Assembly: GCA_026168605.1 (NCBI GenBank)
Contig: JAPFDX010000012.1
Span: 62,001 to 126,000, forward strand
Reading direction: 5' to 3'
Length of the DNA stretch: 64,000 nucleotides
DNA from: Roseburia sp.
Lineage (GTDB): Bacteria; Bacillota; Clostridia; Lachnospirales; Lachnospiraceae
Shown here: in pieces, positions 1 through 64,000 of the stretch
Layout: each line of letters starts with the position of its first letter
How positions within the stretch are numbered: the first letter of the stretch is position 1
The notes under the pieces: model-generated
The model's input: only the letters and a program-made list of their open reading frames with translations
Database searches by the model: none
Told to the model about the DNA's origin: nothing
Made by a program: the position numbers and the translations under genes

Positions 1-708
1 ACTTGCCAGTGAACGGATAAACAGCTCCAGACGATTTGCCTGCGCACCGCTGTCGATGATTCCGTAATATTTTCCGTTTCCAGCCTCTGTCACCTGCTCA
101 CAGACAGCTTTAAACTCGCTCCATGTCTCCGGCAGTTCCTCCACGCCTGCTTCCTCCAGGACTGTCTTGTTGTAAAACAGCAGCGTATTGATGATATTCG
201 CAGACTCCGGGAGCACATACACGCTTCCGTCGAGCGTCGTGATCCCCTCATTGAGCGCCCCGTCTGCAAACGTTGCAAAAAAGTCCTCGCCCAGATAGTC
301 GTTCAGCGGAAGATACCAGTTTTCATCGACTGCCGCCTGAAGCTTCATCCCGGACGGTAGCGGGAACAGATCCGGCGCATCCCCGCTCTTGATGGAGGAG
401 ATCACGCTCTCCTTAAACTGATCCGCGGTCAGCACTGTGTATTCGATCGTTACATTCGGGTTTTCCTCCATAAACTTCTGGTGGAACGCCTCTCTCCGCG
501 CCTTCGTGCTGTCGCTCCAGTCCACCACGCGCAGCGTCACCTGTTCATCCTCTCCCGTCACCACAGGTTCCTTTGTCTCTGTGTCCGCCTGCTGTACCTC
601 GTCCTTCTGCGGCTCGTCTTTGGTAGACACATTCACACCGCCGCACGCCGCCGTCCCCAAAGCAACCGTCGCTGCCATGGCTGCCGCCATCACCCTTTTC
701 ATCTTCAT
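1..708 (-). CDS. Sugar ABC transporter substrate-binding lipoprotein (C-terminus outside window)
   Basis: Reading the minus strand from ATG at 708 gives an open frame of 236 codons that runs off the left edge. It starts MKMKRVMAAAMAATVALGTAACGG, a lipoprotein signal with the lipid-modified Cys near residue 22, followed by an acidic Glu/Gln/Thr-rich linker. A type 1 extracellular solute-binding domain then begins (TLRVVDWSDS, later DAPDLFPLPSG and LLFYNKTVLEEAG). GGAGG lies 7 nt before the ATG. It should capture a sugar or oligosaccharide outside the membrane for the two permeases encoded upstream on the same strand. No ATPase gene is visible, as is usual for CUT1 systems that share an MsmX-type ATPase. 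The substrate cannot be told. Confidence 0.88.
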   Translation of the reverse strand, partial: MKMKRVMAAAMAATVALGTAACGGVNVSTKDEPQKDEVQQADTETKEPVVTGEDEQVTLRVVDWSDSTKARREAFHQKFMEENPNVTIEYTVLTADQFKESVISSIKSGDAPDLFPLPSGMKLQAAVDENWYLPLNDYLGEDFFATFADGALNEGITTLDGSVYVLPESANIINTLLFYNKTVLEEAGVEELPETWSEFKAVCEQVTEAGNGKYYGIIDSGAQANRLELFIRSLAS

Positions 709-743
709 TCTTTTTCCTCCTTGCCTTTCTTTCTTATTCTTAA

Positions 744-1580
744 TTAACTCTTTACCGCGCCCGCAATACCATCCACAAAGTACTTCTGGCATAGGATAAA
801 GATAATAATTACCGGAACTACCGCAATGCTCGCTCCTGCCGCGATCCCCGTCCAGTCCACGACATTTTCTCCGCGCAGCGCATAAAGTCCGACCGCAAGC
901 GTCCGAAGCTTCGGATTATTCAGCGTGATCGTAAGCGGGAGCAGAAAGGAATTCCACGTCCAGATAAACTGCATGATCACTACCGTTACCATGACCGGCT
1001 TTGCCAGGGGAAACATCACCTTTCCGAAAATCTGTGGAAAGCTGCACCCGTCGATCGTCGCCGCCTCCTCCATCTCCTTGGGGATCGAGGCGAAAAAGCT
1101 GGAAAACAGCATCAAAAAGATCACATGGCCGCCGCCTGCCTCCGCCAGGATCAAGCCCAAAAGATTCTGGGAAAGACCCATCTGCTTTAACAGCTCGTAA
1201 ACCGGAATGATCGTAAACACCAGCGGGATCGTGATACTCGCGACAAAAATCGAGAGAACCACTTTTTTTCCAAAAAACACATAGCGTCCCAGCACATAGC
1301 CCGCCAGCGCCGTGGTGAGCAGCACGATCACCACGACCGACACCGTGACGATAATGGAGTTTTTAAAATATACGCCAAAATTCGCATTGTTCCACGCACG
1401 TACCAGATTCTCCGTTGTAAACGATTCCGGAAACAGACTTAAGCTGTTCGCAAAAAATTCGTCCTGCGTCTTAAACGAGGATGCAACCATCCACAAAAAC
1501 GGATAGACCCACAAAAAACCGACCACCGTCAAAACCAGATACAACAGTATCTTTCCTATTTTAAGCTTTTTCTTTTTCAT
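744..1580 (-). CDS. Carbohydrate ABC transporter permease, MalG/LacG type (CUT1)
   Basis: This 278-residue inner-membrane permease has an N-terminal signal-anchor helix (about residues 9-32) and five further hydrophobic segments. The cytoplasmic EAA loop that docks the ATPase is clear at about residues 170-190 (EEAATIDGCSFPQIFGKVMFP). It partners with the MalF-type permease whose stop overlaps its ATG by 4 nt (ATGA), so the two are translationally coupled. The C-terminus IAGAVKS is typical of the family. The binding-protein gene follows 35 nt downstream. The family moves di- or oligosaccharides inward. Confidence 0.93.
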   Translation of the reverse strand: MKKKKLKIGKILLYLVLTVVGFLWVYPFLWMVASSFKTQDEFFANSLSLFPESFTTENLVRAWNNANFGVYFKNSIIVTVSVVVIVLLTTALAGYVLGRYVFFGKKVVLSIFVASITIPLVFTIIPVYELLKQMGLSQNLLGLILAEAGGGHVIFLMLFSSFFASIPKEMEEAATIDGCSFPQIFGKVMFPLAKPVMVTVVIMQFIWTWNSFLLPLTITLNNPKLRTLAVGLYALRGENVVDWTGIAAGASIAVVPVIIIFILCQKYFVDGIAGAVKS

Positions 1581-2524
1581 CCTTTATTCTCCGCCTTCGC
1601 TCTTTTTTGAATACCGCTCTTGACCAGATTGCCGGAAACGCCAATGACGATCACGATCAGACCGAATACGATCGCCGCCGCGCTTGCATATCCCAACCGG
1701 GGCATTCCGTTGCTCCCCGCATATGCCGTGCGGTAAACAAACGTCGCCGCAACGTCCGTTGCGTAGAACGGTCCGCCGTTTGTCATCGTCTGCACCAGAT
1801 CGAACACCTTGAGCGAACTGATGACACAGAGCGTTGCGATCACGCCTCCGATCGGAAGGATGATCGGAAATACCACTCTGCTGAACGTTTTCCACTTTCC
1901 GGCTCCGTCGATCCGCGCCGCCTCGTACACATCCTGCGGCACGCTCTGGAGCGCGGCAAGCCAGTAGATCATATAGGTACCAACATCCTTCCAGCAGCCG
2001 ACAAGGGCAACGACGAGCAGCGCCGTGTCTTTATTTCCCAGCCAGTTCACCCCTTCGACTCCGAAAAACGCAAGAAGCTGGTTGACCGCTCCCGTTCCGC
2101 CGAAGATAAACATCATGATGATGCCGACAATGGACGTCGTTGTGATGACCGGAAGAAAAAATACCGTGCGGTAGAGCGTGACACACTTTTTTAAAATCGA
2201 GTTAAACAGGTACGCCAGTCCGAGAGAAAGTGTCAAAAGCAGAGGCACCGTCATCAGAATATAGAGGAACGTATTTTTGATCGCGTTAAAAAACAGCGGA
2301 TCCTTCAAAAGCTCCCTGTAATTGTCGAGGCCGACCAGCACTGCATTGGAGCTTAACCCCGACCAGTCCAGCAGCGAGTAAAAAAATCCCATGAAGATCG
2401 GATAGCCCTGGAACAGAGCGTACAATACAACCGCCGGCGCCAAAAACAGCCAGCACCACAGATTGATCCGCCGTTGTCTTCGTTTTTGAAGCTCTGATTT
2501 TTTTCCTGCTTTTGCGTATCCCAT
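1577..2524 (-). CDS. Carbohydrate ABC transporter permease, MalF/LacF type (CUT1)
   Basis: This is a 315-residue six-helix permease with a basic, Lys/Arg-rich cytoplasmic N-terminus (about residues 1-22). Its first helix runs WCWLFLAPAVVLYALFQGYP. The EAA loop (YEAARIDGAGKWKTFSRVVFP) lies near residues 205-230. It is first in the minus-strand permease, permease, binding-protein operon, starting 298 bp from the divergent glycosidase-like gene. It forms the transmembrane heterodimer with the MalG-type subunit. The ATG at 2524 follows GAGGTGAGAAA. Confidence 0.93.
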   Translation of the reverse strand: MGYAKAGKKSELQKRRQRRINLWCWLFLAPAVVLYALFQGYPIFMGFFYSLLDWSGLSSNAVLVGLDNYRELLKDPLFFNAIKNTFLYILMTVPLLLTLSLGLAYLFNSILKKCVTLYRTVFFLPVITTTSIVGIIMMFIFGGTGAVNQLLAFFGVEGVNWLGNKDTALLVVALVGCWKDVGTYMIYWLAALQSVPQDVYEAARIDGAGKWKTFSRVVFPIILPIGGVIATLCVISSLKVFDLVQTMTNGGPFYATDVAATFVYRTAYAGSNGMPRLGYASAAAIVFGLIVIVIGVSGNLVKSGIQKRAKAENKG

Positions 2525-2822
2525 TTTCTCACCTCTCGCAATTTCTTTTATTTTATAATTATTTTTCTTTTCTCCGTTTTCATAACCTTATCATAACAAA
2601 CAAATTTTTTCAACATTTCTTTTTCTATTTTCACTATTTTGTCTATTATTTATATTTTATCTTTCTATTTTTGTTCAAAATCACAAATTGCCTTGTTTTC
2701 ATTTTCCATATATAATGTTCTTAATTAGTAAATATCTATAATTTATATTCTTTGTTTTTTGTATTTTCTTGATTTAAAAGTTACTAATTATAATTATTTG
2801 TTTCAGAAAAGGAGTATAGACC
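2525..2822. promoter_or_regulatory. Divergent AT-rich control region with a 10-bp inverted repeat
   Basis: This 298-bp gene-free stretch lies between the permease operon and the divergent DUF4838-type gene. It is strikingly AT-rich compared with both flanks. The 10-mer TAATTAGTAA at 2722-2731 recurs as its exact reverse complement at 2781-2790, with centres 59 bp apart. The second copy lies about 35 bp before the plus-strand ATG, where it would overlap that promoter. Known ROK repressors bind paired AT-rich sites, so the ROK regulator at 4762 is the natural candidate. That link is inference. Confidence 0.5.
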
Positions 2823-4745
2823 ATGAGAAACCTATTCATTTCCTATCAAGAAAAGAATGACACCCTTGCATTTGCAGCGGATGAGCTTGCCTCCCATCTC
2901 AATGCAGCCGCCGGTGATTTTCATGCCGTCTGTCTGTCGGATGCAGCCGCACCGGAGGGAAGCGGAGATTTTTCCATTCTGCTGCGCACGGACTGCAATA
3001 TGGGTGAAGCCGCGCAAAACGACGCGTACGCGATCAGTATCACACAGAGCGGCGGTGATATCTGCGGCGTCAATTCCCGCAGCGTACTGCTCGGCGTATA
3101 CGCCTATCTGCGGAAGCTCGGTTTCCGCTTTCTCCTGCCGGGGCACACCTATATTCCGGCAGACCTGACAGCCGGGCAGCTTTCCTGCCAGCTCGAAAAG
3201 ACTGCCTCCTTTTTTCACCGCGGCGTTTGCATCGAGGGCGCCGACTCCCTGGAAAATGTGCTCTCCTTCATCGACTGGCTTCCAAAGCTTGGCTACAACA
3301 GCTTTTTTCTGCAATTTCGCGAGCCGTATATCTTTCTGGAGCGCTGGTATTCCCATACCATGAATCCCTCTCTCAAAAAGGAGGCGCTGACGGAAGAATT
3401 TCTCGCCGACTGCTACCGCCAGATGGAGGATGCCATCTCCCTGCGCTCCCTCGCTTACCATGCCGTCGGACATGGCTGGACCTGCGAGGCTGTCGGCTTT
3501 CCTTCCGTCGGCTGGGTAAGGGCGCAAAAGAGCTGCCCGCCTTCTGTCAGACCGCTGCTTGCAAAGGTCGGAGGCACGCGTGATTTTATCGACGGCATTC
3601 CGCTCAACACGAACCTCTGTTATACAAATCCGGTGGTCACAGACCGTTTTTGCGATACCGTTCTTTCCTATATAGAGGAACATCCGGGCGTAGACTATCT
3701 GCACATCTGGCTCGCGGATGAGGTCAATCACATCTGTGAGTGCGAAGCCTGCCAAAAGCTTTCGTTTACGGACCAGTATGTGCACCTTTTAAACGAGCTG
3801 GACCGCCGCATGACAGAAAAGAACATCGACTGCCACCTCGTGTTTCTGCTCTATCAGGAGCTGCTCTATCCGCCTGTGACAGAAACACTGCGCAATCCGG
3901 AGCGCTTCACTCTGATGTTCGCCCCGATCAGCCGCACGTTCCGCTCCTCCTACCCCAAAGAGACCGAGACGGTCCCACTGCCGCCCTACCGCCTGAATCA
4001 GATGGAGCTTCCCACGACGCTTGCGGAAAATCTTTCCTATCTGCGCGAATGGCAAAAACAGTTCCACGGTGACAGCTTCGTCTATGACTATCCGCTCGGG
4101 CGCGCGCATTACGGCGATTTCGGCTATGTCGGCGTCAGCCGTGTGATCAGCGGGGATATCGCGCAACTCCATTCGCTCGGGCTAAACGGCTATATCAGTT
4201 GTCAGGAGCTTCGCGCCTTTCTCCCCAACGGTCTGCCGAACTATATCATGGGGCATCTTCTGTTTGACGAATCGCAGAATTTTGAGGACCTTGTGACAGA
4301 ATATTTTGACGCCGCCTACGGCGGGGAGCACGCTGCATTTGCACGCTCCTGCCTCACCGAATTGTCCGCGCTCTCCGACTGTGACTACTTCAACGGTAAG
4401 GGTGAGCGAAAAAATGAACGCGCAAAGAAAAATTACAGCCAGATGCAGGAAAAACTGCAGCAAATGAGCGCTGCTCTCACAAAAGACAGCCGGCTGACAG
4501 AAACACTGCCGCCGATTCACCGTTTTTTCCTAAAACTGCTTGACTATCACTTCGGCTATGTCATACACTTATCCAAAGCGCTGCTCTCCCTGGCAGATGG
4601 CGACAAAACGCTTGCCGACCGGCAGTTTCGGGAGTTTCATTCCTACATCTGCGGGCATGAGCAGGACTTCCAGCCCTATCTGGACGTTTACCGCATTACG
4701 GAGGTTTCGACAAAATATACCGGCTTTTCATTAGATCAGAAATAA
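2823..4745 (+). CDS. DUF4838-type glycoside hydrolase-like protein
   Basis: This 640-residue protein has no signal peptide, so it is probably cytoplasmic. The N-terminal ~110 residues resemble the alpha/beta accessory domain in front of GH20, GH67 and DUF4838 barrels (NSRSVLLGVYAYLRKLGFRFL). The middle is barrel-like and carries the DUF4838 hallmark: an acidic Asp-Glu followed by a Cys cluster (WLADEVNHICECEACQKL) near residues 300-317. A helical C-terminal region follows. AAGGAG precedes the ATG. It is transcribed away from a sugar importer and is followed by a ROK regulator, so it probably processes the imported glycan. The enzymatic activity itself is unproven for this family. Confidence 0.7.
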   Translation: MRNLFISYQEKNDTLAFAADELASHLNAAAGDFHAVCLSDAAAPEGSGDFSILLRTDCNMGEAAQNDAYAISITQSGGDICGVNSRSVLLGVYAYLRKLGFRFLLPGHTYIPADLTAGQLSCQLEKTASFFHRGVCIEGADSLENVLSFIDWLPKLGYNSFFLQFREPYIFLERWYSHTMNPSLKKEALTEEFLADCYRQMEDAISLRSLAYHAVGHGWTCEAVGFPSVGWVRAQKSCPPSVRPLLAKVGGTRDFIDGIPLNTNLCYTNPVVTDRFCDTVLSYIEEHPGVDYLHIWLADEVNHICECEACQKLSFTDQYVHLLNELDRRMTEKNIDCHLVFLLYQELLYPPVTETLRNPERFTLMFAPISRTFRSSYPKETETVPLPPYRLNQMELPTTLAENLSYLREWQKQFHGDSFVYDYPLGRAHYGDFGYVGVSRVISGDIAQLHSLGLNGYISCQELRAFLPNGLPNYIMGHLLFDESQNFEDLVTEYFDAAYGGEHAAFARSCLTELSALSDCDYFNGKGERKNERAKKNYSQMQEKLQQMSAALTKDSRLTETLPPIHRFFLKLLDYHFGYVIHLSKALLSLADGDKTLADRQFREFHSYICGHEQDFQPYLDVYRITEVSTKYTGFSLDQK

Positions 4746-4761
4746 GCAACAGGAGATTTTT

Positions 4762-5964
4762 ATGTACAAGGCATCTGCAAGGAAGGGTTCCAATCGAAAC
4801 AGAATTTTAGAGAGTATTTTTCGCAATCCGGCAATCTCGCGCACAGAGATCGCCGCGCTTACAGGCATCACGCCTGCCACAACGACGCAGACGATCGCCC
4901 AACTGATGGAGGAGGGCGTCGTGCGGGAACTGGGTGAGGACAGCTCGGATATTTCGGGAGCCGGAAGAAAGCGCATTTCCCTTGGCATCGTTCCCGACTA
5001 CCGGTATACGCTTGGTATCGAGTTTAACCAGACGTGCCTGTGCACCTGCATCACAGACCTTGCCGGAACGGTCATCTATGACCACAGACTTCCCTATGAG
5101 CCTGCGGTAAGCGAGCAGATCACCGAGATCATTCTGGCAGAAATCGCAGACGCGCTCCGCTGCTCCGCTCTCACAGAGGAGCAGCTCGTCGGGATCGGGA
5201 TCGCCGTTCCCGGTCACACGGACGAAACCGCAACGCGCGTCGTCAGCAACCACAATGTCTGGCAGCGCTTTGACGCCTCGCTGCTGCGCGAGCACTACAA
5301 ACTGCCGATTGTTCTCGAAAATAACGCGCGCTGTATGGCGCTTGCGCGCTATCTGTTCCATCCCGCGCAGACGCCGGACAGCTTTTCGCTGTTCCATGTG
5401 GGGCTCGGTATGTTCTGCGCCAATCTTGTCGACGGAAATCTGTTTTTAGGCAACACCTATGTGTCGGGAGAGATCGGACACACGATTGTAAATCCAAACG
5501 GCATCCGCTGCGAGTGCGGCAAGCAGGGCTGTCTCCAGACGATCGCGAGCGAGCGCTGGCTCATTCAAAACGTAAAGCGGCTGCATGAATTAAATATTTC
5601 TCCCCTGCTGCGGCTGCTCGCCGGTACCCCGGATGATATTTCCATAGATACCATCGCAAACGCCTACGACATGGGAGATGAAGCCGTCACCATCTACGTG
5701 ACGAACGCGATGCGCTATCTCGGCATCGCCACCTCAAATATTGCAATTTTAATGAATCCGGAAAAAATATTTCTTCATGGAAAACTCTTTGCATATCCGA
5801 AAATACGCAAAGAGCTCTTAGATGTGTTTCGCAATCAGCTCTCCTTTGTCGGAAACGACACGGCAGGCAATATCGAAATCCTGCCATGCAGCGCCGTCGA
5901 CGGCGCGGTCGGAGGCTGTGCGCTCGCTATTTTAGAAAGCTTTCTTGAAGTATGCTATTCCTGA
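4762..5964 (+). CDS. ROK-family transcriptional regulator
   Basis: The protein is 400 residues long. Residues ~10-70 form a winged helix-turn-helix (SRTEIAALTGITPATTTQTIAQL). Residues ~85-395 are a ROK sugar-kinase fold. The zinc-binding motif CECGKQGCL is present near residue 250, preceded by the ROK signature GEIGHTI. The kinase ATP loop is not conserved (GIEFNQT in place of DxGGT). The catalytic Asp of ROK kinases is Asn here (ENNARC rather than ENDA). Both point to a regulator rather than a kinase. It follows the DUF4838 gene by 16 nt, with AGGAG before the ATG. It probably senses the sugar handled by this locus. Confidence 0.9.
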   Translation: MYKASARKGSNRNRILESIFRNPAISRTEIAALTGITPATTTQTIAQLMEEGVVRELGEDSSDISGAGRKRISLGIVPDYRYTLGIEFNQTCLCTCITDLAGTVIYDHRLPYEPAVSEQITEIILAEIADALRCSALTEEQLVGIGIAVPGHTDETATRVVSNHNVWQRFDASLLREHYKLPIVLENNARCMALARYLFHPAQTPDSFSLFHVGLGMFCANLVDGNLFLGNTYVSGEIGHTIVNPNGIRCECGKQGCLQTIASERWLIQNVKRLHELNISPLLRLLAGTPDDISIDTIANAYDMGDEAVTIYVTNAMRYLGIATSNIAILMNPEKIFLHGKLFAYPKIRKELLDVFRNQLSFVGNDTAGNIEILPCSAVDGAVGGCALAILESFLEVCYS

Positions 5965-5990
5965 TCTTTTACCTGAAAGCACCGTGACTC

Positions 5991-7175
5991 TCACGGCTTA
6001 CATCTCTGGCACGGCTCATATCCCGCCTCCGTCAGTTCCTCCCTGCTGCCCCGGAACTCGGCGCGGTTTTCACTGCTGATATCTTCTGCGCTTGCGCAGG
6101 ATGGCAGGTGAAACTTTTTCGTGTTCTGATTGAGGATATAAGTCTCCGTTTCCTCTGCCCCTCCGGAAGCCGTCTCACCAGCATTTCCGCCCTGCCCTCT
6201 TTCTGCCGCAGGCTCTGTGTTCCAGAAAAGTTCTTTTCCATCGCTTGTCACCGTGACTGTCCCCTGAAGATCCGTCCGGTAAATCTCCGCTCCGACTGCA
6301 GCCACATCCGCAAGCACGCGCTCCGACGGATGTCCGTAGCTGTTGTCCTCACCGACACTGATGACGACCGTCTCCGGGGAAACCGCCTCCAAAAACTCCG
6401 CGCTGGAAGAGCCGTCACTGCCGTGATGGCTGGCAAGATAGACGTCCGAATCCAACAGGATGCCGCTCTCCAACATCGCCTCCTCAGACGCCTTCCCGGC
6501 ATCCCCGCAGATCAAAAAGCTGTTGTCCCCGTGCACCAGGCGGATGCCGACCGAATCGTCGTTGACGTCCGCATAGTCGTAGCTGTCCGGACAGACAACG
6601 GTAAACTCTGCGTCGCCAAATTCATAGACATCCCCCACCGACGGATAGACAAGCGAGATCCCCTGCTCCGCCACAGCTTCACAGAAGGAATCGTATACCC
6701 GCGTGTCCGTCACATAGTCCGCTGCCAGAACAGTCTCACAAGGAAACGCGTTCAGCGCTCCTACCACGCCGTTTAAGTGATCCGCATCGTAGTGGGAGGA
6801 AATCACATAGGAAAGCTCCGTCACCCCGGCATTTTTCAGATAGCTCACGACGAAGGAGGAGTACTCTCTGTCCCCGCCGTCGATCAGCATATATTCGCCC
6901 TCACTCTCGACGAGGACGGCGTTGCCCTGCCCCACGTCGAGAAAGGTGACCGTCAGATCTCCCTCTGTCTCAGGAGCGTTTCCTGCATCCTGCGCGCCGC
7001 TCTCCTGCACGTTTGGTATTCCGCTCTCCTGCACGCTCTGTGCACCGTTCTCCTGCACGTTTTGTGCTCCGGCGGGCATTTCCGCAGCCAGGTCGGTCTG
7101 CACCCCGCAGCCGCCCACAAACAGCACAGACGCCGCGACTGCGGTCATCATCCATTTTAAAATTCTTGTTTTCAT
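5991..7175 (-). CDS. ComEC/Rec2-like metallo-beta-lactamase-fold lipoprotein with Ada-like C-terminal domain
   Basis: The protein is 394 residues. A lipoprotein signal peptide ends VLFVGGC near residue 23. A low-complexity linker with near-repeats of NVQESGAQ spans ~38-65. The metallo-beta-lactamase domain spans ~72-320, with HYDADH as the metal-binding HxHxDH-type motif and HHGSDGSSS later, as in the ComEC competence nuclease domain. The C-terminal ~50 residues (KKFHLPSCASAEDI ... GYEPCQRCKP) resemble the Ada metal-binding module found attached to such proteins. It probably hydrolyses phosphodiester bonds outside the membrane. It sits 15 nt downstream of the ABC exporter genes and may share their transcript. 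Confidence 0.88.
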   Translation of the reverse strand: MKTRILKWMMTAVAASVLFVGGCGVQTDLAAEMPAGAQNVQENGAQSVQESGIPNVQESGAQDAGNAPETEGDLTVTFLDVGQGNAVLVESEGEYMLIDGGDREYSSFVVSYLKNAGVTELSYVISSHYDADHLNGVVGALNAFPCETVLAADYVTDTRVYDSFCEAVAEQGISLVYPSVGDVYEFGDAEFTVVCPDSYDYADVNDDSVGIRLVHGDNSFLICGDAGKASEEAMLESGILLDSDVYLASHHGSDGSSSAEFLEAVSPETVVISVGEDNSYGHPSERVLADVAAVGAEIYRTDLQGTVTVTSDGKELFWNTEPAAERGQGGNAGETASGGAEETETYILNQNTKKFHLPSCASAEDISSENRAEFRGSREELTEAGYEPCQRCKP

Positions 7176-7189
7176 TCTCTTTCTTCCCT

Positions 7190-9046
7190 TTATGCCACCA
7201 CGTCCTCAAACTGCGAATTGTAAAGATTTGCATAAAATCCGTTTGCCGCAAGCAGCTCCCTATGATTTCCCTGCTCCACAATATCGCCGTCCTTCATGAC
7301 AAGGATCATATCCGCATCGCGGATCGTGGAAAGTCTGTGCGCGATGACGAAACTGGTCCTTCCGCGCATCAGGTTATCCATCGCCTTCTGGATCGCAACC
7401 TCAGTGCGCGTATCGACAGATGAGGTCGCCTCGTCAAGGATCAGGATCTTGTTGTCTGCAAGGATCGCACGCGCGATCGTCAGAAGCTGCTTCTGCCCCT
7501 GCGAAACGTTGCTTGCATCCTCGTTGAGCTCCATCTGGTAACCGCCCGGCAATGTCTTGATAAAATGATCGGCATGGGCTGCCTTCGCCGCCTCGATGAC
7601 CTCCTCATCGGTCGCATCCAGTCTTCCGTAGCGGATATTCTCCATGATCGTTCCCTTGAACAGCCATGTGTCCTGCAGCACCATTCCAAACGCGTCCCTT
7701 AACTCTCTGCGGTTAAATTCCCGCACATCGTGGCCGTCGAGACAGATCGAGCCGCTTCTCACATCGTAAAAACGCATCAGAAGCTTCACCATCGTCGTTT
7801 TTCCGGCTCCGGTCGGTCCGACGATCGCAATTTTTGCGCCCGGCGCAACCTTTGCGCTGAAATCATGGATGATCGTCTGATCCGGCTGATAGCCGAAGCT
7901 GACATGGTCAAACGTAACCGCTCCGGTGATCGCACCGACGTCCGCCGGATGCTCTGCGGTCTGATCCTCCTCTTCCTCATTCAGAAAGGCAAACACACGC
8001 TCAGACGCCGCCGCCATCGACTGCACCTGACTGATGACCTGCGCGATCTGCTGGATCGGTGAGGTAAAGTTCTTCACATACTGGATAAACGCCTGGATAT
8101 CACCGATCGTGATCACGCCGCGGATGGCAAGCAGTCCGCCGGAAAGCGCAACCGCCGCATACCCGAGGTTTCCGACAAACATCATGATCGGGTGCATCAT
8201 GCCGGAGAGAAACTGTGATTTCCATGCGGACTCATACAAAATACGGTTCGTCTCGTTGAACTCCTCAAGTGTCTCCTCCTCACGGTTAAACGCCTTGACC
8301 ACCAGATGGCCGCCGTAAATTTCCTCCACCTGTCCGTTGATGTGTCCCAGATATTCCTGCTGGCTCTTAAAATACTTCTGGGAGTGCTTCACCACCGACG
8401 AGATCAAAAATGCAGATATCGGAAGTATCACAAGCGCGATCAGCGTCATGAGCGGCGAGATACTGAGCATCATCACAAGGACGCCGACCAGCGTCGCCAC
8501 GGACGTGATGATCGTCGTGATACTCTGGTTTAATCCCTGACCGAGCGTATCGACATCGTTAGTGATGCGCGAGAGCACCTCTCCATAGGTCCGGCTCTCA
8601 AAATATTTCATCGGCATCCGGTTGATCTTTTCAGAAATCTCCCGGCGCATCCGGTAACAGATCTTCTGTGTCACCCCGGTCATGATCCAGCCCTGGATAA
8701 AGGAAAAAACAGCGCTGCACAGATATAAGCCCAGTACAAACAGCAGTACCTTTCCGATATACCCAAAATCGATCACGCCCGTTCCACGGATTTTTTCCAT
8801 CAGTCCTTCCGAGAGCGCCGTCGTCGCCTTTCCCAGGATCTTCGGCCCCACGACACTGAACACCGTCGAGCACGCCGCAAAAACCATCACGACAAAAATC
8901 GCGATCTTGTATTTTCCGATATATCCAGCAAGTTTCCCGATCGAGCCTTTAAAATCCTTCGCCTTCTCGGTGTGCCCCATGCCATGGCCGCCCATCGGCT
9001 CGTGATGTGCCGGACGGCTTCCCGCTCTTTCTCTCTCATTACTCAT
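7190..9046 (-). CDS. ABC exporter half-transporter, consensus-site subunit (YheH/BmrD-like)
   Basis: From ATG at 9046 the protein is 618 residues. A longer in-frame start exists at 9172, but 9046 lies in the classic overlap ATGAGTAA with the previous stop and avoids an Arg-rich leader. Six helices occupy ~50-340. The nucleotide-binding domain has Walker A GPTGAGKTT, a variant signature VSQGQKQLL and Walker B ILILDEATSSVD with the catalytic Glu intact. It pairs with the upstream gene, whose Walker B is degenerate, forming a heterodimeric exporter of the BmrCD/LmrCD/TM287-288 type. The cargo (drug, lipid or peptide) is unknown. Confidence 0.92.
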   Translation of the reverse strand: MSNERERAGSRPAHHEPMGGHGMGHTEKAKDFKGSIGKLAGYIGKYKIAIFVVMVFAACSTVFSVVGPKILGKATTALSEGLMEKIRGTGVIDFGYIGKVLLFVLGLYLCSAVFSFIQGWIMTGVTQKICYRMRREISEKINRMPMKYFESRTYGEVLSRITNDVDTLGQGLNQSITTIITSVATLVGVLVMMLSISPLMTLIALVILPISAFLISSVVKHSQKYFKSQQEYLGHINGQVEEIYGGHLVVKAFNREEETLEEFNETNRILYESAWKSQFLSGMMHPIMMFVGNLGYAAVALSGGLLAIRGVITIGDIQAFIQYVKNFTSPIQQIAQVISQVQSMAAASERVFAFLNEEEEDQTAEHPADVGAITGAVTFDHVSFGYQPDQTIIHDFSAKVAPGAKIAIVGPTGAGKTTMVKLLMRFYDVRSGSICLDGHDVREFNRRELRDAFGMVLQDTWLFKGTIMENIRYGRLDATDEEVIEAAKAAHADHFIKTLPGGYQMELNEDASNVSQGQKQLLTIARAILADNKILILDEATSSVDTRTEVAIQKAMDNLMRGRTSFVIAHRLSTIRDADMILVMKDGDIVEQGNHRELLAANGFYANLYNSQFEDVVA

Positions 9047-11360
9047 TCTCGGACACCTCACTTTCTTCCAGTCCCAATTCCTTCGCCGACAACTGCGACT
9101 TCGCGATCTCGCGGTAGGTCTCACAGCCGCGCAGCAGCTCCTCGTGCGTGCCTTTTCCAACGATCGCCCCATCGTTTAACACCAGAATCTGATCCGCGTG
9201 GAGGATCGTGCTGATGCGCTGTGCGACGATGATCACCGTCTTATCCGAGACCTTCTCTGCCAGTGCCTTGCGCAGCGCCGCATCCGTCTTTAAGTCAAGC
9301 GCGGAAAAGCTGTCGTCGAAAATATAGATCTGCGGATTTTTCGCGATCGCACGCGCAATCGCCAGACGCTGCTTCTGTCCGCCGGACACATTGCTTCCGC
9401 CCTGTGCGATCGGACTTTCGTATTTTTCTTCCTTCTCTTCAATGAAATCAGACGCCTGCGCGATCGCTGCCGCCTCCTTCAGCTCATCCTCCGTCGCCGT
9501 CTCCCTGCCAAAGCGCAGATTCGACGCGATCGTACCGGAAAACAGCACGCCCTTCTGCGGCACAAAACCGATCTCCTCGCGCAGATCGTGCATTGCGATC
9601 TCACGGATGTCCTTTCCGTCGAGAGTGATGCTTCCACCCGTCACATCATAGAGACGTGGGATCAGATTCACAAGCGTGGACTTACCGCATCCGGTGCTTC
9701 CGATGATCGCGGTCGTCTTACCCGGCTCTGCCACAAAATCAATATCGGTGAGCGCATCCTCCTCCGCTCCCGGATAACGGAAATTCACATGGGAAAACGC
9801 AACCACACCCTGATGCTCCGTCACTGCAAGCGGCTGCTCCTGATCGTTGATGGATGTCTCCGTGCGGAGCACCTCGTCGATACGGTCCGCTGCAACCGCC
9901 GCACGCGGCAGCATGATCGACATCATGGTCAGCATCAGAAATGACATGACAATCTGCATCGCATAGGTGATAAACGCCGTCATCGCGCCGACCTGCATCG
10001 TTCCGGCGTCGATCTTGTGCGCGCCAAACCACACGATACCCACAGAGAGCAGATTCATGATCATCATCATACCCGGCATCATAAATGTCATGACGCGGTT
10101 GGTAAAGAGCATTGTTTTTGTCAGGTCGCGGTTTGCCTCGTCAAACCGCTCCTCCTCTTTCTTCTCCCTTCCAAATGCGCGGATGACGGAAAGTCCCGTC
10201 AGAATTTCACGCGCCACCAGATTGATGCGGTCTACGAGCTTTTGCATCAGCTTAAAGCGCGGCATTGTGATCGCCATCAAAACAGCGACATAGCCTAAGA
10301 TCACAAGGACTGCCAGCACGATGATCCAGCTCATGCCCGCTCCCGTCTGGATGACCCGGATGATACTTCCGATGCCGAGGATCGGCGCGTACGCAACCAT
10401 GCGGATCAACATTGCAGACACCATCTGTACCTGCTGGATGTCGTTCGTGCTTCTCGTGATCAGGGACGCTGTGGAGAAACGGTCCATCTCCGCATTGGAA
10501 AAGCTCACCACTTTCGTAAAGACCCTTCCCCTTAAATCACGCCCGATACCGGCGCCGATCTTCGAGCCGAAATAGCCGACAAAGATTGTCGCAACACCCA
10601 TCAAAAGAGCGATGCCGACCATCTTAAGACCCTCGCTCCACAGATACCCGGTCTGTATCTGCTCCATATCCAGCCCTGCCTGTTCATTGCACTTTACGGC
10701 ATAGGCGACGCCCATCGACTTCACCATAGAACTTCCCATGGTATCCACGGTTTCCTGGAGTTCCTCACGCAGCGCGAGAAGCTGCTCCTGACCGATCGCT
10801 CCCGCATTTACCATCCGGGCAAAAATATCACGCATATCCACATAGGTCACCGTCCGGGTATTGCCATCGGCGTCCTGCACTTCCTTCTCAAAGCTGTTTA
10901 ACTCCACGCGCATCATCGCCCCGATCTGCTCCAGACTCATGGACGCGAGCACGCTCTCATCCGTTCCGGTCATCTGCGCAACGCTGCTGCGGAACACCTC
11001 CTCGTCCACCGCCGTCATCTGGTAATTGACAAGCAGCGCAATGGCAAGTTTTTCGTCCGCGGCATCAAGTTCCTCCTCGTTCGTCACCGTGCGGACATAG
11101 ACGTCGTCTTCCTTCCGGTAGCTCTCCTCCCAGAAAGAGATCTCATCCTCTGTCATAAAAAGCTTTGCCGCCTCGAACTCCCGCGCTGTCACAGCCTCCG
11201 GCAGCACGTGCTCCACACCGCTGTTTAAAATGCCGACGTCAATGATGTCCGACGTATATGCCGGCAACGACAGATCGCACCACGCCTGCACAAACAGGAA
11301 CAGAAGCACGACAAGTAACGATTTCCAGTACGGAATCATATTTTTAAAAATTCTTCCCAT
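9039..11360 (-). CDS. ABC exporter half-transporter, degenerate-site subunit with large extracytoplasmic insert (YheI/BmrC-like)
   Basis: ATG at 11360 (MGRIFKNMIPYW) gives 773 residues. An upstream in-frame ATG at 11396 would overlap the marR gene by 29 nt. Between helix 1 (~11-32) and helix 2 (~225-245) lies a mainly acidic soluble insert of about 180 residues, presumably outside the membrane. Walker A is GSTGCGKST and the signature is VSGGQKQRL. Walker B ends IYIFDDSFSALD, where Asp replaces the catalytic Glu. That is the hallmark of the non-hydrolysing site in heterodimeric exporters. It overlaps its partner gene by 8 nt. Confidence 0.92.
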   Translation of the reverse strand: MGRIFKNMIPYWKSLLVVLLFLFVQAWCDLSLPAYTSDIIDVGILNSGVEHVLPEAVTAREFEAAKLFMTEDEISFWEESYRKEDDVYVRTVTNEEELDAADEKLAIALLVNYQMTAVDEEVFRSSVAQMTGTDESVLASMSLEQIGAMMRVELNSFEKEVQDADGNTRTVTYVDMRDIFARMVNAGAIGQEQLLALREELQETVDTMGSSMVKSMGVAYAVKCNEQAGLDMEQIQTGYLWSEGLKMVGIALLMGVATIFVGYFGSKIGAGIGRDLRGRVFTKVVSFSNAEMDRFSTASLITRSTNDIQQVQMVSAMLIRMVAYAPILGIGSIIRVIQTGAGMSWIIVLAVLVILGYVAVLMAITMPRFKLMQKLVDRINLVAREILTGLSVIRAFGREKKEEERFDEANRDLTKTMLFTNRVMTFMMPGMMMIMNLLSVGIVWFGAHKIDAGTMQVGAMTAFITYAMQIVMSFLMLTMMSIMLPRAAVAADRIDEVLRTETSINDQEQPLAVTEHQGVVAFSHVNFRYPGAEEDALTDIDFVAEPGKTTAIIGSTGCGKSTLVNLIPRLYDVTGGSITLDGKDIREIAMHDLREEIGFVPQKGVLFSGTIASNLRFGRETATEDELKEAAAIAQASDFIEEKEEKYESPIAQGGSNVSGGQKQRLAIARAIAKNPQIYIFDDSFSALDLKTDAALRKALAEKVSDKTVIIVAQRISTILHADQILVLNDGAIVGKGTHEELLRGCETYREIAKSQLSAKELGLEESEVSENE

Positions 11361-11367
11361 GAATCCT

Positions 11368-11826
11368 CTACACCTTTCTGTTCTTTCTAGTCTCAATCTC
11401 TTCCACCGCCACCTGATACAATTCGTTCAGGTATGCCACCAGACGGCTTAAGTCCTCTTTATTCATCCGCGAGAGCACCGCCTGCGCAAAATCTCCCATC
11501 GCACGCTCAATCTCTGCGGACGTCTTTTTCCCGTACTCCGACAGCGTCACATAGGTATTCCTTCTGTCCGCCCGGTTCACGGTGCGCTCGATCATCCCGC
11601 GCTCCTCCAGGCTCTTTAATGTGCGCGACACCGCAGACGGCTGCGTGTGCAGACGCTCGGCAAGCTCGGAGACCGTCAGAATATCCTCCGCTTTTTCCTT
11701 ATTAAAATGCTGGATCGCCATCAGCGTCATACCATCCGCCTTGGTCATATCCGGAAACAGATCGCCGATGCGGATCTTACGGATATGGTCCATCGCATCA
11801 AAAAACTGCCCGTATAGTTCCTCCAC
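11368..11826 (-). CDS. MarR-family transcriptional regulator
   Basis: This 152-residue winged-helix protein has a recognition region TVSELAERLHTQPSAVSRTLKSLEERG (~48-74) and the MarR wing RADRRNTYVTLSEYGKK (~81-97). It starts with GTG at 11826 after GAGGTGG. It is first in the operon marR, exporter subunit 1, exporter subunit 2 and possibly the MBL lipoprotein, ending 7 nt before the exporter. MarR proteins in this position usually repress their own operon and release DNA on binding a small ligand. Two matching palindromes lie just upstream. Confidence 0.92.
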   Translation of the reverse strand: MEELYGQFFDAMDHIRKIRIGDLFPDMTKADGMTLMAIQHFNKEKAEDILTVSELAERLHTQPSAVSRTLKSLEERGMIERTVNRADRRNTYVTLSEYGKKTSAEIERAMGDFAQAVLSRMNKEDLSRLVAYLNELYQVAVEEIETRKNRKV

Positions 11827-11840
11827 TTTTTCACCACCTC

Positions 11841-11885
11841 GTTAATATTTAACATTGTTATGTTTTTGTGTTGTTAGATATTAAC
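11841..11885. promoter_or_regulatory. Pair of 13-bp MarR-type operator palindromes
   Basis: GTTAATATTTAAC (11841-11853) and GTTAGATATTAAC (11873-11885) both fit GTTAnnnnnTAAC. They are mutual inverted repeats with one mismatch in 13. Their centres are 32 bp apart, about three helical turns, so two dimers would sit on one face. They lie 15-59 bp before the marR GTG start, covering the expected promoter. Autoregulation by the adjacent MarR is inferred. Confidence 0.65.
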
Positions 11886-11920
11886 ACGGGGAGACCGCCA
11901 TCGTCAAGCAGTCTCCCCGT
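11886..11920 (-). terminator. Hairpin after aroD
   Basis: A perfect 10-bp stem (ACGGGGAGAC at 11886-11895 with its complement at 11911-11920) has a 15-nt loop, 20 nt beyond the aroD stop. The tract after it is only moderately T-rich, so termination efficiency is uncertain. It also separates aroD from the marR operators. Confidence 0.6.
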
Positions 11921-11939
11921 ATTTATAATTATTTTAGAT

Positions 11940-12704
11940 TTATTCCTCACAGCTCTCATGGATCGCATCGAGGATCCCGAGCAGACGGTTCATCTCGTAC
12001 TGTCCCGGCGCACTCGCCTTTTTATGCGCGCCGAAGGTCATGCATGAGCCGAACGTCTCTCCGCAAAGCCTGCTGATGCTCCCAAGCTTCCCCATCGACA
12101 TTGTGATGACCGGGACGTCCGGGTGCTCCTCCCGAAAGCGCGCGGTCACCTCCAGCAGCGCAAGCACATCGCCCGCGCTCTGCGGCATCACGGCGAGCTT
12201 TACAATGTCCGCTCCCCCGGCATACATCTGCGCGAGAAGCGTGTACATGACCCCCGCCTCCGGCGTCTGGGCGAAATCGTGGTGCGAAGTGACGACATGG
12301 ACGCCGCCCTCCCGCAGCTTTTTGATCTTGCGCACCGGATGCTCCTCCTCGAAATATTCCAGATCGATCAGATCCACGCAGCCGGACTCTATCGCGAGCT
12401 CCTGCAGATCCTCCAGCGTCTCCGCGTCCACGGAAATCCCCCCGCCCTGCGCCTTACTCCGAAAGGTATAGAGAAACAGTTTGTCCCCAAGCACCGGCGC
12501 CACAGCCTCCAAAACCGCTCTCACCGCGTTGCAGTCGCACACCCCCGCAAACGCGTCCAGCCGCCACTCGATGACATCCGCCCCACTCTGACTCAAGTAA
12601 GTGATCTCCGCAATCACCGCGTCGCGCTCGCGCTCCATCACCGGAACACACAATAACGGCCGCCCCTGCCCGATCGTTTTTCCCTTGATCCTCAATTCTC
12701 TCAT
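11940..12704 (-). CDS. aroD: 3-dehydroquinate dehydratase, type I
   Basis: Starting at ATG 12704 (MRELRIKGKTIG), which has GGGAGGG 9 nt upstream, the protein is 254 residues. It dehydrates 3-dehydroquinate to 3-dehydroshikimate in the shikimate pathway, in the cytoplasm, through a Schiff-base Lys. Family motifs are in order: DVIEWRLDAF near residue 45, the catalytic His in VVTSHHDF near 130, the Schiff-base Lys in VKLAVMP near 155 and the substrate-binding Arg in GSISRLCGETFGS. It diverges from DAHP synthase, the first enzyme of the same pathway. Confidence 0.95.
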   Translation of the reverse strand: MRELRIKGKTIGQGRPLLCVPVMERERDAVIAEITYLSQSGADVIEWRLDAFAGVCDCNAVRAVLEAVAPVLGDKLFLYTFRSKAQGGGISVDAETLEDLQELAIESGCVDLIDLEYFEEEHPVRKIKKLREGGVHVVTSHHDFAQTPEAGVMYTLLAQMYAGGADIVKLAVMPQSAGDVLALLEVTARFREEHPDVPVITMSMGKLGSISRLCGETFGSCMTFGAHKKASAPGQYEMNRLLGILDAIHESCEE

Positions 12705-12727
12705 GCTGCTTGTCCCTCCCCTTCCAT

Positions 12728-12756
12728 TTGACATCCGTTTCAGAATCATATAAGAT
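12728..12756 (+). promoter_or_regulatory. Sigma-A promoter of DAHP synthase
   Basis: TTGACA (12728-12733) and TAAGAT (12751-12756) are separated by exactly 17 bp and lie 45 bp before the ATG at 12801. This is a near-consensus housekeeping promoter. Confidence 0.7.
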
Positions 12757-12800
12757 AAATTTTAATCTTTTCTTATTCTATGTGCAAGGAGGAATCTCAC

Positions 12801-13829
12801 ATGAGTTTTACATTTTTAAACCGTCTGCCGTCACCGGAAGACATCAAACGGGACTTTCCGCTCTCCCGCGCGCTGCAGGAGCGCAAAATAGAGCGCGACG
12901 CCGCCATCCGCGCAGTCATCACCGGGGCAGACGACCGTTTTCTCGTCATCATCGGACCGTGCTCGGCAGACAATGAGGACTCGGTCTGCGACTATGTCAG
13001 CCGCCTGACCGCCGTCCAGGAAAAAGTGGCGGACAAACTGATCATTATCCCCCGCATCTACACGAACAAGCCGCGCACCACGGGGGAGGGCTACAAGGGC
13101 ATCGCCTCCCAGCCTGACCCGGAAAAAGCGCCGGACATGGTGGAGGGTCTGATCGCCATGCGAAAGATGCACATCCGCGCGATCGAGGAGAGCGGTCTGA
13201 CCTGCGCCGACGAGATGCTCTATCCGGAAAACTGGGGCTACGTCGAGGATCTGCTCTCCTACGTCGCCATCGGCGCGCGCTCCGTCGAAGACCAGCAGCA
13301 CCGCCTGACGGTCAGCGGATTTGACGTTGCCTCCGGCATGAAAAATCCGACGAGCGGCGACTTTGCCGTCATGCTCAACTCCGTCTACGCCGCACAGCAC
13401 CCGCATCACTTTGTCTACCGCGGCTATGAGGTCGAGACGACCGGAAACCCGCTCACGCACGTTGTCCTTCGCGGCGCTGTCAGCAAGCACGGCAACAGCA
13501 CCCAGAACTACCACTACGAGGATCTGATCCGTCTCTGCGAGATGTATGAAAAGATGGAACTGTTAAACCCGGCTGCCATCGTCGACGTCAACCACTCCAA
13601 CTCCGGCAAGAAGTTTAAGGAACAGATCCGTATCGTCGGGGAAGTGATGCACAACCGCCAGGCGTCCCCGGACATCCACCGTATGGTCAAGGGCGTCATG
13701 ATCGAAAGCTACATCGAGGAGGGCTGCCAGAAGATCGGCGACCACATCTATGGCAAGTCCATCACAGACCCGTGTCTTGGCTGGGAGGATTCCGAGAAGC
13801 TGATCTATACGATCGCCGATATGTGCTGA
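12801..13829 (+). CDS. aroF: 3-deoxy-7-phosphoheptulonate synthase, class I (AroG/AroF type)
   Basis: The protein is 342 residues from ATG 12801, preceded by AAGGAGG; an in-frame ATG 21 nt earlier lacks a ribosome site. It condenses phosphoenolpyruvate with erythrose 4-phosphate, the entry step of aromatic synthesis. Class I features are VIIGPCSADNEDS near residue 50, the phosphoenolpyruvate loop NKPRTTGEGYKG near 90, GARSVEDQQHR near 160 and DVNHSNSGK near 260. It has no obvious added regulatory domain. It diverges from aroD. Confidence 0.94.
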   Translation: MSFTFLNRLPSPEDIKRDFPLSRALQERKIERDAAIRAVITGADDRFLVIIGPCSADNEDSVCDYVSRLTAVQEKVADKLIIIPRIYTNKPRTTGEGYKGIASQPDPEKAPDMVEGLIAMRKMHIRAIEESGLTCADEMLYPENWGYVEDLLSYVAIGARSVEDQQHRLTVSGFDVASGMKNPTSGDFAVMLNSVYAAQHPHHFVYRGYEVETTGNPLTHVVLRGAVSKHGNSTQNYHYEDLIRLCEMYEKMELLNPAAIVDVNHSNSGKKFKEQIRIVGEVMHNRQASPDIHRMVKGVMIESYIEEGCQKIGDHIYGKSITDPCLGWEDSEKLIYTIADMC

Positions 13830-13861
13830 TGTAATCTGCTACAGTGTGATCCTATGAAATC

Positions 13862-14701
13862 CTATCCGATCTGCGCATACCTTGGCGCCATCACAAGCTC
13901 CGGATCTTCGGGCAGCTCCTGCACTGCATCTCCCTCCATTCCACCGCTCACCATATGCGCGGCAAAGGAACGGCGCAGCATATGGGGCGTGATCTCCGCA
14001 CAGATTCCCGCTTTCTTTCCGTATGCCTTGATCAGCTTCCAGAATCCCTGACGGCTCATCACGCCGCCGGAGCAGTTCGTAAACAGCCAGTCACCGGAAT
14101 TTTCATTCACAAGCTGTGCCCTCCCCTCCAACAGATACCGCTCAAGCGTCTCCGCGGCGACCGTGCCAAACGGAAGTCTCCGCTCTCCGTGCGAACCGGC
14201 ACAGACCAGACACTGTTCCGCAAGCTTCACATCCGGCAACCGCAGCGATACCAGTTCTGACACGCGGATGCCCGTCGCATACAAAAGCTCCAGCATCGCC
14301 CGGTCACGGAGATCCTTCGGCGTTTTGCCGCCCGGCTGCTCCAAAAGCCTTGTCACCTCCGCAGGGGTCAAGATCACGGGCTGCCGTTTCTCAATCCGGG
14401 GTGCACGCAAACGCTCCGACGGGTCGGATGCGATGCGCTTCTCCTGACCGAGATAATGGTAAAACGCCTTCATCGACGCGATATTTCTCGAGATCGTCGC
14501 CGGCTTTCTGCCCTCTTTTTCCAGATACAGGACATAGGCGTCCAGAACCGGTGCTGTCACCTCCTGCACTCCGGTCACTCCCTGCGTCAGAAGATACTCG
14601 TTCATCTTTTTCAGATCGCGCGCATAAGAGACCTCCGTATTGACAGAGATCTGCTTTTCCTTATGTAAATACTGGATAAAATTCTGTATGTCCTGTGTCA
14701 T
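13862..14701 (-). CDS. XerD-like tyrosine recombinase lacking catalytic residues
   Basis: From ATG 14701 (MTQDIQNFIQYL) the protein is 279 residues; an in-frame ATG at 14758 would add 19 residues but has no ribosome site. The SAM-like N-terminal domain and the first catalytic Arg (ATGIRVSEL) are normal, and the HMLRRSFAAH box keeps His and Arg. The beta-hairpin Lys of GKG is missing (CAGSHGERRLPF). The LGH motif reads LPED, so the last catalytic His is Asp. A Tyr remains in APRYAQIG. It follows spoIIM, matching the Bacillus nudF-spoIIM-xerD neighbourhood. It may bind DNA without recombining it. Confidence 0.85.
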   Translation of the reverse strand: MTQDIQNFIQYLHKEKQISVNTEVSYARDLKKMNEYLLTQGVTGVQEVTAPVLDAYVLYLEKEGRKPATISRNIASMKAFYHYLGQEKRIASDPSERLRAPRIEKRQPVILTPAEVTRLLEQPGGKTPKDLRDRAMLELLYATGIRVSELVSLRLPDVKLAEQCLVCAGSHGERRLPFGTVAAETLERYLLEGRAQLVNENSGDWLFTNCSGGVMSRQGFWKLIKAYGKKAGICAEITPHMLRRSFAAHMVSGGMEGDAVQELPEDPELVMAPRYAQIG

Positions 14702-14798
14702 GTCTTCCCTGCTCCGGCTTATTCTCTCGTACATTTCCTCTAAAACAGAGTGCTCCATTCATTATAATCACAACCAATTAGAAAAGCAATTACATTTT

Positions 14799-15362
14799 TC
14801 AAAATAATTGAACGACAAACCCGAGCAAAACGGGATTTACATAGGCTTCCATCAAGATCCCCAGGATCATGCCAAAGACCAGCACTGCCCCCCGCATCAA
14901 GTGATCCGGCATCCGCTGTGAAGCAACGCCCCTGTAAAACTCTCCCACCGACTGATATCCACGCTCCCTGACGCAGTTTGCATAATAAAACAGTACCGCA
15001 AAATAAAACAGCCACTGTGGAAGAAGTGCACAGATACAGATCACAATCCCCTTAATCCCCAGATTCACCACCGACACCGCGAGCAGAAAACCGCAGGACG
15101 CCGCAGCCACACTTTTCACCAGAATGGAAAAAAGCTTTTCGGGCATGACCCGCCCAAGCAAAAAGATGGTAAACGCCGCCCTGCCTCTCTCTGCAAAGAT
15201 ATGGCAAAGCAGACGGTTACCATCCACTGCGTGATACGAATACTGCGACAAAAAATATTCATTCAGGACTCCGTATGTTGTGAGAAGATCTTTTCCAAAA
15301 AGATTCGTCAATATACATCCTGCCAGAAAAGCCAATAAAATTGTCCACTGTTCTTTTTCCAT
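14799..15362 (-). CDS. spoIIM: Stage II sporulation protein M
   Basis: This 187-residue integral membrane protein has about five hydrophobic segments and the family pattern AFLAGCILTNLFG near the start, with GYQSVGEFYRGV late in the chain. SpoIIM acts with SpoIID and SpoIIP in peptidoglycan remodelling during engulfment and anchors that complex in the membrane. It lies between a NUDIX gene and a xerD-like gene, as in Bacillus. The ATG follows GGGAG. Confidence 0.88.
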   Translation of the reverse strand: MEKEQWTILLAFLAGCILTNLFGKDLLTTYGVLNEYFLSQYSYHAVDGNRLLCHIFAERGRAAFTIFLLGRVMPEKLFSILVKSVAAASCGFLLAVSVVNLGIKGIVICICALLPQWLFYFAVLFYYANCVRERGYQSVGEFYRGVASQRMPDHLMRGAVLVFGMILGILMEAYVNPVLLGFVVQLF

Positions 15363-15406
15363 GCGGCGCTCCCAGACTGACTTCTCTTTTATCTTATGCC
15401 CGTATC

Positions 15407-15952
15407 TTATTTCTCATTCAAAAGATTTTTATAGGCGAGAAGCGCCGCCACCGTCTTGGCATCCTGGATCTTCCCCTGATAGATCAGATCACAGAGTTCG
15501 TCGATCTCATACGCCTCCACATCGATAAACTCCCCCTCGTCCAGATGCTGTGTGCCCGGCACAAGATTTTTCGCGAGGTACACGTCGATAAACTCGTCGC
15601 AGAATGCGACCGTCGTCTTTAAAGAGATCAGAAAGGACAGATCGCTGCTCTTATAGCCGGTCTCCTCCTCAAGTTCCCGCGCTGCGCACACACGCGTGTC
15701 CTCGGTCACACTGTCCCTCGAACCCGCAGGGATCTCGAGCGTCATCCGCTCGATCGCATTGCGGTACTGCCGCACCATCAGCACCTTTCCGTCGTCGCGC
15801 ACCGGAACGACCGCAGCCGCCCCTTTTCTGTGGGAAATAAAATCCCACTCCTCTGTTTTCCCGTCGGGCAGCTCCATCGTGTCTGTATAAATGTCAAGAA
15901 TCGCGCCGCTGCGGATCAGTTCTCTTTTGATCCTCTTTACCTGATGATCCAT
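15407..15952 (-). CDS. nudF: NUDIX hydrolase, ADP-ribose pyrophosphatase type
   Basis: The protein is 181 residues. The Nudix box is complete at ~75-97 (Gly, then RELEEETGY: GX5EX7REUXEEXGU). The upstream AAAVVPVRDDGKVLMVRQYR pattern and the following EFIDVEAYEIDEL are typical of ADP-ribose pyrophosphatases. It would hydrolyse ADP-ribose to AMP and ribose 5-phosphate. It is first in the nudF, spoIIM, xerD-like string on the minus strand. The exact substrate is inferred from the family. Confidence 0.88.
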   Translation of the reverse strand: MDHQVKRIKRELIRSGAILDIYTDTMELPDGKTEEWDFISHRKGAAAVVPVRDDGKVLMVRQYRNAIERMTLEIPAGSRDSVTEDTRVCAARELEEETGYKSSDLSFLISLKTTVAFCDEFIDVYLAKNLVPGTQHLDEGEFIDVEAYEIDELCDLIYQGKIQDAKTVAALLAYKNLLNEK

Positions 15953-16016
15953 ATGCCATCCCCCTCCACATTTTCTCTATCTTATCACCTTTTCGCCAGA
16001 TTTTCCAGAAAAAGAA

Positions 16017-16043
16017 AACCGCTGTATCTTTCCATACAACGGT
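16017..16043 (-). terminator. Rho-independent terminator of rny
   Basis: A 10-bp stem with one mismatch (ACCGTTGTAT with ATACAGCGGT on the minus strand) and a 6-nt loop is followed by TTTTCTTTTTC. It sits 29 nt past the rny stop codon. Confidence 0.75.
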
Positions 16044-16071
16044 CATCTTCTCTCTTAAAATTGTCTGAAAC

Positions 16072-17616
16072 TTATTTCGCGTAGTCCGTAACTCTGGACT
16101 CTCGAATTACATTTACCTTGATCTGTCCCGGATACTCCATCTCCGATTCAATCTTCTTGGAAATATCGCGCGCCATCAATACCATATCGGCATCGCTGAC
16201 CTGCTCCGGAACGACCATAACACGAATCTCTCTGCCTGCCTGAATAGCAAAGGACTTGTCTACACCCTTAAATCCGTTTGAAATATCCTCTAACTGTCTT
16301 AATCTGTTGGAATATGTCTCTAATGTCTCTCTTCTTGCACCCGGTCTTGCCGCACTGATCGTATCAGCAGCCTGTACAATGCAGGCGATCAATGATTCCG
16401 GTTCCACATCGCCGTGATGTGACTCCACCGCATTGATGACGATCGCTGATTCCTTGTACTTTCTGCACAAGTCAACGCCGAGCTGGATATGCGATCCTTC
16501 CATATCATGATCGACGGATTTACCGATGTCATGCAGTAAGCCTGCTCTCTTTGCAGTGCGGACATCGACGCCGATCTCAGCCGCCAGCAGTCCCGAAAGA
16601 TGCGCAACCTCGATCGAGTGCTTCAATGTGTTCTGTCCGTAGCTTGTACGGAACTTCATTCTGCCGAGCAGACGCACGAGTTCCGGATGGATTCCGTGTA
16701 CGCCAACCTCCAGGGTTGCCGCCTCACCTTCCTCGCGTATCATCGTCTCGACCTCTTTCTGTGCCTTTTCCACCATCTCTTCGATCCTGGCCGGGTGAAT
16801 ACGCCCGTCCACGATCAACTTCTCCAGAGCAATGCGTGCAACTTCACGTCTGATCGGGTCAAATCCTGACAAGATCACTGCTTCCGGAGTGTCGTCAATG
16901 ATCAGATCCACTCCTGTCAGCGTCTCTAAGGTACGGATATTGCGTCCCTCACGTCCGATGATCCTGCCCTTCATCTCGTCATTCGGAAGCTGTACCACGG
17001 AAATCGTCGTCTCTGCCACATGGTCTGCCGCACATTTCTGAATGGCTGTCACCACGTACTCTTTCGCCTTCTTGTCCGCTTCTTCCTTCGCTCTGTGTTC
17101 CATTTCTTTGATCAATTTTGCAGTGTCAAGTTTTACATCTTCTTCAACGGTTTTTAAGAGATATTCCTTTGCCTGTTCGGAGGTTAAGCCGGAGATTCTT
17201 TCCAGTTCCTGTAATCGCTCTTCATTGAGCCTTGCGATCTGCGCTTTCTGTTTGTTGATCTCTTCCTCTTTTGCCGCAAAACCAGCCTCACGCTTCTCAA
17301 TCGCCTCCAGCTTTCTGTCCAGATTCTCTTCCTTCTGGACGATGCGTCGTTCGCTGCGCCCAATCTCGGCCCGGCGTTCTTTCGCTTCGCGGTCCAGTTC
17401 GTTCTTCACACGAATGGATTCCTCTTTCGCCTCAAGCATTGCCTCGCGTTTCTTGGTCTCCGCAGTCTTTACCGCCTCATCAATAATCTCTCGTGCCTTC
17501 TCATCCGCATTTCCAATCTTAGCTTCTGTCACTTTCTTATGGTAAGCGGTTGTGATGAAGTATACCACGATGGCTGTAATGACCAGAGTCAGACCAACAG
17601 CAATCACTGTATCCAC
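16072..17616 (-). CDS. rny: Ribonuclease Y
   Basis: This is the 514-residue membrane-anchored endoribonuclease that starts bulk mRNA decay in Firmicutes. The N-terminal helix (~4-23) is followed by a long, highly charged coiled coil (~30-200). A KH RNA-binding domain comes next ([16 protein letters not shown] near 218-233), then an HD domain with [10 protein letters not shown] and GLLHDIGK near 340-370. The start is GTG at 17616 with GGGAGG 7 nt upstream. The length is normal. It is downstream of recA-recX but separated by ~190 bp containing a hairpin. Confidence 0.97.
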
Positions 17617-17736
17617 AGGAGCACCTCCCTTATTAAATTTTCATTGTACATATAACATAAAAACTTATCGTTGTCTGTCATAAATTACAATATATAAATT
17701 TTATTCTATTTTCAGAATTATGTCAAGTAAATTACT

Positions 17737-17790
17737 GTACAATATGCATAATATTGCATTGGGGGCTTGGGGCAATACAACATATTGTAC
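17737..17790 (-). terminator. Inverted repeat between recX and rny
   Basis: GTACAATATG at 17737-17746 is matched by its exact reverse complement at 17781-17790. A weaker inner pairing of ATTGC with GCAAT lies inside the 34-nt loop. It lies just past the recX stop on the minus strand. There is no clear T-tract, so it may be a terminator or an operator; low confidence. Confidence 0.35.
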
Positions 17791-17805
17791 AAATAAGGGC
17801 TGCCG

Positions 17806-18441
17806 CTAACCGCATAGCTGCCGCATCACGGCAAGGATATCTCCGCTTTTATAGCCTCTGCGCATCAGAAACTGGTAGATGCGCTGCTGTTCCCTCCGGT
17901 CTGCACTCCCGCCGTCATAGTGACGTTTCTCAAGGAGCGCCCGGATCTTCTCCCGCTCATCCGATACAAATTCTTCTTCCAGCGCCTGTTCGATCAGATC
18001 GCGAGGGACACCCTTGCGCATCAGATCCATCCCAAGGCGCTGCCTGCTCTTCCGCTGCTGCTGGCATCGCACATAGTTCTTCGCATATTTCAGATCATCG
18101 ATATAGTGGTACTTCTTGACATAGGCGACCGCTTCCCCGACACAACACTCCGGATATCCGCTGCTCAGCAGCTTCTCATAAAGCTGCTGCTCGGTCCGGT
18201 CCATACGCTCTAAGAGAAACAGCGCGCGCTTCTTCACCCGGATACCGAGGATCTCAGTCAGAAGCTTCCGGTAAAGTTCCGCGGGTACATACGTGCCCTC
18301 ACGCAGGAGCAGCGCACGCTCCTCCCCCGTGAGCTTTCCAAGCTCACTGCGGTAAAGCTCCATCTCCACGTCGTCCTCAAACCGGATACACACGCGCCCC
18401 TTCTCCCGGGGCGCCACTCCGGTCACCTGTATCTCCTGCAT
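17806..18441 (-). CDS. recX: Recombination regulator RecX
   Basis: The 211-residue protein is made of three-helix repeats typical of RecX (RMDRTEQQLYEKLLSSGYPECCVGEAVAYVKKYHYIDDLKYAKNYV in the middle). It binds inside the RecA filament groove and modulates its activity. Its ATG overlaps the recA stop by one base (TGATG), so expression is coupled to recA and the SOS response. An extra N-terminal ~60 residues precede the repeats, as in many clostridial forms. Confidence 0.92.
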   Translation of the reverse strand: MQEIQVTGVAPREKGRVCIRFEDDVEMELYRSELGKLTGEERALLLREGTYVPAELYRKLLTEILGIRVKKRALFLLERMDRTEQQLYEKLLSSGYPECCVGEAVAYVKKYHYIDDLKYAKNYVRCQQQRKSRQRLGMDLMRKGVPRDLIEQALEEEFVSDEREKIRALLEKRHYDGGSADRREQQRIYQFLMRRGYKSGDILAVMRQLCG

Positions 18442-19517
18442 CAGATCTCTTCCTCAGTTTTCTGCTCCGGCTCTGCGACAGCGGGCTCCTCCTCGTCGTC
18501 CACACTGTACTTCGCACGCACCTTCGCCTCGATCTCCTGACAGATCAGCGGGTTGTCGCGCAGATAGCTCTTCGCATTCTCACGCCCCTGGCCGATCTTC
18601 TCTCCGTTGTAGGCATACCACGCGCCTGACTTGTTCACGATTCCAATATCCGCAGCCAGATCGAGAATATCCCCTTCCTTGGAGATTCCCTGACCGAACA
18701 TAATGTCAAACTCTGCTTCCTTAAACGGCGGCGCCACCTTGTTCTTCACAATCTTCACGCGGGTATGGTTGCCGACAACCTCCCCGCCCTGCTTTAACGC
18801 TTCCACTCTGCGCACATCGAGACGGACAGACGCATAAAACTTCAGCGCGCGTCCTCCGGTCGTCGTCTCCGGATTGCCGAACATCACGCCGATCTTCTCG
18901 CGGAGCTGGTTGATAAAGATCACGATACAGTTTGACTTGCTCACGATCGAGGTCAGTTTGCGGAGCGCCTGGCTCATCAGACGCGCCTGAAGACCCACAT
19001 GGGAATCTCCCATCTCGCCGTCAATCTCCGCCTTCGGCACAAGCGCCGCCACAGAGTCGACAATGACGATATCGATCGCACCGGAGCGCACCATCGTCTC
19101 CGCGATCTCAAGCGCCTGCTCTCCGCAGTCCGGCTGGGAAATGTACAGATTGTCAATGTCCACCCCGATATTCTTCGCGTACACCGGATCCAGCGCGTGC
19201 TCTGCATCGATAAATCCCGCGATACCGCCGCGCTTTTGCACCTCCGCCACCGCGTGAAGGGCAACCGTCGTCTTACCACTGGACTCCGGTCCGTAGATCT
19301 CGATGATCCTTCCCTTCGGGAGTCCTCCTATACCAAGCGCCAGATCAAGGCTCAGCGATCCTGTCGGAACTCCCTCCACATTCATCTGGGAGGAGCTGTC
19401 CCCAAGCTTCATCACCGCTCCCTTGCCGTACTGCTTCTCGATCTGTGAGATCGCAGCGTCAAGCGCCTTTAACTTATCCTGCTTATCCTGTTTGTCCTGC
19501 TTGCTTTCCTTCGCCAT
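18441..19517 (-). CDS. recA: Recombinase A
   Basis: The protein is 358 residues. Walker A is GPESSGKTT near 76, Walker B is VDSVAALVP, loop L2 contains [20 protein letters not shown], and the acidic C-terminal tail ends [16 protein letters not shown]. It forms the strand-exchange filament on single-stranded DNA and triggers LexA cleavage. A run of Lys/Gln/Asp triplets ([10 protein letters not shown]) at residues 5-14 is an unusual low-complexity lead. GGAGG precedes the ATG by 7 nt. Confidence 0.98.
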
Positions 19518-19548
19518 TCTTCTTCCTCCATACGAACCATCCGCATAG

Positions 19549-19562
19549 CGAACTTATGTTCG
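19549..19562. promoter_or_regulatory. LexA (SOS) box of recA
   Basis: CGAACTTATGTTCG is a perfect 5-4-5 palindrome matching the Firmicute LexA consensus CGAACnnnnGTTCG. It lies 32 bp upstream of the recA ATG and downstream of the predicted -10, where bound LexA would block transcription. Confidence 0.85.
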
Positions 19563-19575
19563 TTTTTCTGTTCTA

Positions 19576-19604
19576 ATAGTATTATACTTTGTTCGAATTG
19601 TCAA
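19576..19604 (-). promoter_or_regulatory. Sigma-A promoter of recA
   Basis: On the minus strand TTGACA (19604-19599) and TACTAT (19581-19576) are separated by 17 bp, about 60 bp before the recA start and just ahead of the LexA box. Confidence 0.6.
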
Positions 19605-19863
19605 CAACTAAATTATACATATGATATGTCCCATAATCCGGACACCATAGGAATCCCGTAAAAAATTCCCGTTCTCTGTTAAAATTGTAATGCAAACCTG
19701 AAATCCGGGCAGAAAATGCCCAAATGAATTTATAGAACAGATGTAACTGTTGCCACACCTGCGAAACTGTCTGATAAAAGAATACTATATTCATAGTTTA
19801 TCATGAGCATTTTAAAATAGCAATCTTTTTTAAAAACTTCATGGAAATAAACTCTTCTTCTGC

Positions 19864-19869
19864 TATAAT
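19864..19869 (+). promoter_or_regulatory. Extended -10 promoter before the structured element
   Basis: TGCTATAAT (TATAAT at 19864-19869 with an upstream TG) is an extended -10. The -35 region is weak. It would start transcription a few bases before the palindromic element at 19879, so that element would be the 5' part of the RNA that leads into the DUF3783 gene. Confidence 0.45.
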
Positions 19870-19878
19870 AACAATATG

Positions 19879-20173
19879 CCATGATACTGGGTTTTCAAAA
19901 TCGTAACTGCCAGGTAGCGCAAAGTGTATTCTGATTTGTGAATGTGGAGAATCTTAGAGTTTCTTAATGTTCCGTCAATTTGCAGCAATTCGCAGGCAAG
20001 GATGCCGGCGAAAACCCGAACTGCGCCGCGGATGGCGCATAGAGGGTGTTTGCGTCCGAAAACATAATGAATCCGGAACATTTTAGAAACTCTTGGATTC
20101 GGAACCCTGAACAAAAAGAATACACTTTGTGCCATCTGCCGGACACGATTTCTGAAAATCCATTTTCCCATGG
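19879..20173 (+). ncRNA. Structured repeat, copy 1 (candidate structured RNA or leader of the DUF3783 gene)
   Basis: This ~295-bp imperfect palindrome has outer arms of ~95 bp. Perfect sub-stems include AAAGTGTATTCT (19921-19932) with its complement at 20117-20128, and a TGCGCC/GGCGCA hairpin in the centre. The core is shared with the element at 42701-43008, read in the opposite genomic direction. Shared core pieces include CTGATTTGTGAAT, CAGCAATTCG, GATGGCGCAT, GAACATTTTAGAA and CCTGAACAAAAAGAATAC. Stem positions that differ between the copies change on both sides together. It ends 33 nt before the DUF3783 ATG. A MITE-like mobile repeat is the main alternative. Confidence 0.6.
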
Positions 20174-20206
20174 CCATCATGTTATAAAACAGAGAGGAGA
20201 AATTCT

Positions 20207-20563
20207 ATGGAAAAATTACTTGTCTTTGGTGTAAATGATACAGACTATCAGAAGATCCGCAGCATTGCCAGCCGGATGCGTCTTGGCTGCGAGCACATTC
20301 TGCCGGACGCTTACGGGTGTACGCTCGGGCAGATCCTGGACGGCGCGGTTTCGGCGTCCCCGGTCACGCACACGTTTTCCGAGAGCCTGCTTGTGATGTG
20401 CTCTCTCTCCGGCAAACGCATCGACAAGCTTTTATTTGAACTGCGGCACGGGAATGTCACAGTGGACTATAAGGCGATCCTCACACCGACCAACCGCAAC
20501 TGGACCGTCCCGCAGGTCTTTTTTGAGATGCACAAAGAAAAGGCAGCCCTGCGCCAGCCGTAA
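20207..20563 (+). CDS. DUF3783 domain protein
   Basis: This 118-residue protein matches the DUF3783 pattern: LLVFGVNDTDYQKI at the start, then VTHTFSESLLVMCSLSGKRIDKLLFELR and KAILTPTNRNWTVPQVFFEMHKEK. The family is common in clostridia and its function is unknown. GAGGAGA precedes the ATG. A structured element ends 33 nt upstream, so the gene may have a long folded leader. It converges with the YcxB-like gene, 7 bp away. Confidence 0.85.
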   Translation: MEKLLVFGVNDTDYQKIRSIASRMRLGCEHILPDAYGCTLGQILDGAVSASPVTHTFSESLLVMCSLSGKRIDKLLFELRHGNVTVDYKAILTPTNRNWTVPQVFFEMHKEKAALRQP

Positions 20564-20570
20564 CGCGGCG

Positions 20571-21095
20571 TCAGGGACGCTTTTGATACCATTTGCGGAA
20601 ATCCTGCTCCGCAGATTTACTGTAAAATTTAATAATCTGCTGTTTTCCCTTCTTACTTTCAAAGATCAGAAGGTATGTTGTACTGCTGCCCATTCCCGCC
20701 GTCTCTCTCTCCGTCGCCGTGCGGATGATCTTTGTGATATAGGAACGCTGGTACAGCCAGAATTTCCCACCCTCAAGCGCGAGATACCACTCCCGCTCTT
20801 CTTTTGGCTTATCAAAATCTGTGCGCGCTCTCCAACGCACCCCCGTCACGCGCTCCTGCTCAAACACGCGGGACAGACAGATGAGCGGCGGCACGTACGA
20901 AAGCAGAAACGCAATGCAAAAGAACAGACAGACAAATGCAAGAACCTCGGAAGCATCATAGCCCGAGACAGCAAGAAAAAGACAAAGCGCTGCAAACACG
21001 ATCGTGACAGCGAGAAAAACCCCGCTCCCCGATTTCCAGAAAATATAAAAAAGTGATTTCCCATACAAAAGATCTTCTCTTCTCATTTTTCCCAT
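20571..21095 (-). CDS. YcxB-like membrane protein
   Basis: The protein is 174 residues with two adjacent hydrophobic segments near residues 26-48 and 50-75, typical of YcxB proteins. A C-terminal soluble beta-rich region follows (EREWYLALEGGKFWLYQRSYITKII ... FRKWYQKR). Function is unknown. It follows the hemerythrin gene by 23 nt on the same strand. No key residues can be named. Confidence 0.65.
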   Translation of the reverse strand: MGKMRREDLLYGKSLFYIFWKSGSGVFLAVTIVFAALCLFLAVSGYDASEVLAFVCLFFCIAFLLSYVPPLICLSRVFEQERVTGVRWRARTDFDKPKEEREWYLALEGGKFWLYQRSYITKIIRTATERETAGMGSSTTYLLIFESKKGKQQIIKFYSKSAEQDFRKWYQKRP

Positions 21096-21118
21096 AACAT
21101 CTCTCCCCGCTCAGCCGC

Positions 21119-22042
21119 TTAGAACGCACGGCGGTCAATACACAGTGCAAATTTTCCGATACCCGTCTCAAAAAGACTGGAAAATTCCGGCATCCGCGCC
21201 TCCAGTGCCTCCCCAAACTGCTCCTCGGTCAAAAAGCGGCTCTCCGCCTGCGCACATTCGTGGCTCTGCCGGATGAGGATCGGATCAAGGTTCTGGATCA
21301 GCACGGAGCAAAACTCCTCCACGAGGAAATAGGTCAGCTCTTCCATCCTGGACACAGCATCTGCAAGAAGCTGGCCTGCCAGACAGAACACCATCTTTTC
21401 TTCTGCTGCCATCCGAAAGGTCACTTTCTGCCTCGTCTCGAGTGAATAGTAGGACTTTTCGTAACAGACTGCCCTCCCAAAATCCTCGCCGCTGTAACTG
21501 GAATTGACGACCTCCGGCACTATACCGTGGAACACACTGGAAAACAGATCAACCGTCACGTTCCGGATCGTCTCCTCGAGTTTTGCCGTTTCCACAGCTT
21601 TCCTCGGTCTTGAGACCGCACGCCCGACGATCGCCATATCCTCCCTGGCAACGTGGTTGACAAGCCAGGTGAGCACAACCCCGGTCAGGCGGTTTACCGC
21701 CTTCTGCGAATAATTCGACTCCTCCAGATACCGCTCCAGACTCGGAATGACCTCGTCGCGGAATTTGTCATGCTCGCGCTTGTGTTCCACATAGGCGGAA
21801 TATCCGGCTTTTTTCATGTACGCCTCCTCTGTGGCAAAATGCTGGATCGTATAATTTTTCAAAAATTTCACACCCTCAACTCCAACAAACGTATTTGACT
21901 GAAGTGAGGACGGGTCATCCTGATGGAGCTGTACGATCTTTCTCGCCATGGCAAACAGTTTCGCGTGCTGCTTGTCAATTTCCTCAATCCCCATCTGGTA
22001 ATTATTTTCCCACTTTCCCTGCTCAAATGCCTTCTTTTGCAT
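21119..22042 (-). CDS. Bacteriohemerythrin with an additional C-terminal domain
   Basis: The protein is 307 residues. Residues ~12-135 are a hemerythrin four-helix bundle whose di-iron ligands are visible: His in IDKQHAKLF, His and Glu in IQHFATEEAYM, His residues in VEHKREHDKF, and His with Asp in HVAREDMAI. It would bind oxygen or sense redox state. The C-terminal ~150 residues (NVTVDLFSSVFHGIVPEVV ... GIGKFALCIDRRAF) are a separate domain with a faint CheX-like look that I cannot confirm. The thioredoxin-like gene lies just upstream, suggesting an oxygen or redox stress group. Confidence 0.82.
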   Translation of the reverse strand: MQKKAFEQGKWENNYQMGIEEIDKQHAKLFAMARKIVQLHQDDPSSLQSNTFVGVEGVKFLKNYTIQHFATEEAYMKKAGYSAYVEHKREHDKFRDEVIPSLERYLEESNYSQKAVNRLTGVVLTWLVNHVAREDMAIVGRAVSRPRKAVETAKLEETIRNVTVDLFSSVFHGIVPEVVNSSYSGEDFGRAVCYEKSYYSLETRQKVTFRMAAEEKMVFCLAGQLLADAVSRMEELTYFLVEEFCSVLIQNLDPILIRQSHECAQAESRFLTEEQFGEALEARMPEFSSLFETGIGKFALCIDRRAF

Positions 22043-22071
22043 AATGTTCCTCCGCTCTGCAATCCGCGCCC

Positions 22072-22413
22072 TTATCTTACGCGATCTTTCTGCTCCACAC
22101 TGCTTTCCAGCAGCTTTAAGATCTGTTCCCGGTCACAAGATCCTGCTGCCCTTCCCTTAAAAATTCCATATTCCATCACAACGAGCAGCGGGAGCGCCAT
22201 GACCTGATACTGAAATGCCAGCGCCGCATCCGCGTTGACGTCCACCCTGCCAAACTTTACTTTTCCTTCAAACTCCCCGGAAAGCTCCTCCAAAACAGCC
22301 TCCTGCTGCCTGCACAAAGTATCCCCTTCCTCTGAAAAAGCCAGCACGACCGGAAGCTTTTCTGCGAGCACCTCCTGCTCGAAATTACTTTTTGTGACTG
22401 CAATAACTGCCAT
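22072..22413 (-). CDS. Thioredoxin-like protein with a single active-site cysteine
   Basis: ATG 22413 with AAAGGAG upstream gives 113 residues; the longer frame to 22515 overlaps prfC and has no ribosome site. The thioredoxin fold is recognisable (LPVVLAFSEEG, VLEELSGEF, KFGRVDVNADAALAFQYQVMALPLLVVMEYG with the cis-Pro). The WCGPC centre aligns with GDTLC, so the first Cys is Asp and only the second Cys remains. It cannot act as a normal dithiol reductase. It lies between prfC and the hemerythrin gene. Confidence 0.85.
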   Translation of the reverse strand: MAVIAVTKSNFEQEVLAEKLPVVLAFSEEGDTLCRQQEAVLEELSGEFEGKVKFGRVDVNADAALAFQYQVMALPLLVVMEYGIFKGRAAGSCDREQILKLLESSVEQKDRVR

Positions 22414-22438
22414 ATCCTGTCTCCTTTTACAATGCCGG

Positions 22439-24028
22439 TTACTCCCTGCCAAACTCCGAGAGAACGAGCCCCTCGTTCCGGTCCAGAACCATGCCGACGC
22501 TCCATGCATTGACAAATAGGAGCAGCGGTCTGCCCTTTAAATCCTGTATCTTTTTCATATCGGAGGTTCCGACCAGTCTGTCCATGTCGATCTCCTCGTT
22601 TTCGATCCAGCGGATGTGCTCATACGGAAGCTTGTCCATGCGGATCTCCACATTGTACTCATTCTCGAGCCGGTACTTTAACACGTCGAACTGGAGCACG
22701 CCGACCACGCCGACGATGACCTCCTCCATACCCATATTATACTCCTGAAAGATCTGGATCGCACCCTCCTGTGCGATCTGCTGCATTCCCTTCATAAACT
22801 GCTTGCGCTTCATCGTATCGACCTGACGCACGCGCGCGAAATGCTCCGGTGCAAAGGTCGGGATGCCCTCAAACTGGAACGGCTTTGCCGTCGTGATCGT
22901 ATCTCCGATCGAGAAAATGCCCGGATCGAACACGCCGATAATGTCGCCGGCATATGCCTCCTCGACGATGTGGCGCTCCTGCGCCATCATCTGCTGTGGC
23001 TGTGAAAGCTTGATCTTCTTGTTGCCCCCCTGCACATGAACGACCTCCATGCCGGCGGTAAACTTGCCGGAACAGATACGCATGAACGCGATGCGGTCCC
23101 GGTGCGCCTTATTCATATTTGCCTGGATCTTAAAGACAAAGGCGGAAAATTCCGCTCCAAACGGGTCCACCTCCCCGATGTCCGCTCTTCTCGGGAGCGG
23201 CGAGGACGTCATCTTTAAGAAATGCTGCAAAAATGTCTCCACACCGAAGTTTGTGAGCGCCGAACCGAAAAATACCGGGGAGAGCTCGCCCTTTGCCACA
23301 AGCTCCTGGTCAAATTCCGCGCTCGCGCCGTCCAAAAGCTCGACCTCCTCCATCAGCTTATCGTACGCCGCCTGTCCGATCTCCGAAAGCAGCGCCGGAT
23401 CGTCGACCGGAATATGCTTCTGCACGCCCTCTTTCGTGCCCTTTAAGGTGTCGGCAAACGTCATGACCTCGCGCGTCTCCCTGTTGTAAACGCCCTTAAA
23501 TTCCTTGCCTGAGCCGATCGGCCAGTTGATCGGGCAGGTCGCGATACCAAGCTCCTTTTCAATCTCATCCAGAAGGTCAAACGTATCGTTTGCATCGCGG
23601 TCCATCTTGTTGATAAACGTAAAGATCGGGATATGACGCATCACGCAGACCTTAAAGAGCTTTCTCGTCTGCGCCTCGACGCCCTTCGAGCCGTCGATCA
23701 CCATGACCGCGGAATCCGCCGCCATCAGGGTACGGTAGGTGTCCTCCGAGAAATCCTGATGTCCCGGCGTGTCCAGAATATTGATGCAGTAGCCCCCGTA
23801 ATTAAACTGTAACACGGACGAGGTCACGGAGATCCCTCGCTCCTTCTCTATCTCCATCCAGTCAGAAACGGCGTGGCGCGCCGTCGCTTTTCCTTTGACG
23901 GAACCCGCGAGATTGATTGCTCCGCCGTAGAGCAGAAACTTCTCGGTCAGTGTCGTCTTACCGGCGTCCGGGTGGGAAATGATCGCAAATGTGCGTCTTT
24001 TTTCTATTTCTTTTCTCAAATCAGCCAA
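22439..24028 (-). CDS. prfC: Peptide chain release factor 3
   Basis: This is the 529-residue GTPase that recycles RF1/RF2 from the ribosome after termination. The G motifs are present: HPDAGKTTLTE near 18, the switch with RGISVTSS, DTPGHQDF and NKMD near 140. Domains II and III follow with normal length. The start is TTG at 24028 with AAAGGAG 9 nt upstream, a rare start codon that is well supported by the ribosome site. Confidence 0.96.
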   Translation of the reverse strand: MADLRKEIEKRRTFAIISHPDAGKTTLTEKFLLYGGAINLAGSVKGKATARHAVSDWMEIEKERGISVTSSVLQFNYGGYCINILDTPGHQDFSEDTYRTLMAADSAVMVIDGSKGVEAQTRKLFKVCVMRHIPIFTFINKMDRDANDTFDLLDEIEKELGIATCPINWPIGSGKEFKGVYNRETREVMTFADTLKGTKEGVQKHIPVDDPALLSEIGQAAYDKLMEEVELLDGASAEFDQELVAKGELSPVFFGSALTNFGVETFLQHFLKMTSSPLPRRADIGEVDPFGAEFSAFVFKIQANMNKAHRDRIAFMRICSGKFTAGMEVVHVQGGNKKIKLSQPQQMMAQERHIVEEAYAGDIIGVFDPGIFSIGDTITTAKPFQFEGIPTFAPEHFARVRQVDTMKRKQFMKGMQQIAQEGAIQIFQEYNMGMEEVIVGVVGVLQFDVLKYRLENEYNVEIRMDKLPYEHIRWIENEEIDMDRLVGTSDMKKIQDLKGRPLLLFVNAWSVGMVLDRNEGLVLSEFGRE

Positions 24029-24108
24029 AATCTGTCGCTCCTTTAATCTCAGTTCAAATTCCTTGTATCCTTGGCACTATAACATATTTTTCCTCAAAAA
24101 TCAAAAAA

Positions 24109-24139
24109 AATCTAAGAGGGGAACACCCCCTCCCAGATT
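24109..24139 (-). terminator. Rho-independent terminator of the spoIIIA operon
   Basis: On the minus strand AATCT..GAGGGG pairs with CCCCTC..AGATT around a short loop and is followed directly by eight T residues. It lies 9 nt beyond the spoIIIAH stop, closing the eight-gene operon. Confidence 0.85.
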
Positions 24140-24147
24140 TTATGTAA

Positions 24148-24873
24148 TTATTCCTCCACCGGCTCCCCGACGACGATCGGCGTGATGACGATCTTATCGG
24201 CGGCGATATTTGTTTTGCGCTTCACAATGTCCTCCACCTGTGCGCGCTTGGCGTCCGTGATCTCCCCCATGTTGAGCACGACGTCGCAGCTCTCGTCCGT
24301 GATGCTGACCACCACATCCGTGAAGCCTTTTGCCTCAAGAAGCATCTCTGCCGCCGCCTCGCGCTCCGCAATGTCTGTCATCGCGATCATTTTGTTGATG
24401 GCGTCCTGCTTTAAGCTCTCTTCCAGCGCACTGTTGTTGACGATCTCCAGCATCGCCTCCTTGTTCTTGGAGCGGATCTGCTCGCGGTTTAGCTTCATCT
24501 CCGCCGCATAGTCAAGATTTGCAACCGATGTGCTGGTGAGCACCGCCTCTCCCGGATTCTCCACATCCTGCGCTCCCGCGCCTGCGTCCGCCACGGTCTC
24601 TCCCTCCGCCATCGCCGCATCTGCTGTCTCTGTTCCCTCCACAAGCGCCAGCTCCTCTCCCGTTCCCTCGTCGGTAAAGATCTCCTCCCCGAGCAGGGCG
24701 TCCTCATCCGAAATCTCATAGCTGTCATCGACGATCCCGTCCTGCGCTCCCGCCTGCGCCGCAATCTGCTCATCCTCAATGTTGTTATTCATGTAGCTGA
24801 AATATCCAGCCACCGCAATCATCAGTGCCAATGCTGTAATGACCAGTTGGTTCTTCCGAAATATTTTGTTCAC
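24148..24873 (-). CDS. spoIIIAH: Stage III sporulation protein AH
   Basis: The protein is 241 residues with one N-terminal membrane helix (~9-27), a long acidic linker (~30-110) and a C-terminal YscJ/FliF-like ring-building domain. SpoIIIAH sits in the mother-cell membrane and binds forespore SpoIIQ, forming the channel across the intermembrane space. I place the start at GTG 24873 (reading NKIFRKNQLV). AAGGAGG is 7 nt upstream of it, whereas the in-frame ATG at 24879 is only 1 nt from that ribosome site. Confidence 0.92.
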   Translation of the reverse strand: MNKIFRKNQLVITALALMIAVAGYFSYMNNNIEDEQIAAQAGAQDGIVDDSYEISDEDALLGEEIFTDEGTGEELALVEGTETADAAMAEGETVADAGAGAQDVENPGEAVLTSTSVANLDYAAEMKLNREQIRSKNKEAMLEIVNNSALEESLKQDAINKMIAMTDIAEREAAAEMLLEAKGFTDVVVSITDESCDVVLNMGEITDAKRAQVEDIVKRKTNIAADKIVITPIVVGEPVEE

Positions 24874-24875
24874 GT

Positions 24876-25529
24876 TCATTCCTCCTTGGAACACATCTTA
24901 ACTACCTTAATTCTATGCGCCTCAACCGGCAATAATGCCTTCACCACCCCGGAAATATCCGAGACGACCGTCATATTGTCTCCGCCCTCCGCCACGATGA
25001 CCACACCCTCCACCGCGGGCAGCTTTTCCTTCTGTACATAGGGGTAGCTCTCACTCCCCTTCTCCGTGTAAATCGTCACTTCCTCCTGCACCCGCTCCGA
25101 TATGTTCCGGCTTCCCCCTGCACTGTCTGTCTCCGTCGTGTCCGTCACGGTGCTGTTCACATCTTTTTCCAGTACGCGCTCCCCGCTGTCTGCGACCGTA
25201 ACCATCACCTCCACGCGCCCGACCCCGTCCATCTGCGACAGCACCTCCTCCAGCCGTTCCTCCAGACAGGACGCGTAATCCTCCGGGTTCTGCTCCGGGG
25301 CGCCGGGGTCTGTCTGCGACCCATCCCCGCCCGGCGTCCCTTTTTCCCCGGACGGCATCTGCTCCCCCAACCACACATCATCCGCAGAGCCATTCTCCCC
25401 GCTCCCGTCCAGCGGAATGGCGATCACCAGAAGCAGCAGCCCCGCCAGACCGATGACCGCCCAGTCGCTCTTCTTTAGATTTTTCCACTTTTTTTCCCGC
25501 AAAAATTTTCCAAACTCCTGCAATCTCAT
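24876..25529 (-). CDS. spoIIIAG: Stage III sporulation protein AG
   Basis: The protein is 217 residues with a membrane helix at ~25-41 (VIGLAGLLLLVIAIPL), a Gly/Pro-rich linker, and a ring-building domain containing LEEVLSQMDGVGRVEVMVTV and VEGVVIVAEGGDN. SpoIIIAG forms a large ring in the mother-cell part of the SpoIIIA-SpoIIQ complex. It overlaps spoIIIAF by 4 nt and ends 2 nt before the spoIIIAH GTG. Confidence 0.92.
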   Translation of the reverse strand: MRLQEFGKFLREKKWKNLKKSDWAVIGLAGLLLLVIAIPLDGSGENGSADDVWLGEQMPSGEKGTPGGDGSQTDPGAPEQNPEDYASCLEERLEEVLSQMDGVGRVEVMVTVADSGERVLEKDVNSTVTDTTETDSAGGSRNISERVQEEVTIYTEKGSESYPYVQKEKLPAVEGVVIVAEGGDNMTVVSDISGVVKALLPVEAHRIKVVKMCSKEE

Positions 25530-26089
25530 CCCTCCCGTCCGCCTGCGTACTGTATGACAAGTCCTTCCCCGTCCAGCCCATAAAAATCTGTAAGCTCCTG
25601 CCGCAGCTCGGCAAATGCGATGTGCTCCGTCTCCTCACGCACCACCTGATCGATCACAACGCGCGAAACAGTCTCCGGTCTCTCCCCGTTTTCCAAAACT
25701 GTCAGCACAATACTCTCTACCTCGTACTCCCCGGAGAGGCTCACCTCACACTCCTGCACCGCAAAATCATGCCCCTCGGCGATGCGCCCGACATCCTCCG
25801 CGATCGCCTGCTCGTATGCCTCCCTGTGGTAATCGCCGTAGAGATACTCCACCTGCTTCATATCCTGCGACACCTGCGCGAGTTCCTCCGTAAATTCCTC
25901 ATATGCGATCAGCTTTTGAAAACGCTCCCCGTCCCCGAAAAAGGAGAGCACCGGGGTCAAAAGCGCCAGCGTCAGTACAAACTGCGCAAAAAAACGGATG
26001 TATTTCTGGTAAGCCCTGCCCGGCGGCAGATGCAAAAGCACCGACACCACCACGAACAAAACCAGAAACCCCTTCACATAAAAAGCCAT
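25526..26089 (-). CDS. spoIIIAF: Stage III sporulation protein AF
   Basis: From ATG 26089 (MAFYVKGFLVLF, with AGGGGG upstream) the protein is 187 residues. Two N-terminal helices (~4-22 and ~33-50) precede a soluble domain with the SpoIIIAF pattern VIDQVVREETEHIAFAELRQEL and a short Gly-rich end. It is a membrane component of the SpoIIIA complex. It lies 9 nt after spoIIIAE. Confidence 0.88.
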   Translation of the reverse strand: MAFYVKGFLVLFVVVSVLLHLPPGRAYQKYIRFFAQFVLTLALLTPVLSFFGDGERFQKLIAYEEFTEELAQVSQDMKQVEYLYGDYHREAYEQAIAEDVGRIAEGHDFAVQECEVSLSGEYEVESIVLTVLENGERPETVSRVVIDQVVREETEHIAFAELRQELTDFYGLDGEGLVIQYAGGREG

Positions 26090-26098
26090 ACGCACCCC

Positions 26099-27331
26099 CT
26101 ATACCAAAAGTCCGGATGCCGCCGTCGTGAGCGCCACTGTCACCAGAAAAAGAGCCAGACAGTAAAGCACCAGCTTTAGATAGAGGATACCGCCCTCCGC
26201 CATCCCCTTCATACAGCCCGCCATCCGCCTGTCCGCCACCGGCTCTGCCACCACCGCTCCCAGCTTATAGAAAAATGAGATGCAGAGGATCTTTAACAGC
26301 GGCACGAGGCAGAGCGCAACAAGCGCAACAAGCGCCGCCACTCCCACGCAGTTTTTGATCAGGATCCCGGAGCCGAGCAGCATCTCCCCGATGCCTCCCG
26401 CCACCGTCCCCACACCCGGGATCATCTCCGCCGCCTTTTGCAGCGTGCCGCTCATCAGACGGTCCTTCGCCGGCGCGAGCAGCCCCTGCACAACATTCAT
26501 TCCGACCACGAGAAGCCCCGCGCTTTTCATACTCCACTCGATGATCCCCTTCAGCAGTTCCGCGAGATTCTCAAACTTTTCCTCCTCAAAAAAATGGCGG
26601 AACAGCACGAGCAGCAGATACCCGTGGATGAGCGGCATCAGGATCTTCAAAAACAGCCACTGAATCAGATAGATCACGACAAATGCTGTCTGGTAAAAGC
26701 CCGCCGAGGTCACGGTTCCGGACGAAAAGACCATGCTGATGCAGAATGTGGGGACGAGCGCCTTCATGAAATCCACACTTTTTTGCAGCGTCTCCACCAC
26801 GATCGCCTCATAGTAGGTAAACGACTGCAGGAGGAGGACTGCCAGGATCCCATACACCAGAAAAAAACTGATCTCCGCAATGTAGGACTGCTTAAAGGCG
26901 CCGGAAAAATTTTTAAATATGGAAAATGCCACCGCAAGTACAACAACCTCCGCCAGCAGCCTGCGGTTCTCTGAAATCTCATAAAACAGTGTGTCGGCAA
27001 GCCACCGGACCACCAGCGTGCCGTCAAAGTCCGAGAGCCCCTCCGAAAGCAGCGTATCCACAAGCCCGGAAAACCGCAGCGGCTCACGCCCGCCCGGGGA
27101 CGCCTCCTCCCCAAAGAAATCGTCCAGACCGGAAAAATCCAGTTCCCCGCGAAACCCGGCGAGATAATCCGTCTCTGTCTCCTGCGCCGCCACCGACACC
27201 GTCTCCACAGATGCGGACTGCACCGCTGTCTCCGCCGATACGGGCTGCGCCGCCATGACCCGCCCCGGAAACAGCAGCCCTGCCCCGCACAAGATCATGC
27301 ACGCACACACCCAGTTTTTTCTCTTTTTCAT
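26099..27331 (-). CDS. spoIIIAE: Stage III sporulation protein AE
   Basis: This 410-residue polytopic protein has a cleavable-type signal at ~7-28, an acidic lumenal region (~40-110), then seven or so hydrophobic helices. The family core includes MIPGVGTVAGGIGEMLLGSGILIKN. SpoIIIAE is thought to be the membrane pore subunit of the feeding channel. Its ATG overlaps the spoIIIAD stop by 4 nt. Confidence 0.93.
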   Translation of the reverse strand: MKKRKNWVCACMILCGAGLLFPGRVMAAQPVSAETAVQSASVETVSVAAQETETDYLAGFRGELDFSGLDDFFGEEASPGGREPLRFSGLVDTLLSEGLSDFDGTLVVRWLADTLFYEISENRRLLAEVVVLAVAFSIFKNFSGAFKQSYIAEISFFLVYGILAVLLLQSFTYYEAIVVETLQKSVDFMKALVPTFCISMVFSSGTVTSAGFYQTAFVVIYLIQWLFLKILMPLIHGYLLLVLFRHFFEEEKFENLAELLKGIIEWSMKSAGLLVVGMNVVQGLLAPAKDRLMSGTLQKAAEMIPGVGTVAGGIGEMLLGSGILIKNCVGVAALVALVALCLVPLLKILCISFFYKLGAVVAEPVADRRMAGCMKGMAEGGILYLKLVLYCLALFLVTVALTTAASGLLV

Positions 27332-27711
27332 AGATAATTTCCCACCATTTCCAGAAACGCCGCAAGCACGGGCACGCTGATGACCAGGATCGACAGCTTC
27401 GCAAAAATCTCAATCTGGCTGGCAACCGCCGCGTAGCCCGCATCCTTACAGATATTGACCGCAAATTCCGCCACATAGGTGATCCCGACCATCTTGATGA
27501 GCATCCCGATATAGCGGCTGTCCACGGGCAGCACGCTTTCCAGCCGGCGCACAAAATCCAGCACCGTCTCCACCTTCGTCAGCAGATACAAAAAAATGCA
27601 GATGCAGACTGTCATCGCGATGAACATACTGTACTCGCTTTTTTCCCGTTTCAGGGGAATCGCGATCAGAACTCCGGCGATCCCCAAAACCGCAATTTTT
27701 ATAATATCCAT
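27328..27711 (-). CDS. spoIIIAD: Stage III sporulation protein AD
   Basis: This 127-residue membrane protein has about four helices, with the SpoIIIAC/AD family pattern ILGIAGVLIAIPLKREKSEYS at the start and YIGMLIKMVGITYVAEFAVNICKDAG in the middle. It is translationally coupled to spoIIIAE and lies 18 nt after spoIIIAC. Confidence 0.93.
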   Translation of the reverse strand: MDIIKIAVLGIAGVLIAIPLKREKSEYSMFIAMTVCICIFLYLLTKVETVLDFVRRLESVLPVDSRYIGMLIKMVGITYVAEFAVNICKDAGYAAVASQIEIFAKLSILVISVPVLAAFLEMVGNYL

Positions 27712-27729
27712 AAAGCCCTCTCCCGCCTT

Positions 27730-27924
27730 TTACAGTGCAAACAGCGACTGCATCGTCTCAAAAAGCTCATAGATATAGGGAACGATCCAGAACAGCACGA
27801 TGATCAGTCCCGCCAGGCTCGTCAGAAAGGCGTGTTCCTCACGCCCGCTGTGCTTTAGCACCTGGCTGATGACCGTCACCAGGATCCCCACCGCCGCTAT
27901 CTTAAATATCAGATTTACACTCAT
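27730..27924 (-). CDS. spoIIIAC: Stage III sporulation protein AC
   Basis: This 64-residue protein has two membrane helices (FKIAAVGILVTVISQVL and FLTSLAGLIIVLFWIVPYI) and the expected length for SpoIIIAC. It is homologous to the N-terminal half of SpoIIIAD. It lies within the eight-gene operon with short spacers on both sides. Confidence 0.93.
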   Translation of the reverse strand: MSVNLIFKIAAVGILVTVISQVLKHSGREEHAFLTSLAGLIIVLFWIVPYIYELFETMQSLFAL

Positions 27925-27939
27925 GGCAAAACTTCCTTT

Positions 27940-28464
27940 CTACAGGAACAGAATGACGAGCATCAGACCGCAGAGCACGCTGACTGTTCCATATACCTTC
28001 TGTTTCTCCTTCTGTTCCCCCCGCGCCGCCTCGATCAGAAAATCGAGACGCTCCAGCGCCAGTGTGAGATGTCGCTGGTTCTCGTCCACACTTTTTCCAA
28101 AAAAAGCGCTCCCGGCACAAGCGATGACTTCCGTCTCCTCATCCTTTAGCCTTAGTGTCCGCTGATATTTCAAAAAACTGCTCCGCCAGATCTCCTCGCC
28201 GTTTTTCTCCTGCTTTTCCATCAGCCGGTCGGCAATCTCTGCGCAAAGTCCGTTTAACCGTTCATCCCGCGTGCGGATAAAGCAGCCCAGCAGGATCTCC
28301 ACCGGCTGCATACTCTCAAAAGCCGCAGATGCGATATCGACCAGAAGCCGACGCAGCTCGTACAAAAGCCGCAGATGCTCCGTCAGCTCGCGCCGCAGGG
28401 ACTGCGCGATCCCGACGCTCGCCGCCACAATCAGGATACTTCCCGCCGCCTTTAACATAGACAT
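27940..28464 (-). CDS. spoIIIAB: Stage III sporulation protein AB
   Basis: The protein is 174 residues with terminal membrane helices and a helical cytoplasmic middle (LLYELRRLLVDIASAAFESMQPVEILL ... LTLALERLDFLIEAARGE). It resembles GspF-type platform proteins of secretion systems. The ATG lies inside the end of spoIIIAA (13-nt overlap), indicating coupled translation. Confidence 0.92.
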   Translation of the reverse strand: MSMLKAAGSILIVAASVGIAQSLRRELTEHLRLLYELRRLLVDIASAAFESMQPVEILLGCFIRTRDERLNGLCAEIADRLMEKQEKNGEEIWRSSFLKYQRTLRLKDEETEVIACAGSAFFGKSVDENQRHLTLALERLDFLIEAARGEQKEKQKVYGTVSVLCGLMLVILFL

Positions 28465-29420
28465 TCCATTCCCGCATTATAAACGTGATACCTGCGTGTC
28501 CCATCCTCTGCCCGGCAGATGCCGACATACCGCTCAAAGATGCCGCACTTCATCCAGTCCTTTAAGTACGGCTTGTGCCGGAGCTCCTCCACACTTCCCG
28601 CGTGAACCGTGCCGAGCACCCGGCAGCCCGAATACACTGCCCGTTCCACCGCAAGGAAATCCTCCTCGCCGCCCAGCTCATCCACCGCGATCACCTGCGG
28701 CGACATCGCGCGCAAAAGCATCTGAATCCCCGCAGGCTTTGCGCAGCCGCAGAGCACATCCGTGCGCGCGCCAAGCGTATTCTGCGGCACGCCGATATGA
28801 CACGCCGCGATCTCCGAGCGCTCGTCCACCACGCAGACCTTCATCCCCACGCCTCCCGGCTCTCCGTCGGAGAGCATACGGATGCAGTCCCGGAGCAGTG
28901 TCGTCTTTCCCGCGCCCGGCTCCGAGAAAAACAGGGTATTACAGACGCCGTCCTCCTTTTTCAGATGCGGCAGAAGCCCCCGCGCACAGCCCTTTTTTTC
29001 GTGGGCAATACGGATATTCAAAAATGTGACCGGACTGATGCCCGTCAGCCGTCCGCCATCCGTCACTGCGCCGCCCGCCATCCCCACACGGTGCCCGCCC
29101 GCGAGCGTCAGATAGCCCTGCTTTAGTTCTTCCTTGTAGGCGTAGAGCGAATAGCTGCTGATGTAGTTGACCATCTCCGCCACATCCTGCACTGTGGCGC
29201 AGTAGGCTTCCTCCTTTGCGCCGTCCGCTTCCGCCGCGAGCCATATGCCCGTCCCATCGCACAGCTTTACGTATTTCACGCCCGCGCTATGTATCCATTC
29301 GACCGGCTGTGCGACACGCACCCGGATTTCCTCCAGACCGTCAAAGATCTCCTGCACACAGATCTGCTCCCGCAGATGCACCGGGAAAATCTGCTCCAGA
29401 CGAAACTCTCTCTCCGCCAT
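28452..29420 (-). CDS. spoIIIAA: Stage III sporulation protein AA, ATPase
   Basis: ATG 29420 (MAEREFRLEQIF) has GGAGG 7 nt upstream and gives 322 residues; the in-frame start at 29447 falls at the predicted transcription start. It is a secretion-type ATPase with Walker A SEPGAGKTTLLRD near 155 and Walker B VIAVDELGGEEDF near 225. It powers the SpoIIIA-SpoIIQ channel from the mother-cell side. It is the first gene of the operon, behind a sigma-E promoter. Confidence 0.95.
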   Translation of the reverse strand: MAEREFRLEQIFPVHLREQICVQEIFDGLEEIRVRVAQPVEWIHSAGVKYVKLCDGTGIWLAAEADGAKEEAYCATVQDVAEMVNYISSYSLYAYKEELKQGYLTLAGGHRVGMAGGAVTDGGRLTGISPVTFLNIRIAHEKKGCARGLLPHLKKEDGVCNTLFFSEPGAGKTTLLRDCIRMLSDGEPGGVGMKVCVVDERSEIAACHIGVPQNTLGARTDVLCGCAKPAGIQMLLRAMSPQVIAVDELGGEEDFLAVERAVYSGCRVLGTVHAGSVEELRHKPYLKDWMKCGIFERYVGICRAEDGTRRYHVYNAGMECLC

Positions 29421-29452
29421 CCTTCTTCCTCCTTCACAAAAAGCCATGTTCT

Positions 29453-29481
29453 ATTGTATGACTTGTCTCTCTTTTTATGAC
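29453..29481 (-). promoter_or_regulatory. Sigma-E promoter of the spoIIIA operon
   Basis: On the minus strand GTCATAAA (29481-29474) and CATACAAT (29460-29453) are separated by 13 bp. This is essentially the sigma-E consensus (GTCATATT, 13-14 bp, CATACAAT). It lies 33 bp before the spoIIIAA ATG, as expected for an early mother-cell operon. Confidence 0.85.
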
Positions 29482-29664
29482 TAAAATCCGTGCCACCCGG
29501 CTAACGGCTGAAAACTCTAACAGACCGCCGCCCTCACGATTCCGAAAATGAATGGCATAGAAATAGCTTTTTCGGGGCTTGTATGATAAAATAAGAGATG
29601 TAATTTCCCTTTTATCAGGGAGTTGGGTGAAACAGAAACCGGAAGTGGCGGAGGAATAAACGCT

Positions 29665-30339
29665 ATGATGAAAATAGGCATAGACCCAAAACAGTTATAT
29701 GAGGGATGTGTTCAGGCTGCAATCACTCATGCAGTTGCGGTAGGCATATATCCAGAATTGAACTATGAACATTCGTGGGATGGTATAAATTATTGCATGA
29801 ATAATTCTCAGGGATGCAGAGCTGCCATCACGTTTCATAATGACTATATCATTGCTGTTTTTCAAGATATTCATAAAGTAGACAGGAATATAGATGCGTT
29901 AAGCTTCTTTGATGGTGCATCAGAAGAAATAATTCAAATTGCTAAGAGTGAAGCACTGCAATATGTATTGGAAGATATAGAGGGTATTACAAAACCTGTT
30001 ATTTCTTCTGCATTTTGTGGAACATGGGAGCAGTTAAAAAGTATTCAATCTTTAGATGAAATCATAGAAAGTGGTGGTTATATAATCCATTCACAACTTC
30101 TGCCCTACCATGTTGCTATGGATGAATGGCGTGACTATTATAATTTGGATACACATCAGATAACTTTAATCTCAAAATTATTCAACAAAAAAATCAACTC
30201 ACATAAAGAACGGTTGATATTGGAAGATGATGAAATTCAGTTATTATATGGGGACTTTGAAGAATGTCTTGTTTCGTTAGCGGAATTGAAATTCTTTAAA
30301 AAGCAGGAAACTTCCAGTTTCTCCAACTGTGTGAAATAG
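29665..30339 (+). CDS. Hypothetical protein, AT-rich accessory gene
   Basis: I do not recognise this protein. From ATG 29665 (GGAGG 10 nt upstream; a TTG at 29623 is an alternative) it is 224 residues, soluble and acidic, with no signal peptide or membrane helix. The N-terminal half is alpha/beta in character (WDGINYCMNNSQGCRAAITFHNDYIIAVFQD). The C-terminal half is helical and charged. Codon use is AT-rich, unlike the spoIIIA genes next to it, suggesting recent transfer. Size and context would fit an immunity- or defence-type accessory protein, but nothing shows that directly. Confidence 0.7.
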   Translation: MMKIGIDPKQLYEGCVQAAITHAVAVGIYPELNYEHSWDGINYCMNNSQGCRAAITFHNDYIIAVFQDIHKVDRNIDALSFFDGASEEIIQIAKSEALQYVLEDIEGITKPVISSAFCGTWEQLKSIQSLDEIIESGGYIIHSQLLPYHVAMDEWRDYYNLDTHQITLISKLFNKKINSHKERLILEDDEIQLLYGDFEECLVSLAELKFFKKQETSSFSNCVK

Positions 30340-30406
30340 TGTAGCAAAACAACGAGCGGCATACTTCACAAGCCACTCTTATGTCAATAAAAGGAGTAAC
30401 CAGACA

Positions 30407-30973
30407 ATGACGATCATTATCTACATTTTAACAATATTATTTGGTATCATATGTTTCAAAATTGTGAAAACGAAACGCTGTAAAGTTATGCCACTTATAT
30501 GTTCGATTATGTTTATTTCTTTCATTGGGTGTGTAATTATTTCTGCCCTGTCTCTAATTTTACCGTATGGTGAAATTTGGGCTTATCCGTTGGGGGTAAT
30601 GATACTGGGTTTGATACTTATTTTAGTTGGGGCAAATGATTTATATTCCTTACTGTGTTGCAGGGAAAAAGTCGACGGCGTGTATTGCGGCTACAATACA
30701 TATTATGGTGGTAATGGCATTTCTACGCAATCGCCGGTATTTGAATATACATATAACGGAACTCATTATCATGAGCAAACAGCACAAACCGTATCTTATA
30801 AACGATTAAACAGAGATATGATGCAAGGAAATATATATAACATTTATGTTGATCCAAGGCATCCGGCAGTATTTATTTTGACCCAAAAAATCAATATTGC
30901 AACGATCATTTCAATCATATTTGGGTTCGGTTTTTTTACTTTTGGGATTGATATATTATTAACATTTTTGTAG
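30407..30973 (+). CDS. DUF3592-like membrane protein
   Basis: The protein is 188 residues. Helices lie at ~2-18, ~28-50, ~58-78 and the C-terminal ~162-185. Between them is a DUF3592-type domain (VDGVYCGYNTYYGG ... PVFEYTYNGTHYHEQ ... YNIYVDPRHPAVF). Function of the family is unknown. AAAGGAG precedes the ATG. Base composition is AT-rich like the preceding gene, 67 nt upstream, and the two may have arrived together. Confidence 0.72.
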   Translation: MTIIIYILTILFGIICFKIVKTKRCKVMPLICSIMFISFIGCVIISALSLILPYGEIWAYPLGVMILGLILILVGANDLYSLLCCREKVDGVYCGYNTYYGGNGISTQSPVFEYTYNGTHYHEQTAQTVSYKRLNRDMMQGNIYNIYVDPRHPAVFILTQKINIATIISIIFGFGFFTFGIDILLTFL

Positions 30974-31029
30974 TTTGACAAATTTCCTGTCCATACACAG
31001 GGAAGTCAGTCTGATGAGACTGATTTCCC

Positions 31030-31866
31030 TCATCTGGAAACAAGTCTGTTAATGTGTATCGCCAGATATGCCGTCTCCTCATTTGATATGAGCTTCTGAT
31101 ATTCCTTTTTCAACTGTGCCCGCACCTTCTGCGCACAGGCAAGCGCCTTCGGGTACTCTTTTTCCAGATGATGATACAAAAAATCATCTTCGGAATCGAT
31201 CATCTGGTCATTAAAAAACCTCTCCGCAAAATACTTCATGTGCGTGAGAAAACGGGTAAAATGAATGCTGTCTTTATCCGGCTGACACTTCATCGTATAC
31301 GTCACGATCATCTGAACGCGGTCGATCAGTTTCGCCGTGCGCATGGCGTCACTCTGGGAATCGGATTCCTTCTGCGCATTGGCAATATGAAACGCAATAT
31401 TCGCCGCTTCTTCTTCCGGCAGGCATATCCCCAGTTTTTCGCATATGAGCTGCAAGCCATACAGCCCTACCTGATATTCTTTCGCGTAAAAAGTTTTCAA
31501 CTCCCAGAACACACTGTTTGTAATGATTATTTTTTGCCGAACCCGTTCCACGGCAAAATGAATATGGTCTGTCAGCGCCAGATATATATGCTCGTTCAGT
31601 TTTGTGTTTAAGGTTCGTTCCGCTTCCTGCACGATAAGGCTCGTAATCTCGATATAATCTGCGGGGATTGCGCCAAGCAGATCAACTAGCTGGTTTAACT
31701 CTGCGCGTTCATAAGAAATAAACAATTTGCTTTCAGGCTCCGCACTGACCCACTCGCCTTGTTTTCTGCCATAGCCGATTCCTTTCTGGAGCACAATATA
31801 ATCTCTGCCGTTCCCATCATCCGCCAGTATGACACTGGAATTTAAAACCTTTTTTATCCGGGGCAT
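31030..31866 (-). CDS. licT: BglG/LicT-family transcription antiterminator
   Basis: ATG 31866 (MPRIKKVLNSSVILADD) after GGAGG gives 278 residues. Residues ~1-55 are the CAT RNA-binding domain. Two PTS regulation domains follow (~65-170 and ~175-278) with the regulatory His residues in LTDHIHFAVERV, ANIAFHIANAQ, RFLTHMKYFAERF and LAIHINRL. It binds the antiterminator RNA in the bgl leader and stops terminator formation when beta-glucosides are present. It is last in the operon, 38 nt after the phospho-beta-glucosidase gene. Confidence 0.93.
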   Translation of the reverse strand: MPRIKKVLNSSVILADDGNGRDYIVLQKGIGYGRKQGEWVSAEPESKLFISYERAELNQLVDLLGAIPADYIEITSLIVQEAERTLNTKLNEHIYLALTDHIHFAVERVRQKIIITNSVFWELKTFYAKEYQVGLYGLQLICEKLGICLPEEEAANIAFHIANAQKESDSQSDAMRTAKLIDRVQMIVTYTMKCQPDKDSIHFTRFLTHMKYFAERFFNDQMIDSEDDFLYHHLEKEYPKALACAQKVRAQLKKEYQKLISNEETAYLAIHINRLVSR

Positions 31867-31904
31867 CTGCTCTCCCTCCTCCGTCTGACCGCCTTTGTAT
31901 CCTC

Positions 31905-35217
<3,313 letters not shown>

Positions 35218-35271
35218 GTTTTTCTCCTCTCTCATTTTTCAGATTTCATTGCCAGACGGGCCCGGATGGCA

Positions 35272-35338
35272 ATAAAAAAGGACCAATCAAAAATGACAGC
35301 ACAAATAATCTTTGCACTTCTCATTCTTAATTGATCCT
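35272..35338 (-). terminator. Leader terminator of the bgl operon
   Basis: On the minus strand AGGATCAAT..AATGA (from 35338) pairs with TCATT..ATTGGTCCT (ending 35279), with an inner stem GTGCAAA/TTTGTGC, and is followed by TTTTTTT. It ends about 55 nt before the bglP ATG and would stop transcription unless the antiterminator acts. Confidence 0.85.
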
Positions 35339-35360
35339 GCCTGCATAACCAGTCACATGT
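35329..35360 (-). promoter_or_regulatory. Ribonucleic antiterminator (RAT) for the BglG/LicT-type regulator
   Basis: The minus strand reads TGTGACTGGTTATGCAGGCA then GGATC. This resembles the LicT RAT consensus (TGTTACTG, small loop, CAGGCA, then A/G-rich). The ACTG and CAGG arms form the hairpin. Its 3' end shares GGATC with the 5' arm of the terminator, so the two structures are mutually exclusive. The cognate regulator is encoded at 31030-31866. Confidence 0.8.
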
Positions 35361-35470
35361 CTACTAAGATAATTATCCCATATGCATTTCTGAAAAGATT
35401 GTAACGGATAGCGTCTGAAAAATCAATCCGTAAAATTTCACTAAAATGACGTTGAAATTTTATGCACATC

Positions 35471-37258
35471 CTACATACGCTCCGGCGCCTCAAATCCAAG
35501 CACGCCGATACAAGCCTCAAGCACGGATTTCGTCAGGGTCAGAAGGCGGATATAGGACTTCTGCACCGTCTCATTTTCCTCCGACATGATCTTCGTCTCA
35601 TGATAAAAGCTGTTAAACGCATTTGCCAGATCATAGATATAGGAGCATACCTTGTGCGGCGCGCTCTCCTCAAACGCATTCTCCATCATCGCATTAAATC
35701 TCGAGAGTTCTAACATCAGATTCTTCTCGCTCGCAGAGTGCGCGCTCTCGATCACTGCCCCGGTCTCATCCTTGCCAAGCGCGTGATATTTGTTTAAGAT
35801 CGACTTGATGCGCACGATGGTATAGAGGATATAAGGTCCTGTATTCCCCTCAAAAGAGGTAAAGCGGTCGATATCAAAGATATAGTCCTTGCTCGCCTGG
35901 TTGGAGAGATCGCCATACTTCACAGCGGCAAGCGCAACCATCTTTGCCGTTTTTTGAGCCTCCTCTGCACTGATGTCCAGATTTTCCTTTGCCTTCTGGT
36001 TCTCCGTGATCTTCTTTAACATCTCCTCGTTGATCTCATCGAGAAGATATTCCAGACGCATCACGCCGCCGTCGCGCGTCTTAAACGGCTTGCCGTCCTT
36101 GCCGTTCATCGTGCCGAAGCCGATGTGCTTTAACATCGTATTCTCATGCACCAGTCCCGTCTTTCTCGCACAGCGGAATACCTGGATAAAGTGCAGCTCC
36201 TGCCTCTTATCCGTCAGGTAGATCATACCGTCCGGCGCATAATCCTCCATACGCCACACGATCGTCGCCAGATCTGTCGTGCTGTAAAGGGAAGCGCCGT
36301 CGGACTTTAGAATGATACACGGCGGGATCTCCTTCGCATCCGTCTCCTCCTGCACGTCCACCACGAGCGCGCCGTCGCTCATGTAGGCAAAGCCTTCGTC
36401 CTTCATCTTCTGCACCATGTCAGGGATATACGGCTGTGCATCCGACTCGCCCTTCCAGAGCTCAAAGGAGACATTGAGGTTGTCATAATTTTTCTTCAAA
36501 TCTGTCACAGACACATTCAAAATATGGGACAAAAGCGCCTGATAGCCTCTCCTGCCATGCTGCAGCTCATTCGTCGCCTGCATCGCCGCATCGCGGTACG
36601 CCTCGTCCTCCTTGGACTTTTTGCTCGCAGTCGGATAAATCTCCTCCAGCTCAGAGATCGTAAACGGTGCTTCCTTCGGGTACTCGCCGTCGTAGGACTC
36701 GTCAAAATAGACAAGTTCCGGCTTGCGCTCCTTTAACTCCACGATGATCAGTCCCATCTGAAGTCCCCAGTCGCCCAGATGCACGTCGCCGATCATCCGG
36801 TGACCCATAAAATTGCCGATGCGCTTGATGCTCTCGCCGATGATCGCAGAGCGCAGATGCCCGACGTGCAGCGGCTTTGCCACATTCGCCCCGCCGTAAT
36901 CGACGATGATCGTTTTTGGCTGCTCCGGCTTGCCGCAGCCGTATCTGCCCTCGTCCGCCTGCATCTTTACAAGGTAATCCGCCAGATAATCCTCTGCCAG
37001 CTTCAGATTCAAAAATCCCGGCTTTACGGACTCTGCCATTGCAAACATCGCATTGCCGGAAAGTTTTTCTGCAACCTCATCCGCGATCATAAACGGAGCC
37101 TTCTTGTATTCCTTCGCCGCAGCCAGCGCGCCGTTGCACTGGTATTCGCAAAGATCCGGGCGGTTTGACAATGTGACCTTTCCGTATTTTTCATCATAGC
37201 CGCAGTCCGTAAACGCTCTCGTTACCTCTGCGGTGATCAAATCCAAGATTTTTTCCAT
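35471..37258 (-). CDS. argS: Arginyl-tRNA synthetase
   Basis: ATG 37258 (MEKILDLITAEVTRAF, GAGG upstream) gives 595 residues; an in-frame start 60 nt earlier has no ribosome site. It charges tRNA-Arg. Order: N-terminal tRNA D-loop-binding domain (~1-100), HIGH motif as PLHVGHLRSA near 125, catalytic Rossmann domain with the insert around GSTE/DGASLYSTTDLA, and the C-terminal DALR anticodon-binding domain ending APERM. Class I synthetases for Arg often lack a clean KMSKS, as here. Confidence 0.96.
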   Translation of the reverse strand: MEKILDLITAEVTRAFTDCGYDEKYGKVTLSNRPDLCEYQCNGALAAAKEYKKAPFMIADEVAEKLSGNAMFAMAESVKPGFLNLKLAEDYLADYLVKMQADEGRYGCGKPEQPKTIIVDYGGANVAKPLHVGHLRSAIIGESIKRIGNFMGHRMIGDVHLGDWGLQMGLIIVELKERKPELVYFDESYDGEYPKEAPFTISELEEIYPTASKKSKEDEAYRDAAMQATNELQHGRRGYQALLSHILNVSVTDLKKNYDNLNVSFELWKGESDAQPYIPDMVQKMKDEGFAYMSDGALVVDVQEETDAKEIPPCIILKSDGASLYSTTDLATIVWRMEDYAPDGMIYLTDKRQELHFIQVFRCARKTGLVHENTMLKHIGFGTMNGKDGKPFKTRDGGVMRLEYLLDEINEEMLKKITENQKAKENLDISAEEAQKTAKMVALAAVKYGDLSNQASKDYIFDIDRFTSFEGNTGPYILYTIVRIKSILNKYHALGKDETGAVIESAHSASEKNLMLELSRFNAMMENAFEESAPHKVCSYIYDLANAFNSFYHETKIMSEENETVQKSYIRLLTLTKSVLEACIGVLGFEAPERM

Positions 37259-37339
37259 CTCTGTACTTCCTCTCTCGCTCTGTTTTCCATAACGCCGTGC
37301 ATGAAACAAACGCTCCACGGCACGCGCATACTAACGTAT

Positions 37340-37367
37340 AGTATAACATAAGTTTTGATTTTCTCAA
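37340..37367 (-). promoter_or_regulatory. Sigma-A promoter of argS
   Basis: Minus-strand TTGAGA (37367-37362) and TATACT (37345-37340) are separated by 16 bp, about 80 bp before the argS ATG. Confidence 0.55.
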
Positions 37368-37382
37368 GAAAAAACGACGTTT

Positions 37383-37898
37383 CTAATCCTCGTTTTTAAA
37401 AATGACGCCGCGCACCGGTTCAAGCGCGTGCAAAAGGACAGAACCCATGATACAGCAGCAGATCACCTCTCCCGCCCCGACGGTGAGCATATAAAACGGG
37501 ATCGACCAGTCATGTCCGCCAAATTCCATCACAAGCCCATACCCGTAACGCAGCACAAACGGGATGATCAGCATATTTGCAGCCACCGGCGCAAGCGTGC
37601 ACAAAAACTTGTGCCTGCGCAAAAGATACGTTCCGACCGCACCAAGCAGCGTCGCGAGACTTCCGAACACCACATCATAGACTGTCGCCCCGGTCAGCAG
37701 ATTTGAGAGCAGACATCCGATAAAAAGTCCCGGGATCCCGGCGGGTGTAAAATACGGTAAAATGGTAAGCGCCTCCGATACGCGGACCTGGATCGCCCCC
37801 GAGGCAAGATTGAACGCACTGATAAACATTGTCAGCACGACATAGATAGCTGCAATCATCGCAGCCTGCACGATAAATAACACCTTTTTGTTTCTCAT
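37383..37898 (-). CDS. queT: QueT-family queuosine-precursor transporter (ECF S component)
   Basis: ATG 37898 (MRNKKVLFIVQAAMIAAIYVVL) with AAAGGAG gives 171 residues and about five helices. The QueT signature is clear (GAIQVRVSEALTILPYFTPAGIPGLFIGCLLSN, then VFGSLATLLGA). It is the substrate-binding membrane subunit of an energy-coupling-factor transporter for a queuosine precursor such as preQ1 or queuine. The shared ATPase/T subunits are not in the window. A preQ1-I-like aptamer overlaps its ribosome site. The longer frame to 38051 is not translated in my view. Confidence 0.9.
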   Translation of the reverse strand: MRNKKVLFIVQAAMIAAIYVVLTMFISAFNLASGAIQVRVSEALTILPYFTPAGIPGLFIGCLLSNLLTGATVYDVVFGSLATLLGAVGTYLLRRHKFLCTLAPVAANMLIIPFVLRYGYGLVMEFGGHDWSIPFYMLTVGAGEVICCCIMGSVLLHALEPVRGVIFKNED

Positions 37899-37906
37899 AT
37901 TGATTT

Positions 37907-37950
37907 CTCCTTTAGTTTTGTTTTCCGTCAGGAAGGTTGCGAACTGACGT
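37907..37950 (-). promoter_or_regulatory. PreQ1-I riboswitch
   Basis: The minus strand carries stem GTCAG with CTGAC around the loop TTCGCAACCTTC. An A-rich tail (GGAAAACAAAACTAAAGGAG) follows, running into the ribosome site of queT. This is the H-type pseudoknot plan of preQ1-I, very like the Thermoanaerobacter tte example (TCGCA..AACC loop, AACAAAACAA tail). Ligand binding would pull the tail into the pseudoknot and hide AAAGGAG, lowering transporter synthesis. Confidence 0.8.
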
Positions 37951-38062
37951 ATTTGTTGGAAATGCCGCGCCGGGACGATCAGGCAGCCTCCTGCCTGGCA
38001 GACCCGATGCGACACTTCGTCTACTTTAGCACAGTATTTTTTGAATTGCAACTGCGGATTTT

Positions 38063-38908
38063 CTACGCAAAAAACTGCTCCGCAAGCGTGATACTGCCAA
38101 TGTATACGACCGGTCCGGTCAGAAAGATCCTGCCGTCCCCGTCAAATTCCACCAACAGCTCTCCCCCGTGCATATGCACCGTGACCTGATCGTCCACCAG
38201 CCCGAGACGGTGGGACGCCGCTGCCGCCGCGCAGGCGCCCGTGCCGGAGGCATAGGTATATCCCGCTCCCCGTTCATAAATCTCGATGCGGATATTCTCC
38301 CGATCCAACACCTGACAGAGCTGCATATTGATGCGGTTTGGAAAATATTTGGAATTTTCAACATAAGGACCTAACTGCTTTGCCTTCTTCGGGTTGACCT
38401 CCTCCAGCATCAGCACACAGTTTGGATTTCCCATCGACACGCAGGTTGCATTGTAGAAATTGTCGCAGAAAAATACCGCCTCGTTTACGATCTCCTCCCC
38501 GAAGCCGACTGCCGGGATCTCGCTCGCCAGAAATTTCGCCATTCCCATATCCACACGCATCCGGCTTGCGTCCTCCGTGAGAAAAGAGACCCTCGTCTTT
38601 CCCGCCCTGGTCGTAAGCTCATAGGAATCCTCCTTCACATAGCCCGCGTCCCTTAAGTATCTGGAAAAAATACGGATGCCGTTTCCGCTTTTCTCCGCCT
38701 CGCTTCCGTCCGGATTAAAAATGCGGACGGAAATATTTTCCCCATCAAAAAAAGGACCGTACAAAATGCCATCCGCCCCCACCCCGACATTGCGCCTGCA
38801 CAGCGCCTTGATCTGGCGCTCCTGCAAAAGACGCTCGTTCCGGTTCGGGTCGTAGATCAGATAGTCATTTCCCAGTCCATGATATTTACGCAGAGTGATC
38901 TCCGACAT
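38063..38908 (-). CDS. dapF: Diaminopimelate epimerase homologue with both catalytic Cys replaced by Ser
   Basis: ATG 38908 (MSEITLRKYHGLGNDYL, GGAGG 5 nt upstream) gives 281 residues with the complete two-lobed DapF fold (DGSEAE..GNGIR, GNPNC, ERGAG..GTGACA). DapF interconverts LL- and meso-diaminopimelate using two Cys residues, in MCGNGIR and ACGTGA. Here these read KSGNGIR (codon AGC) and ASGTGA (codon TCC), so both are Ser. I checked both codons in the DNA. Epimerase activity by the usual mechanism would be lost or strongly changed. The fold assignment is secure; the reaction is open. Confidence 0.88.
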   Translation of the reverse strand: MSEITLRKYHGLGNDYLIYDPNRNERLLQERQIKALCRRNVGVGADGILYGPFFDGENISVRIFNPDGSEAEKSGNGIRIFSRYLRDAGYVKEDSYELTTRAGKTRVSFLTEDASRMRVDMGMAKFLASEIPAVGFGEEIVNEAVFFCDNFYNATCVSMGNPNCVLMLEEVNPKKAKQLGPYVENSKYFPNRINMQLCQVLDRENIRIEIYERGAGYTYASGTGACAAAAASHRLGLVDDQVTVHMHGGELLVEFDGDGRIFLTGPVVYIGSITLAEQFFA

Positions 38909-38961
38909 AAATACCTCCATCATTGTTCTTATTTTACTATATGCCGCAGAAAAAACTTTGC

Positions 38962-39291
38962 CTACGATTCCTCGTCTTCCGAGTGCTCGTCGATCAGGCT
39001 CTTTAATGCTTCCTCCTTCTCCTGAAGGATCCTGTCAATACGCTCCTGCTCCACTTCATCCACATCCTTTTCCATCCCGTACGCGCCGGAATATGCTCCG
39101 GTCGCCTCATTATAGGCAGCCTCGGACCACTCTTCCCCGCCGGGGTTCTCTCCGTCCGCATCCGCCTCTGCACTGGGCGTCACGTCCTGCTCCTTTTCAT
39201 ACGGAGCCGCAATATAATTCACATTCCAGAATTTCACAATACTTTTACTGATACTTTCTTTTCTGTCTCTCTCATCAATGATGTCTCTCAT
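38962..39291 (-). CDS. Hypothetical acidic protein
   Basis: I do not recognise this 109-residue protein. The N-terminus (MRDIIDERDRKESISKSIVKFWNVNYI) is amphipathic. The middle is low-complexity, acidic and rich in Ala, Gly and Glu. The end is a short charged helix (ERIDRILQEKEEALKSLIDEHSEDEES). There is no signal or membrane segment. AGAGGGAAG precedes the ATG. It diverges from sigG by 134 bp and lies 53 bp upstream of the dapF homologue on the same strand. Confidence 0.65.
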   Translation of the reverse strand: MRDIIDERDRKESISKSIVKFWNVNYIAAPYEKEQDVTPSAEADADGENPGGEEWSEAAYNEATGAYSGAYGMEKDVDEVEQERIDRILQEKEEALKSLIDEHSEDEES

Positions 39292-39425
39292 AGTACTTCC
39301 CTCTTAAACTGTTCATTCGTAATATCTCTCTTTATTTTCCTGCATAAAAACACGGAAAATGAAGCATCCTCTTAGTATGTACAAAAGCCTGCCAATAACT
39401 ACTAGCTACACTGGAGGACCACACA

Positions 39426-40205
39426 ATGGCTTCATACAAAGTTGAAATCTGCGGCGTCAACACCGCAAAGCTTCCCATCTTAAAAGAAGAAGAAAAGCAG
39501 GAGCTCTTCGCCCGCATCAGGCAGGGCGACGCCCAGGCAAGGGAAGCCTATATCAAGGGAAATCTCCGCCTTGTCCTAAGCGTGATCAAGCGTTTCTCCG
39601 GCAACCACGAAAACGTGGACGACCTGTTTCAGATCGGCTGCATTGGACTTATCAAGTCCATCGACAACTTCGACCCGACCATAGGGGTAAAATTTTCCAC
39701 CTACGCAGTGCCCATGATTGTGGGGGAGATCCGCAGATACCTGCGCGACAACAATGTCATACGCGTCAGCCGTTCCCTCCGCGATACCGCCTACAAGGCG
39801 ATCCACACCAAGGAGCTGCTCGCAAAAGCCTCCTCAAAGGAACCGACCCTCGAGGAGATCGCCGAGGCGTCCGGTCTCACCACCGAGGAGATCGTATTTG
39901 CACTCGATGCGATCCAGAGCCCGGTCAGCCTCTACGATCCGGTCTACACCGACGGCGGCGACACCCTCTATGTCATGGACCAGATCAGCGACAAGAAAAA
40001 CCGTGAGGAGAACTGGGTCGAAACCCTCTCCCTAAGCGATGCGATGGAACACTTAAATGAGCGCGAAAACTATATCCTGCGCCTGCGTTTCTTTGAAGGA
40101 AAAACACAGATGGAAGTCGCCGAAGAGATCCATATCTCGCAGGCGCAGGTCAGTCGTCTGGAAAAATCCGCGCTCAAATCGATCCGCAATTATCTGTCGC
40201 TTTGA
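39426..40205 (+). CDS. sigG: RNA polymerase sporulation sigma factor G
   Basis: This 259-residue sigma factor is the late forespore sigma. The start MASYKVEICGVNTAKLPILKEEEK is characteristic of SigG. Region 2 contains DDLFQIGCIGLIKSIDNFDPT, and region 4 ends TQMEVAEEIHISQAQVSRLEKSAL. GGAGG precedes the ATG. It is on the opposite strand from sigE, with a beta-CASP gene between them ending 3 bp from its stop. I could not find a convincing forespore promoter upstream. Confidence 0.96.
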   Translation: MASYKVEICGVNTAKLPILKEEEKQELFARIRQGDAQAREAYIKGNLRLVLSVIKRFSGNHENVDDLFQIGCIGLIKSIDNFDPTIGVKFSTYAVPMIVGEIRRYLRDNNVIRVSRSLRDTAYKAIHTKELLAKASSKEPTLEEIAEASGLTTEEIVFALDAIQSPVSLYDPVYTDGGDTLYVMDQISDKKNREENWVETLSLSDAMEHLNERENYILRLRFFEGKTQMEVAEEIHISQAQVSRLEKSALKSIRNYLSL

Positions 40206-40208
40206 CGT

Positions 40209-41825
40209 CTAGCGCTCCCATTTGTTGCACAGCTCATTGATCTGGTCGGCAAATTTGCCGAGCTCGCGGTTCGGCATACCCTCGCATCTCTGGATCACAG
40301 TCATCAGCCTGCCTCCGGCAGCCAGAAGTCTCGCAAATACATTGCCGGACGGCTTCGCCGTACCCTTATTCTTCCGAATGGCAGCCTCCCTGCTGCCCTC
40401 CCGGATGTGCGCTCCCGTCACAAGGTCGAACGCGTCGCCGCTGAACGGCGCGCACGCAGTAAGCCCGAGCTCCTCCTGCAAATGGTTGGCAAACTGCTCC
40501 GTCACCTTGTCCTCGCCGTGCACGACGAACACACACTTCGGCTTCTGCTCAAATGCAGCCGCCCACTGTGTGAGCTGGTCTCTGTCCGCATGACCGCTGA
40601 TACCCGGCAAATTCTCGATCCTTGCGTGTACCTCGATCGTCTCTCCGAACAGCCGGACCTCCTTTGCGCCCCCAAGCAGGGAATTGCCGAGCGTTCCCGG
40701 CACCTGAAATCCCACGAAGAGGATCGTGGAATCCGCGCGCCACAGATTGTGCTTTAGATGGTGGCGGATACGTCCTGCCTCACACATACCGGAGGCAGAC
40801 AGGATCACCTTTGGCTTCTCGTCAAAATTGATCATTTTCGACTCGTCGCTGGTGATCGCCATGCGCAGTCCCGGGAAACCGATCGGGTTGATCCCCTGGT
40901 TCACGAGCGATAACGCCTCCTCATCAAAACAGTCGGACACATTTTTGCTGAAGATCGAGGTCGCCTCCACGGCGAGCGGGCTGTCCACATACACCTCAAA
41001 ATTCCGGTATTCCGGCAACAACTCCTCCATCTTGATGCGGCGCAGGAAATAGAGCATCTCCTGGGTACGTCCGACGGAAAATGCCGGAATGACGAGATTG
41101 CCCCCGCGCGTAAACGTGTCCTTTAACACGCGCGCGAGCGCAACCGCATAGTCGGGCGGCGCCGCGTGCACGCGGTCGCCATAGGTCGATTCCATCACGA
41201 CGTAATCCGCATCCTTGATGTATTCCGGATCCTTGATCAGCGGGCGGTTTTCGTTTCCGATATCGCCGGAAAATACGATTTTGCGCGCCTGTCTGCCATC
41301 CTTCGTCTCCTCCTCGATCCACATCTCGATGGACGAAGAACCGAGCAGATGCCCGGCATCCACAAACCGCACCTTAAGACCTTCGCATACCTCTATGATC
41401 TTGTGGTAGTCACACGGCACAAAATGCGTCAGCACGCCCATCGCATCGTTCATGTCATAGAGCGGTACGACCTCCGGCTTTCCCGCCCTGCGGGCTTTCC
41501 GGTTGCGCCATTCCGCCTCAAACATCTGGATGTGGGCACTGTCCTTTAGCATAATGTTACAGAGCTGGCTTGTCGCCGTCGTACAGAAAATCTGCCCGCG
41601 GAAACCGTGATTGTACAGAAGCGGCAGCAGACCGGAATGGTCAATGTGTGCGTGTGTCACAAACACATAGTCGATCGACGCTGCATTGACGGGTATCTCC
41701 TGATTGACATAGAGATCCGGTCCCTGCTCCATACCGCAGTCTACCAGTACGTGCTTATCCCCAAATGCCACGTAATGACAACTGCCTGTCACCTCATGCG
41801 CTGCACCTACAAATTCAAGTATCAT
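40209..41825 (-). CDS. Beta-CASP metallo-beta-lactamase-fold nuclease (CPSF/RNase J-like)
   Basis: ATG 41825 (MILEFVGAAHEVTGSCH), with GGGGGG upstream, gives 538 residues. Metal motifs are THAHIDHSG near 58, GHLLGSSS near 160 and FSGDIGNENRPL. The beta-CASP domain carries ASGMCEAGR and the last motif SGHADRDQL, as in CPSF73-like RNA-processing exonucleases. It probably degrades or trims RNA. The extra C-terminal ~80 residues (RKNKGTAKPSGNVFARLLAAGGRL) are not part of the core. It is inserted between the convergent sigG and the upstream sigE. Confidence 0.9.
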   Translation of the reverse strand: MILEFVGAAHEVTGSCHYVAFGDKHVLVDCGMEQGPDLYVNQEIPVNAASIDYVFVTHAHIDHSGLLPLLYNHGFRGQIFCTTATSQLCNIMLKDSAHIQMFEAEWRNRKARRAGKPEVVPLYDMNDAMGVLTHFVPCDYHKIIEVCEGLKVRFVDAGHLLGSSSIEMWIEEETKDGRQARKIVFSGDIGNENRPLIKDPEYIKDADYVVMESTYGDRVHAAPPDYAVALARVLKDTFTRGGNLVIPAFSVGRTQEMLYFLRRIKMEELLPEYRNFEVYVDSPLAVEATSIFSKNVSDCFDEEALSLVNQGINPIGFPGLRMAITSDESKMINFDEKPKVILSASGMCEAGRIRHHLKHNLWRADSTILFVGFQVPGTLGNSLLGGAKEVRLFGETIEVHARIENLPGISGHADRDQLTQWAAAFEQKPKCVFVVHGEDKVTEQFANHLQEELGLTACAPFSGDAFDLVTGAHIREGSREAAIRKNKGTAKPSGNVFARLLAAGGRLMTVIQRCEGMPNRELGKFADQINELCNKWER

Positions 41826-41908
41826 ATGCGTCCCCCCTGACATTATTTATACCTTGATTATACTCCCATCTCCTCCTTTATACAATTCTTTTTCACAGAT
41901 TCTCTCTT

Positions 41909-42649
41909 CTATTCCAGCCGCACGATCTCCTTTTTCAGCCGCCCCATGATCTTCTTCTCCAGCCGCGAAATATAGGACTGGGAAATCCCCAGCATATCCG
42001 CAACCTCCTTCTGCGTCTTCTCCTCTCCCCCCGCAGAATTTAAGCCAAACCGCAGCTCAACGATCATCCGCTCTCTCCCCGACAGTTTCGCGATCGCCGC
42101 CTTTAGGAGCTTACGCTCCACATCCGTCTCGATATCCCGGTAGATCACATCCTCATCCGTCCCGAGGATATCCGACAAAAGAAGCTCATTTCCGTCCCAG
42201 TCCACATTGAGCGGTTCATCGATCGAGACCTCCAGCCTAGTCTTATTATTCCGCCTCAGATACATCAGAATCTCATTTTCAATACAGCGCGACGCGTAGG
42301 TGGCAAGCTTGATATTCTTGTTTGGGTTAAAGGTGTTGATCGCCTTGATCAGCCCGATCGTCCCGATGGAAATCAGAACCTCCACCCCAACCCCCGTGTT
42401 GTCAAATTTTTTTGCTATGTACACGACCAGACGCAGATTGTGCTCGATCAGTTTTTTGCGCGCCGCCTCCGGATGTTCCCCCACGAGCATCTGTATGCAG
42501 GCGTTCTCCTCCTCCCCCGCAAGCGGCGGCGGCAGCACCTCTGTGCCCCCGATATAATGCACCTCGTTTCTCTGCTGTAAAAAGAACCTTCCGAGTCCCG
42601 CCCACATCCGTTTCACACGGTATCCCGGAATCATCAGCTTTACATACAT
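41909..42649 (-). CDS. sigE: RNA polymerase sporulation sigma factor E (pro-sigma-E)
   Basis: ATG 42649 ([16 protein letters not shown]) with AAAGGAG gives 246 residues. The N-terminal ~25 residues form the membrane-binding pro-sequence, with the cleavage region near [11 protein letters not shown]. Region 2 ([25 protein letters not shown]) and region 4 ([22 protein letters not shown]) are typical. It directs early mother-cell genes, including the spoIIIA operon here. SpoIIGA, its activating protease, is encoded upstream, but the two are separated by a 308-bp structured element. Confidence 0.95.
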
Positions 42650-42700
42650 ACGTTCTCCTTTCCGCCGCAGTACAATCCCTGCGAAGCAATTCCCTATGTC

Positions 42701-43008
42701 GATTCGGGTGTCACAAGGGGTTTTACAGATTGGACTGGCAAAATGCACAAATGGTATTCTTTTTGTTCAGGATTCCGAAGCTAAGAACTTCTAAAATGTT
42801 CTTAAGTATCGGTACGGTGCAGGAACGCAACCGCCCTCCATGCGCCATCCATAGCGCAAGTCGAGCTTTCGCCGGCTTCCATGCCGTCGAATTGCTGGAA
42901 ATTGGAAGAACATTAAGAAGTTCTAAGCTTCTCCATATTCACAAATCAGAATACCATTTGTGCATTTGTCAATGTCCATTTGGAATACCCCCTTTTGACA
43001 TCCGAATC
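42701..43008 (-). ncRNA. Structured repeat, copy 2 (between spoIIGA and sigE)
   Basis: This ~308-bp imperfect palindrome has arms of ~100 bp, about 80% complementary by eye (e.g. 42749-42760 with 42948-42959, perfect). It is the second member of the family at 19879-20173. Read on the minus strand it has the same 5' to 3' order of core motifs and ends 51 nt before the sigE ATG. Seven base pairs that differ from copy 1 changed on both sides together. It would be transcribed as part of the spoIIGA-sigE mRNA. MITE insertion is the main alternative. Confidence 0.6.
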
Positions 43009-43013
43009 CTGTG

Positions 43014-43799
43014 TCACAAAAATGATGTATGCAGGATCAGATCATACCCCCGCTTCTCCAAAAGTCCCGCATCCGCGATCCCGACCGCCACGTGCGCCGC
43101 ACGCACCGTCCGTCTGCCGTCAAAAAGCTGCATCTCATCGACGTCCGTCACCCAGAGCATCCCGTCTGTCTCTCCCAGCGAACAGTACGGCACCAGACGA
43201 AAATGATCTTTTCTCTCATCAAAAAAATCTCTTGCCCGCTCCCCGCTCAGTATGCAGATCCCCTGCCCGGTATAGGGGTCATAAAGCTGGTTGCCGCTGT
43301 CCCTGTACGCCTTTAACTGCATACAGTTTCCCCGCTTTTTCAGCTTCGCGTCCAGAATGTGATTCCTAAAATTCCTTCTCTGCATAAGATAGAATAAAAT
43401 TCCATATACTCCAAGTACCCCCACCACTCCCCAGAGAAGAAAGTCTCTCGACAGCATCCCATTTTCCGTGAGCCACTGCATCATGCCACCGAGCAGCAAA
43501 ACGACAAAATAGGTCACCGCCCAGTTTTCCAGAAACTCCTTTTTGCCGCATCTGCCAAAGCAGAGAAATACCATCCCCGTATTCAGCAGAAAATGCGAAA
43601 AAACGGCATACAAAACCGCATTTTTCACGACAAGCAAAAGCGTCAGCCCCCCTGCGGACGAGACTGCCGCCGCAAGAACCAGCCGCCACCATTTCCTGCG
43701 ACGGGAAAGAAACAGATTCGCCCCCGAGACGGCGAGCAGATCCATCAGAAAATTTTGTATCAAAAACACATCCGCATAGAATACATATATCTTTCTCAC
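43014..43799 (-). CDS. spoIIGA: Sporulation sigma-E factor-processing peptidase
   Basis: The protein is 261 residues, shorter than the ~309 of Bacillus. Five or so N-terminal helices (~1-140) carry the sensor part. The C-terminal aspartic-protease domain has the catalytic Asp in LKAYRDSGNQLYDPYTG near 170. SpoIIGA becomes active when it meets SpoIIR across the septum, then removes the pro-sequence of sigma-E. The start is GTG at 43799. The promoter upstream has the unusual spoIIG layout. Confidence 0.93.
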   Translation of the reverse strand: MRKIYVFYADVFLIQNFLMDLLAVSGANLFLSRRRKWWRLVLAAAVSSAGGLTLLLVVKNAVLYAVFSHFLLNTGMVFLCFGRCGKKEFLENWAVTYFVVLLLGGMMQWLTENGMLSRDFLLWGVVGVLGVYGILFYLMQRRNFRNHILDAKLKKRGNCMQLKAYRDSGNQLYDPYTGQGICILSGERARDFFDERKDHFRLVPYCSLGETDGMLWVTDVDEMQLFDGRRTVRAAHVAVGIADAGLLEKRGYDLILHTSFL

Positions 43800-43825
43800 C
43801 TCATTCTTTCTCCGACATGAGATTC

Positions 43826-43858
43826 ATTATACGTTGCCACGGGATTATTTTTTGTCAA
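43826..43858 (-). promoter_or_regulatory. spoIIG-type promoter with 21-bp spacer
   Basis: Minus-strand TTGACA (43858-43853) and TATAAT (43831-43826) are both perfect but 21 bp apart instead of 17. The Bacillus spoIIG promoter has the same oddity (22 bp), which makes it depend on Spo0A. It lies 27 bp before the spoIIGA GTG. The -35 is embedded in TTTGACA, a 6-of-7 match to an inverted Spo0A box. Confidence 0.75.
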
Positions 43859-43894
43859 AATGACGTGCGCAAAACAAAAAAATCATCCGCCTTT

Positions 43895-43901
43895 TGCGAC
43901 A
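43895..43901 (-). promoter_or_regulatory. Upstream Spo0A-box-like site
   Basis: Minus-strand TGTCGCA is 6 of 7 to the 0A box TGTCGAA. It is about 42 bp (four turns) upstream of the box overlapping the -35 of the spoIIGA promoter, similar to the two-site arrangement at Bacillus spoIIG. Confidence 0.45.
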
Positions 43902-44007
43902 AATATCCTGAAAACCCCTTGAGGAAGTGAAAAAACTCAGCACAAACAAGAGCACGTAAAGCGCTATATTCCTACGATGCAGAAATCCGCAAATGAATTT
44001 CGGACAA

Positions 44008-44052
44008 AAAGGACGACCAAAAGGGAAACACATTCCCTCTCAGTCGTCCTTT
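44008..44052 (-). terminator. Rho-independent terminator of ftsZ
   Basis: A perfect 10-bp stem AAAGGACGAC (44008-44017) with its complement at 44043-44052, plus a nested AGGGAA/TTCCCT stem, is followed on the minus strand by TTTTTGTCC. It ends the dcw transcript 26 nt past the ftsZ stop. Confidence 0.85.
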
Positions 44053-44077
44053 TATCATGTCCTGCGGTTCTGCTTGA

Positions 44078-45268
44078 TTACTTTCTTGAATTTTTCAAAA
44101 AGTCCGGAATCTTGATGTCCATCTGCTGCACAGTGCTCTCCGGCTGACGCGGCTTCTGGATGCCGGTAAAGGTAGGATTCACGCTCTGCTGCGGCACTGT
44201 CTGCGCGCCAAAGCCTGCAGTCGTGGTTCTTCCCATGCCTGCGGCAGAAACCGGGCGCGCCGTCTGCGGCGCAGCGTTATTGTAGCGCAGATTCGGCATG
44301 ATCTTGCTCGTATTGCCGCCGGTCTCAAGCCCGGTCGCAATGACGGTGATCGTCGCCTCGTCTGTCATGGACTCGTCGTACTTCGCACCGAAGATAATGT
44401 TCGCATTGTCTCCCGCCAGATCCTGCACGTAGCTTGCCGCATCGTTTGCATCCATCAGGGAGATATCGCCGGAAATATTGATAATGACGTGTGTCGCGCC
44501 ATTGATCGTCGTCTCAAGCAGCGGGCTTGCAACGGCGAGCTTGACTGCCTCGATCGCCTTGTCGTCGCCCTTTGCACTGCCGATACCGATATGCGCCATA
44601 CCCTTGTCCTTCATGACGGTAGACACGTCTGCAAAGTCCAGATTGATAAGCGCCGGCAGATTGATCAGGTCGGTGATTCCCTGCACCGCCTGCTGGAGCA
44701 CCTCGTCCGCCTTTTTCAAAGCGTCCGGCATGGTCGTGCGTCTGTCGACGATCTCAAGAAGCTTGTCATTTGGTATCACAATTAAGGTATCGACGCTGTC
44801 CTTTAAGCGCTCAATACCTGAAAGCGCATTGATCATGCGCTGCTTTGCCTCAAATTTAAACGGTTTGGTCACAACTCCGACTGTCAGGATCCCCTGATCC
44901 TTCGCGATCTTGGCGACAACAGGAGCCGCTCCCGTACCGGTGCCGCCTCCCATACCGCAGGTGACAAACACCATGTCCGCACCCTTGATGGCTGCGGAAA
45001 GCTCTTCCATGCTCTCCTCGGCTGCCTTCTCGCCGATCTCCGGCTGCGCGCCCGCGCCAAGTCCCTTCGTCAGCTTCTCCCCGATCTGGATCAGCGTCGG
45101 GGCTTTACATAAGGTGAGTGCCTGCTTATCGGTATTGATCCCGATAAACTCCACACCGCCGATATTTTCATCAATCATTCTATTTACAGCATTGTTTCCA
45201 GCGCCTCCCACACCAATCACGATAATCTTTGCACTGGTATCTGCGTCTGTTGTCATAATCTCCAGCAA
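44078..45268 (-). CDS. ftsZ: Cell division protein FtsZ
   Basis: This is a tubulin-like GTPase forming the division ring. I place the start at TTG 45268 (reading [15 protein letters not shown]), because GGAGG is 7 nt upstream. The in-frame ATG at 45334 would add 22 residues with no ribosome site. That gives 396 residues. The tubulin signature [10 protein letters not shown] lies near 105, and the nucleotide-binding [13 protein letters not shown] is at the N-terminus. The C-terminal peptide IKIPDFLKN, which binds FtsA, SepF or ZapA-type partners, follows a Gln/Pro-rich linker. Confidence 0.96.
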
Positions 45269-45400
45269 GGTACTTCCTCCTTCATCTCTCTCTAAATTTA
45301 TATCCTGCGGCATGGTATGTTCCATTTCATCCATGCATTCTGCGAAACTGTCATTTCTTCTTCAATGTGCGCAATATGCGCTTATAAACTCATATACTCT

Positions 45401-45429
45401 ATAATATAATCTTTCGGTAAATTTATCAA
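45401..45429 (-). promoter_or_regulatory. Sigma-A promoter of ftsZ
   Basis: Minus-strand TTGATA (45429-45424) and TATTAT (45406-45401) are separated by 17 bp within the 196-bp gap after ftsQ, giving ftsZ its own promoter and a ~125-nt leader. Confidence 0.6.
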
Positions 45430-45464
45430 CTGATTTTTTGAAAAATTTACACGAATCCATCATT

Positions 45465-46214
45465 TTATTCGTCTCGCTTATAAATGATATCTGTCGTCTC
45501 CGGCGTCCAACTGTCCAGATACAGTGTGCCGTAAAGTCCCGCCAGCTCCGGCATGATCGCTGCCATGCGCACCACTTTCTGCGTCAGATATTCATCCGAA
45601 CCGACCACCACGCGCGTCCCATAGTAAGTCAGCGTCGGCTGCAGGCTCTCATCATAATGTATCTCCTGCGGAACGAGGTCGTACTTTTTCAGAATCTGCG
45701 TCAGGTTCAACAGATTTTCAAGCACCCCCTTCTGCTCCAGCGGAAGCTTCTCGTAGATCACCACCTCCTGGCAGTCGATCCCGGTGACCTTCGGCACACC
45801 GGCGATCTCCTCCGTCGAGGTCTCCACGACGAAACCGTCCTTGTCGAAATAGGCGTACTGTCCGATGGCTTCTATGTAGAGACAGCCAAGCATCCCCTTC
45901 TCATAAACCGAAATGTGGACTGTGTGCGGATCGTCGAGTGTCACCTCGATCGTATCGAGAAACGGAACCGCCTCCATCTGCGTGAAATTGTATTTCGCAA
46001 GAACATAGAGGGAATTCCATGAATATTCATCGTTTAAGACAAGCTCCTCGATCTGTTCGGAGGAATACAGCTTATTTCCCTCCACACGCACCTCCTTGAC
46101 CGTAAAGACTTTCCAGACAACCAAGACCGCGACAACCGCCAGCAGCAAAAATATCAGAAAGATAAACAGCCCGATCTTTCTTCGTTTTTTTCTTTTTCTC
46201 TGTTCTCTAATCAT
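45465..46214 (-). CDS. ftsQ: Cell division protein FtsQ/DivIB
   Basis: The protein is 249 residues: a very basic cytoplasmic head (REQRKRKKRRK), one helix (~15-36), a POTRA domain (FTVKEVRVEGNKLYSSEQIEEL) and an FtsQ-type beta domain. It links FtsL and FtsB with the septal synthases outside the membrane. It lies 2 nt after ftsW with GAGG before the ATG. Confidence 0.9.
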   Translation of the reverse strand: MIREQRKRKKRRKIGLFIFLIFLLLAVVAVLVVWKVFTVKEVRVEGNKLYSSEQIEELVLNDEYSWNSLYVLAKYNFTQMEAVPFLDTIEVTLDDPHTVHISVYEKGMLGCLYIEAIGQYAYFDKDGFVVETSTEEIAGVPKVTGIDCQEVVIYEKLPLEQKGVLENLLNLTQILKKYDLVPQEIHYDESLQPTLTYYGTRVVVGSDEYLTQKVVRMAAIMPELAGLYGTLYLDSWTPETTDIIYKRDE

Positions 46215-46216
46215 AC

Positions 46217-47311
46217 TCAGTGAACCTCAAGCTTAATTCCACGCGATACGGACAGCGCCAGCCCCATCTCCGAGAGCAAAAACAAGATGGAGGTACCTCC
46301 GTAGCTGATAAACGGAAGAGAGATTCCGGTATTCGGAATCGTATTTGTAACGACGGCGATGTTTAAAATAACCTGAATGGAAATATGCGCCATCACGCCG
46401 ACCACGATCAGTGCGCCGTAGAGATCCGCCGCATTATTGGCGATGATCATAAAACGCCAGATCAAAAGCAGATACAGAATGATCAGGCACATCGCCCCAA
46501 ACAGTCCCAGTTCCTCACAGATCACGGAAAAGATCATGTCGTTCTGCGCCTCCGGGATGAAGCCGAGCTTTTGCATACTCTCCCCCAGTCCCTTGCCGAA
46601 CAGCCCGCCGGAACCGATGGCGTAAAGCCCCTGCAGCGTCTGGTAGCCCTTCTCATACGCCTCGGGGTTTAACCAGATCTTGATCCGCTCCGCCCGGTAG
46701 GCAGCCGCCATGATAAATATGACGCCGACTGCAAGCACTGCGATTCCCATCCAGATAAAGTGGGAGTATTTCGGGCTTGCCACAAACATCATGCACACGG
46801 TGATACCAAGGATGATGATCGCCGTGCTCAGGTTATTGTAGGCAATCACGCCGACGATCGGCAGCACGATCACCATGATCTTGATCAGCGCCTTAAAATC
46901 CCCCATCTGCTTTGAGGTCTTGTAGATCACCATCGCCAGAAACAAAATGACTGCAAGCTTTGCAAACTCGGAAGGCTGGAAGGACAGTGGTCCGATCTCC
47001 AGCCAGCGCGCCTGTCCTTTGGACTCTCTTCCGACAAAAATAACGATCGTGCACAGCACAAGCGCCATCAGATATGCCAGACCGCTCAATTTCATCCAGA
47101 AGCGGTAGGGGATCTTTGAGACGATGAACATCGCCACGAGTCCCAGGCTTGTGGCAAACAACTGTCTTTTCAGATAATGCGCGGCGTCTCCAAAACGGGT
47201 CGAACCGTAGTAGGAACTGGTGCTGTACAGCATCACCAGTCCAAAGCATAGTAAGAATATTATTAAAAACAGCAGGCTGTAATCAAAATAGCGTATCGGT
47301 TTTTCTTTCAT
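46217..47311 (-). CDS. ftsW: FtsW/SpoVE-family peptidoglycan glycosyltransferase (SEDS)
   Basis: The protein is 364 residues with ten helices. SEDS family motifs are present: KRQLFATSLGL early, LQGLYAIGSGGLFGKGLG in the middle loop with the catalytic-region residues, and NTGISLPFISYGGTSIL near the end. It polymerises lipid II at the septum with a partner PBP. Whether it serves vegetative division (FtsW), the spore cortex (SpoVE) or both cannot be decided; it is the only SEDS gene in this cluster. It lies 38 nt after murD. Confidence 0.93.
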   Translation of the reverse strand: MKEKPIRYFDYSLLFLIIFLLCFGLVMLYSTSSYYGSTRFGDAAHYLKRQLFATSLGLVAMFIVSKIPYRFWMKLSGLAYLMALVLCTIVIFVGRESKGQARWLEIGPLSFQPSEFAKLAVILFLAMVIYKTSKQMGDFKALIKIMVIVLPIVGVIAYNNLSTAIIILGITVCMMFVASPKYSHFIWMGIAVLAVGVIFIMAAAYRAERIKIWLNPEAYEKGYQTLQGLYAIGSGGLFGKGLGESMQKLGFIPEAQNDMIFSVICEELGLFGAMCLIILYLLLIWRFMIIANNAADLYGALIVVGVMAHISIQVILNIAVVTNTIPNTGISLPFISYGGTSILFLLSEMGLALSVSRGIKLEVH

Positions 47312-47349
47312 CTATGCTCCTCGTTTCTCTCATTACTACTCAGATAAAA

Positions 47350-48708
47350 CTACGACAGAGCGTTGACATACTCCTTAAAGAAGCGCCCGCGCTCCTCATA
47401 ATTGGCAAACATCCCCCAGCTCGCGCACGCCGGCGACAAGAGAATGGCGTCCCCCTCTGCGGCGTTCTGCCAGCACACCTCCACCGCCTCCTTCAGACTG
47501 TCGCAGAGGACAATGTCAGAAAATCCGTGCGCTCTGGCACATTCTGCGATCTTCTCCCGCGTCTGCCCAATCAGCACCAGTTTTTTCACCTTGCCGTTAA
47601 AACTCTCGATCCATGCGTCGTAGGTAGAATCTTTGTCATAGCCTCCGCCGATCAGAAGCGTCGGGCGGTTCATCGCCGAAATGCCTTTGATCGCCGCATC
47701 CGGGTTCGTTCCCTTGGAATCATTGTAGAAACGGACGCCCTGCTTCTCCGTCACATACTCGATGCGGTGCTCCACCGCCTGAAACTGCCGCAGCGCCTCC
47801 ACCACAGTCTCCTTTGGAACGCCCATCGCAAACGCCATCGCGCAGGCTGCCATCACATTTTCATAGTTGTGCAGTCCCAGAATATTTAATTCATCGACCC
47901 GGATGATCCGCTGCGTCTCCTTCCCGTCCGCGTAAAAGATCTCCCCATCCTTATAGTAAAATCCCTTCGAAAGCTCGCGCCTGCTGGAAAAAAAGACGAC
48001 CTGCGTCCCAAGCGCCTCCCCGAACGCGCGCAATACCTCATCCTCATAGTTGAGCACACAGACGTCCGACGCCGTCTGGTTTTTCGTGATGCTCTCCTTT
48101 GTGCGGATGTAGCACTCCATCGTGTGATGGCGGTTTAAGTGATCCGGCGTGATATTTAAAATCGCCGAGACTTTCGGGTGAAATTCATGTACCGTCTCAA
48201 GCTGAAAACTGCTGATCTCCGCGACGGTCACGGTCTCCTCCGTCGTCTGTGCCGCAACCGAGGTGTATGGGATACCGATATTGCCGACCACCTTCACATC
48301 GCGAAAATGTCTGGCAAGGATCTCCCCGGTCAGCGCCGTTGTCGTCGTCTTGCCGTTCGTCCCGGTGATCGCCACGATCTCTCCCCGCGCAAAATAGTAC
48401 GCAAGCTCGATCTCCCCCCAGATCGGAATCCCCTTTTCCCGCAGCGCCTCAACCATCGGAAGATCCGTCGGCACGCCGGGGCTTATCACTGCCAGATCCA
48501 CGCGCTCCATATCATCCTCCGTCAGCTCGCCCAGAAGGATCTCCACATCCCCGAACACGGGCGCCCTTTTCCGCAGGGCGTCTGCATCCAGTTCTCTATT
48601 TCCATCAAAAAGAATCGTCGTAATTCCTTTTTCCCGCAAAAGCTCCGTCGCGGCAATGCCGCTCACCCCGGAGCCGATCACGAGCACCGTCTTTTTTGTC
48701 AAATCCAT
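47350..48708 (-). CDS. murD: UDP-N-acetylmuramoylalanine-D-glutamate ligase
   Basis: This 452-residue cytoplasmic ligase adds D-Glu to UDP-MurNAc-L-Ala. The N-terminal Rossmann domain starts VLVIGSGVSGIAATELL. The ATP site GTNGKTTTTALTGEIL is near 114. The carbamylated-Lys and metal region follows (NITPDHLNRHHTMECY), then the C-terminal domain has FYNDSKGTNPDA. GGAGG precedes the ATG. Confidence 0.96.
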   Translation of the reverse strand: MDLTKKTVLVIGSGVSGIAATELLREKGITTILFDGNRELDADALRKRAPVFGDVEILLGELTEDDMERVDLAVISPGVPTDLPMVEALREKGIPIWGEIELAYYFARGEIVAITGTNGKTTTTALTGEILARHFRDVKVVGNIGIPYTSVAAQTTEETVTVAEISSFQLETVHEFHPKVSAILNITPDHLNRHHTMECYIRTKESITKNQTASDVCVLNYEDEVLRAFGEALGTQVVFFSSRRELSKGFYYKDGEIFYADGKETQRIIRVDELNILGLHNYENVMAACAMAFAMGVPKETVVEALRQFQAVEHRIEYVTEKQGVRFYNDSKGTNPDAAIKGISAMNRPTLLIGGGYDKDSTYDAWIESFNGKVKKLVLIGQTREKIAECARAHGFSDIVLCDSLKEAVEVCWQNAAEGDAILLSPACASWGMFANYEERGRFFKEYVNALS

Positions 48709-48746
48709 AGGTTGCCTCCTTCATCCCCGCAAAACGGGATCCTGTT

Positions 48747-49700
48747 CTACATTGCAAGCAGTGCGATCATGCACAGAATGGCAGTCGTGATCGAGAACAC
48801 CGCTACCACTCTCGTCTCCGACCAGCCGCCCAGCTCAAAATGATGGTGGATGGGTGCCATACGGAAGATGCGCTTGCCTCCTGTCTTTTTAAAATAAGTC
48901 ACCTGGATCATCACCGACAGCACCTCCGCCAGATAGATAAAGCCGACGATCAGAATAAACAGTGGCATCTGCATCATGTACGCCGTGGATACGACGAAGC
49001 CCCCGAGCGCCAGCGATCCGGTATCTCCCATAAAGACGCTCGCCGGATATACGTTAAACAGCAAAAATCCAAGCAGCGCGCCCACGACCGCGCAGGTGAT
49101 CGGCGCAATGCCGGCGTGGGTTCCGATCGCAACAACCGAAAAAAAGGTCGCCACCATGATCGTCACACTCGACGCCAGACCGTCCAGACCGTCGGTAAAA
49201 TTGGTTCCGTTGACCGTTCCGATCACCGCAAGGTAAAGAATCGGAATCGCCAGCCATCCGACATTTAAGTACTTTCCGCCGGAAAATGGGATCAGCATGG
49301 TGAGCGCCACATTGGAGTAGCGCACCATGTAAACCGCAAAAACCGTCGTCACGACAAGCTGGCAGAGCATTTTCTGCCACGGAAGCAGTCCGTCCGAACG
49401 GCGCAGCACAACCTTTAAATAATCGTCGAGAAATCCGATCACGCCAAATCCCACCGTCATAAAAAGGATCGGGATGATCTTCGGATAATCTTTTACATAA
49501 AATAAGGAGGTGACTGTGATACTTGCAAGGATCATCAGTCCGCCCATCGTGGGCGTTCCATTTTTCTTAAGATGCGACTCCAGCTCCTTGCGCTCGGTCT
49601 GACCGATTTTTAATCTGCGCAGAAACGGAATCACGATCGGTCCCAAAAGCGCACTGATGGCAAATGCCACGATCACCGGAATTACGATTTCATATGTCAT
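48747..49700 (-). CDS. mraY: Phospho-N-acetylmuramoyl-pentapeptide-transferase
   Basis: ATG 49700 (MTYEIVIPVIVAF) with GAGGTG gives 317 residues and ten helices. It makes lipid I from UDP-MurNAc-pentapeptide and undecaprenyl phosphate. Key motifs are KKNGTPTMGG, the Asp pair GFLDDYLKVV, NGTNFTDGLDGLASSV and the C-terminal MAPIHHHFELGGWSE. Confidence 0.96.
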   Translation of the reverse strand: MTYEIVIPVIVAFAISALLGPIVIPFLRRLKIGQTERKELESHLKKNGTPTMGGLMILASITVTSLFYVKDYPKIIPILFMTVGFGVIGFLDDYLKVVLRRSDGLLPWQKMLCQLVVTTVFAVYMVRYSNVALTMLIPFSGGKYLNVGWLAIPILYLAVIGTVNGTNFTDGLDGLASSVTIMVATFFSVVAIGTHAGIAPITCAVVGALLGFLLFNVYPASVFMGDTGSLALGGFVVSTAYMMQMPLFILIVGFIYLAEVLSVMIQVTYFKKTGGKRIFRMAPIHHHFELGGWSETRVVAVFSITTAILCMIALLAM

Positions 49701-49777
49701 AATCAACACCTCATATCCTTTTATCTTCGCAAAAGCGTGCCTATACTTTTAACTTTTCTAGTATACGTTATTTTATC

Positions 49778-51511
49778 CTATTTATCAAGGTAAGGCAAAA
49801 TGTTTTCCATAATTTCACGCACGACCGGGGCGGCGATCAGACCGCCATAGTAAGTGCCCTGCGGGTTGTTGATCAGCGCCAGCACCAGCACCTTTGGATC
49901 GTCCGCCGGGGCAAAGCCCAGAAAAGATGAAATATAGCGGTTCGCGCTTCGCGGCAGCGTCTGTGAAGTCGCCGTCTTGCCTCCGATGGAATAACCCTCG
50001 ATCTTTGCATTTTTGCCGCCGCCCTCGGATACCACCTTTTCGAGAAGGTACTGCATCGTCTCCGACGTCTCCTCACTGCAGATATTTTCCTGCGTCTCGT
50101 ATTCGAGTTTTTCGACAAGCGTGCCGTCCTCCGTCCGGATCTCCACGCCAAAATGCGGCGTCACCCGCGTTCCCCCATTTATAATAGAAGAAACAGTCGT
50201 CACAAGCTGGATTGGCGTGATCTGAAAAGACTGTCCAAAGGAAATGGTCGCAAGCTCGACCGGACCTACATTTTCTTTTTTGTGCATGATGGTCGCCGCC
50301 TCACCCGGCAGGTCCACCGCCGTCTTCTGCGTCAGCCCGAACTGATTGAAGTATTTATAATAATTGTCCACGCCGAGCCGCTCGCCAAGCTCGATAAACA
50401 CTGGATTGCAGGAATTCATGATCCCCGTCTCAAACGTCTCTGCGCCGTGTCCGGTCGTCTTGGCACAGCGGATCCTGCGGTCTTCCACCATCTTGTAGCC
50501 CGGGCAGAAGAAGGTGTCCTCCAGTCCTACCACGCCCTCCTCGAGCGCCGCCGTCGCCGTGATGATCTTAAATGTCGATCCCGGCTCGTAGGTGTCGCTG
50601 ATGCACTGGTTTCTCCACATCTGGTTTAAAAGCTCCTGCTTCTCCTCCCCGCTCACTGTGTCCGTATCCACTCCGGTCAGAGTGAACGGTTCATTCAGGT
50701 TAAACTCCGGATAATTGACCATCGCCATCAGCTCGCCGTTCTGCGGATTCATCACAATGATGGAGACGCTGTCCGCCTGCTTCTTCCGGTATGCCTTCTC
50801 CGCCGCCTGCTCACAGTACTGCTGGATATTCACATCCATGGAGATATAGAGATCGCAGCCGTTGACGGGCTCCATACGCGTCTCGCCCGCATTCTCGATC
50901 TCAATGCCGCGCGCATCCGTGAGCGTCAGGATCTTGCCGTTTGTTCCCTGCATATAGGAATCGTATTTCACCTCAAGTCCGATGATGCCTTGATTGTCCG
51001 CGCCCGTAAAGCCGAGTACCTTGGACGCCAGGCTGTCATACGGATAATAGCGCTTGTAGTCCTCATCGACCTTGATCCCCGCCAGACCATACGAGCGGAT
51101 GCGGTCTCCGGTCTCCTTTGGCACGTTTGTCTTGATACGCTCAATGGAACTCACTTTCTCCACGCGCTTTCTGACTTCCTCCTCGCCCATCCCAAGCTCC
51201 GTCACCAGCGCATCGATCACCTTTTCGGGTTCTTCGATCTGGCTGTGGATCACGGAAACCGTACAGACAGACTGGTTTGTCGCCAGCACCGTGCCCGTCG
51301 CGTCGATGATCTTACCGCGCGCCGCCTTGATGTCTCTCTCCCTCTCATGAAGGTTTTCCGCCTTCTGTCCGTAGTATTCCGAACAAAACACCATAAGGTA
51401 TACCAGTCTCCCGATCAAAAACAGCAGTACGAAAAATACTGCCAGAAAGATGATCCATGTCTTTTTCCGGTGGTGCGTTTTATTTCTGACAAACGGCAAT
51501 TCTCCCTGCAT
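49778..51511 (-). CDS. Class B penicillin-binding protein (SpoVD/FtsI-like) with KTA in place of KTG
   Basis: ATG 51511 (MQGELPFVRNKTHHRKKTW) with GAGG 9 nt upstream gives 577 residues; the in-frame ATG at 51553 lies in the loop of a hairpin. There is one N-terminal helix (~20-42), a dimerisation domain, and a transpeptidase domain with GSTFKI (Ser nucleophile), SCNP as SxN, and KTAT where KTGT is usual. It has no PASTA domain. It follows another class B PBP; in related genomes such a pair is FtsI plus sporulation SpoVD. The hairpin between them suggests separate control. Confidence 0.88.
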   Translation of the reverse strand: MQGELPFVRNKTHHRKKTWIIFLAVFFVLLFLIGRLVYLMVFCSEYYGQKAENLHERERDIKAARGKIIDATGTVLATNQSVCTVSVIHSQIEEPEKVIDALVTELGMGEEEVRKRVEKVSSIERIKTNVPKETGDRIRSYGLAGIKVDEDYKRYYPYDSLASKVLGFTGADNQGIIGLEVKYDSYMQGTNGKILTLTDARGIEIENAGETRMEPVNGCDLYISMDVNIQQYCEQAAEKAYRKKQADSVSIIVMNPQNGELMAMVNYPEFNLNEPFTLTGVDTDTVSGEEKQELLNQMWRNQCISDTYEPGSTFKIITATAALEEGVVGLEDTFFCPGYKMVEDRRIRCAKTTGHGAETFETGIMNSCNPVFIELGERLGVDNYYKYFNQFGLTQKTAVDLPGEAATIMHKKENVGPVELATISFGQSFQITPIQLVTTVSSIINGGTRVTPHFGVEIRTEDGTLVEKLEYETQENICSEETSETMQYLLEKVVSEGGGKNAKIEGYSIGGKTATSQTLPRSANRYISSFLGFAPADDPKVLVLALINNPQGTYYGGLIAAPVVREIMENILPYLDK

Positions 51512-51518
51512 ATGCAAA

Positions 51519-51567
51519 AACCTCACGAAAGTTATCCTTAGAATTTTATTCATACTTTCGTGAGGTT
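51519..51567 (-). terminator. Perfect 14-bp hairpin with T-tract between the two PBP genes
   Basis: AACCTCACGAAAGT (51519-51532) is exactly complementary to 51554-51567, with a 21-nt loop. On the minus strand it starts 5 nt after the first PBP stop and is followed by TTTTTGC, like a terminator. The 3' arm ends GTGAGGTT, which contains the ribosome site of the second PBP, so folding would also block its translation. Confidence 0.7.
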
Positions 51568-51572
51568 ATACA

Positions 51573-53714
51573 TCATTCCTGATTATCCGGTGAAGGGGTG
51601 TCCCCCGCTCCGGCGTCCGCGGGCGGTGGTTCGGCTTCCCCCGCTCCGGCATCCGCAGGCGGTGGTTCGGCATCTCCTGCTCCGGCGTCTGCCGGCGGCT
51701 CGGCGTCTGCCCCCTCCTGGTTGCCTGGCAGTTCTTCCGTGGTATCCGGCACGTCGGTGAGACCGTCCTCCACCGGAACTTCCGTATTGACAATATCCGT
51801 CAGCGCCACAGCTCCGGAGTCCTCGCCCTTGATATCCCAGCCCGCGTGAACTCCCGTGGATTCTTCATCGCGGTAGATATTCATATACGGAAGAACCTCC
51901 TCGAGGATCTCGCGTGTGATGTTCTGCGCAAAGGTACTGTGCCACTGTTCTTCCACATTCGGCTCATCCACCACGCAGTAGATCACAAGCTCCGGGTTTT
52001 CCACCGGTGCAAAGCCGATGAATGACAGCAGATAATTCACGCCGTCACGCCCCGCTTTCTGTGCGGTTCCGGTTTTGCCTCCCATGGAGTAGCCGTCAAC
52101 CTTTGCGGTTTTTGCCGTTCCGCCCGTGACTGTCGAATACATATACTGCTTTAATATATCGCTCGTCTGTTTCGAGATGGTCTGGCGAAGCAACGTCGGA
52201 GAGATATCTTCGATCGTGTTGCCGTTTTCATCCGTGATCTTTTTCACAACCCTCGGCTGGTACAGATCTCCGCCGTTGACGATCGAGCAGAACGCCGTCG
52301 TAAGCTGGATCATCGAGGTGTTAAAGTTCTGACCGAAGGAGTTTGTCGCAAGATCGATCGGCGTCATGTTATCCTTGGTGTAGATCAAAGAATCCGTCCG
52401 CGTCTCGCCTGGCAGATCGATATTCGTCTTTTGTCCGAAACCGAAGATCTGCTGGTACTCCGTAAAATTCGCCGCTCCGATGCTGTAAGACATCTGCATC
52501 AGCGCGTCATTGCAGGAGTTCATCAACGCCTGCTCCAGCGTCTCCATCCCGTGTCCCTGGCGGTTGACACAGTTGACTCTATGCCCGCCGACCATCTCGT
52601 AACCGTCGCACAGATAGGTCTCGCCGCCGAGCAGCGTTCCTGTCTCAAGTCCTGCCGCCATCGTAAATGGCTTCGCCGTCGATCCCGGCTCGTAGGTGTA
52701 GGTCACACAGAAGTTCTGCCAGAGCTTATTCAGCTCATCCATCTTCGTCTCCTCATCCATCGCCGCCAGTTCTTCTTCCGTATAGTAAGCGGACAGATCT
52801 CTCGGATTGCTCAGATCGTAATTCGGATAATTTGCCATCGCAAGGACGTCGCCATTGTTCGGATCCATGATCACAACGCCGATATGCGTCGCCCCGGCGT
52901 CCCCCTCCCTGAAATTATTGGTGTACGCCTCATTAAATTCCGCGATCTTCTGCTCCACGACCGCCTGGATATTGACGTCGATCGTAGAGACGATATTGTT
53001 TCCGTTGACCGCGGGTTGGATCGTCTTCTCAAAGTTATTGTCGGTATTCAGATATCCGTATTCCCTGCCGTCAATCCCGTTTAACGTGCTGTTATAGTAG
53101 TTCTCCAGTCCGTTCACACCGACATTTCCCGCCGCCGTAAAGCCGATCACAGCGCTCGCAAGCGCGTCATACGGATATTCTCTCTGGTACTCTTTCTCAA
53201 ACCACACGCCTTTAATGTTCGGATTGACCTTGTTATCCTTCTCGTCCACCGCCTCCTGAAGTTCCACAAACGGCTGTATCTCCTCGTAGGACGCCTTTTT
53301 CTTCAGAACGATATAGCGGCTTTCCGGATCCTCCCGCACATAACCGTAAAGTTCATCCTCGGTCAGTTCCGGAAAGCACTGCACCAGCGCCCGGATCGTC
53401 GGATCGATATACTCCTCATCGCTTGTCAGCACGGAGCAGTCCAGGATCACGTTGTAGACGGCGATGCTTGTCGCGAGCACCGTACCCTTGGTATCTACAA
53501 TATCACCTCTCTGGTACGGGATCGTCTGACTGTCATACTCCTGCTGCGACAGCACGATCTTCTCATATTTCTCACCGCTCGTATGCTCAATATACATCAG
53601 CCTCCCGATCAGAAATATCAGCATAAATGAAACCACACCAAACATGACCAGAAGCTTCTTCTGCATCCGCCTGGGAAATTTCGTCATCGGCTTCTTTTTC
53701 TTCTTCCCTGCCAT
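51573..53714 (-). CDS. ftsI: Class B penicillin-binding protein FtsI/PBP2-like with repetitive C-terminal tail
   Basis: ATG 53714 (MAGKKKKKPMTKFPRR), with GGAG 5 nt upstream, is preferred to ATG 53729 and gives 713 residues. The helix is at ~25-45. The transpeptidase motifs are complete: GSTAKPF (Ser, Lys), SCND and GGKTGTAQ. After the catalytic domain, about 70 residues form a Pro/Ala/Asp/Gly-rich acidic tail with three repeats of PADAGAGDAEPP type. It cross-links septal peptidoglycan with the SEDS enzyme. There is no PASTA domain. Confidence 0.92.
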   Translation of the reverse strand: MAGKKKKKPMTKFPRRMQKKLLVMFGVVSFMLIFLIGRLMYIEHTSGEKYEKIVLSQQEYDSQTIPYQRGDIVDTKGTVLATSIAVYNVILDCSVLTSDEEYIDPTIRALVQCFPELTEDELYGYVREDPESRYIVLKKKASYEEIQPFVELQEAVDEKDNKVNPNIKGVWFEKEYQREYPYDALASAVIGFTAAGNVGVNGLENYYNSTLNGIDGREYGYLNTDNNFEKTIQPAVNGNNIVSTIDVNIQAVVEQKIAEFNEAYTNNFREGDAGATHIGVVIMDPNNGDVLAMANYPNYDLSNPRDLSAYYTEEELAAMDEETKMDELNKLWQNFCVTYTYEPGSTAKPFTMAAGLETGTLLGGETYLCDGYEMVGGHRVNCVNRQGHGMETLEQALMNSCNDALMQMSYSIGAANFTEYQQIFGFGQKTNIDLPGETRTDSLIYTKDNMTPIDLATNSFGQNFNTSMIQLTTAFCSIVNGGDLYQPRVVKKITDENGNTIEDISPTLLRQTISKQTSDILKQYMYSTVTGGTAKTAKVDGYSMGGKTGTAQKAGRDGVNYLLSFIGFAPVENPELVIYCVVDEPNVEEQWHSTFAQNITREILEEVLPYMNIYRDEESTGVHAGWDIKGEDSGAVALTDIVNTEVPVEDGLTDVPDTTEELPGNQEGADAEPPADAGAGDAEPPPADAGAGEAEPPPADAGAGDTPSPDNQE
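51602..51706. repeat. Three tandem repeats encoding the PBP tail
   Basis: Two 36-bp units and one 33-bp unit lie end to end, encoding near-identical Pro/Ala/Asp/Gly motifs. Units one and two differ at only a few positions, so the array probably changes length by slippage. Confidence 0.8.
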
Positions 53715-53731
53715 CTGTACTCCTGCCATTT

Positions 53732-54256
53732 CTATTCTTCAGGAATCTCTCCATACTGGTTCATGTAATCGTCGTCGCCAACCGAATAGTAGACAATCTG
53801 TGATTCCCTTGCATAGGACATTCCAAGCTCCGTCATAGCCTCCTGCCGCACGCTGTCAAGATTTTTCGCCGTACTGATGCGCTTATAAGCCTCGTCATTG
53901 TCCGCCTTCAGATCTGCAATCTGACTCTCCAACGCAGATATGGTTCTCATGCGCGCCGTGATATCCGACTGAAGCTTGATGTAAACGCCTGCAAATGTGC
54001 CAAAAACCAAGACCGCCATCGTCAGAAACGCGACATAGCTCTTGCTTGTCCGAAGCGCCTTCTGCTGATTCCTGCGCACCGCGCGCTGTCTTCTCTTCCG
54101 CTCTAACTCCTGCTCCCTGCGGATACGCTCCTCGCGCTCTCTCCGGTAATCCGGCACTGCCTCCATGCGGCGGACCGCATTGCCCTCGATATAATATTCC
54201 TTCCGCGCGCCGCCTCTCTGTGCCGTGGCACTGCGGCGCCTGGTTCGTTGCTCCAT
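53732..54256 (-). CDS. ftsL: Cell division protein FtsL-like
   Basis: The protein is 174 residues with a long basic cytoplasmic part (~1-70, rich in Arg and Glu), one helix (SYVAFLTMAVLVFGTFAGVYI) and an extracellular leucine-zipper-like coil (ISALESQIADLKADNDEAYKRI). Size, topology and position between rsmH and the PBP identify FtsL. It recruits the septal synthases with FtsB/DivIC and FtsQ. Sequence alone is weakly conserved in this family. Confidence 0.82.
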   Translation of the reverse strand: MEQRTRRRSATAQRGGARKEYYIEGNAVRRMEAVPDYRREREERIRREQELERKRRQRAVRRNQQKALRTSKSYVAFLTMAVLVFGTFAGVYIKLQSDITARMRTISALESQIADLKADNDEAYKRISTAKNLDSVRQEAMTELGMSYARESQIVYYSVGDDDYMNQYGEIPEE

Positions 54257-54298
54257 AACAAATCCCCCCTCTTATTCTCTTCCCTGTCTATGCCCTCG

Positions 54299-55237
54299 CT
54301 ACCTTCGTTCAAAAACGCGGAGTTTCGCGCTCTTGGAACGCGAATTTTCCTGCAGTTCTCTCTCTCCCGGCAATATCGGCTTTCTCGTCACCACAGTACC
54401 TTTTGACACCTTCCCGCACACGCAGACCGGAAAATCTGCCGGACAGGTGCACGGGTTTTCATTTTTCTTAAAAATCGTCTTTACGATCCGGTCCTCCAAG
54501 GAATGGAACGTGATAATACAGATGCGCCCGCCCGGATTTAACAGATCGATCATCTCGTCCAGATGATTCCCAAGCACCTCAAGCTCCTTGTTCAACTCAA
54601 TGCGGATCGCCTGAAATGTACGCTTCGCCGGATGTCCTCCGGTCGCCTGCACTTTCATCGGGATCGCCGCCCGGATGATCTCCGTCAGCTCTCCCGCCGT
54701 CTCTACCGGTTTCTTCTGCCGCGCTGCCACGATGTGCTTCGCGATATTTTTTGCAAACTTGTCCTCCCCGAAATCGCGGATGATGCGGTACAAGTCTTTC
54801 TCACTGTATGTATTGACAATATCCCGCGCCGTCAGCGTCTGTCTGTCGTCCATCCGCATATCAAGCGGTGCGTTCTCCTCGCGGTAGGTAAACCCGCGCT
54901 CCGGCGTATCCAACTGGAAGGAGGAAACCCCCAGATCCAGCACGATGCCATCCACGTGTTCCACACCGATGGCATACAGTTCTTCCTTCATATTGGCATA
55001 ATTGCTGCGGATGATCGTCACCCGGTCGCCAAACGGCGCCAGTCTCTCCCCGGCGGCACGGATGGCGTCGGCGTCCTGGTCGATCCCGATCAGTCTCCCT
55101 TTTTCGGAAAGGCGCTTCGCCACCTCGCTGGCGTGTCCGCCGCCTCCCAGGGTTCCATCCACATAGATTCCGTCCGGCCTGATATTCAGATTTTTAATTG
55201 TCTCTTCCAGTAATACGGAATAATGTGAAAACTCCAC
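54299..55237 (-). CDS. rsmH: 16S rRNA (cytosine(1402)-N(4))-methyltransferase
   Basis: The protein is 312 residues with a GTG start at 55237 and GGAGG 7 nt upstream. Motifs are [13 protein letters not shown] at the start, the SAM site [13 protein letters not shown] near 30, [11 protein letters not shown] near 100, and [15 protein letters not shown] near 240. It methylates C1402 in the ribosomal P site. It occupies the usual place after mraZ. Confidence 0.97.
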
Positions 55238-55253
55238 CGGTCTGCCTCCTTCA

Positions 55254-55688
55254 TCAGATGCTAAAGCCCATCTCTGCCATATGCTCTGCTATCTCATCCA
55301 TCTCATCTTCATCATAAGTATTCTCAAGCCATCTCTCCTTGTCCCAGATCTCCACACGGTTGAGCACGCCGACCAAAACCACATCTTTCTGTAAATCTGC
55401 GTATTCCCGGAGCACCGGCGGGAGCAGGATTCTTCCCTGCTTGTCCAGCTCCATCGAAGCTGCGCCTGCAAAGAAGAAACGGGAGAATTTTCTTGCGTCC
55501 TTGGAGGTCATGGAAATGCTGCGGAATTTTTCTTCGATGTTCTGCCATTCTTCTGCGGGATACACAAACAAGCATCCATCCAGTCCCTTCGTAACAACAA
55601 ATTCAGCCCCCAACTGGTCTCTGAACTTGGATGGAACTATCAGTCTGCCCTTAGCGTCCACTGTGTGATTGTACTCTCCCATGAACAT
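55254..55688 (-). CDS. mraZ: Transcriptional regulator MraZ
   Basis: The protein is 144 residues with two AbrB-like swapped-hairpin repeats: [21 protein letters not shown] near the start and [20 protein letters not shown] in the second half, each with the DxxGR core. It forms a ring that binds repeated GTGG-type boxes and represses its own dcw operon. Four such boxes lie 100-160 bp upstream. It is the first gene of the dcw cluster. Confidence 0.96.
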
Positions 55689-55789
55689 GACGCGAACACC
55701 TGCCTTCCATGTGAAACCGTCTCGTCAGACACGTCTCACCGGATTCCTTCCGTGACTTCAGGTTTTCCACAAAGTTATGAACTTATCCA

Positions 55790-55847
55790 CCACTTTGTAC
55801 CATTACTCACCACTTTCCTCCACTTGTATGACTATCTTACTCCACTT
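55790..55847 (-). promoter_or_regulatory. Four MraZ boxes upstream of mraZ
   Basis: The minus strand has AAGTGG four times (55847-55842, 55825-55820, 55815-55810, 55795-55790), each followed by A/TG. The spacings of 22, 10 and 20 bp keep all four on one helical face. TTGCTT and TAAGAT with a 16-bp spacer overlap the first box and may be the promoter. This fits MraZ autoregulation. Confidence 0.7.
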
Positions 55848-55924
55848 CACAGAAAAAAGCAACAGAAAATGTGGAAACCAAAATGGAAAAATACGGGAAC
55901 TCTGTGTTTTTTTGCACACAAAAA

Positions 55925-55950
55925 AGGCAGGTCAGTTTCCTGACCTGCCT
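55925..55950 (-). terminator. Rho-independent terminator after the Spo0E-like gene
   Basis: A perfect 11-bp stem AGGCAGGTCAG (55925-55935) with its complement at 55940-55950 and a TTTC loop is followed on the minus strand by TTTTTGTGTG. It insulates mraZ from the upstream small gene. Confidence 0.9.
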
Positions 55951-55972
55951 GATCTTCCGATCACCGCCGTCT

Positions 55973-56137
55973 CTATGTGGCGATTCTCTCTGTCTGCTCT
56001 AGGTACTCTTCAATCAGCTTGTCCAGCCTCGTGCTCTTCTCATAGTAATTTTCAAATTCATCCCTCTGCAACAGTGCCTCATTCAGCTCGCTTCTGGCGC
56101 TCTCTATCTTCCTTTGTAACTCATAGATTCCTTCCAT
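55973..56137 (-). CDS. Spo0E-like sporulation regulatory phosphatase (54 residues)
   Basis: This small gene reads MEGIYELQRKIESARSELNE and continues to STRLDKLIEEYLEQTERIAT. It is a two-helix protein with the Spo0E hallmark SxxLDxLIxxY intact. Family members dephosphorylate Spo0A-P (or bind it) to hold back sporulation. AAGGAGG lies 6 nt before the ATG, a terminator follows the stop, and a perfect Spo0A box lies 155 bp upstream. Length is typical for the family (50-60). Confidence 0.88.
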   Translation of the reverse strand: MEGIYELQRKIESARSELNEALLQRDEFENYYEKSTRLDKLIEEYLEQTERIAT

Positions 56138-56291
56138 ATGAATCCTCCTTAACTACCAAGATTCTTATGCTCATCCCCTTATCTTGTTTTGCTTCCACCA
56201 AGACCAGCAACATATAGTCCCTTCCGTACTATTATATTACTCCCTCATATGGCAAAAATCAACGAAAACCACACGCCACAAGTCTGCATTT

Positions 56292-56298
56292 TTCGACA
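56292..56298 (-). promoter_or_regulatory. Perfect Spo0A box upstream of the Spo0E-like gene
   Basis: Minus-strand TGTCGAA at 56298-56292 matches the 0A box exactly and is intergenic. A TATAAT (minus, 56236-56231) about 60 bp closer to the gene is a plausible -10. A 7-mer can occur by chance, so this rests on context. Confidence 0.45.
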
Positions 56299-56306
56299 TT
56301 TCTCTG

Positions 56307-56885
56307 CTATGCCCGACACTCTGCACGTTTTGCCGCCAGCAGGGACATCATTCCGCAGAGCGCTCTCTGGTTGATATCCACAATGTGACGAATGTCATCC
56401 TCCACATTATGCTTTCTCCCGAGATATTCCCGGTGCATCATCTGGATAAAATCGCACAGTGCCTCCGCGTTGCCGAAACTCGTCTCCGTGCCCTTTGCAC
56501 CTTCTCCCCGGATGTCCCGGATATAGGAACGAAGATCATATTTTAATTTCTTCTCATAGGTACAGTGTTCTTTCAGGCTGCCGTCGTAAATCTCATTGTG
56601 CGGAAACGTAAAATAATCTGCCAGATAGTGGCTAATCTGCCCCAGATCCATATAGTACTTGCGCCCGTTTTTCCGGATCGCCTTCTGCCCCTCGGACAGA
56701 CGTGCGATATGTCTTCTGATATCCGGGAAAGTTCCGTTGATCTCATGACGCTTATAGATAAATGATGGCTTGATGTCCGGCAGGATGCTGCCGAGATAGA
56801 AAGAGAACTTGTGCTTTCTAAGTCCCTCGTCGTTCAAGCTCTCCACCATGTACCTTGCCAAAGAAATGTGTGACTTCTTACGCAT
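56307..56885 (-). CDS. Zinc-dependent phospholipase C-like protein
   Basis: The 192-residue protein has the His/Asp pattern of the zinc-dependent phospholipase C/S1-P1-like fold: KSHISLARYMV at the start, LGSILPDIKPSF near 32, RHIARL, and GQISHYLADYFTFPHNEIYDG near 80-100. There is no signal peptide, so the substrate may not be an extracellular lipid; many clostridial members of this family are uncharacterised. GGAGGG precedes the ATG. Confidence 0.8.
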   Translation of the reverse strand: MRKKSHISLARYMVESLNDEGLRKHKFSFYLGSILPDIKPSFIYKRHEINGTFPDIRRHIARLSEGQKAIRKNGRKYYMDLGQISHYLADYFTFPHNEIYDGSLKEHCTYEKKLKYDLRSYIRDIRGEGAKGTETSFGNAEALCDFIQMMHREYLGRKHNVEDDIRHIVDINQRALCGMMSLLAAKRAECRA

Positions 56886-57573
56886 TGTAACCCTCCATAA
56901 AAAGAACCCATGACCTTTTTCCTAGATTATTGTACTTCGTTCCGTTTCATATTACAAGCAAAATTAGTAACATTTTCGTAAAATTTTTATAAAGCGCAGA
57001 GAATGGCAGACGGAGACTGTGTATGGGATTTGTGTGGGAACGACTGGTTTTGATTGCTCCCGTACAAAACAGCATTTCAAATCAACTCCAAAAAGCCGGA
57101 ATTTTCATAAATCCGCGCCTGCAAAATATGATTGCCCGTGTCTTTTCGACGCCAGTACAAACTGCGCGCAGCGTCCGCCGGAGAAAGGACATATTTTACG
57201 GACGTTTGTGCTGCTCTTACGCAGACATCCGAGGAACACATAATCGCAGCGACCGGATGTCTGAGATTCATTCTGCGCGCTCTTGAATGGCAGAATGAAT
57301 CGAGTTTCGGCGCTGCGATTTTATAATGTCTGCGAGGATGCCTGCTTGGAGCAGCTAAAAAGTCCGTGTTATGTCCTGCTCCGGCGGACGCTGCGCGCAG
57401 TTTGTTCTTTCGCGAAAAAGACACAGACCATTCTTGCAGGCGCGGATTTGAAAATTCACAGCTTTTTCTCGAATTGATTTACACTATCTGTTTTGCACGG
57501 GCGCAATCCACACCCATTCCGCATGACACAAATCCATCCACAGTCTCCGTGTGCCTCTCCCTGTGTTTTCTAC
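56886..57573. other. Gene-free region dominated by a giant palindrome
   Basis: Between the phospholipase-like gene and the DUF1540 gene I find no credible gene. The first ~115 bp are AT-rich and probably hold the promoter of the phospholipase-like gene. The rest is a ~560-bp imperfect palindrome. Open frames inside it on both strands encode mirror-image Arg/Ala/Ser-rich peptides and have no ribosome sites, so I treat them as spurious. Confidence 0.75.
57004..57565. repeat. ~560-bp imperfect palindrome
   Basis: The left arm (57004-57235) and right arm (57335-57565) are inverted copies, roughly 75-80% identical by eye. A perfect 27-bp block at 57157-57183 pairs with 57379-57405. Pairing continues through the centre: 57242-57251 with 57311-57320 (10 bp perfect), and 57265-57275 with 57291-57301 (11 bp perfect), leaving a 15-nt tip. 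Each arm also holds the self-palindrome CTGCGCGCAG. It could be a cruciform, a giant RNA hairpin or two head-to-head repeats. Confidence 0.85.
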
Positions 57574-57891
57574 CTATTTACAACAGCAAAAGCTTGCGCA
57601 CTCTGTCTCCGCACAGCGGCAGGCGTCCCCACCGGCAATGCCGATATGCTCCGCACTGCACTTTTTATCCTTATTAAACGTACAGTTGCACGCCTCACAC
57701 GACACGTCATTCATTTTGGAAACGCGTTTTGCTGCGTTGGAGGCCTCACTGCTTCCACGCTCCTTAAAGCTGCCGCAGCAGGTCTCATGGGTGCGTTTTG
57801 CATCTTTTCCCTCCACCATGATGTCGCCCTTACAGCAGCAGTGATCCTCATTATAAACACATCCGGTCACGGAACAGTCTAAAATTGTCAT
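57574..57891 (-). CDS. DUF1540 cysteine-rich protein
   Basis: ATG 57891 (MTILDCSVTGCVYNEDHCC) gives 105 residues with two DUF1540 modules, each with a C-x4-C-x5-6-C-x-C-type cluster (residues ~5-45 and ~65-105, the second reading VSCEACNCTFNKDKKCSAEHIGI). Cys makes up about 16% of the protein, suggesting metal binding. The family is frequent in spore formers; its role is unknown. The in-frame extension to 57975 lacks a ribosome site. Confidence 0.85.
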   Translation of the reverse strand: MTILDCSVTGCVYNEDHCCCKGDIMVEGKDAKRTHETCCGSFKERGSSEASNAAKRVSKMNDVSCEACNCTFNKDKKCSAEHIGIAGGDACRCAETECASFCCCK

Positions 57892-58022
57892 ATGCCATTC
57901 TCCCTTCTCTCTGTCATTTTGATTGCAGTGTGTCACTGCACTGTTAGTATGACCACAAAAAAAGAGATGATGCACTATTTTTCAATCATGTATCATCTCT
58001 TTTCCAATATTTTCCTATGAAG

Positions 58023-59987
58023 TTATTTCCGCTCTTCCTCCGGGATCTCCCTGCGGATTTCCTTCGTGCGGATCTCCTCGCAGATTGCACCAATAAACTC
58101 ATGTAACGGCTTCACGCCCTCGTCTCCGGCAAAACGGCTTCTGACAGAAACCGCACCGTCAGCCTCCTCCTGCTGTCCGACCACGAGCATATACGGAAGC
58201 TTGTCAAGTCTCGCCTCGCGGATCTTAAATCCAATCTTCTCCGAACGGTTATCCACAGTCGCGTCAATACCGTTCTTCTTCAGCTCCTTTAAAATTTCAT
58301 TCGCATATGCCTCATACTTGTCAGAGATCGGCAGAACGCGCACCTGTTCCGGGCACAGCCAGGTCGGGAATTTCCCCGCATATTTTTCAATAAGCCATGC
58401 GAGTGTTCTCTCGTAGCATCCGAGAGAGGTTCTGTGGATGATATATGGACGAACCTTATCGCCGTTCTGATCGATATAGTACATATCAAAATTCTCGGCA
58501 ATCGCACAGTCAAGCTGGATTGTAATCATGGTATCTTCCTTGCCGTACACGTTCTTCGCCTGAATGTCGATCTTCGGTCCATAGAATGCCGCCTCACCGT
58601 CCGCCTCGACAAACGGGAGATTCTTTGCCTTTAACACCTCGCGCAGCGCATCCTGCGTCGTATTCCAGTACTCATCATCGCCGAGATACTTCGCCTTATT
58701 CTCCGGATCCCACTTGGAGAGACGGAATGTCACGTCCTCTGCCAGACCAAGCGTATCCAACACATAATGCGCCAGATCCAGACACCCGCGCAGCTCTTCC
58801 ACTGCCTGATCCGGGCGGATCACAAGATGTCCCTCGGAAATTGTAAACTGACGCACGCGCGTCAGTCCGTGCATCTCACCGGAATCCTCCGCGCGGAACA
58901 GTGTGGAGGTCTCACCCATGCGGTAAGGCAGATCACGGTAAGATTTCTGGCTATTCTTGTATACATAATACTGGAACGGGCAGGTCATCGGACGCAGTGC
59001 AAATACTTCCTTGTCCACTTCCTCATCTCCAAGCACGAACATACCGTCCTTGTAGTGATCCCAGTGTCCCGAAATCTTGTAAAGATCCGATTTTGCCATC
59101 AGCGGTGTTCTGGTGCGCACATAGCCCCACTCATGATCCTCCAGATCCTCGATCCACCTCTGGAGTTTCTGGATCATCTTTGTTCCCTTCGGGGTGAAAA
59201 GCGGAAGTCCCTGACCAATCACGTCCACAGTTGTAAACAATTCCATTTCACGACCAAGCTTATTGTGGTCACGGCGCTTTGCATCCTCCATGCGCTCGAG
59301 ATGTGCCGCCAGGTCTTCCTTCTTATTATAAGCGGTTCCATAGATACGCTGCAGGCGCGCCTTGTTGGAATCTCCTCTCCAGTACGCCATGGAGGAGGAT
59401 GTCAGCTTAAACGCCTTGATCCCCTTCGTGCTCATCAGATGCGGTCCCGCACACAAGTCGACAAAGCCGCCCTGATCGTAGAAGGAGATCTCGGCATCCT
59501 CCGGAAGTTCCTCGATCAGCTCCACCTTGTACGGCTCCTCTCTCTCCTGCATCAGCTTAAGCGCTTCCTCTCGCGGGAGGGTGAAACGCTCTAAGGTATG
59601 ACCTTCCTTAATGATCTTCTTCATCTCGGCTTCCAGCTTGTCCAGATCCTCTTTGGAAAATGCCTCCGCCTCAAAATCATAGTAAAATCCGTCGTCGATC
59701 GCCGGACCGATCGCAATCTTTGCCTCCGGGAACAGACGCTTTACCGCCTGCGCCAGCACATGGGAAGCAGTGTGACGGATGACGCGCAGCCCTTCCGGAT
59801 CGTGCACTGTCACAATATTTAACTCACAGTCTGACGAAATCTCCGTGCGCAGATCCACGATCTCGCCGTTTACCTCTCCGGCACAAGCCGCTCTCGCCAG
59901 CCCTTCGCTGATATCCTTCGCGATCTCATATACGCTTTTTGCCCCGTCGTATTCCTTGACAGAGCCGTCCTTCAATGTGATTCTCAT
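58023..59987 (-). CDS. thrS: Threonyl-tRNA synthetase
   Basis: ATG 59987 ([18 protein letters not shown]) with AAAGGAG gives 654 residues. Domains: TGS (~1-65), the editing domain with [10 protein letters not shown] and the zinc-type HxxxH (~70-230), the class II catalytic core with [21 protein letters not shown] and GLTRVRQFT (~270-535), and the anticodon-binding domain. It charges tRNA-Thr and edits Ser. It overlaps the SEC-C gene by 4 nt. I saw no T-box between the promoter and the operon start. Confidence 0.97.
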
Positions 59988-60499
59988 ACCGACTTCTCCT
60001 TTAACAGGCAGCACTGCTTATACTTTCTGCCGCTTCCGCATGGACACGGATCATTGCGTCCGACTTTCTTGCCAACGATGACGGTGCCTGACTTCTTCTG
60101 CTCGAGATAAAGTCTCTTTCTCGTCTCCTCGTCGAAGATCGACTCCCACTGCGGCAGCTCATACAGCCAGTCCGCCTTCGCATCCACCATGTTTTTATAT
60201 AATCTCTCTTTATCAAAAGCAAGGCTGACCTTCGTGTCCTCCTCCATCGTATCGATCGGGTTCGGCTCTACCAGACTGTCATTGATCCCGTCCAGAAATC
60301 CGGTCATATCCATCACGCTCAGCTCATACTTGTCCGCAAGCTCCTTCACCGTTCCCTCAACCTTCTCGTCCGGGTTGGAAAGAAGCTTCTCATACACGCC
60401 CTTCTCCAGAAGGAAATAGCGCTGCCAGAATCTCTGAAGCTCTCCTCTTTCTGTCTTTTCGTTATAGGCGACCTTCTGCCACTGCTCTAATAATGCCAT
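59984..60499 (-). CDS. SEC-C motif protein
   Basis: ATG 60499 ([15 protein letters not shown]) with GAGG gives 171 residues. The helical body is unclassified. The C-terminus is a SEC-C zinc motif ([18 protein letters not shown]) like that at the end of SecA, which binds zinc and SecB or ribosomes. It is translationally coupled to thrS (4-nt overlap), so its role may relate to translation. Function is not known. Confidence 0.85.
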
Positions 60500-60579
60500 A
60501 ATTGATTCCTCGATTTCTATTTGTGTATTTGCATCTGCACCGCAGCGCCTGCCTGCACGCGGATAAAGATACAAAATAT

Positions 60580-60608
60580 ATTATAACAAATTTCTCTATG
60601 TATTTCAA
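60580..60608 (-). promoter_or_regulatory. Sigma-A promoter of the SEC-C/thrS operon
   Basis: Minus-strand TTGAAA (60608-60603) and TATAAT (60585-60580) with a 17-bp spacer, about 80 bp before the SEC-C gene ATG. Confidence 0.75.
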
Positions 60609-60620
60609 AGTATTTTTTAG

Positions 60621-60645
60621 AAAAACGCCATTTTGCGGCGTTTTT
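60621..60645 (-). terminator. Intrinsic terminator, probably bidirectional
   Basis: AAAAACGCC (60621-60629) pairs with GGCGTTTTT (60637-60645) around a 7-nt loop, with T-runs on either strand. It would stop transcripts of the HAD gene before they enter the thrS promoter. Confidence 0.75.
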
Positions 60646-60647
60646 CC

Positions 60648-60676
60648 TTGACGCATCCCACTTTTTCCGCTAGGAT
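60648..60676 (+). promoter_or_regulatory. Sigma-A promoter of the small membrane-protein gene
   Basis: TTGACG (60648-60653) and TAGGAT (60671-60676) with a 17-bp spacer, 29 bp before the ATG at 60706. Confidence 0.65.
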
Positions 60677-60705
60677 AGTTTCAAAACACCACAGAAGGAG
60701 AAACC

Positions 60706-60939
60706 ATGAAAAAAGGAAAACGCATACTCGCCCTGCTCGGGGCTGTTTTTTTGATCAGTCTGTACCTCATCACACTTTTTAGCGCGCTTTTTGCGAAAGA
60801 AAACGTCATGCAGCTTCTGATGGCATCCATCTATGCCACCATCGTCATTCCCGTGCTCTTCTGGGCTTACTCTTTGATCTATAAGCTTCTGAAGAAAAAG
60901 AACGGCGACGACGACAAGGAGGATGAGACACACAACTAA
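60706..60939 (+). CDS. Small two-helix membrane protein, unknown
   Basis: I do not recognise this 77-residue protein. It has helices at ~7-27 (ILALLGAVFLISLYLITLFSA) and ~36-58 (LLMASIYATIVIPVLFWAYSL), then a charged tail of Lys and Asp (KKKNGDDDKEDE). GAAGGAG precedes the ATG, and a near-consensus promoter lies upstream. It overlaps the HAD hydrolase gene tail-to-tail by 4 bp. Confidence 0.8.
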   Translation: MKKGKRILALLGAVFLISLYLITLFSALFAKENVMQLLMASIYATIVIPVLFWAYSLIYKLLKKKNGDDDKEDETHN

Positions 60940-61544
60940 TCCGTCTTCACACCGCGCCGTTTCAATTCCAGCAGCGCCTCCTCATATCCGGTAAACTGAA
61001 TACCGGCAATCCCCTGCGCTTCCGCCGCTTCCACATTCTCTCTGCGGTCGTCAAGAAAGATACATTCCTGCGGATTTAAGCTGTATTTTGCAAGGAGCAA
61101 CCGGTAGATCTCCGGCTCCGGCTTGATCTGCTTTACCTGAAAGGAAAAAAGCGCACCGTCCACATCCTCCAGAAAAGACAGCGCCTCCCTGGTATGCTCA
61201 TAGGTATAACGGCTGTAATTCGACAGAATGTATACACGGTATCCGTTCCGCTTCATCGCCCGGATCCACGGTCTCGCATAATCGTACTGCCAGATAGGAA
61301 GCGCGATATTGTCCCAGACCATACGGATTTCTTTCTCGTATTCCGGTGCGCGCGCGATAAATTTTGCCAGGATCTCCTCATCGGTCAAAAGACTTCGGTC
61401 GAGCTCATTCCAGTCCGGCGAGGCGACCGTCGCAGCCGCGACCGTGCGCCCTACCTCCCCGTCCAAACCCATTTCACGAAAAGCATACTCCGTATCCCAT
61501 TCCACCAGTACCTTTCCCACATCCAGAATTATGTTTTTTATCAT
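60936..61544 (-). CDS. HAD-superfamily hydrolase, subclass IA
   Basis: ATG 61544 (MIKNIILDVGKVLVEWD) gives 202 residues; a GTG at 61556 is an alternative. Motif I is LDVGKVL with the nucleophile Asp (second Asp replaced by Gly, as in many sugar and dehalogenase-like HADs). Motif II is VYILSNYS, motif III Lys is in IKPEPEIY, and motif IV is CIFLDDRRENVEAA. It is a small-molecule phosphatase or related enzyme; the substrate is unknown. Confidence 0.9.
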   Translation of the reverse strand: MIKNIILDVGKVLVEWDTEYAFREMGLDGEVGRTVAAATVASPDWNELDRSLLTDEEILAKFIARAPEYEKEIRMVWDNIALPIWQYDYARPWIRAMKRNGYRVYILSNYSRYTYEHTREALSFLEDVDGALFSFQVKQIKPEPEIYRLLLAKYSLNPQECIFLDDRRENVEAAEAQGIAGIQFTGYEEALLELKRRGVKTD

Positions 61545-61600
61545 ATCGTATTCCACTTTCTTCTATATCATATCGTTCCGTTCACGAAACCCGGCAACCG

Positions 61601-62881
61601 CTATTTTGCGCGGTAAATGATATCCTCACGTCCCGGTCCGTTGGAGATCATCGTGATCGGATAGCCGATCCGTTCCTCGATAAACTCAATGTATTTTTTG
61701 CAGTTTTCCGGCAGCTCTTCATAAGTTTTGATGCCGCGGATGTCGCATTTCCAGCCAGGGAGTGTTTCAAGCACCGGCTTCGCCCGCATAAGCTTCGCCG
61801 TGGTCGGAAATTCCGTCGTCACCTCGCCGTCGATCTCATAGCCGACGCAGACCGGGATCTCATCCAGATAGCCGAGCACATCGAGCACGGTAAACGCCAC
61901 GTCCGTGGTGCCCTGCAGCCGGCAGCCGTACCTGCTCGCCACACAGTCAAACCATCCCATCCGGCGGGGACGTCCCGTCGTCGCGCCGTACTCGCCGCCG
62001 TCGCCGCCGCGTCTGCGCAGCTCGTCCGCCTCGTCACCAAAAATCTCGCTGACGAAAGCGCCCGCTCCGACTGCGGAGGAGTATGCTTTGCACACCGTCA
62101 CAATCTGCCGGATCTCATAGGGTGCAATCCCCGCACCGATCGCCCCATACGCCGCAAGCGTCGAGGAGGACGTCACCATCGGGTAGATGCCGTGGTCGGG
62201 ATCCTTGAGCGTGCCGAGCTGTCCCTCGAGAAGGATCGTCTTTCCCTCTCCGATCGCCTGATGTAAGTATGCGGACACATCGCAGACATACGGTGCGATC
62301 ATATCGCGGTATTCATGCAGCGTCGCAAGCAGCTCCTCCGGCGCGATCAGCGGTTTGTGATACAAGTGCTCCAGCAGGACATTCTTCGTCTCTGCCACGC
62401 GCACAACTTTTTCCCTTAAGAGTTCCTCGTCAAACAGCTCGCTGACCTGAAACCCTGTTTTTGCATATTTATCCGAGTAAAATGGTGCAATGCCGGACTT
62501 TGTGGAGCCGAACGATTTGCCGCCGAGACGCTCCTCCTCATACTGGTCGAAAAGAATGTGGTACGGCATCACGATTTGCGCCCGGTCGGAAACCAGGATC
62601 TTTGGCATCGGTACACCCTGCTCCACGATCGAGCGGATCTCGCCGAACAATACCGGAATGTTCAGCGCCACACCGTTTCCGATCACGCTCGTCGTATGTC
62701 CGTAAAACACGCCCGACGGCAGCGTGTGAAGTGCAAATTTGCCATAATCGTTGATGATCGTATGACCCGCGTTCGCACCGCCTTGGAAACGCACAATGAT
62801 GTCCGCTTCCTTTGCAAGCATATCGGTGATCTTACCTTTTCCTTCATCGCCCCAGTTCGCGCCAACTACTGCTTTTACCAT
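61601..62881 (-). CDS. purA: Adenylosuccinate synthetase
   Basis: The 426-residue enzyme makes adenylosuccinate from IMP, Asp and GTP. It starts KAVVGANWGDEGKGKITDM with the P-loop-like glycine motif, then GGANAGHT, LLEGQLGTLKDPDHGIYP with the usual Phe of the signature replaced, and TTGRPRRMGWFD. GGAGG precedes the ATG. The length is normal. Its leader carries a 12-bp hairpin. Confidence 0.95.
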   Translation of the reverse strand: MVKAVVGANWGDEGKGKITDMLAKEADIIVRFQGGANAGHTIINDYGKFALHTLPSGVFYGHTTSVIGNGVALNIPVLFGEIRSIVEQGVPMPKILVSDRAQIVMPYHILFDQYEEERLGGKSFGSTKSGIAPFYSDKYAKTGFQVSELFDEELLREKVVRVAETKNVLLEHLYHKPLIAPEELLATLHEYRDMIAPYVCDVSAYLHQAIGEGKTILLEGQLGTLKDPDHGIYPMVTSSSTLAAYGAIGAGIAPYEIRQIVTVCKAYSSAVGAGAFVSEIFGDEADELRRRGGDGGEYGATTGRPRRMGWFDCVASRYGCRLQGTTDVAFTVLDVLGYLDEIPVCVGYEIDGEVTTEFPTTAKLMRAKPVLETLPGWKCDIRGIKTYEELPENCKKYIEFIEERIGYPITMISNGPGREDIIYRAK

Positions 62882-62916
62882 TTTATTATTGATCCTCCTG
62901 CCTGTTTTTCACGCCT

Positions 62917-62945
62917 GTGGACAAATGCGAACAGCACTTGTCCAC
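62917..62945 (-). other. Hairpin in the purA leader
   Basis: GTGGACAAATGC (62917-62928) pairs with GCACTTGTCCAC (62934-62945), 12 bp with one wobble and a 5-nt loop. TATAAT lies about 20 bp upstream on the minus strand, so the hairpin is near the 5' end of the purA mRNA. There is no T-tract. It may be a repressor site or an mRNA-stabilising stem. Confidence 0.5.
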
Positions 62946-63001
62946 TGACTGTCACGCACCGATTATATCCAAAATATACACATAAGTAAAATCAATATTT
63001 A

Positions 63002-63919
63002 TTATGTTTTACATAAGAAATTATTATATTCTCCTGCATCCTTTAAAAATTGCAGCAGTCTCCCCGCAGCCGCCGACATGGGCGTCCGGGTGTCCGTGAC
63101 AATACAGAACTGACGTTTCGGAATTTCGTGTTCAAATTCCAGTGTAAAAAGTTCCCCACTTTTCAGATACTCACTGGCAAAATCCTCCACCACGCTGGCG
63201 ATCCCGAGATTCCGCACGGCGAACTGGATCAGCATATCGCTCGTCGCAAGCTCAAATTCCGGGCGCAGAACCACGCCCTCCCGCGCAAGAAAATCCTCCA
63301 CATACTGTCTCGTCGACGTGCTCCCCTCCAGACACATCACGGGGAGCTCCATCAGCTTTTTATAAGGAAGCTTCCTGCCCGCCAGCGCCTCAAAGTTCCT
63401 CCCCGCAACAAACACATCCTGAATTGCTCTCACCGGAAGCATATGGATATGCGGCTGCACCGCAGCCGGCGTGCTGACAATGCCAAAGTCGATTTTTCCC
63501 TCGCCAAGATGCCGCAACGTCTCCGGCGTCGGCGCATTTGTCACCGTCACGCGGATGCCCGGATACTGCGCGTGAAACTGCTCCAGATGGGGCAGCAGAT
63601 AATATTTGAGCGTCATGTCGCTGGCGCCGATACAGATCTCCCCCTGCGTGAGATTTAGCATCTCTGCAAGTTTCCGTTCGCCGGAGAGGATCATCGCATA
63701 CCCGCGCGCCACATAAGAGTAGAGCATCTCCCCCTCCTTCGTCAGACGCACGCCCTTTGCCGTGCGCACGAACAGGGCGCACGAAGCCGCCTGCTCCAGA
63801 TGTCTGACCGCCTGACTCACCGCAGGCTGCGAGATGGAGAGCTGCCCCGCCGCAGCGGTAATACTTTTATATTTTGCCACATAATAGAAAATTCTATAAT
63901 ATTCGAGATTGATATCCAT
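63002..63919 (-). CDS. LysR-family transcriptional regulator
   Basis: ATG 63919 (MDINLEYYRIFYYVAKYKS) with AAAGGA gives 305 residues. The helix-turn-helix is at ~18-50 (SITAAAGQLSISQPAVSQAVRHLEQ), and the effector-binding domain spans ~90-300 (GEICIGASDMTLKYYLLPHLEQFHAQYPG). The ligand is unknown. It is followed by purA, but no regulatory link is evident. The divergent region to the right is cut by the window edge after 80 bp, so its target gene cannot be seen. Confidence 0.92.
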   Translation of the reverse strand: MDINLEYYRIFYYVAKYKSITAAAGQLSISQPAVSQAVRHLEQAASCALFVRTAKGVRLTKEGEMLYSYVARGYAMILSGERKLAEMLNLTQGEICIGASDMTLKYYLLPHLEQFHAQYPGIRVTVTNAPTPETLRHLGEGKIDFGIVSTPAAVQPHIHMLPVRAIQDVFVAGRNFEALAGRKLPYKKLMELPVMCLEGSTSTRQYVEDFLAREGVVLRPEFELATSDMLIQFAVRNLGIASVVEDFASEYLKSGELFTLEFEHEIPKRQFCIVTDTRTPMSAAAGRLLQFLKDAGEYNNFLCKT

Positions 63920-64000
63920 TGTTTTCCTTTCATAGGAAAAAGGTATTGTTTTTTCCCAGTCCATGAAGTATACTCATTTACGCAATCAATGATTGACATC

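Follow-up and report, generated by a model that had tools for sequence, protein, structure and literature searches.

TwoAYGGAY, a Known RNA Family, as the Centre of a Likely Mobile and CsrA-Binding Element in Roseburia

Results

Two Palindromic Elements in the Window

The DNA analysed here (hereafter, the window) is a stretch of 64,000 nucleotides from Roseburia sp. (assembly GCA_026168605.1, contig JAPFDX010000012.1, positions 62,001 to 126,000 of the forward strand). It contains two intergenic palindromic elements of about 300 bp, which are listed with the neighboring features in table 1. Copy 1 precedes a gene for a small DUF3783 protein. Copy 2, on the minus strand like the spoIIGA-like gene and sigE that flank it (positions 41909–43799), is in the sense direction with respect to both, and its surroundings resemble a sporulation operon that has the element inside it.

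An earlier examination of the letters (the sequence-only reading) had described these elements as sharing five core motifs and folding as a single long hairpin. All five motifs are indeed present in both copies, as are all of the arm variants that were quoted, and each copy folds as one long hairpin (−131.5 kcal/mol for copy 1 and −134.1 kcal/mol for copy 2) with a stability z score of −10.3 or −10.4, respectively, none of 100 shuffled sequences being equally stable. The elements are thus real, but their limits required a small correction, the pairing extending slightly beyond the ends first assigned to them (to approximately 19870–20183 in copy 1). Copy 2 is a unit of 306 bp (42702–43007) whose flanking 9-mers agree at seven of nine positions.

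Table 1. Positions of the two elements and of associated features in the window
Feature	Position	Strand	Basis
−10 box TATAAT just upstream of copy 1	19864–19869	+	sequence
Copy 1, clade B, entire palindromic element, presumed 5' leader	19870–20183	+	fold, clade tree
RF01731 TwoAYGGAY core, copy 1	19942–20107	+	113.3 bits
Loop 1, copy 1, CAAGGATG (consensus CANGGANG)	19997–20004	+	sequence
Loop 2, copy 1, CGCGGATG; G for A relative to CANGGANG	20027–20034	+	sequence
Ribosome-binding site and start codon behind copy 1	20192–20209	+	sequence
Gene behind copy 1, DUF3783 protein, 118 aa	20207–20563	+	
9-bp target-site repeat, one flank of copy 2, cctatgtcg	42693–42701	.	7/9 match
Copy 2, group A, with terminal inverted repeats	42702–43007	−	sequence, duplication test
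RF01731 TwoAYGGAY core, copy 2	42770–42937	−	107.3 bits
Loop 2, copy 2, TATGGATG, U-G closing pair	42846–42853	−	sequence
Loop 1, copy 2, CATGGAAG	42876–42883	−	sequence
9-bp target-site repeat, other flank of copy 2, cctgtgtca; overlaps spoIIGA-like stop codon	43008–43016	.	

Family Identity and Distribution

A cmscan search against Rfam matched both copies, over its full length, to RF01731 (TwoAYGGAY), with scores (table 1) far above the threshold of 43 bits, and membership of the elements in this family is well supported. The sequence-only reading had proposed a new family of structured RNA and had named an Rfam match among the results that would overturn this proposal; such a match having been found for both copies, the new family is rejected. 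Its underlying observation was correct: the element is structured and conserved, and its arms show compensatory changes. Like other TwoAYGGAY RNAs, the elements have two AYGGAY-type hairpins. What sets them apart is that the family's sequence here occupies the middle of a longer, mobile palindrome, of which a single genome has 39 copies; the Rfam model spans only the inner 168 positions of the element.

TwoAYGGAY has been an Rfam entry since 2010 without an explained function. The table of Weinberg et al. (2010) lists it as probably an RNA and probably not cis-regulatory, with sources in human gut, gammaproteobacteria and Clostridiales (PMC2864571); the type that Rfam assigns to RF01731 is Cis-reg. 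Gardner and Eldai (2014), relying on matches to motifs, put forward CsrA as its binding partner (PMC4333381), and the Rfam 15 report describes the addition of two covarying pairs to RF01731 (PMC11701678). The accessible portion of the Rfam 12 paper covers CsrA motifs and MITEs, and TwoAYGGAY does not appear there (PMC4383904). Among the matches listed in the open-licence literature, the titles and the beginnings of the abstracts make no mention of mobility, start-site position or csrA co-occurrence of TwoAYGGAY.

The source genome (2.73 Mb, 50 contigs) contains 39 RF01731 copies above threshold, which divide into group A (27 copies, including copy 2) and clade B (12 copies, including copy 1). 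Clade B was initially picked by eye on its sequence and the support of the tree came afterwards; it is monophyletic with an SH-aLRT value of 98. Within the genus, RF01731 is found in 25 of 62 genomes and is absent from 37, the positive genomes having from 1 to at least 37 copies (no more than 37 candidates were scored per genome). Of the genomes closest to the source at recA (82–84% identical at that locus), four have no copies (G003, G021, G059 and G023) and G028 has six. In a broader survey of the family, which sampled 298 genomes from across its genera, each at least 90% complete, 46 genomes gave a match at E ≤ 0.001, 44 of them above the cut-off. For comparative analysis, 64 copies from relatives (22 from G008, 21 from G005, 15 from G010 and 6 from G007) were picked among the best-scoring matches listed.

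Group A Has the Characteristics of a MITE

Bacterial MITEs and related dispersed palindromes are short and non-coding, with terminal inverted repeats, target-site duplications and deletion derivatives. The elements resemble them in all these respects; they differ in having a conserved and apparently selected RNA core, and in that an autonomous partner was not found. The copies of group A have ATTCGGGTGTCAAAAGG at one end and the complement of this sequence at the other. For 17 copies, neither end has more than four mismatches (10 of the 27 being left out by this requirement); their 9-bp flanks read as direct repeats match at a mean of 6.24 of 9 positions. Shuffling of the flanks between copies gives 3.76 ± 0.42, and the observed mean was reached in 0 of 2000 shuffles. 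The match rate per base is 0.69 at a length of 9 and only 0.09–0.34 at lengths of 2–8 and 10–13; two duplications (L034 and L037) are perfect. A weaker peak at 9 is seen in the relatives (14 copies, 4.07 versus 3.20 when shuffled, 21/2000), G008, which has other ends, and copies with more than five mismatches in either end having been left out; the best duplications there match at 9 of 9 (L076) and 8 of 9 (L078) positions. Group A consequently has both the terminal inverted repeats and the target-site duplication of fixed length (9 bp) by which a MITE is recognized, and its mobility is well supported. The source genome also contains shorter derivatives with the same ends (L155–L157), one of which is barely more than the two repeats, and three loci are empty in a relative: dinB (L001 compared with G003), copy 1 (compared with G028) and the spoIIGA–sigE spacer of copy 2 (compared with G003, and read by eye since the automatic alignment was poor).

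The sequence-only reading had suggested that target-site duplications and intact transposases carrying the same ends would identify the element as a MITE. The duplications are present in group A; an autonomous transposon or transposase with the element's ends was found neither in the source genome nor among the genus ends listed, and for this reason we call the element MITE-like. An IS256-type transposase was considered as the mobilizer in the source genome and rejected, the sole PF00872 gene being broken; the examined flanks of this gene contain no terminal repeat matching the element with five or fewer mismatches. In G020, where a pair of ends lies 1.8 kb apart, no enclosed transposase was recognized by eye.

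Several observations touch on the wider population of such elements. In G011, which has no RF01731 match, several elements of approximately 217–235 bp have a common terminal repeat, TTCGGGTGTCAAAAG (L164–L175), and are perhaps another MITE subfamily. By eye, four copies of the source genome (L013, L014, L029 and L036) and two of G010 (L091 and L097) lie directly behind terminator-like hairpins with T runs, a neighborhood that possibly reflects a target preference. G005 has divergent TwoAYGGAY pairs a few hundred base pairs apart with similar adjoining sequence (L067, L068, L071 and L072), and comparable close pairs occur in G008, G024, G007 and others.

Clade B Lies in the Sense Direction Behind Promoter-Like Hexamers

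All 12 clade B copies, copy 1 included, are in the sense direction with the next gene, versus 13 of 27 in group A (genes were called as longest open frames, those of copy 1 and L008 being corrected by reading). Close to their estimated left end, 10 of the 12 clade B copies have a hexamer that resembles a −10 box and departs from it at no more than one position, versus 5 of 27 in group A (p = 0.0002). In 8 of the 12 this hexamer begins 13–20 nt before the end of the element, and therefore transcription would start close to the element's first base. The comparison with empty sites bears on the same arrangement: the dinB gene of G003 and the G028 orthologue of the gene behind copy 1 both have a TATAAT box directly before the ribosome-binding site, the latter box being upstream of its gene though the element is absent. 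Speaking against such a start, an additional promoter behind the element was noted by eye for L002, L003 and L019.

The genes behind clade B are dinB, secA, a membrane protein without a family match, the DUF3783 gene (copy 1), a gene that we take from its motif to be SDR-like, pcrA, an AraC-type regulator, greA, purL, DUF5050, rsmF and DUF5721; no common regulon was seen among the 12. The 9-bp duplication, measured in these 12 copies apart from group A, was not found, only two to five of nine positions matching. For that reason the transposition by which clade B, like group A, presumably arose is argued from the kinship of the two, and it is only through this kinship that copy 1 is tied to the MITE.

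The Loops Resemble CsrA-Binding Sites

Across 206 loops, from 103 copies in five genomes, the consensus is C A N GGA N G, nearly always CANGGANG. The two G's and the A of the central triplet are present in 204, 206 and 206 loops, the first A in 196, the closing G in 206 and the closing C in 197; GGA is intact in 204, and only the two N positions vary freely. As aligned, ANGGA is found in 194 loops, the 12 exceptions comprising eight gaps and four substitutions, among them loop 2 of copy 1 (CGCGGATG). In most copies (86 of 103), a distance of 29 or 30 nt separates the two loops.

Substitutions private to single copies are rare in the loops, affecting 5 of 1228 constrained loop positions versus 518 of 11978 outer-arm positions; in group A the corresponding counts are 1/324 and 89/3115 (p = 0.003). 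The per-base value at constrained loop positions is below that of the remaining core and of the outer arms in all six groups, but in clade B a short stretch between the core and the outer arm is as low or lower (4/323 versus 3/144).

Apical hexaloops with CANGGANG are described by Dugar et al. as high-affinity CsrA/RsmE sites, with an optimal spacing of 18 nt (PMC4894983), and a review gives 10–63 nt as the range in which CsrA can bridge two sites (PMC7652899). The elements have ANGGA in apical hexaloops, the second loop of copy 1 excepted, and two sites at a bridging distance. According to the same review, the CsrA ligands obtained by SELEX have stems mostly of four pairs or fewer (PMC7652899); the long stems of the elements count mildly against binding. 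The RNA of the element is likely to bind CsrA.

Pairing in the Core and in the Outer Arms

The sequence-only reading had also concluded that selection acts on the fold. If selection acted on RNA pairing, changes leading to G-U should be favored over those leading to A-C. Among private changes at consensus pairs in the 103 copies, G-U and A-C were about equally frequent in the outer arms (100 and 102, respectively); the inner arms gave 27 G-U and 20 A-C (p = 0.4), and the apical hairpins 31 G-U and 15 A-C (p = 0.03). Counts relative to the group consensuses agree with these on the lack of a G-U excess in the outer arms (260 G-U, 248 A-C; apical hairpins, 92 versus 63), and they supersede a crude outer-arm count (326 G-U, 388 A-C). 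When the groups are taken singly, G008 (16 to 0) and clade B (18 to 6) show an evident apical excess, and G005 (19 to 22) and G010 (4 to 13) show none. For the core, with its nearly invariant loops and modest apical G-U excess, the conclusion is supported; the outer arms carry no RNA-strand signature, and hence their covariation, on which the sequence-only reading had in part relied, is no evidence for RNA selection. Their pairing is presumably maintained at the level of DNA, by transposition or template switching. The covariation of a long palindrome can, we caution, come about without RNA selection. In G008 (L046–L065) the outer arms of one copy are quite unlike those of another (mean identity 0.44) and still pair well, and the copies have other end sequences.

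CsrA Genes Co-occur with the Elements

A canonical csrA (contig C15, positions 9043–9198) is found in the source genome next to fliW and genes for the flagellum, so that a CsrA protein is encoded in the same organism as its proposed RNA ligand. FliW is a known antagonist of CsrA in Gram-positive gut bacteria. In the family survey, csrA is present in 44 of the 46 genomes with RF01731 versus 107 of the 252 without it (p = 1.2e-12, n = 298, a test that ignores kinship), and in all 39 genomes with at least two copies; G202 and G327, in which csrA was not found, have one copy each. Some of this link may be due to common descent or to motility. Within the genus csrA does not discriminate, since 58 of 62 genomes have it.

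There are five CsrA-domain genes altogether in the source genome. The four further ones are on contigs C47 (L042), C26 (L043), C38 (L044) and C9 (L045), two of them at contig ends; a flagellin gene adjoins L042 (by Pfam) and L044 (by eye), and tyrosine-recombinase-like genes adjoin L045 (by Pfam), L043 and L044 (both by eye). These are possibly switching flagellin loci. The idea that csrA itself is carried on the mobile element was rejected, the four extra genes lying beside flagellin and/or recombinase-like genes without an RF01731 match there.

Discussion

The reading that we favor, and to which we give somewhat better than an even chance, is that of a CsrA-binding RNA borne by a MITE and acting both as leader and as decoy. 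The elements would be copies of a MITE-like mobile palindrome of approximately 300 bp, spread by transposition with terminal repeats, a 9-bp target-site duplication and a transposase. When transcribed, as we presume the elements to be, the centre of the palindrome would form the TwoAYGGAY RNA, two stem-loops each displaying CANGGANG at a distance of some 29–30 nt, such that a single CsrA dimer could bridge both. In clade B, in the sense direction and mostly just behind −10 boxes, the element would form the 5' end of the mRNA and serve it as a leader to which CsrA binds, and regulation of the genes that follow is plausible; the transcribed copies jointly would titrate CsrA. Any effect on translation, on the stability of the mRNA or on the activity of CsrA is likewise presumed. 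Several observations count against this reading: the two genomes with the element in which csrA was not found, the 107 genomes that have csrA and lack the element, the departure of the second loop of copy 1 from CANGGANG, the long stems, the lack of a regulon and of a 9-bp duplication in clade B, the additional promoters behind three copies, the failure to find a transposase with the element's ends where it was sought, and a G-U excess that is modest and confined to some groups. The hairpins with GGA loops come in pairs whose spacing permits bridging, and in this they are reminiscent of the known CsrA/RsmA-binding RNAs (CsrB, RsmY, RsmZ and the flaA leader). The element differs from these in being dispersed and apparently transposed, in its position before unrelated genes and in its long stems, and its binding is a prediction. 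A precedent for the combined role of leader and sponge proposed for it has been published, the flaA leader of Campylobacter jejuni being an mRNA sponge (PMC4894983).

Other explanations were weighed. The elements could be purely selfish MITEs, whose hairpins and loops serve transposition (for example, as folded single-stranded DNA) and whose likeness to CsrA sites is a coincidence. The duplications and end repeats of group A, the lack of a G-U excess in the outer arms and the position of many group A copies beside terminators (as judged by eye), a harmless place, are all in accord with this. It has difficulty, however, with a loop constraint that coincides with the CsrA consensus and leaves only the N positions free, with the rarity of private changes in the loops of group A as compared with its outer arms, with the csrA link and with the uniform orientation of clade B, and we judge it unlikely. 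A second possibility is that the host uses the elements solely as decoys, transcribed by read-through or from their own promoters, which titrate CsrA while the gene behind each remains unregulated. The CsrA-binding proposal of Gardner and Eldai (PMC4333381), the match of the loops to CsrA sites, the csrA link and the unrelated nature of the downstream genes agree with it; but decoys have no need to be in the sense direction in 12 of 12 cases and mostly just behind −10 boxes, and this account too seems to us improbable. As for a new family of structured RNA, such as a riboswitch-like regulator, the conserved structure and compensatory changes that gave rise to the idea are outweighed by the full-length RF01731 match and by downstream genes that have nothing in common, which render it highly implausible.

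The reading of the elements as both leader and decoy has a further and more tentative extension. By placing a two-site leader at start sites, a transposable element may spread CsrA regulation to unrelated genes, its copy number tuning the level of decoy; we regard this as possible, though on balance doubtful. A known RNA family is here given a likely nature, that of a mobile, CsrA-binding element. If the favored reading is correct, TwoAYGGAY would serve a global regulator as a mobile RNA cassette; it would illustrate the wiring of a post-transcriptional regulon through transposition, and in Gram-positive gut bacteria it would be a source of CsrA decoys that is open to test.
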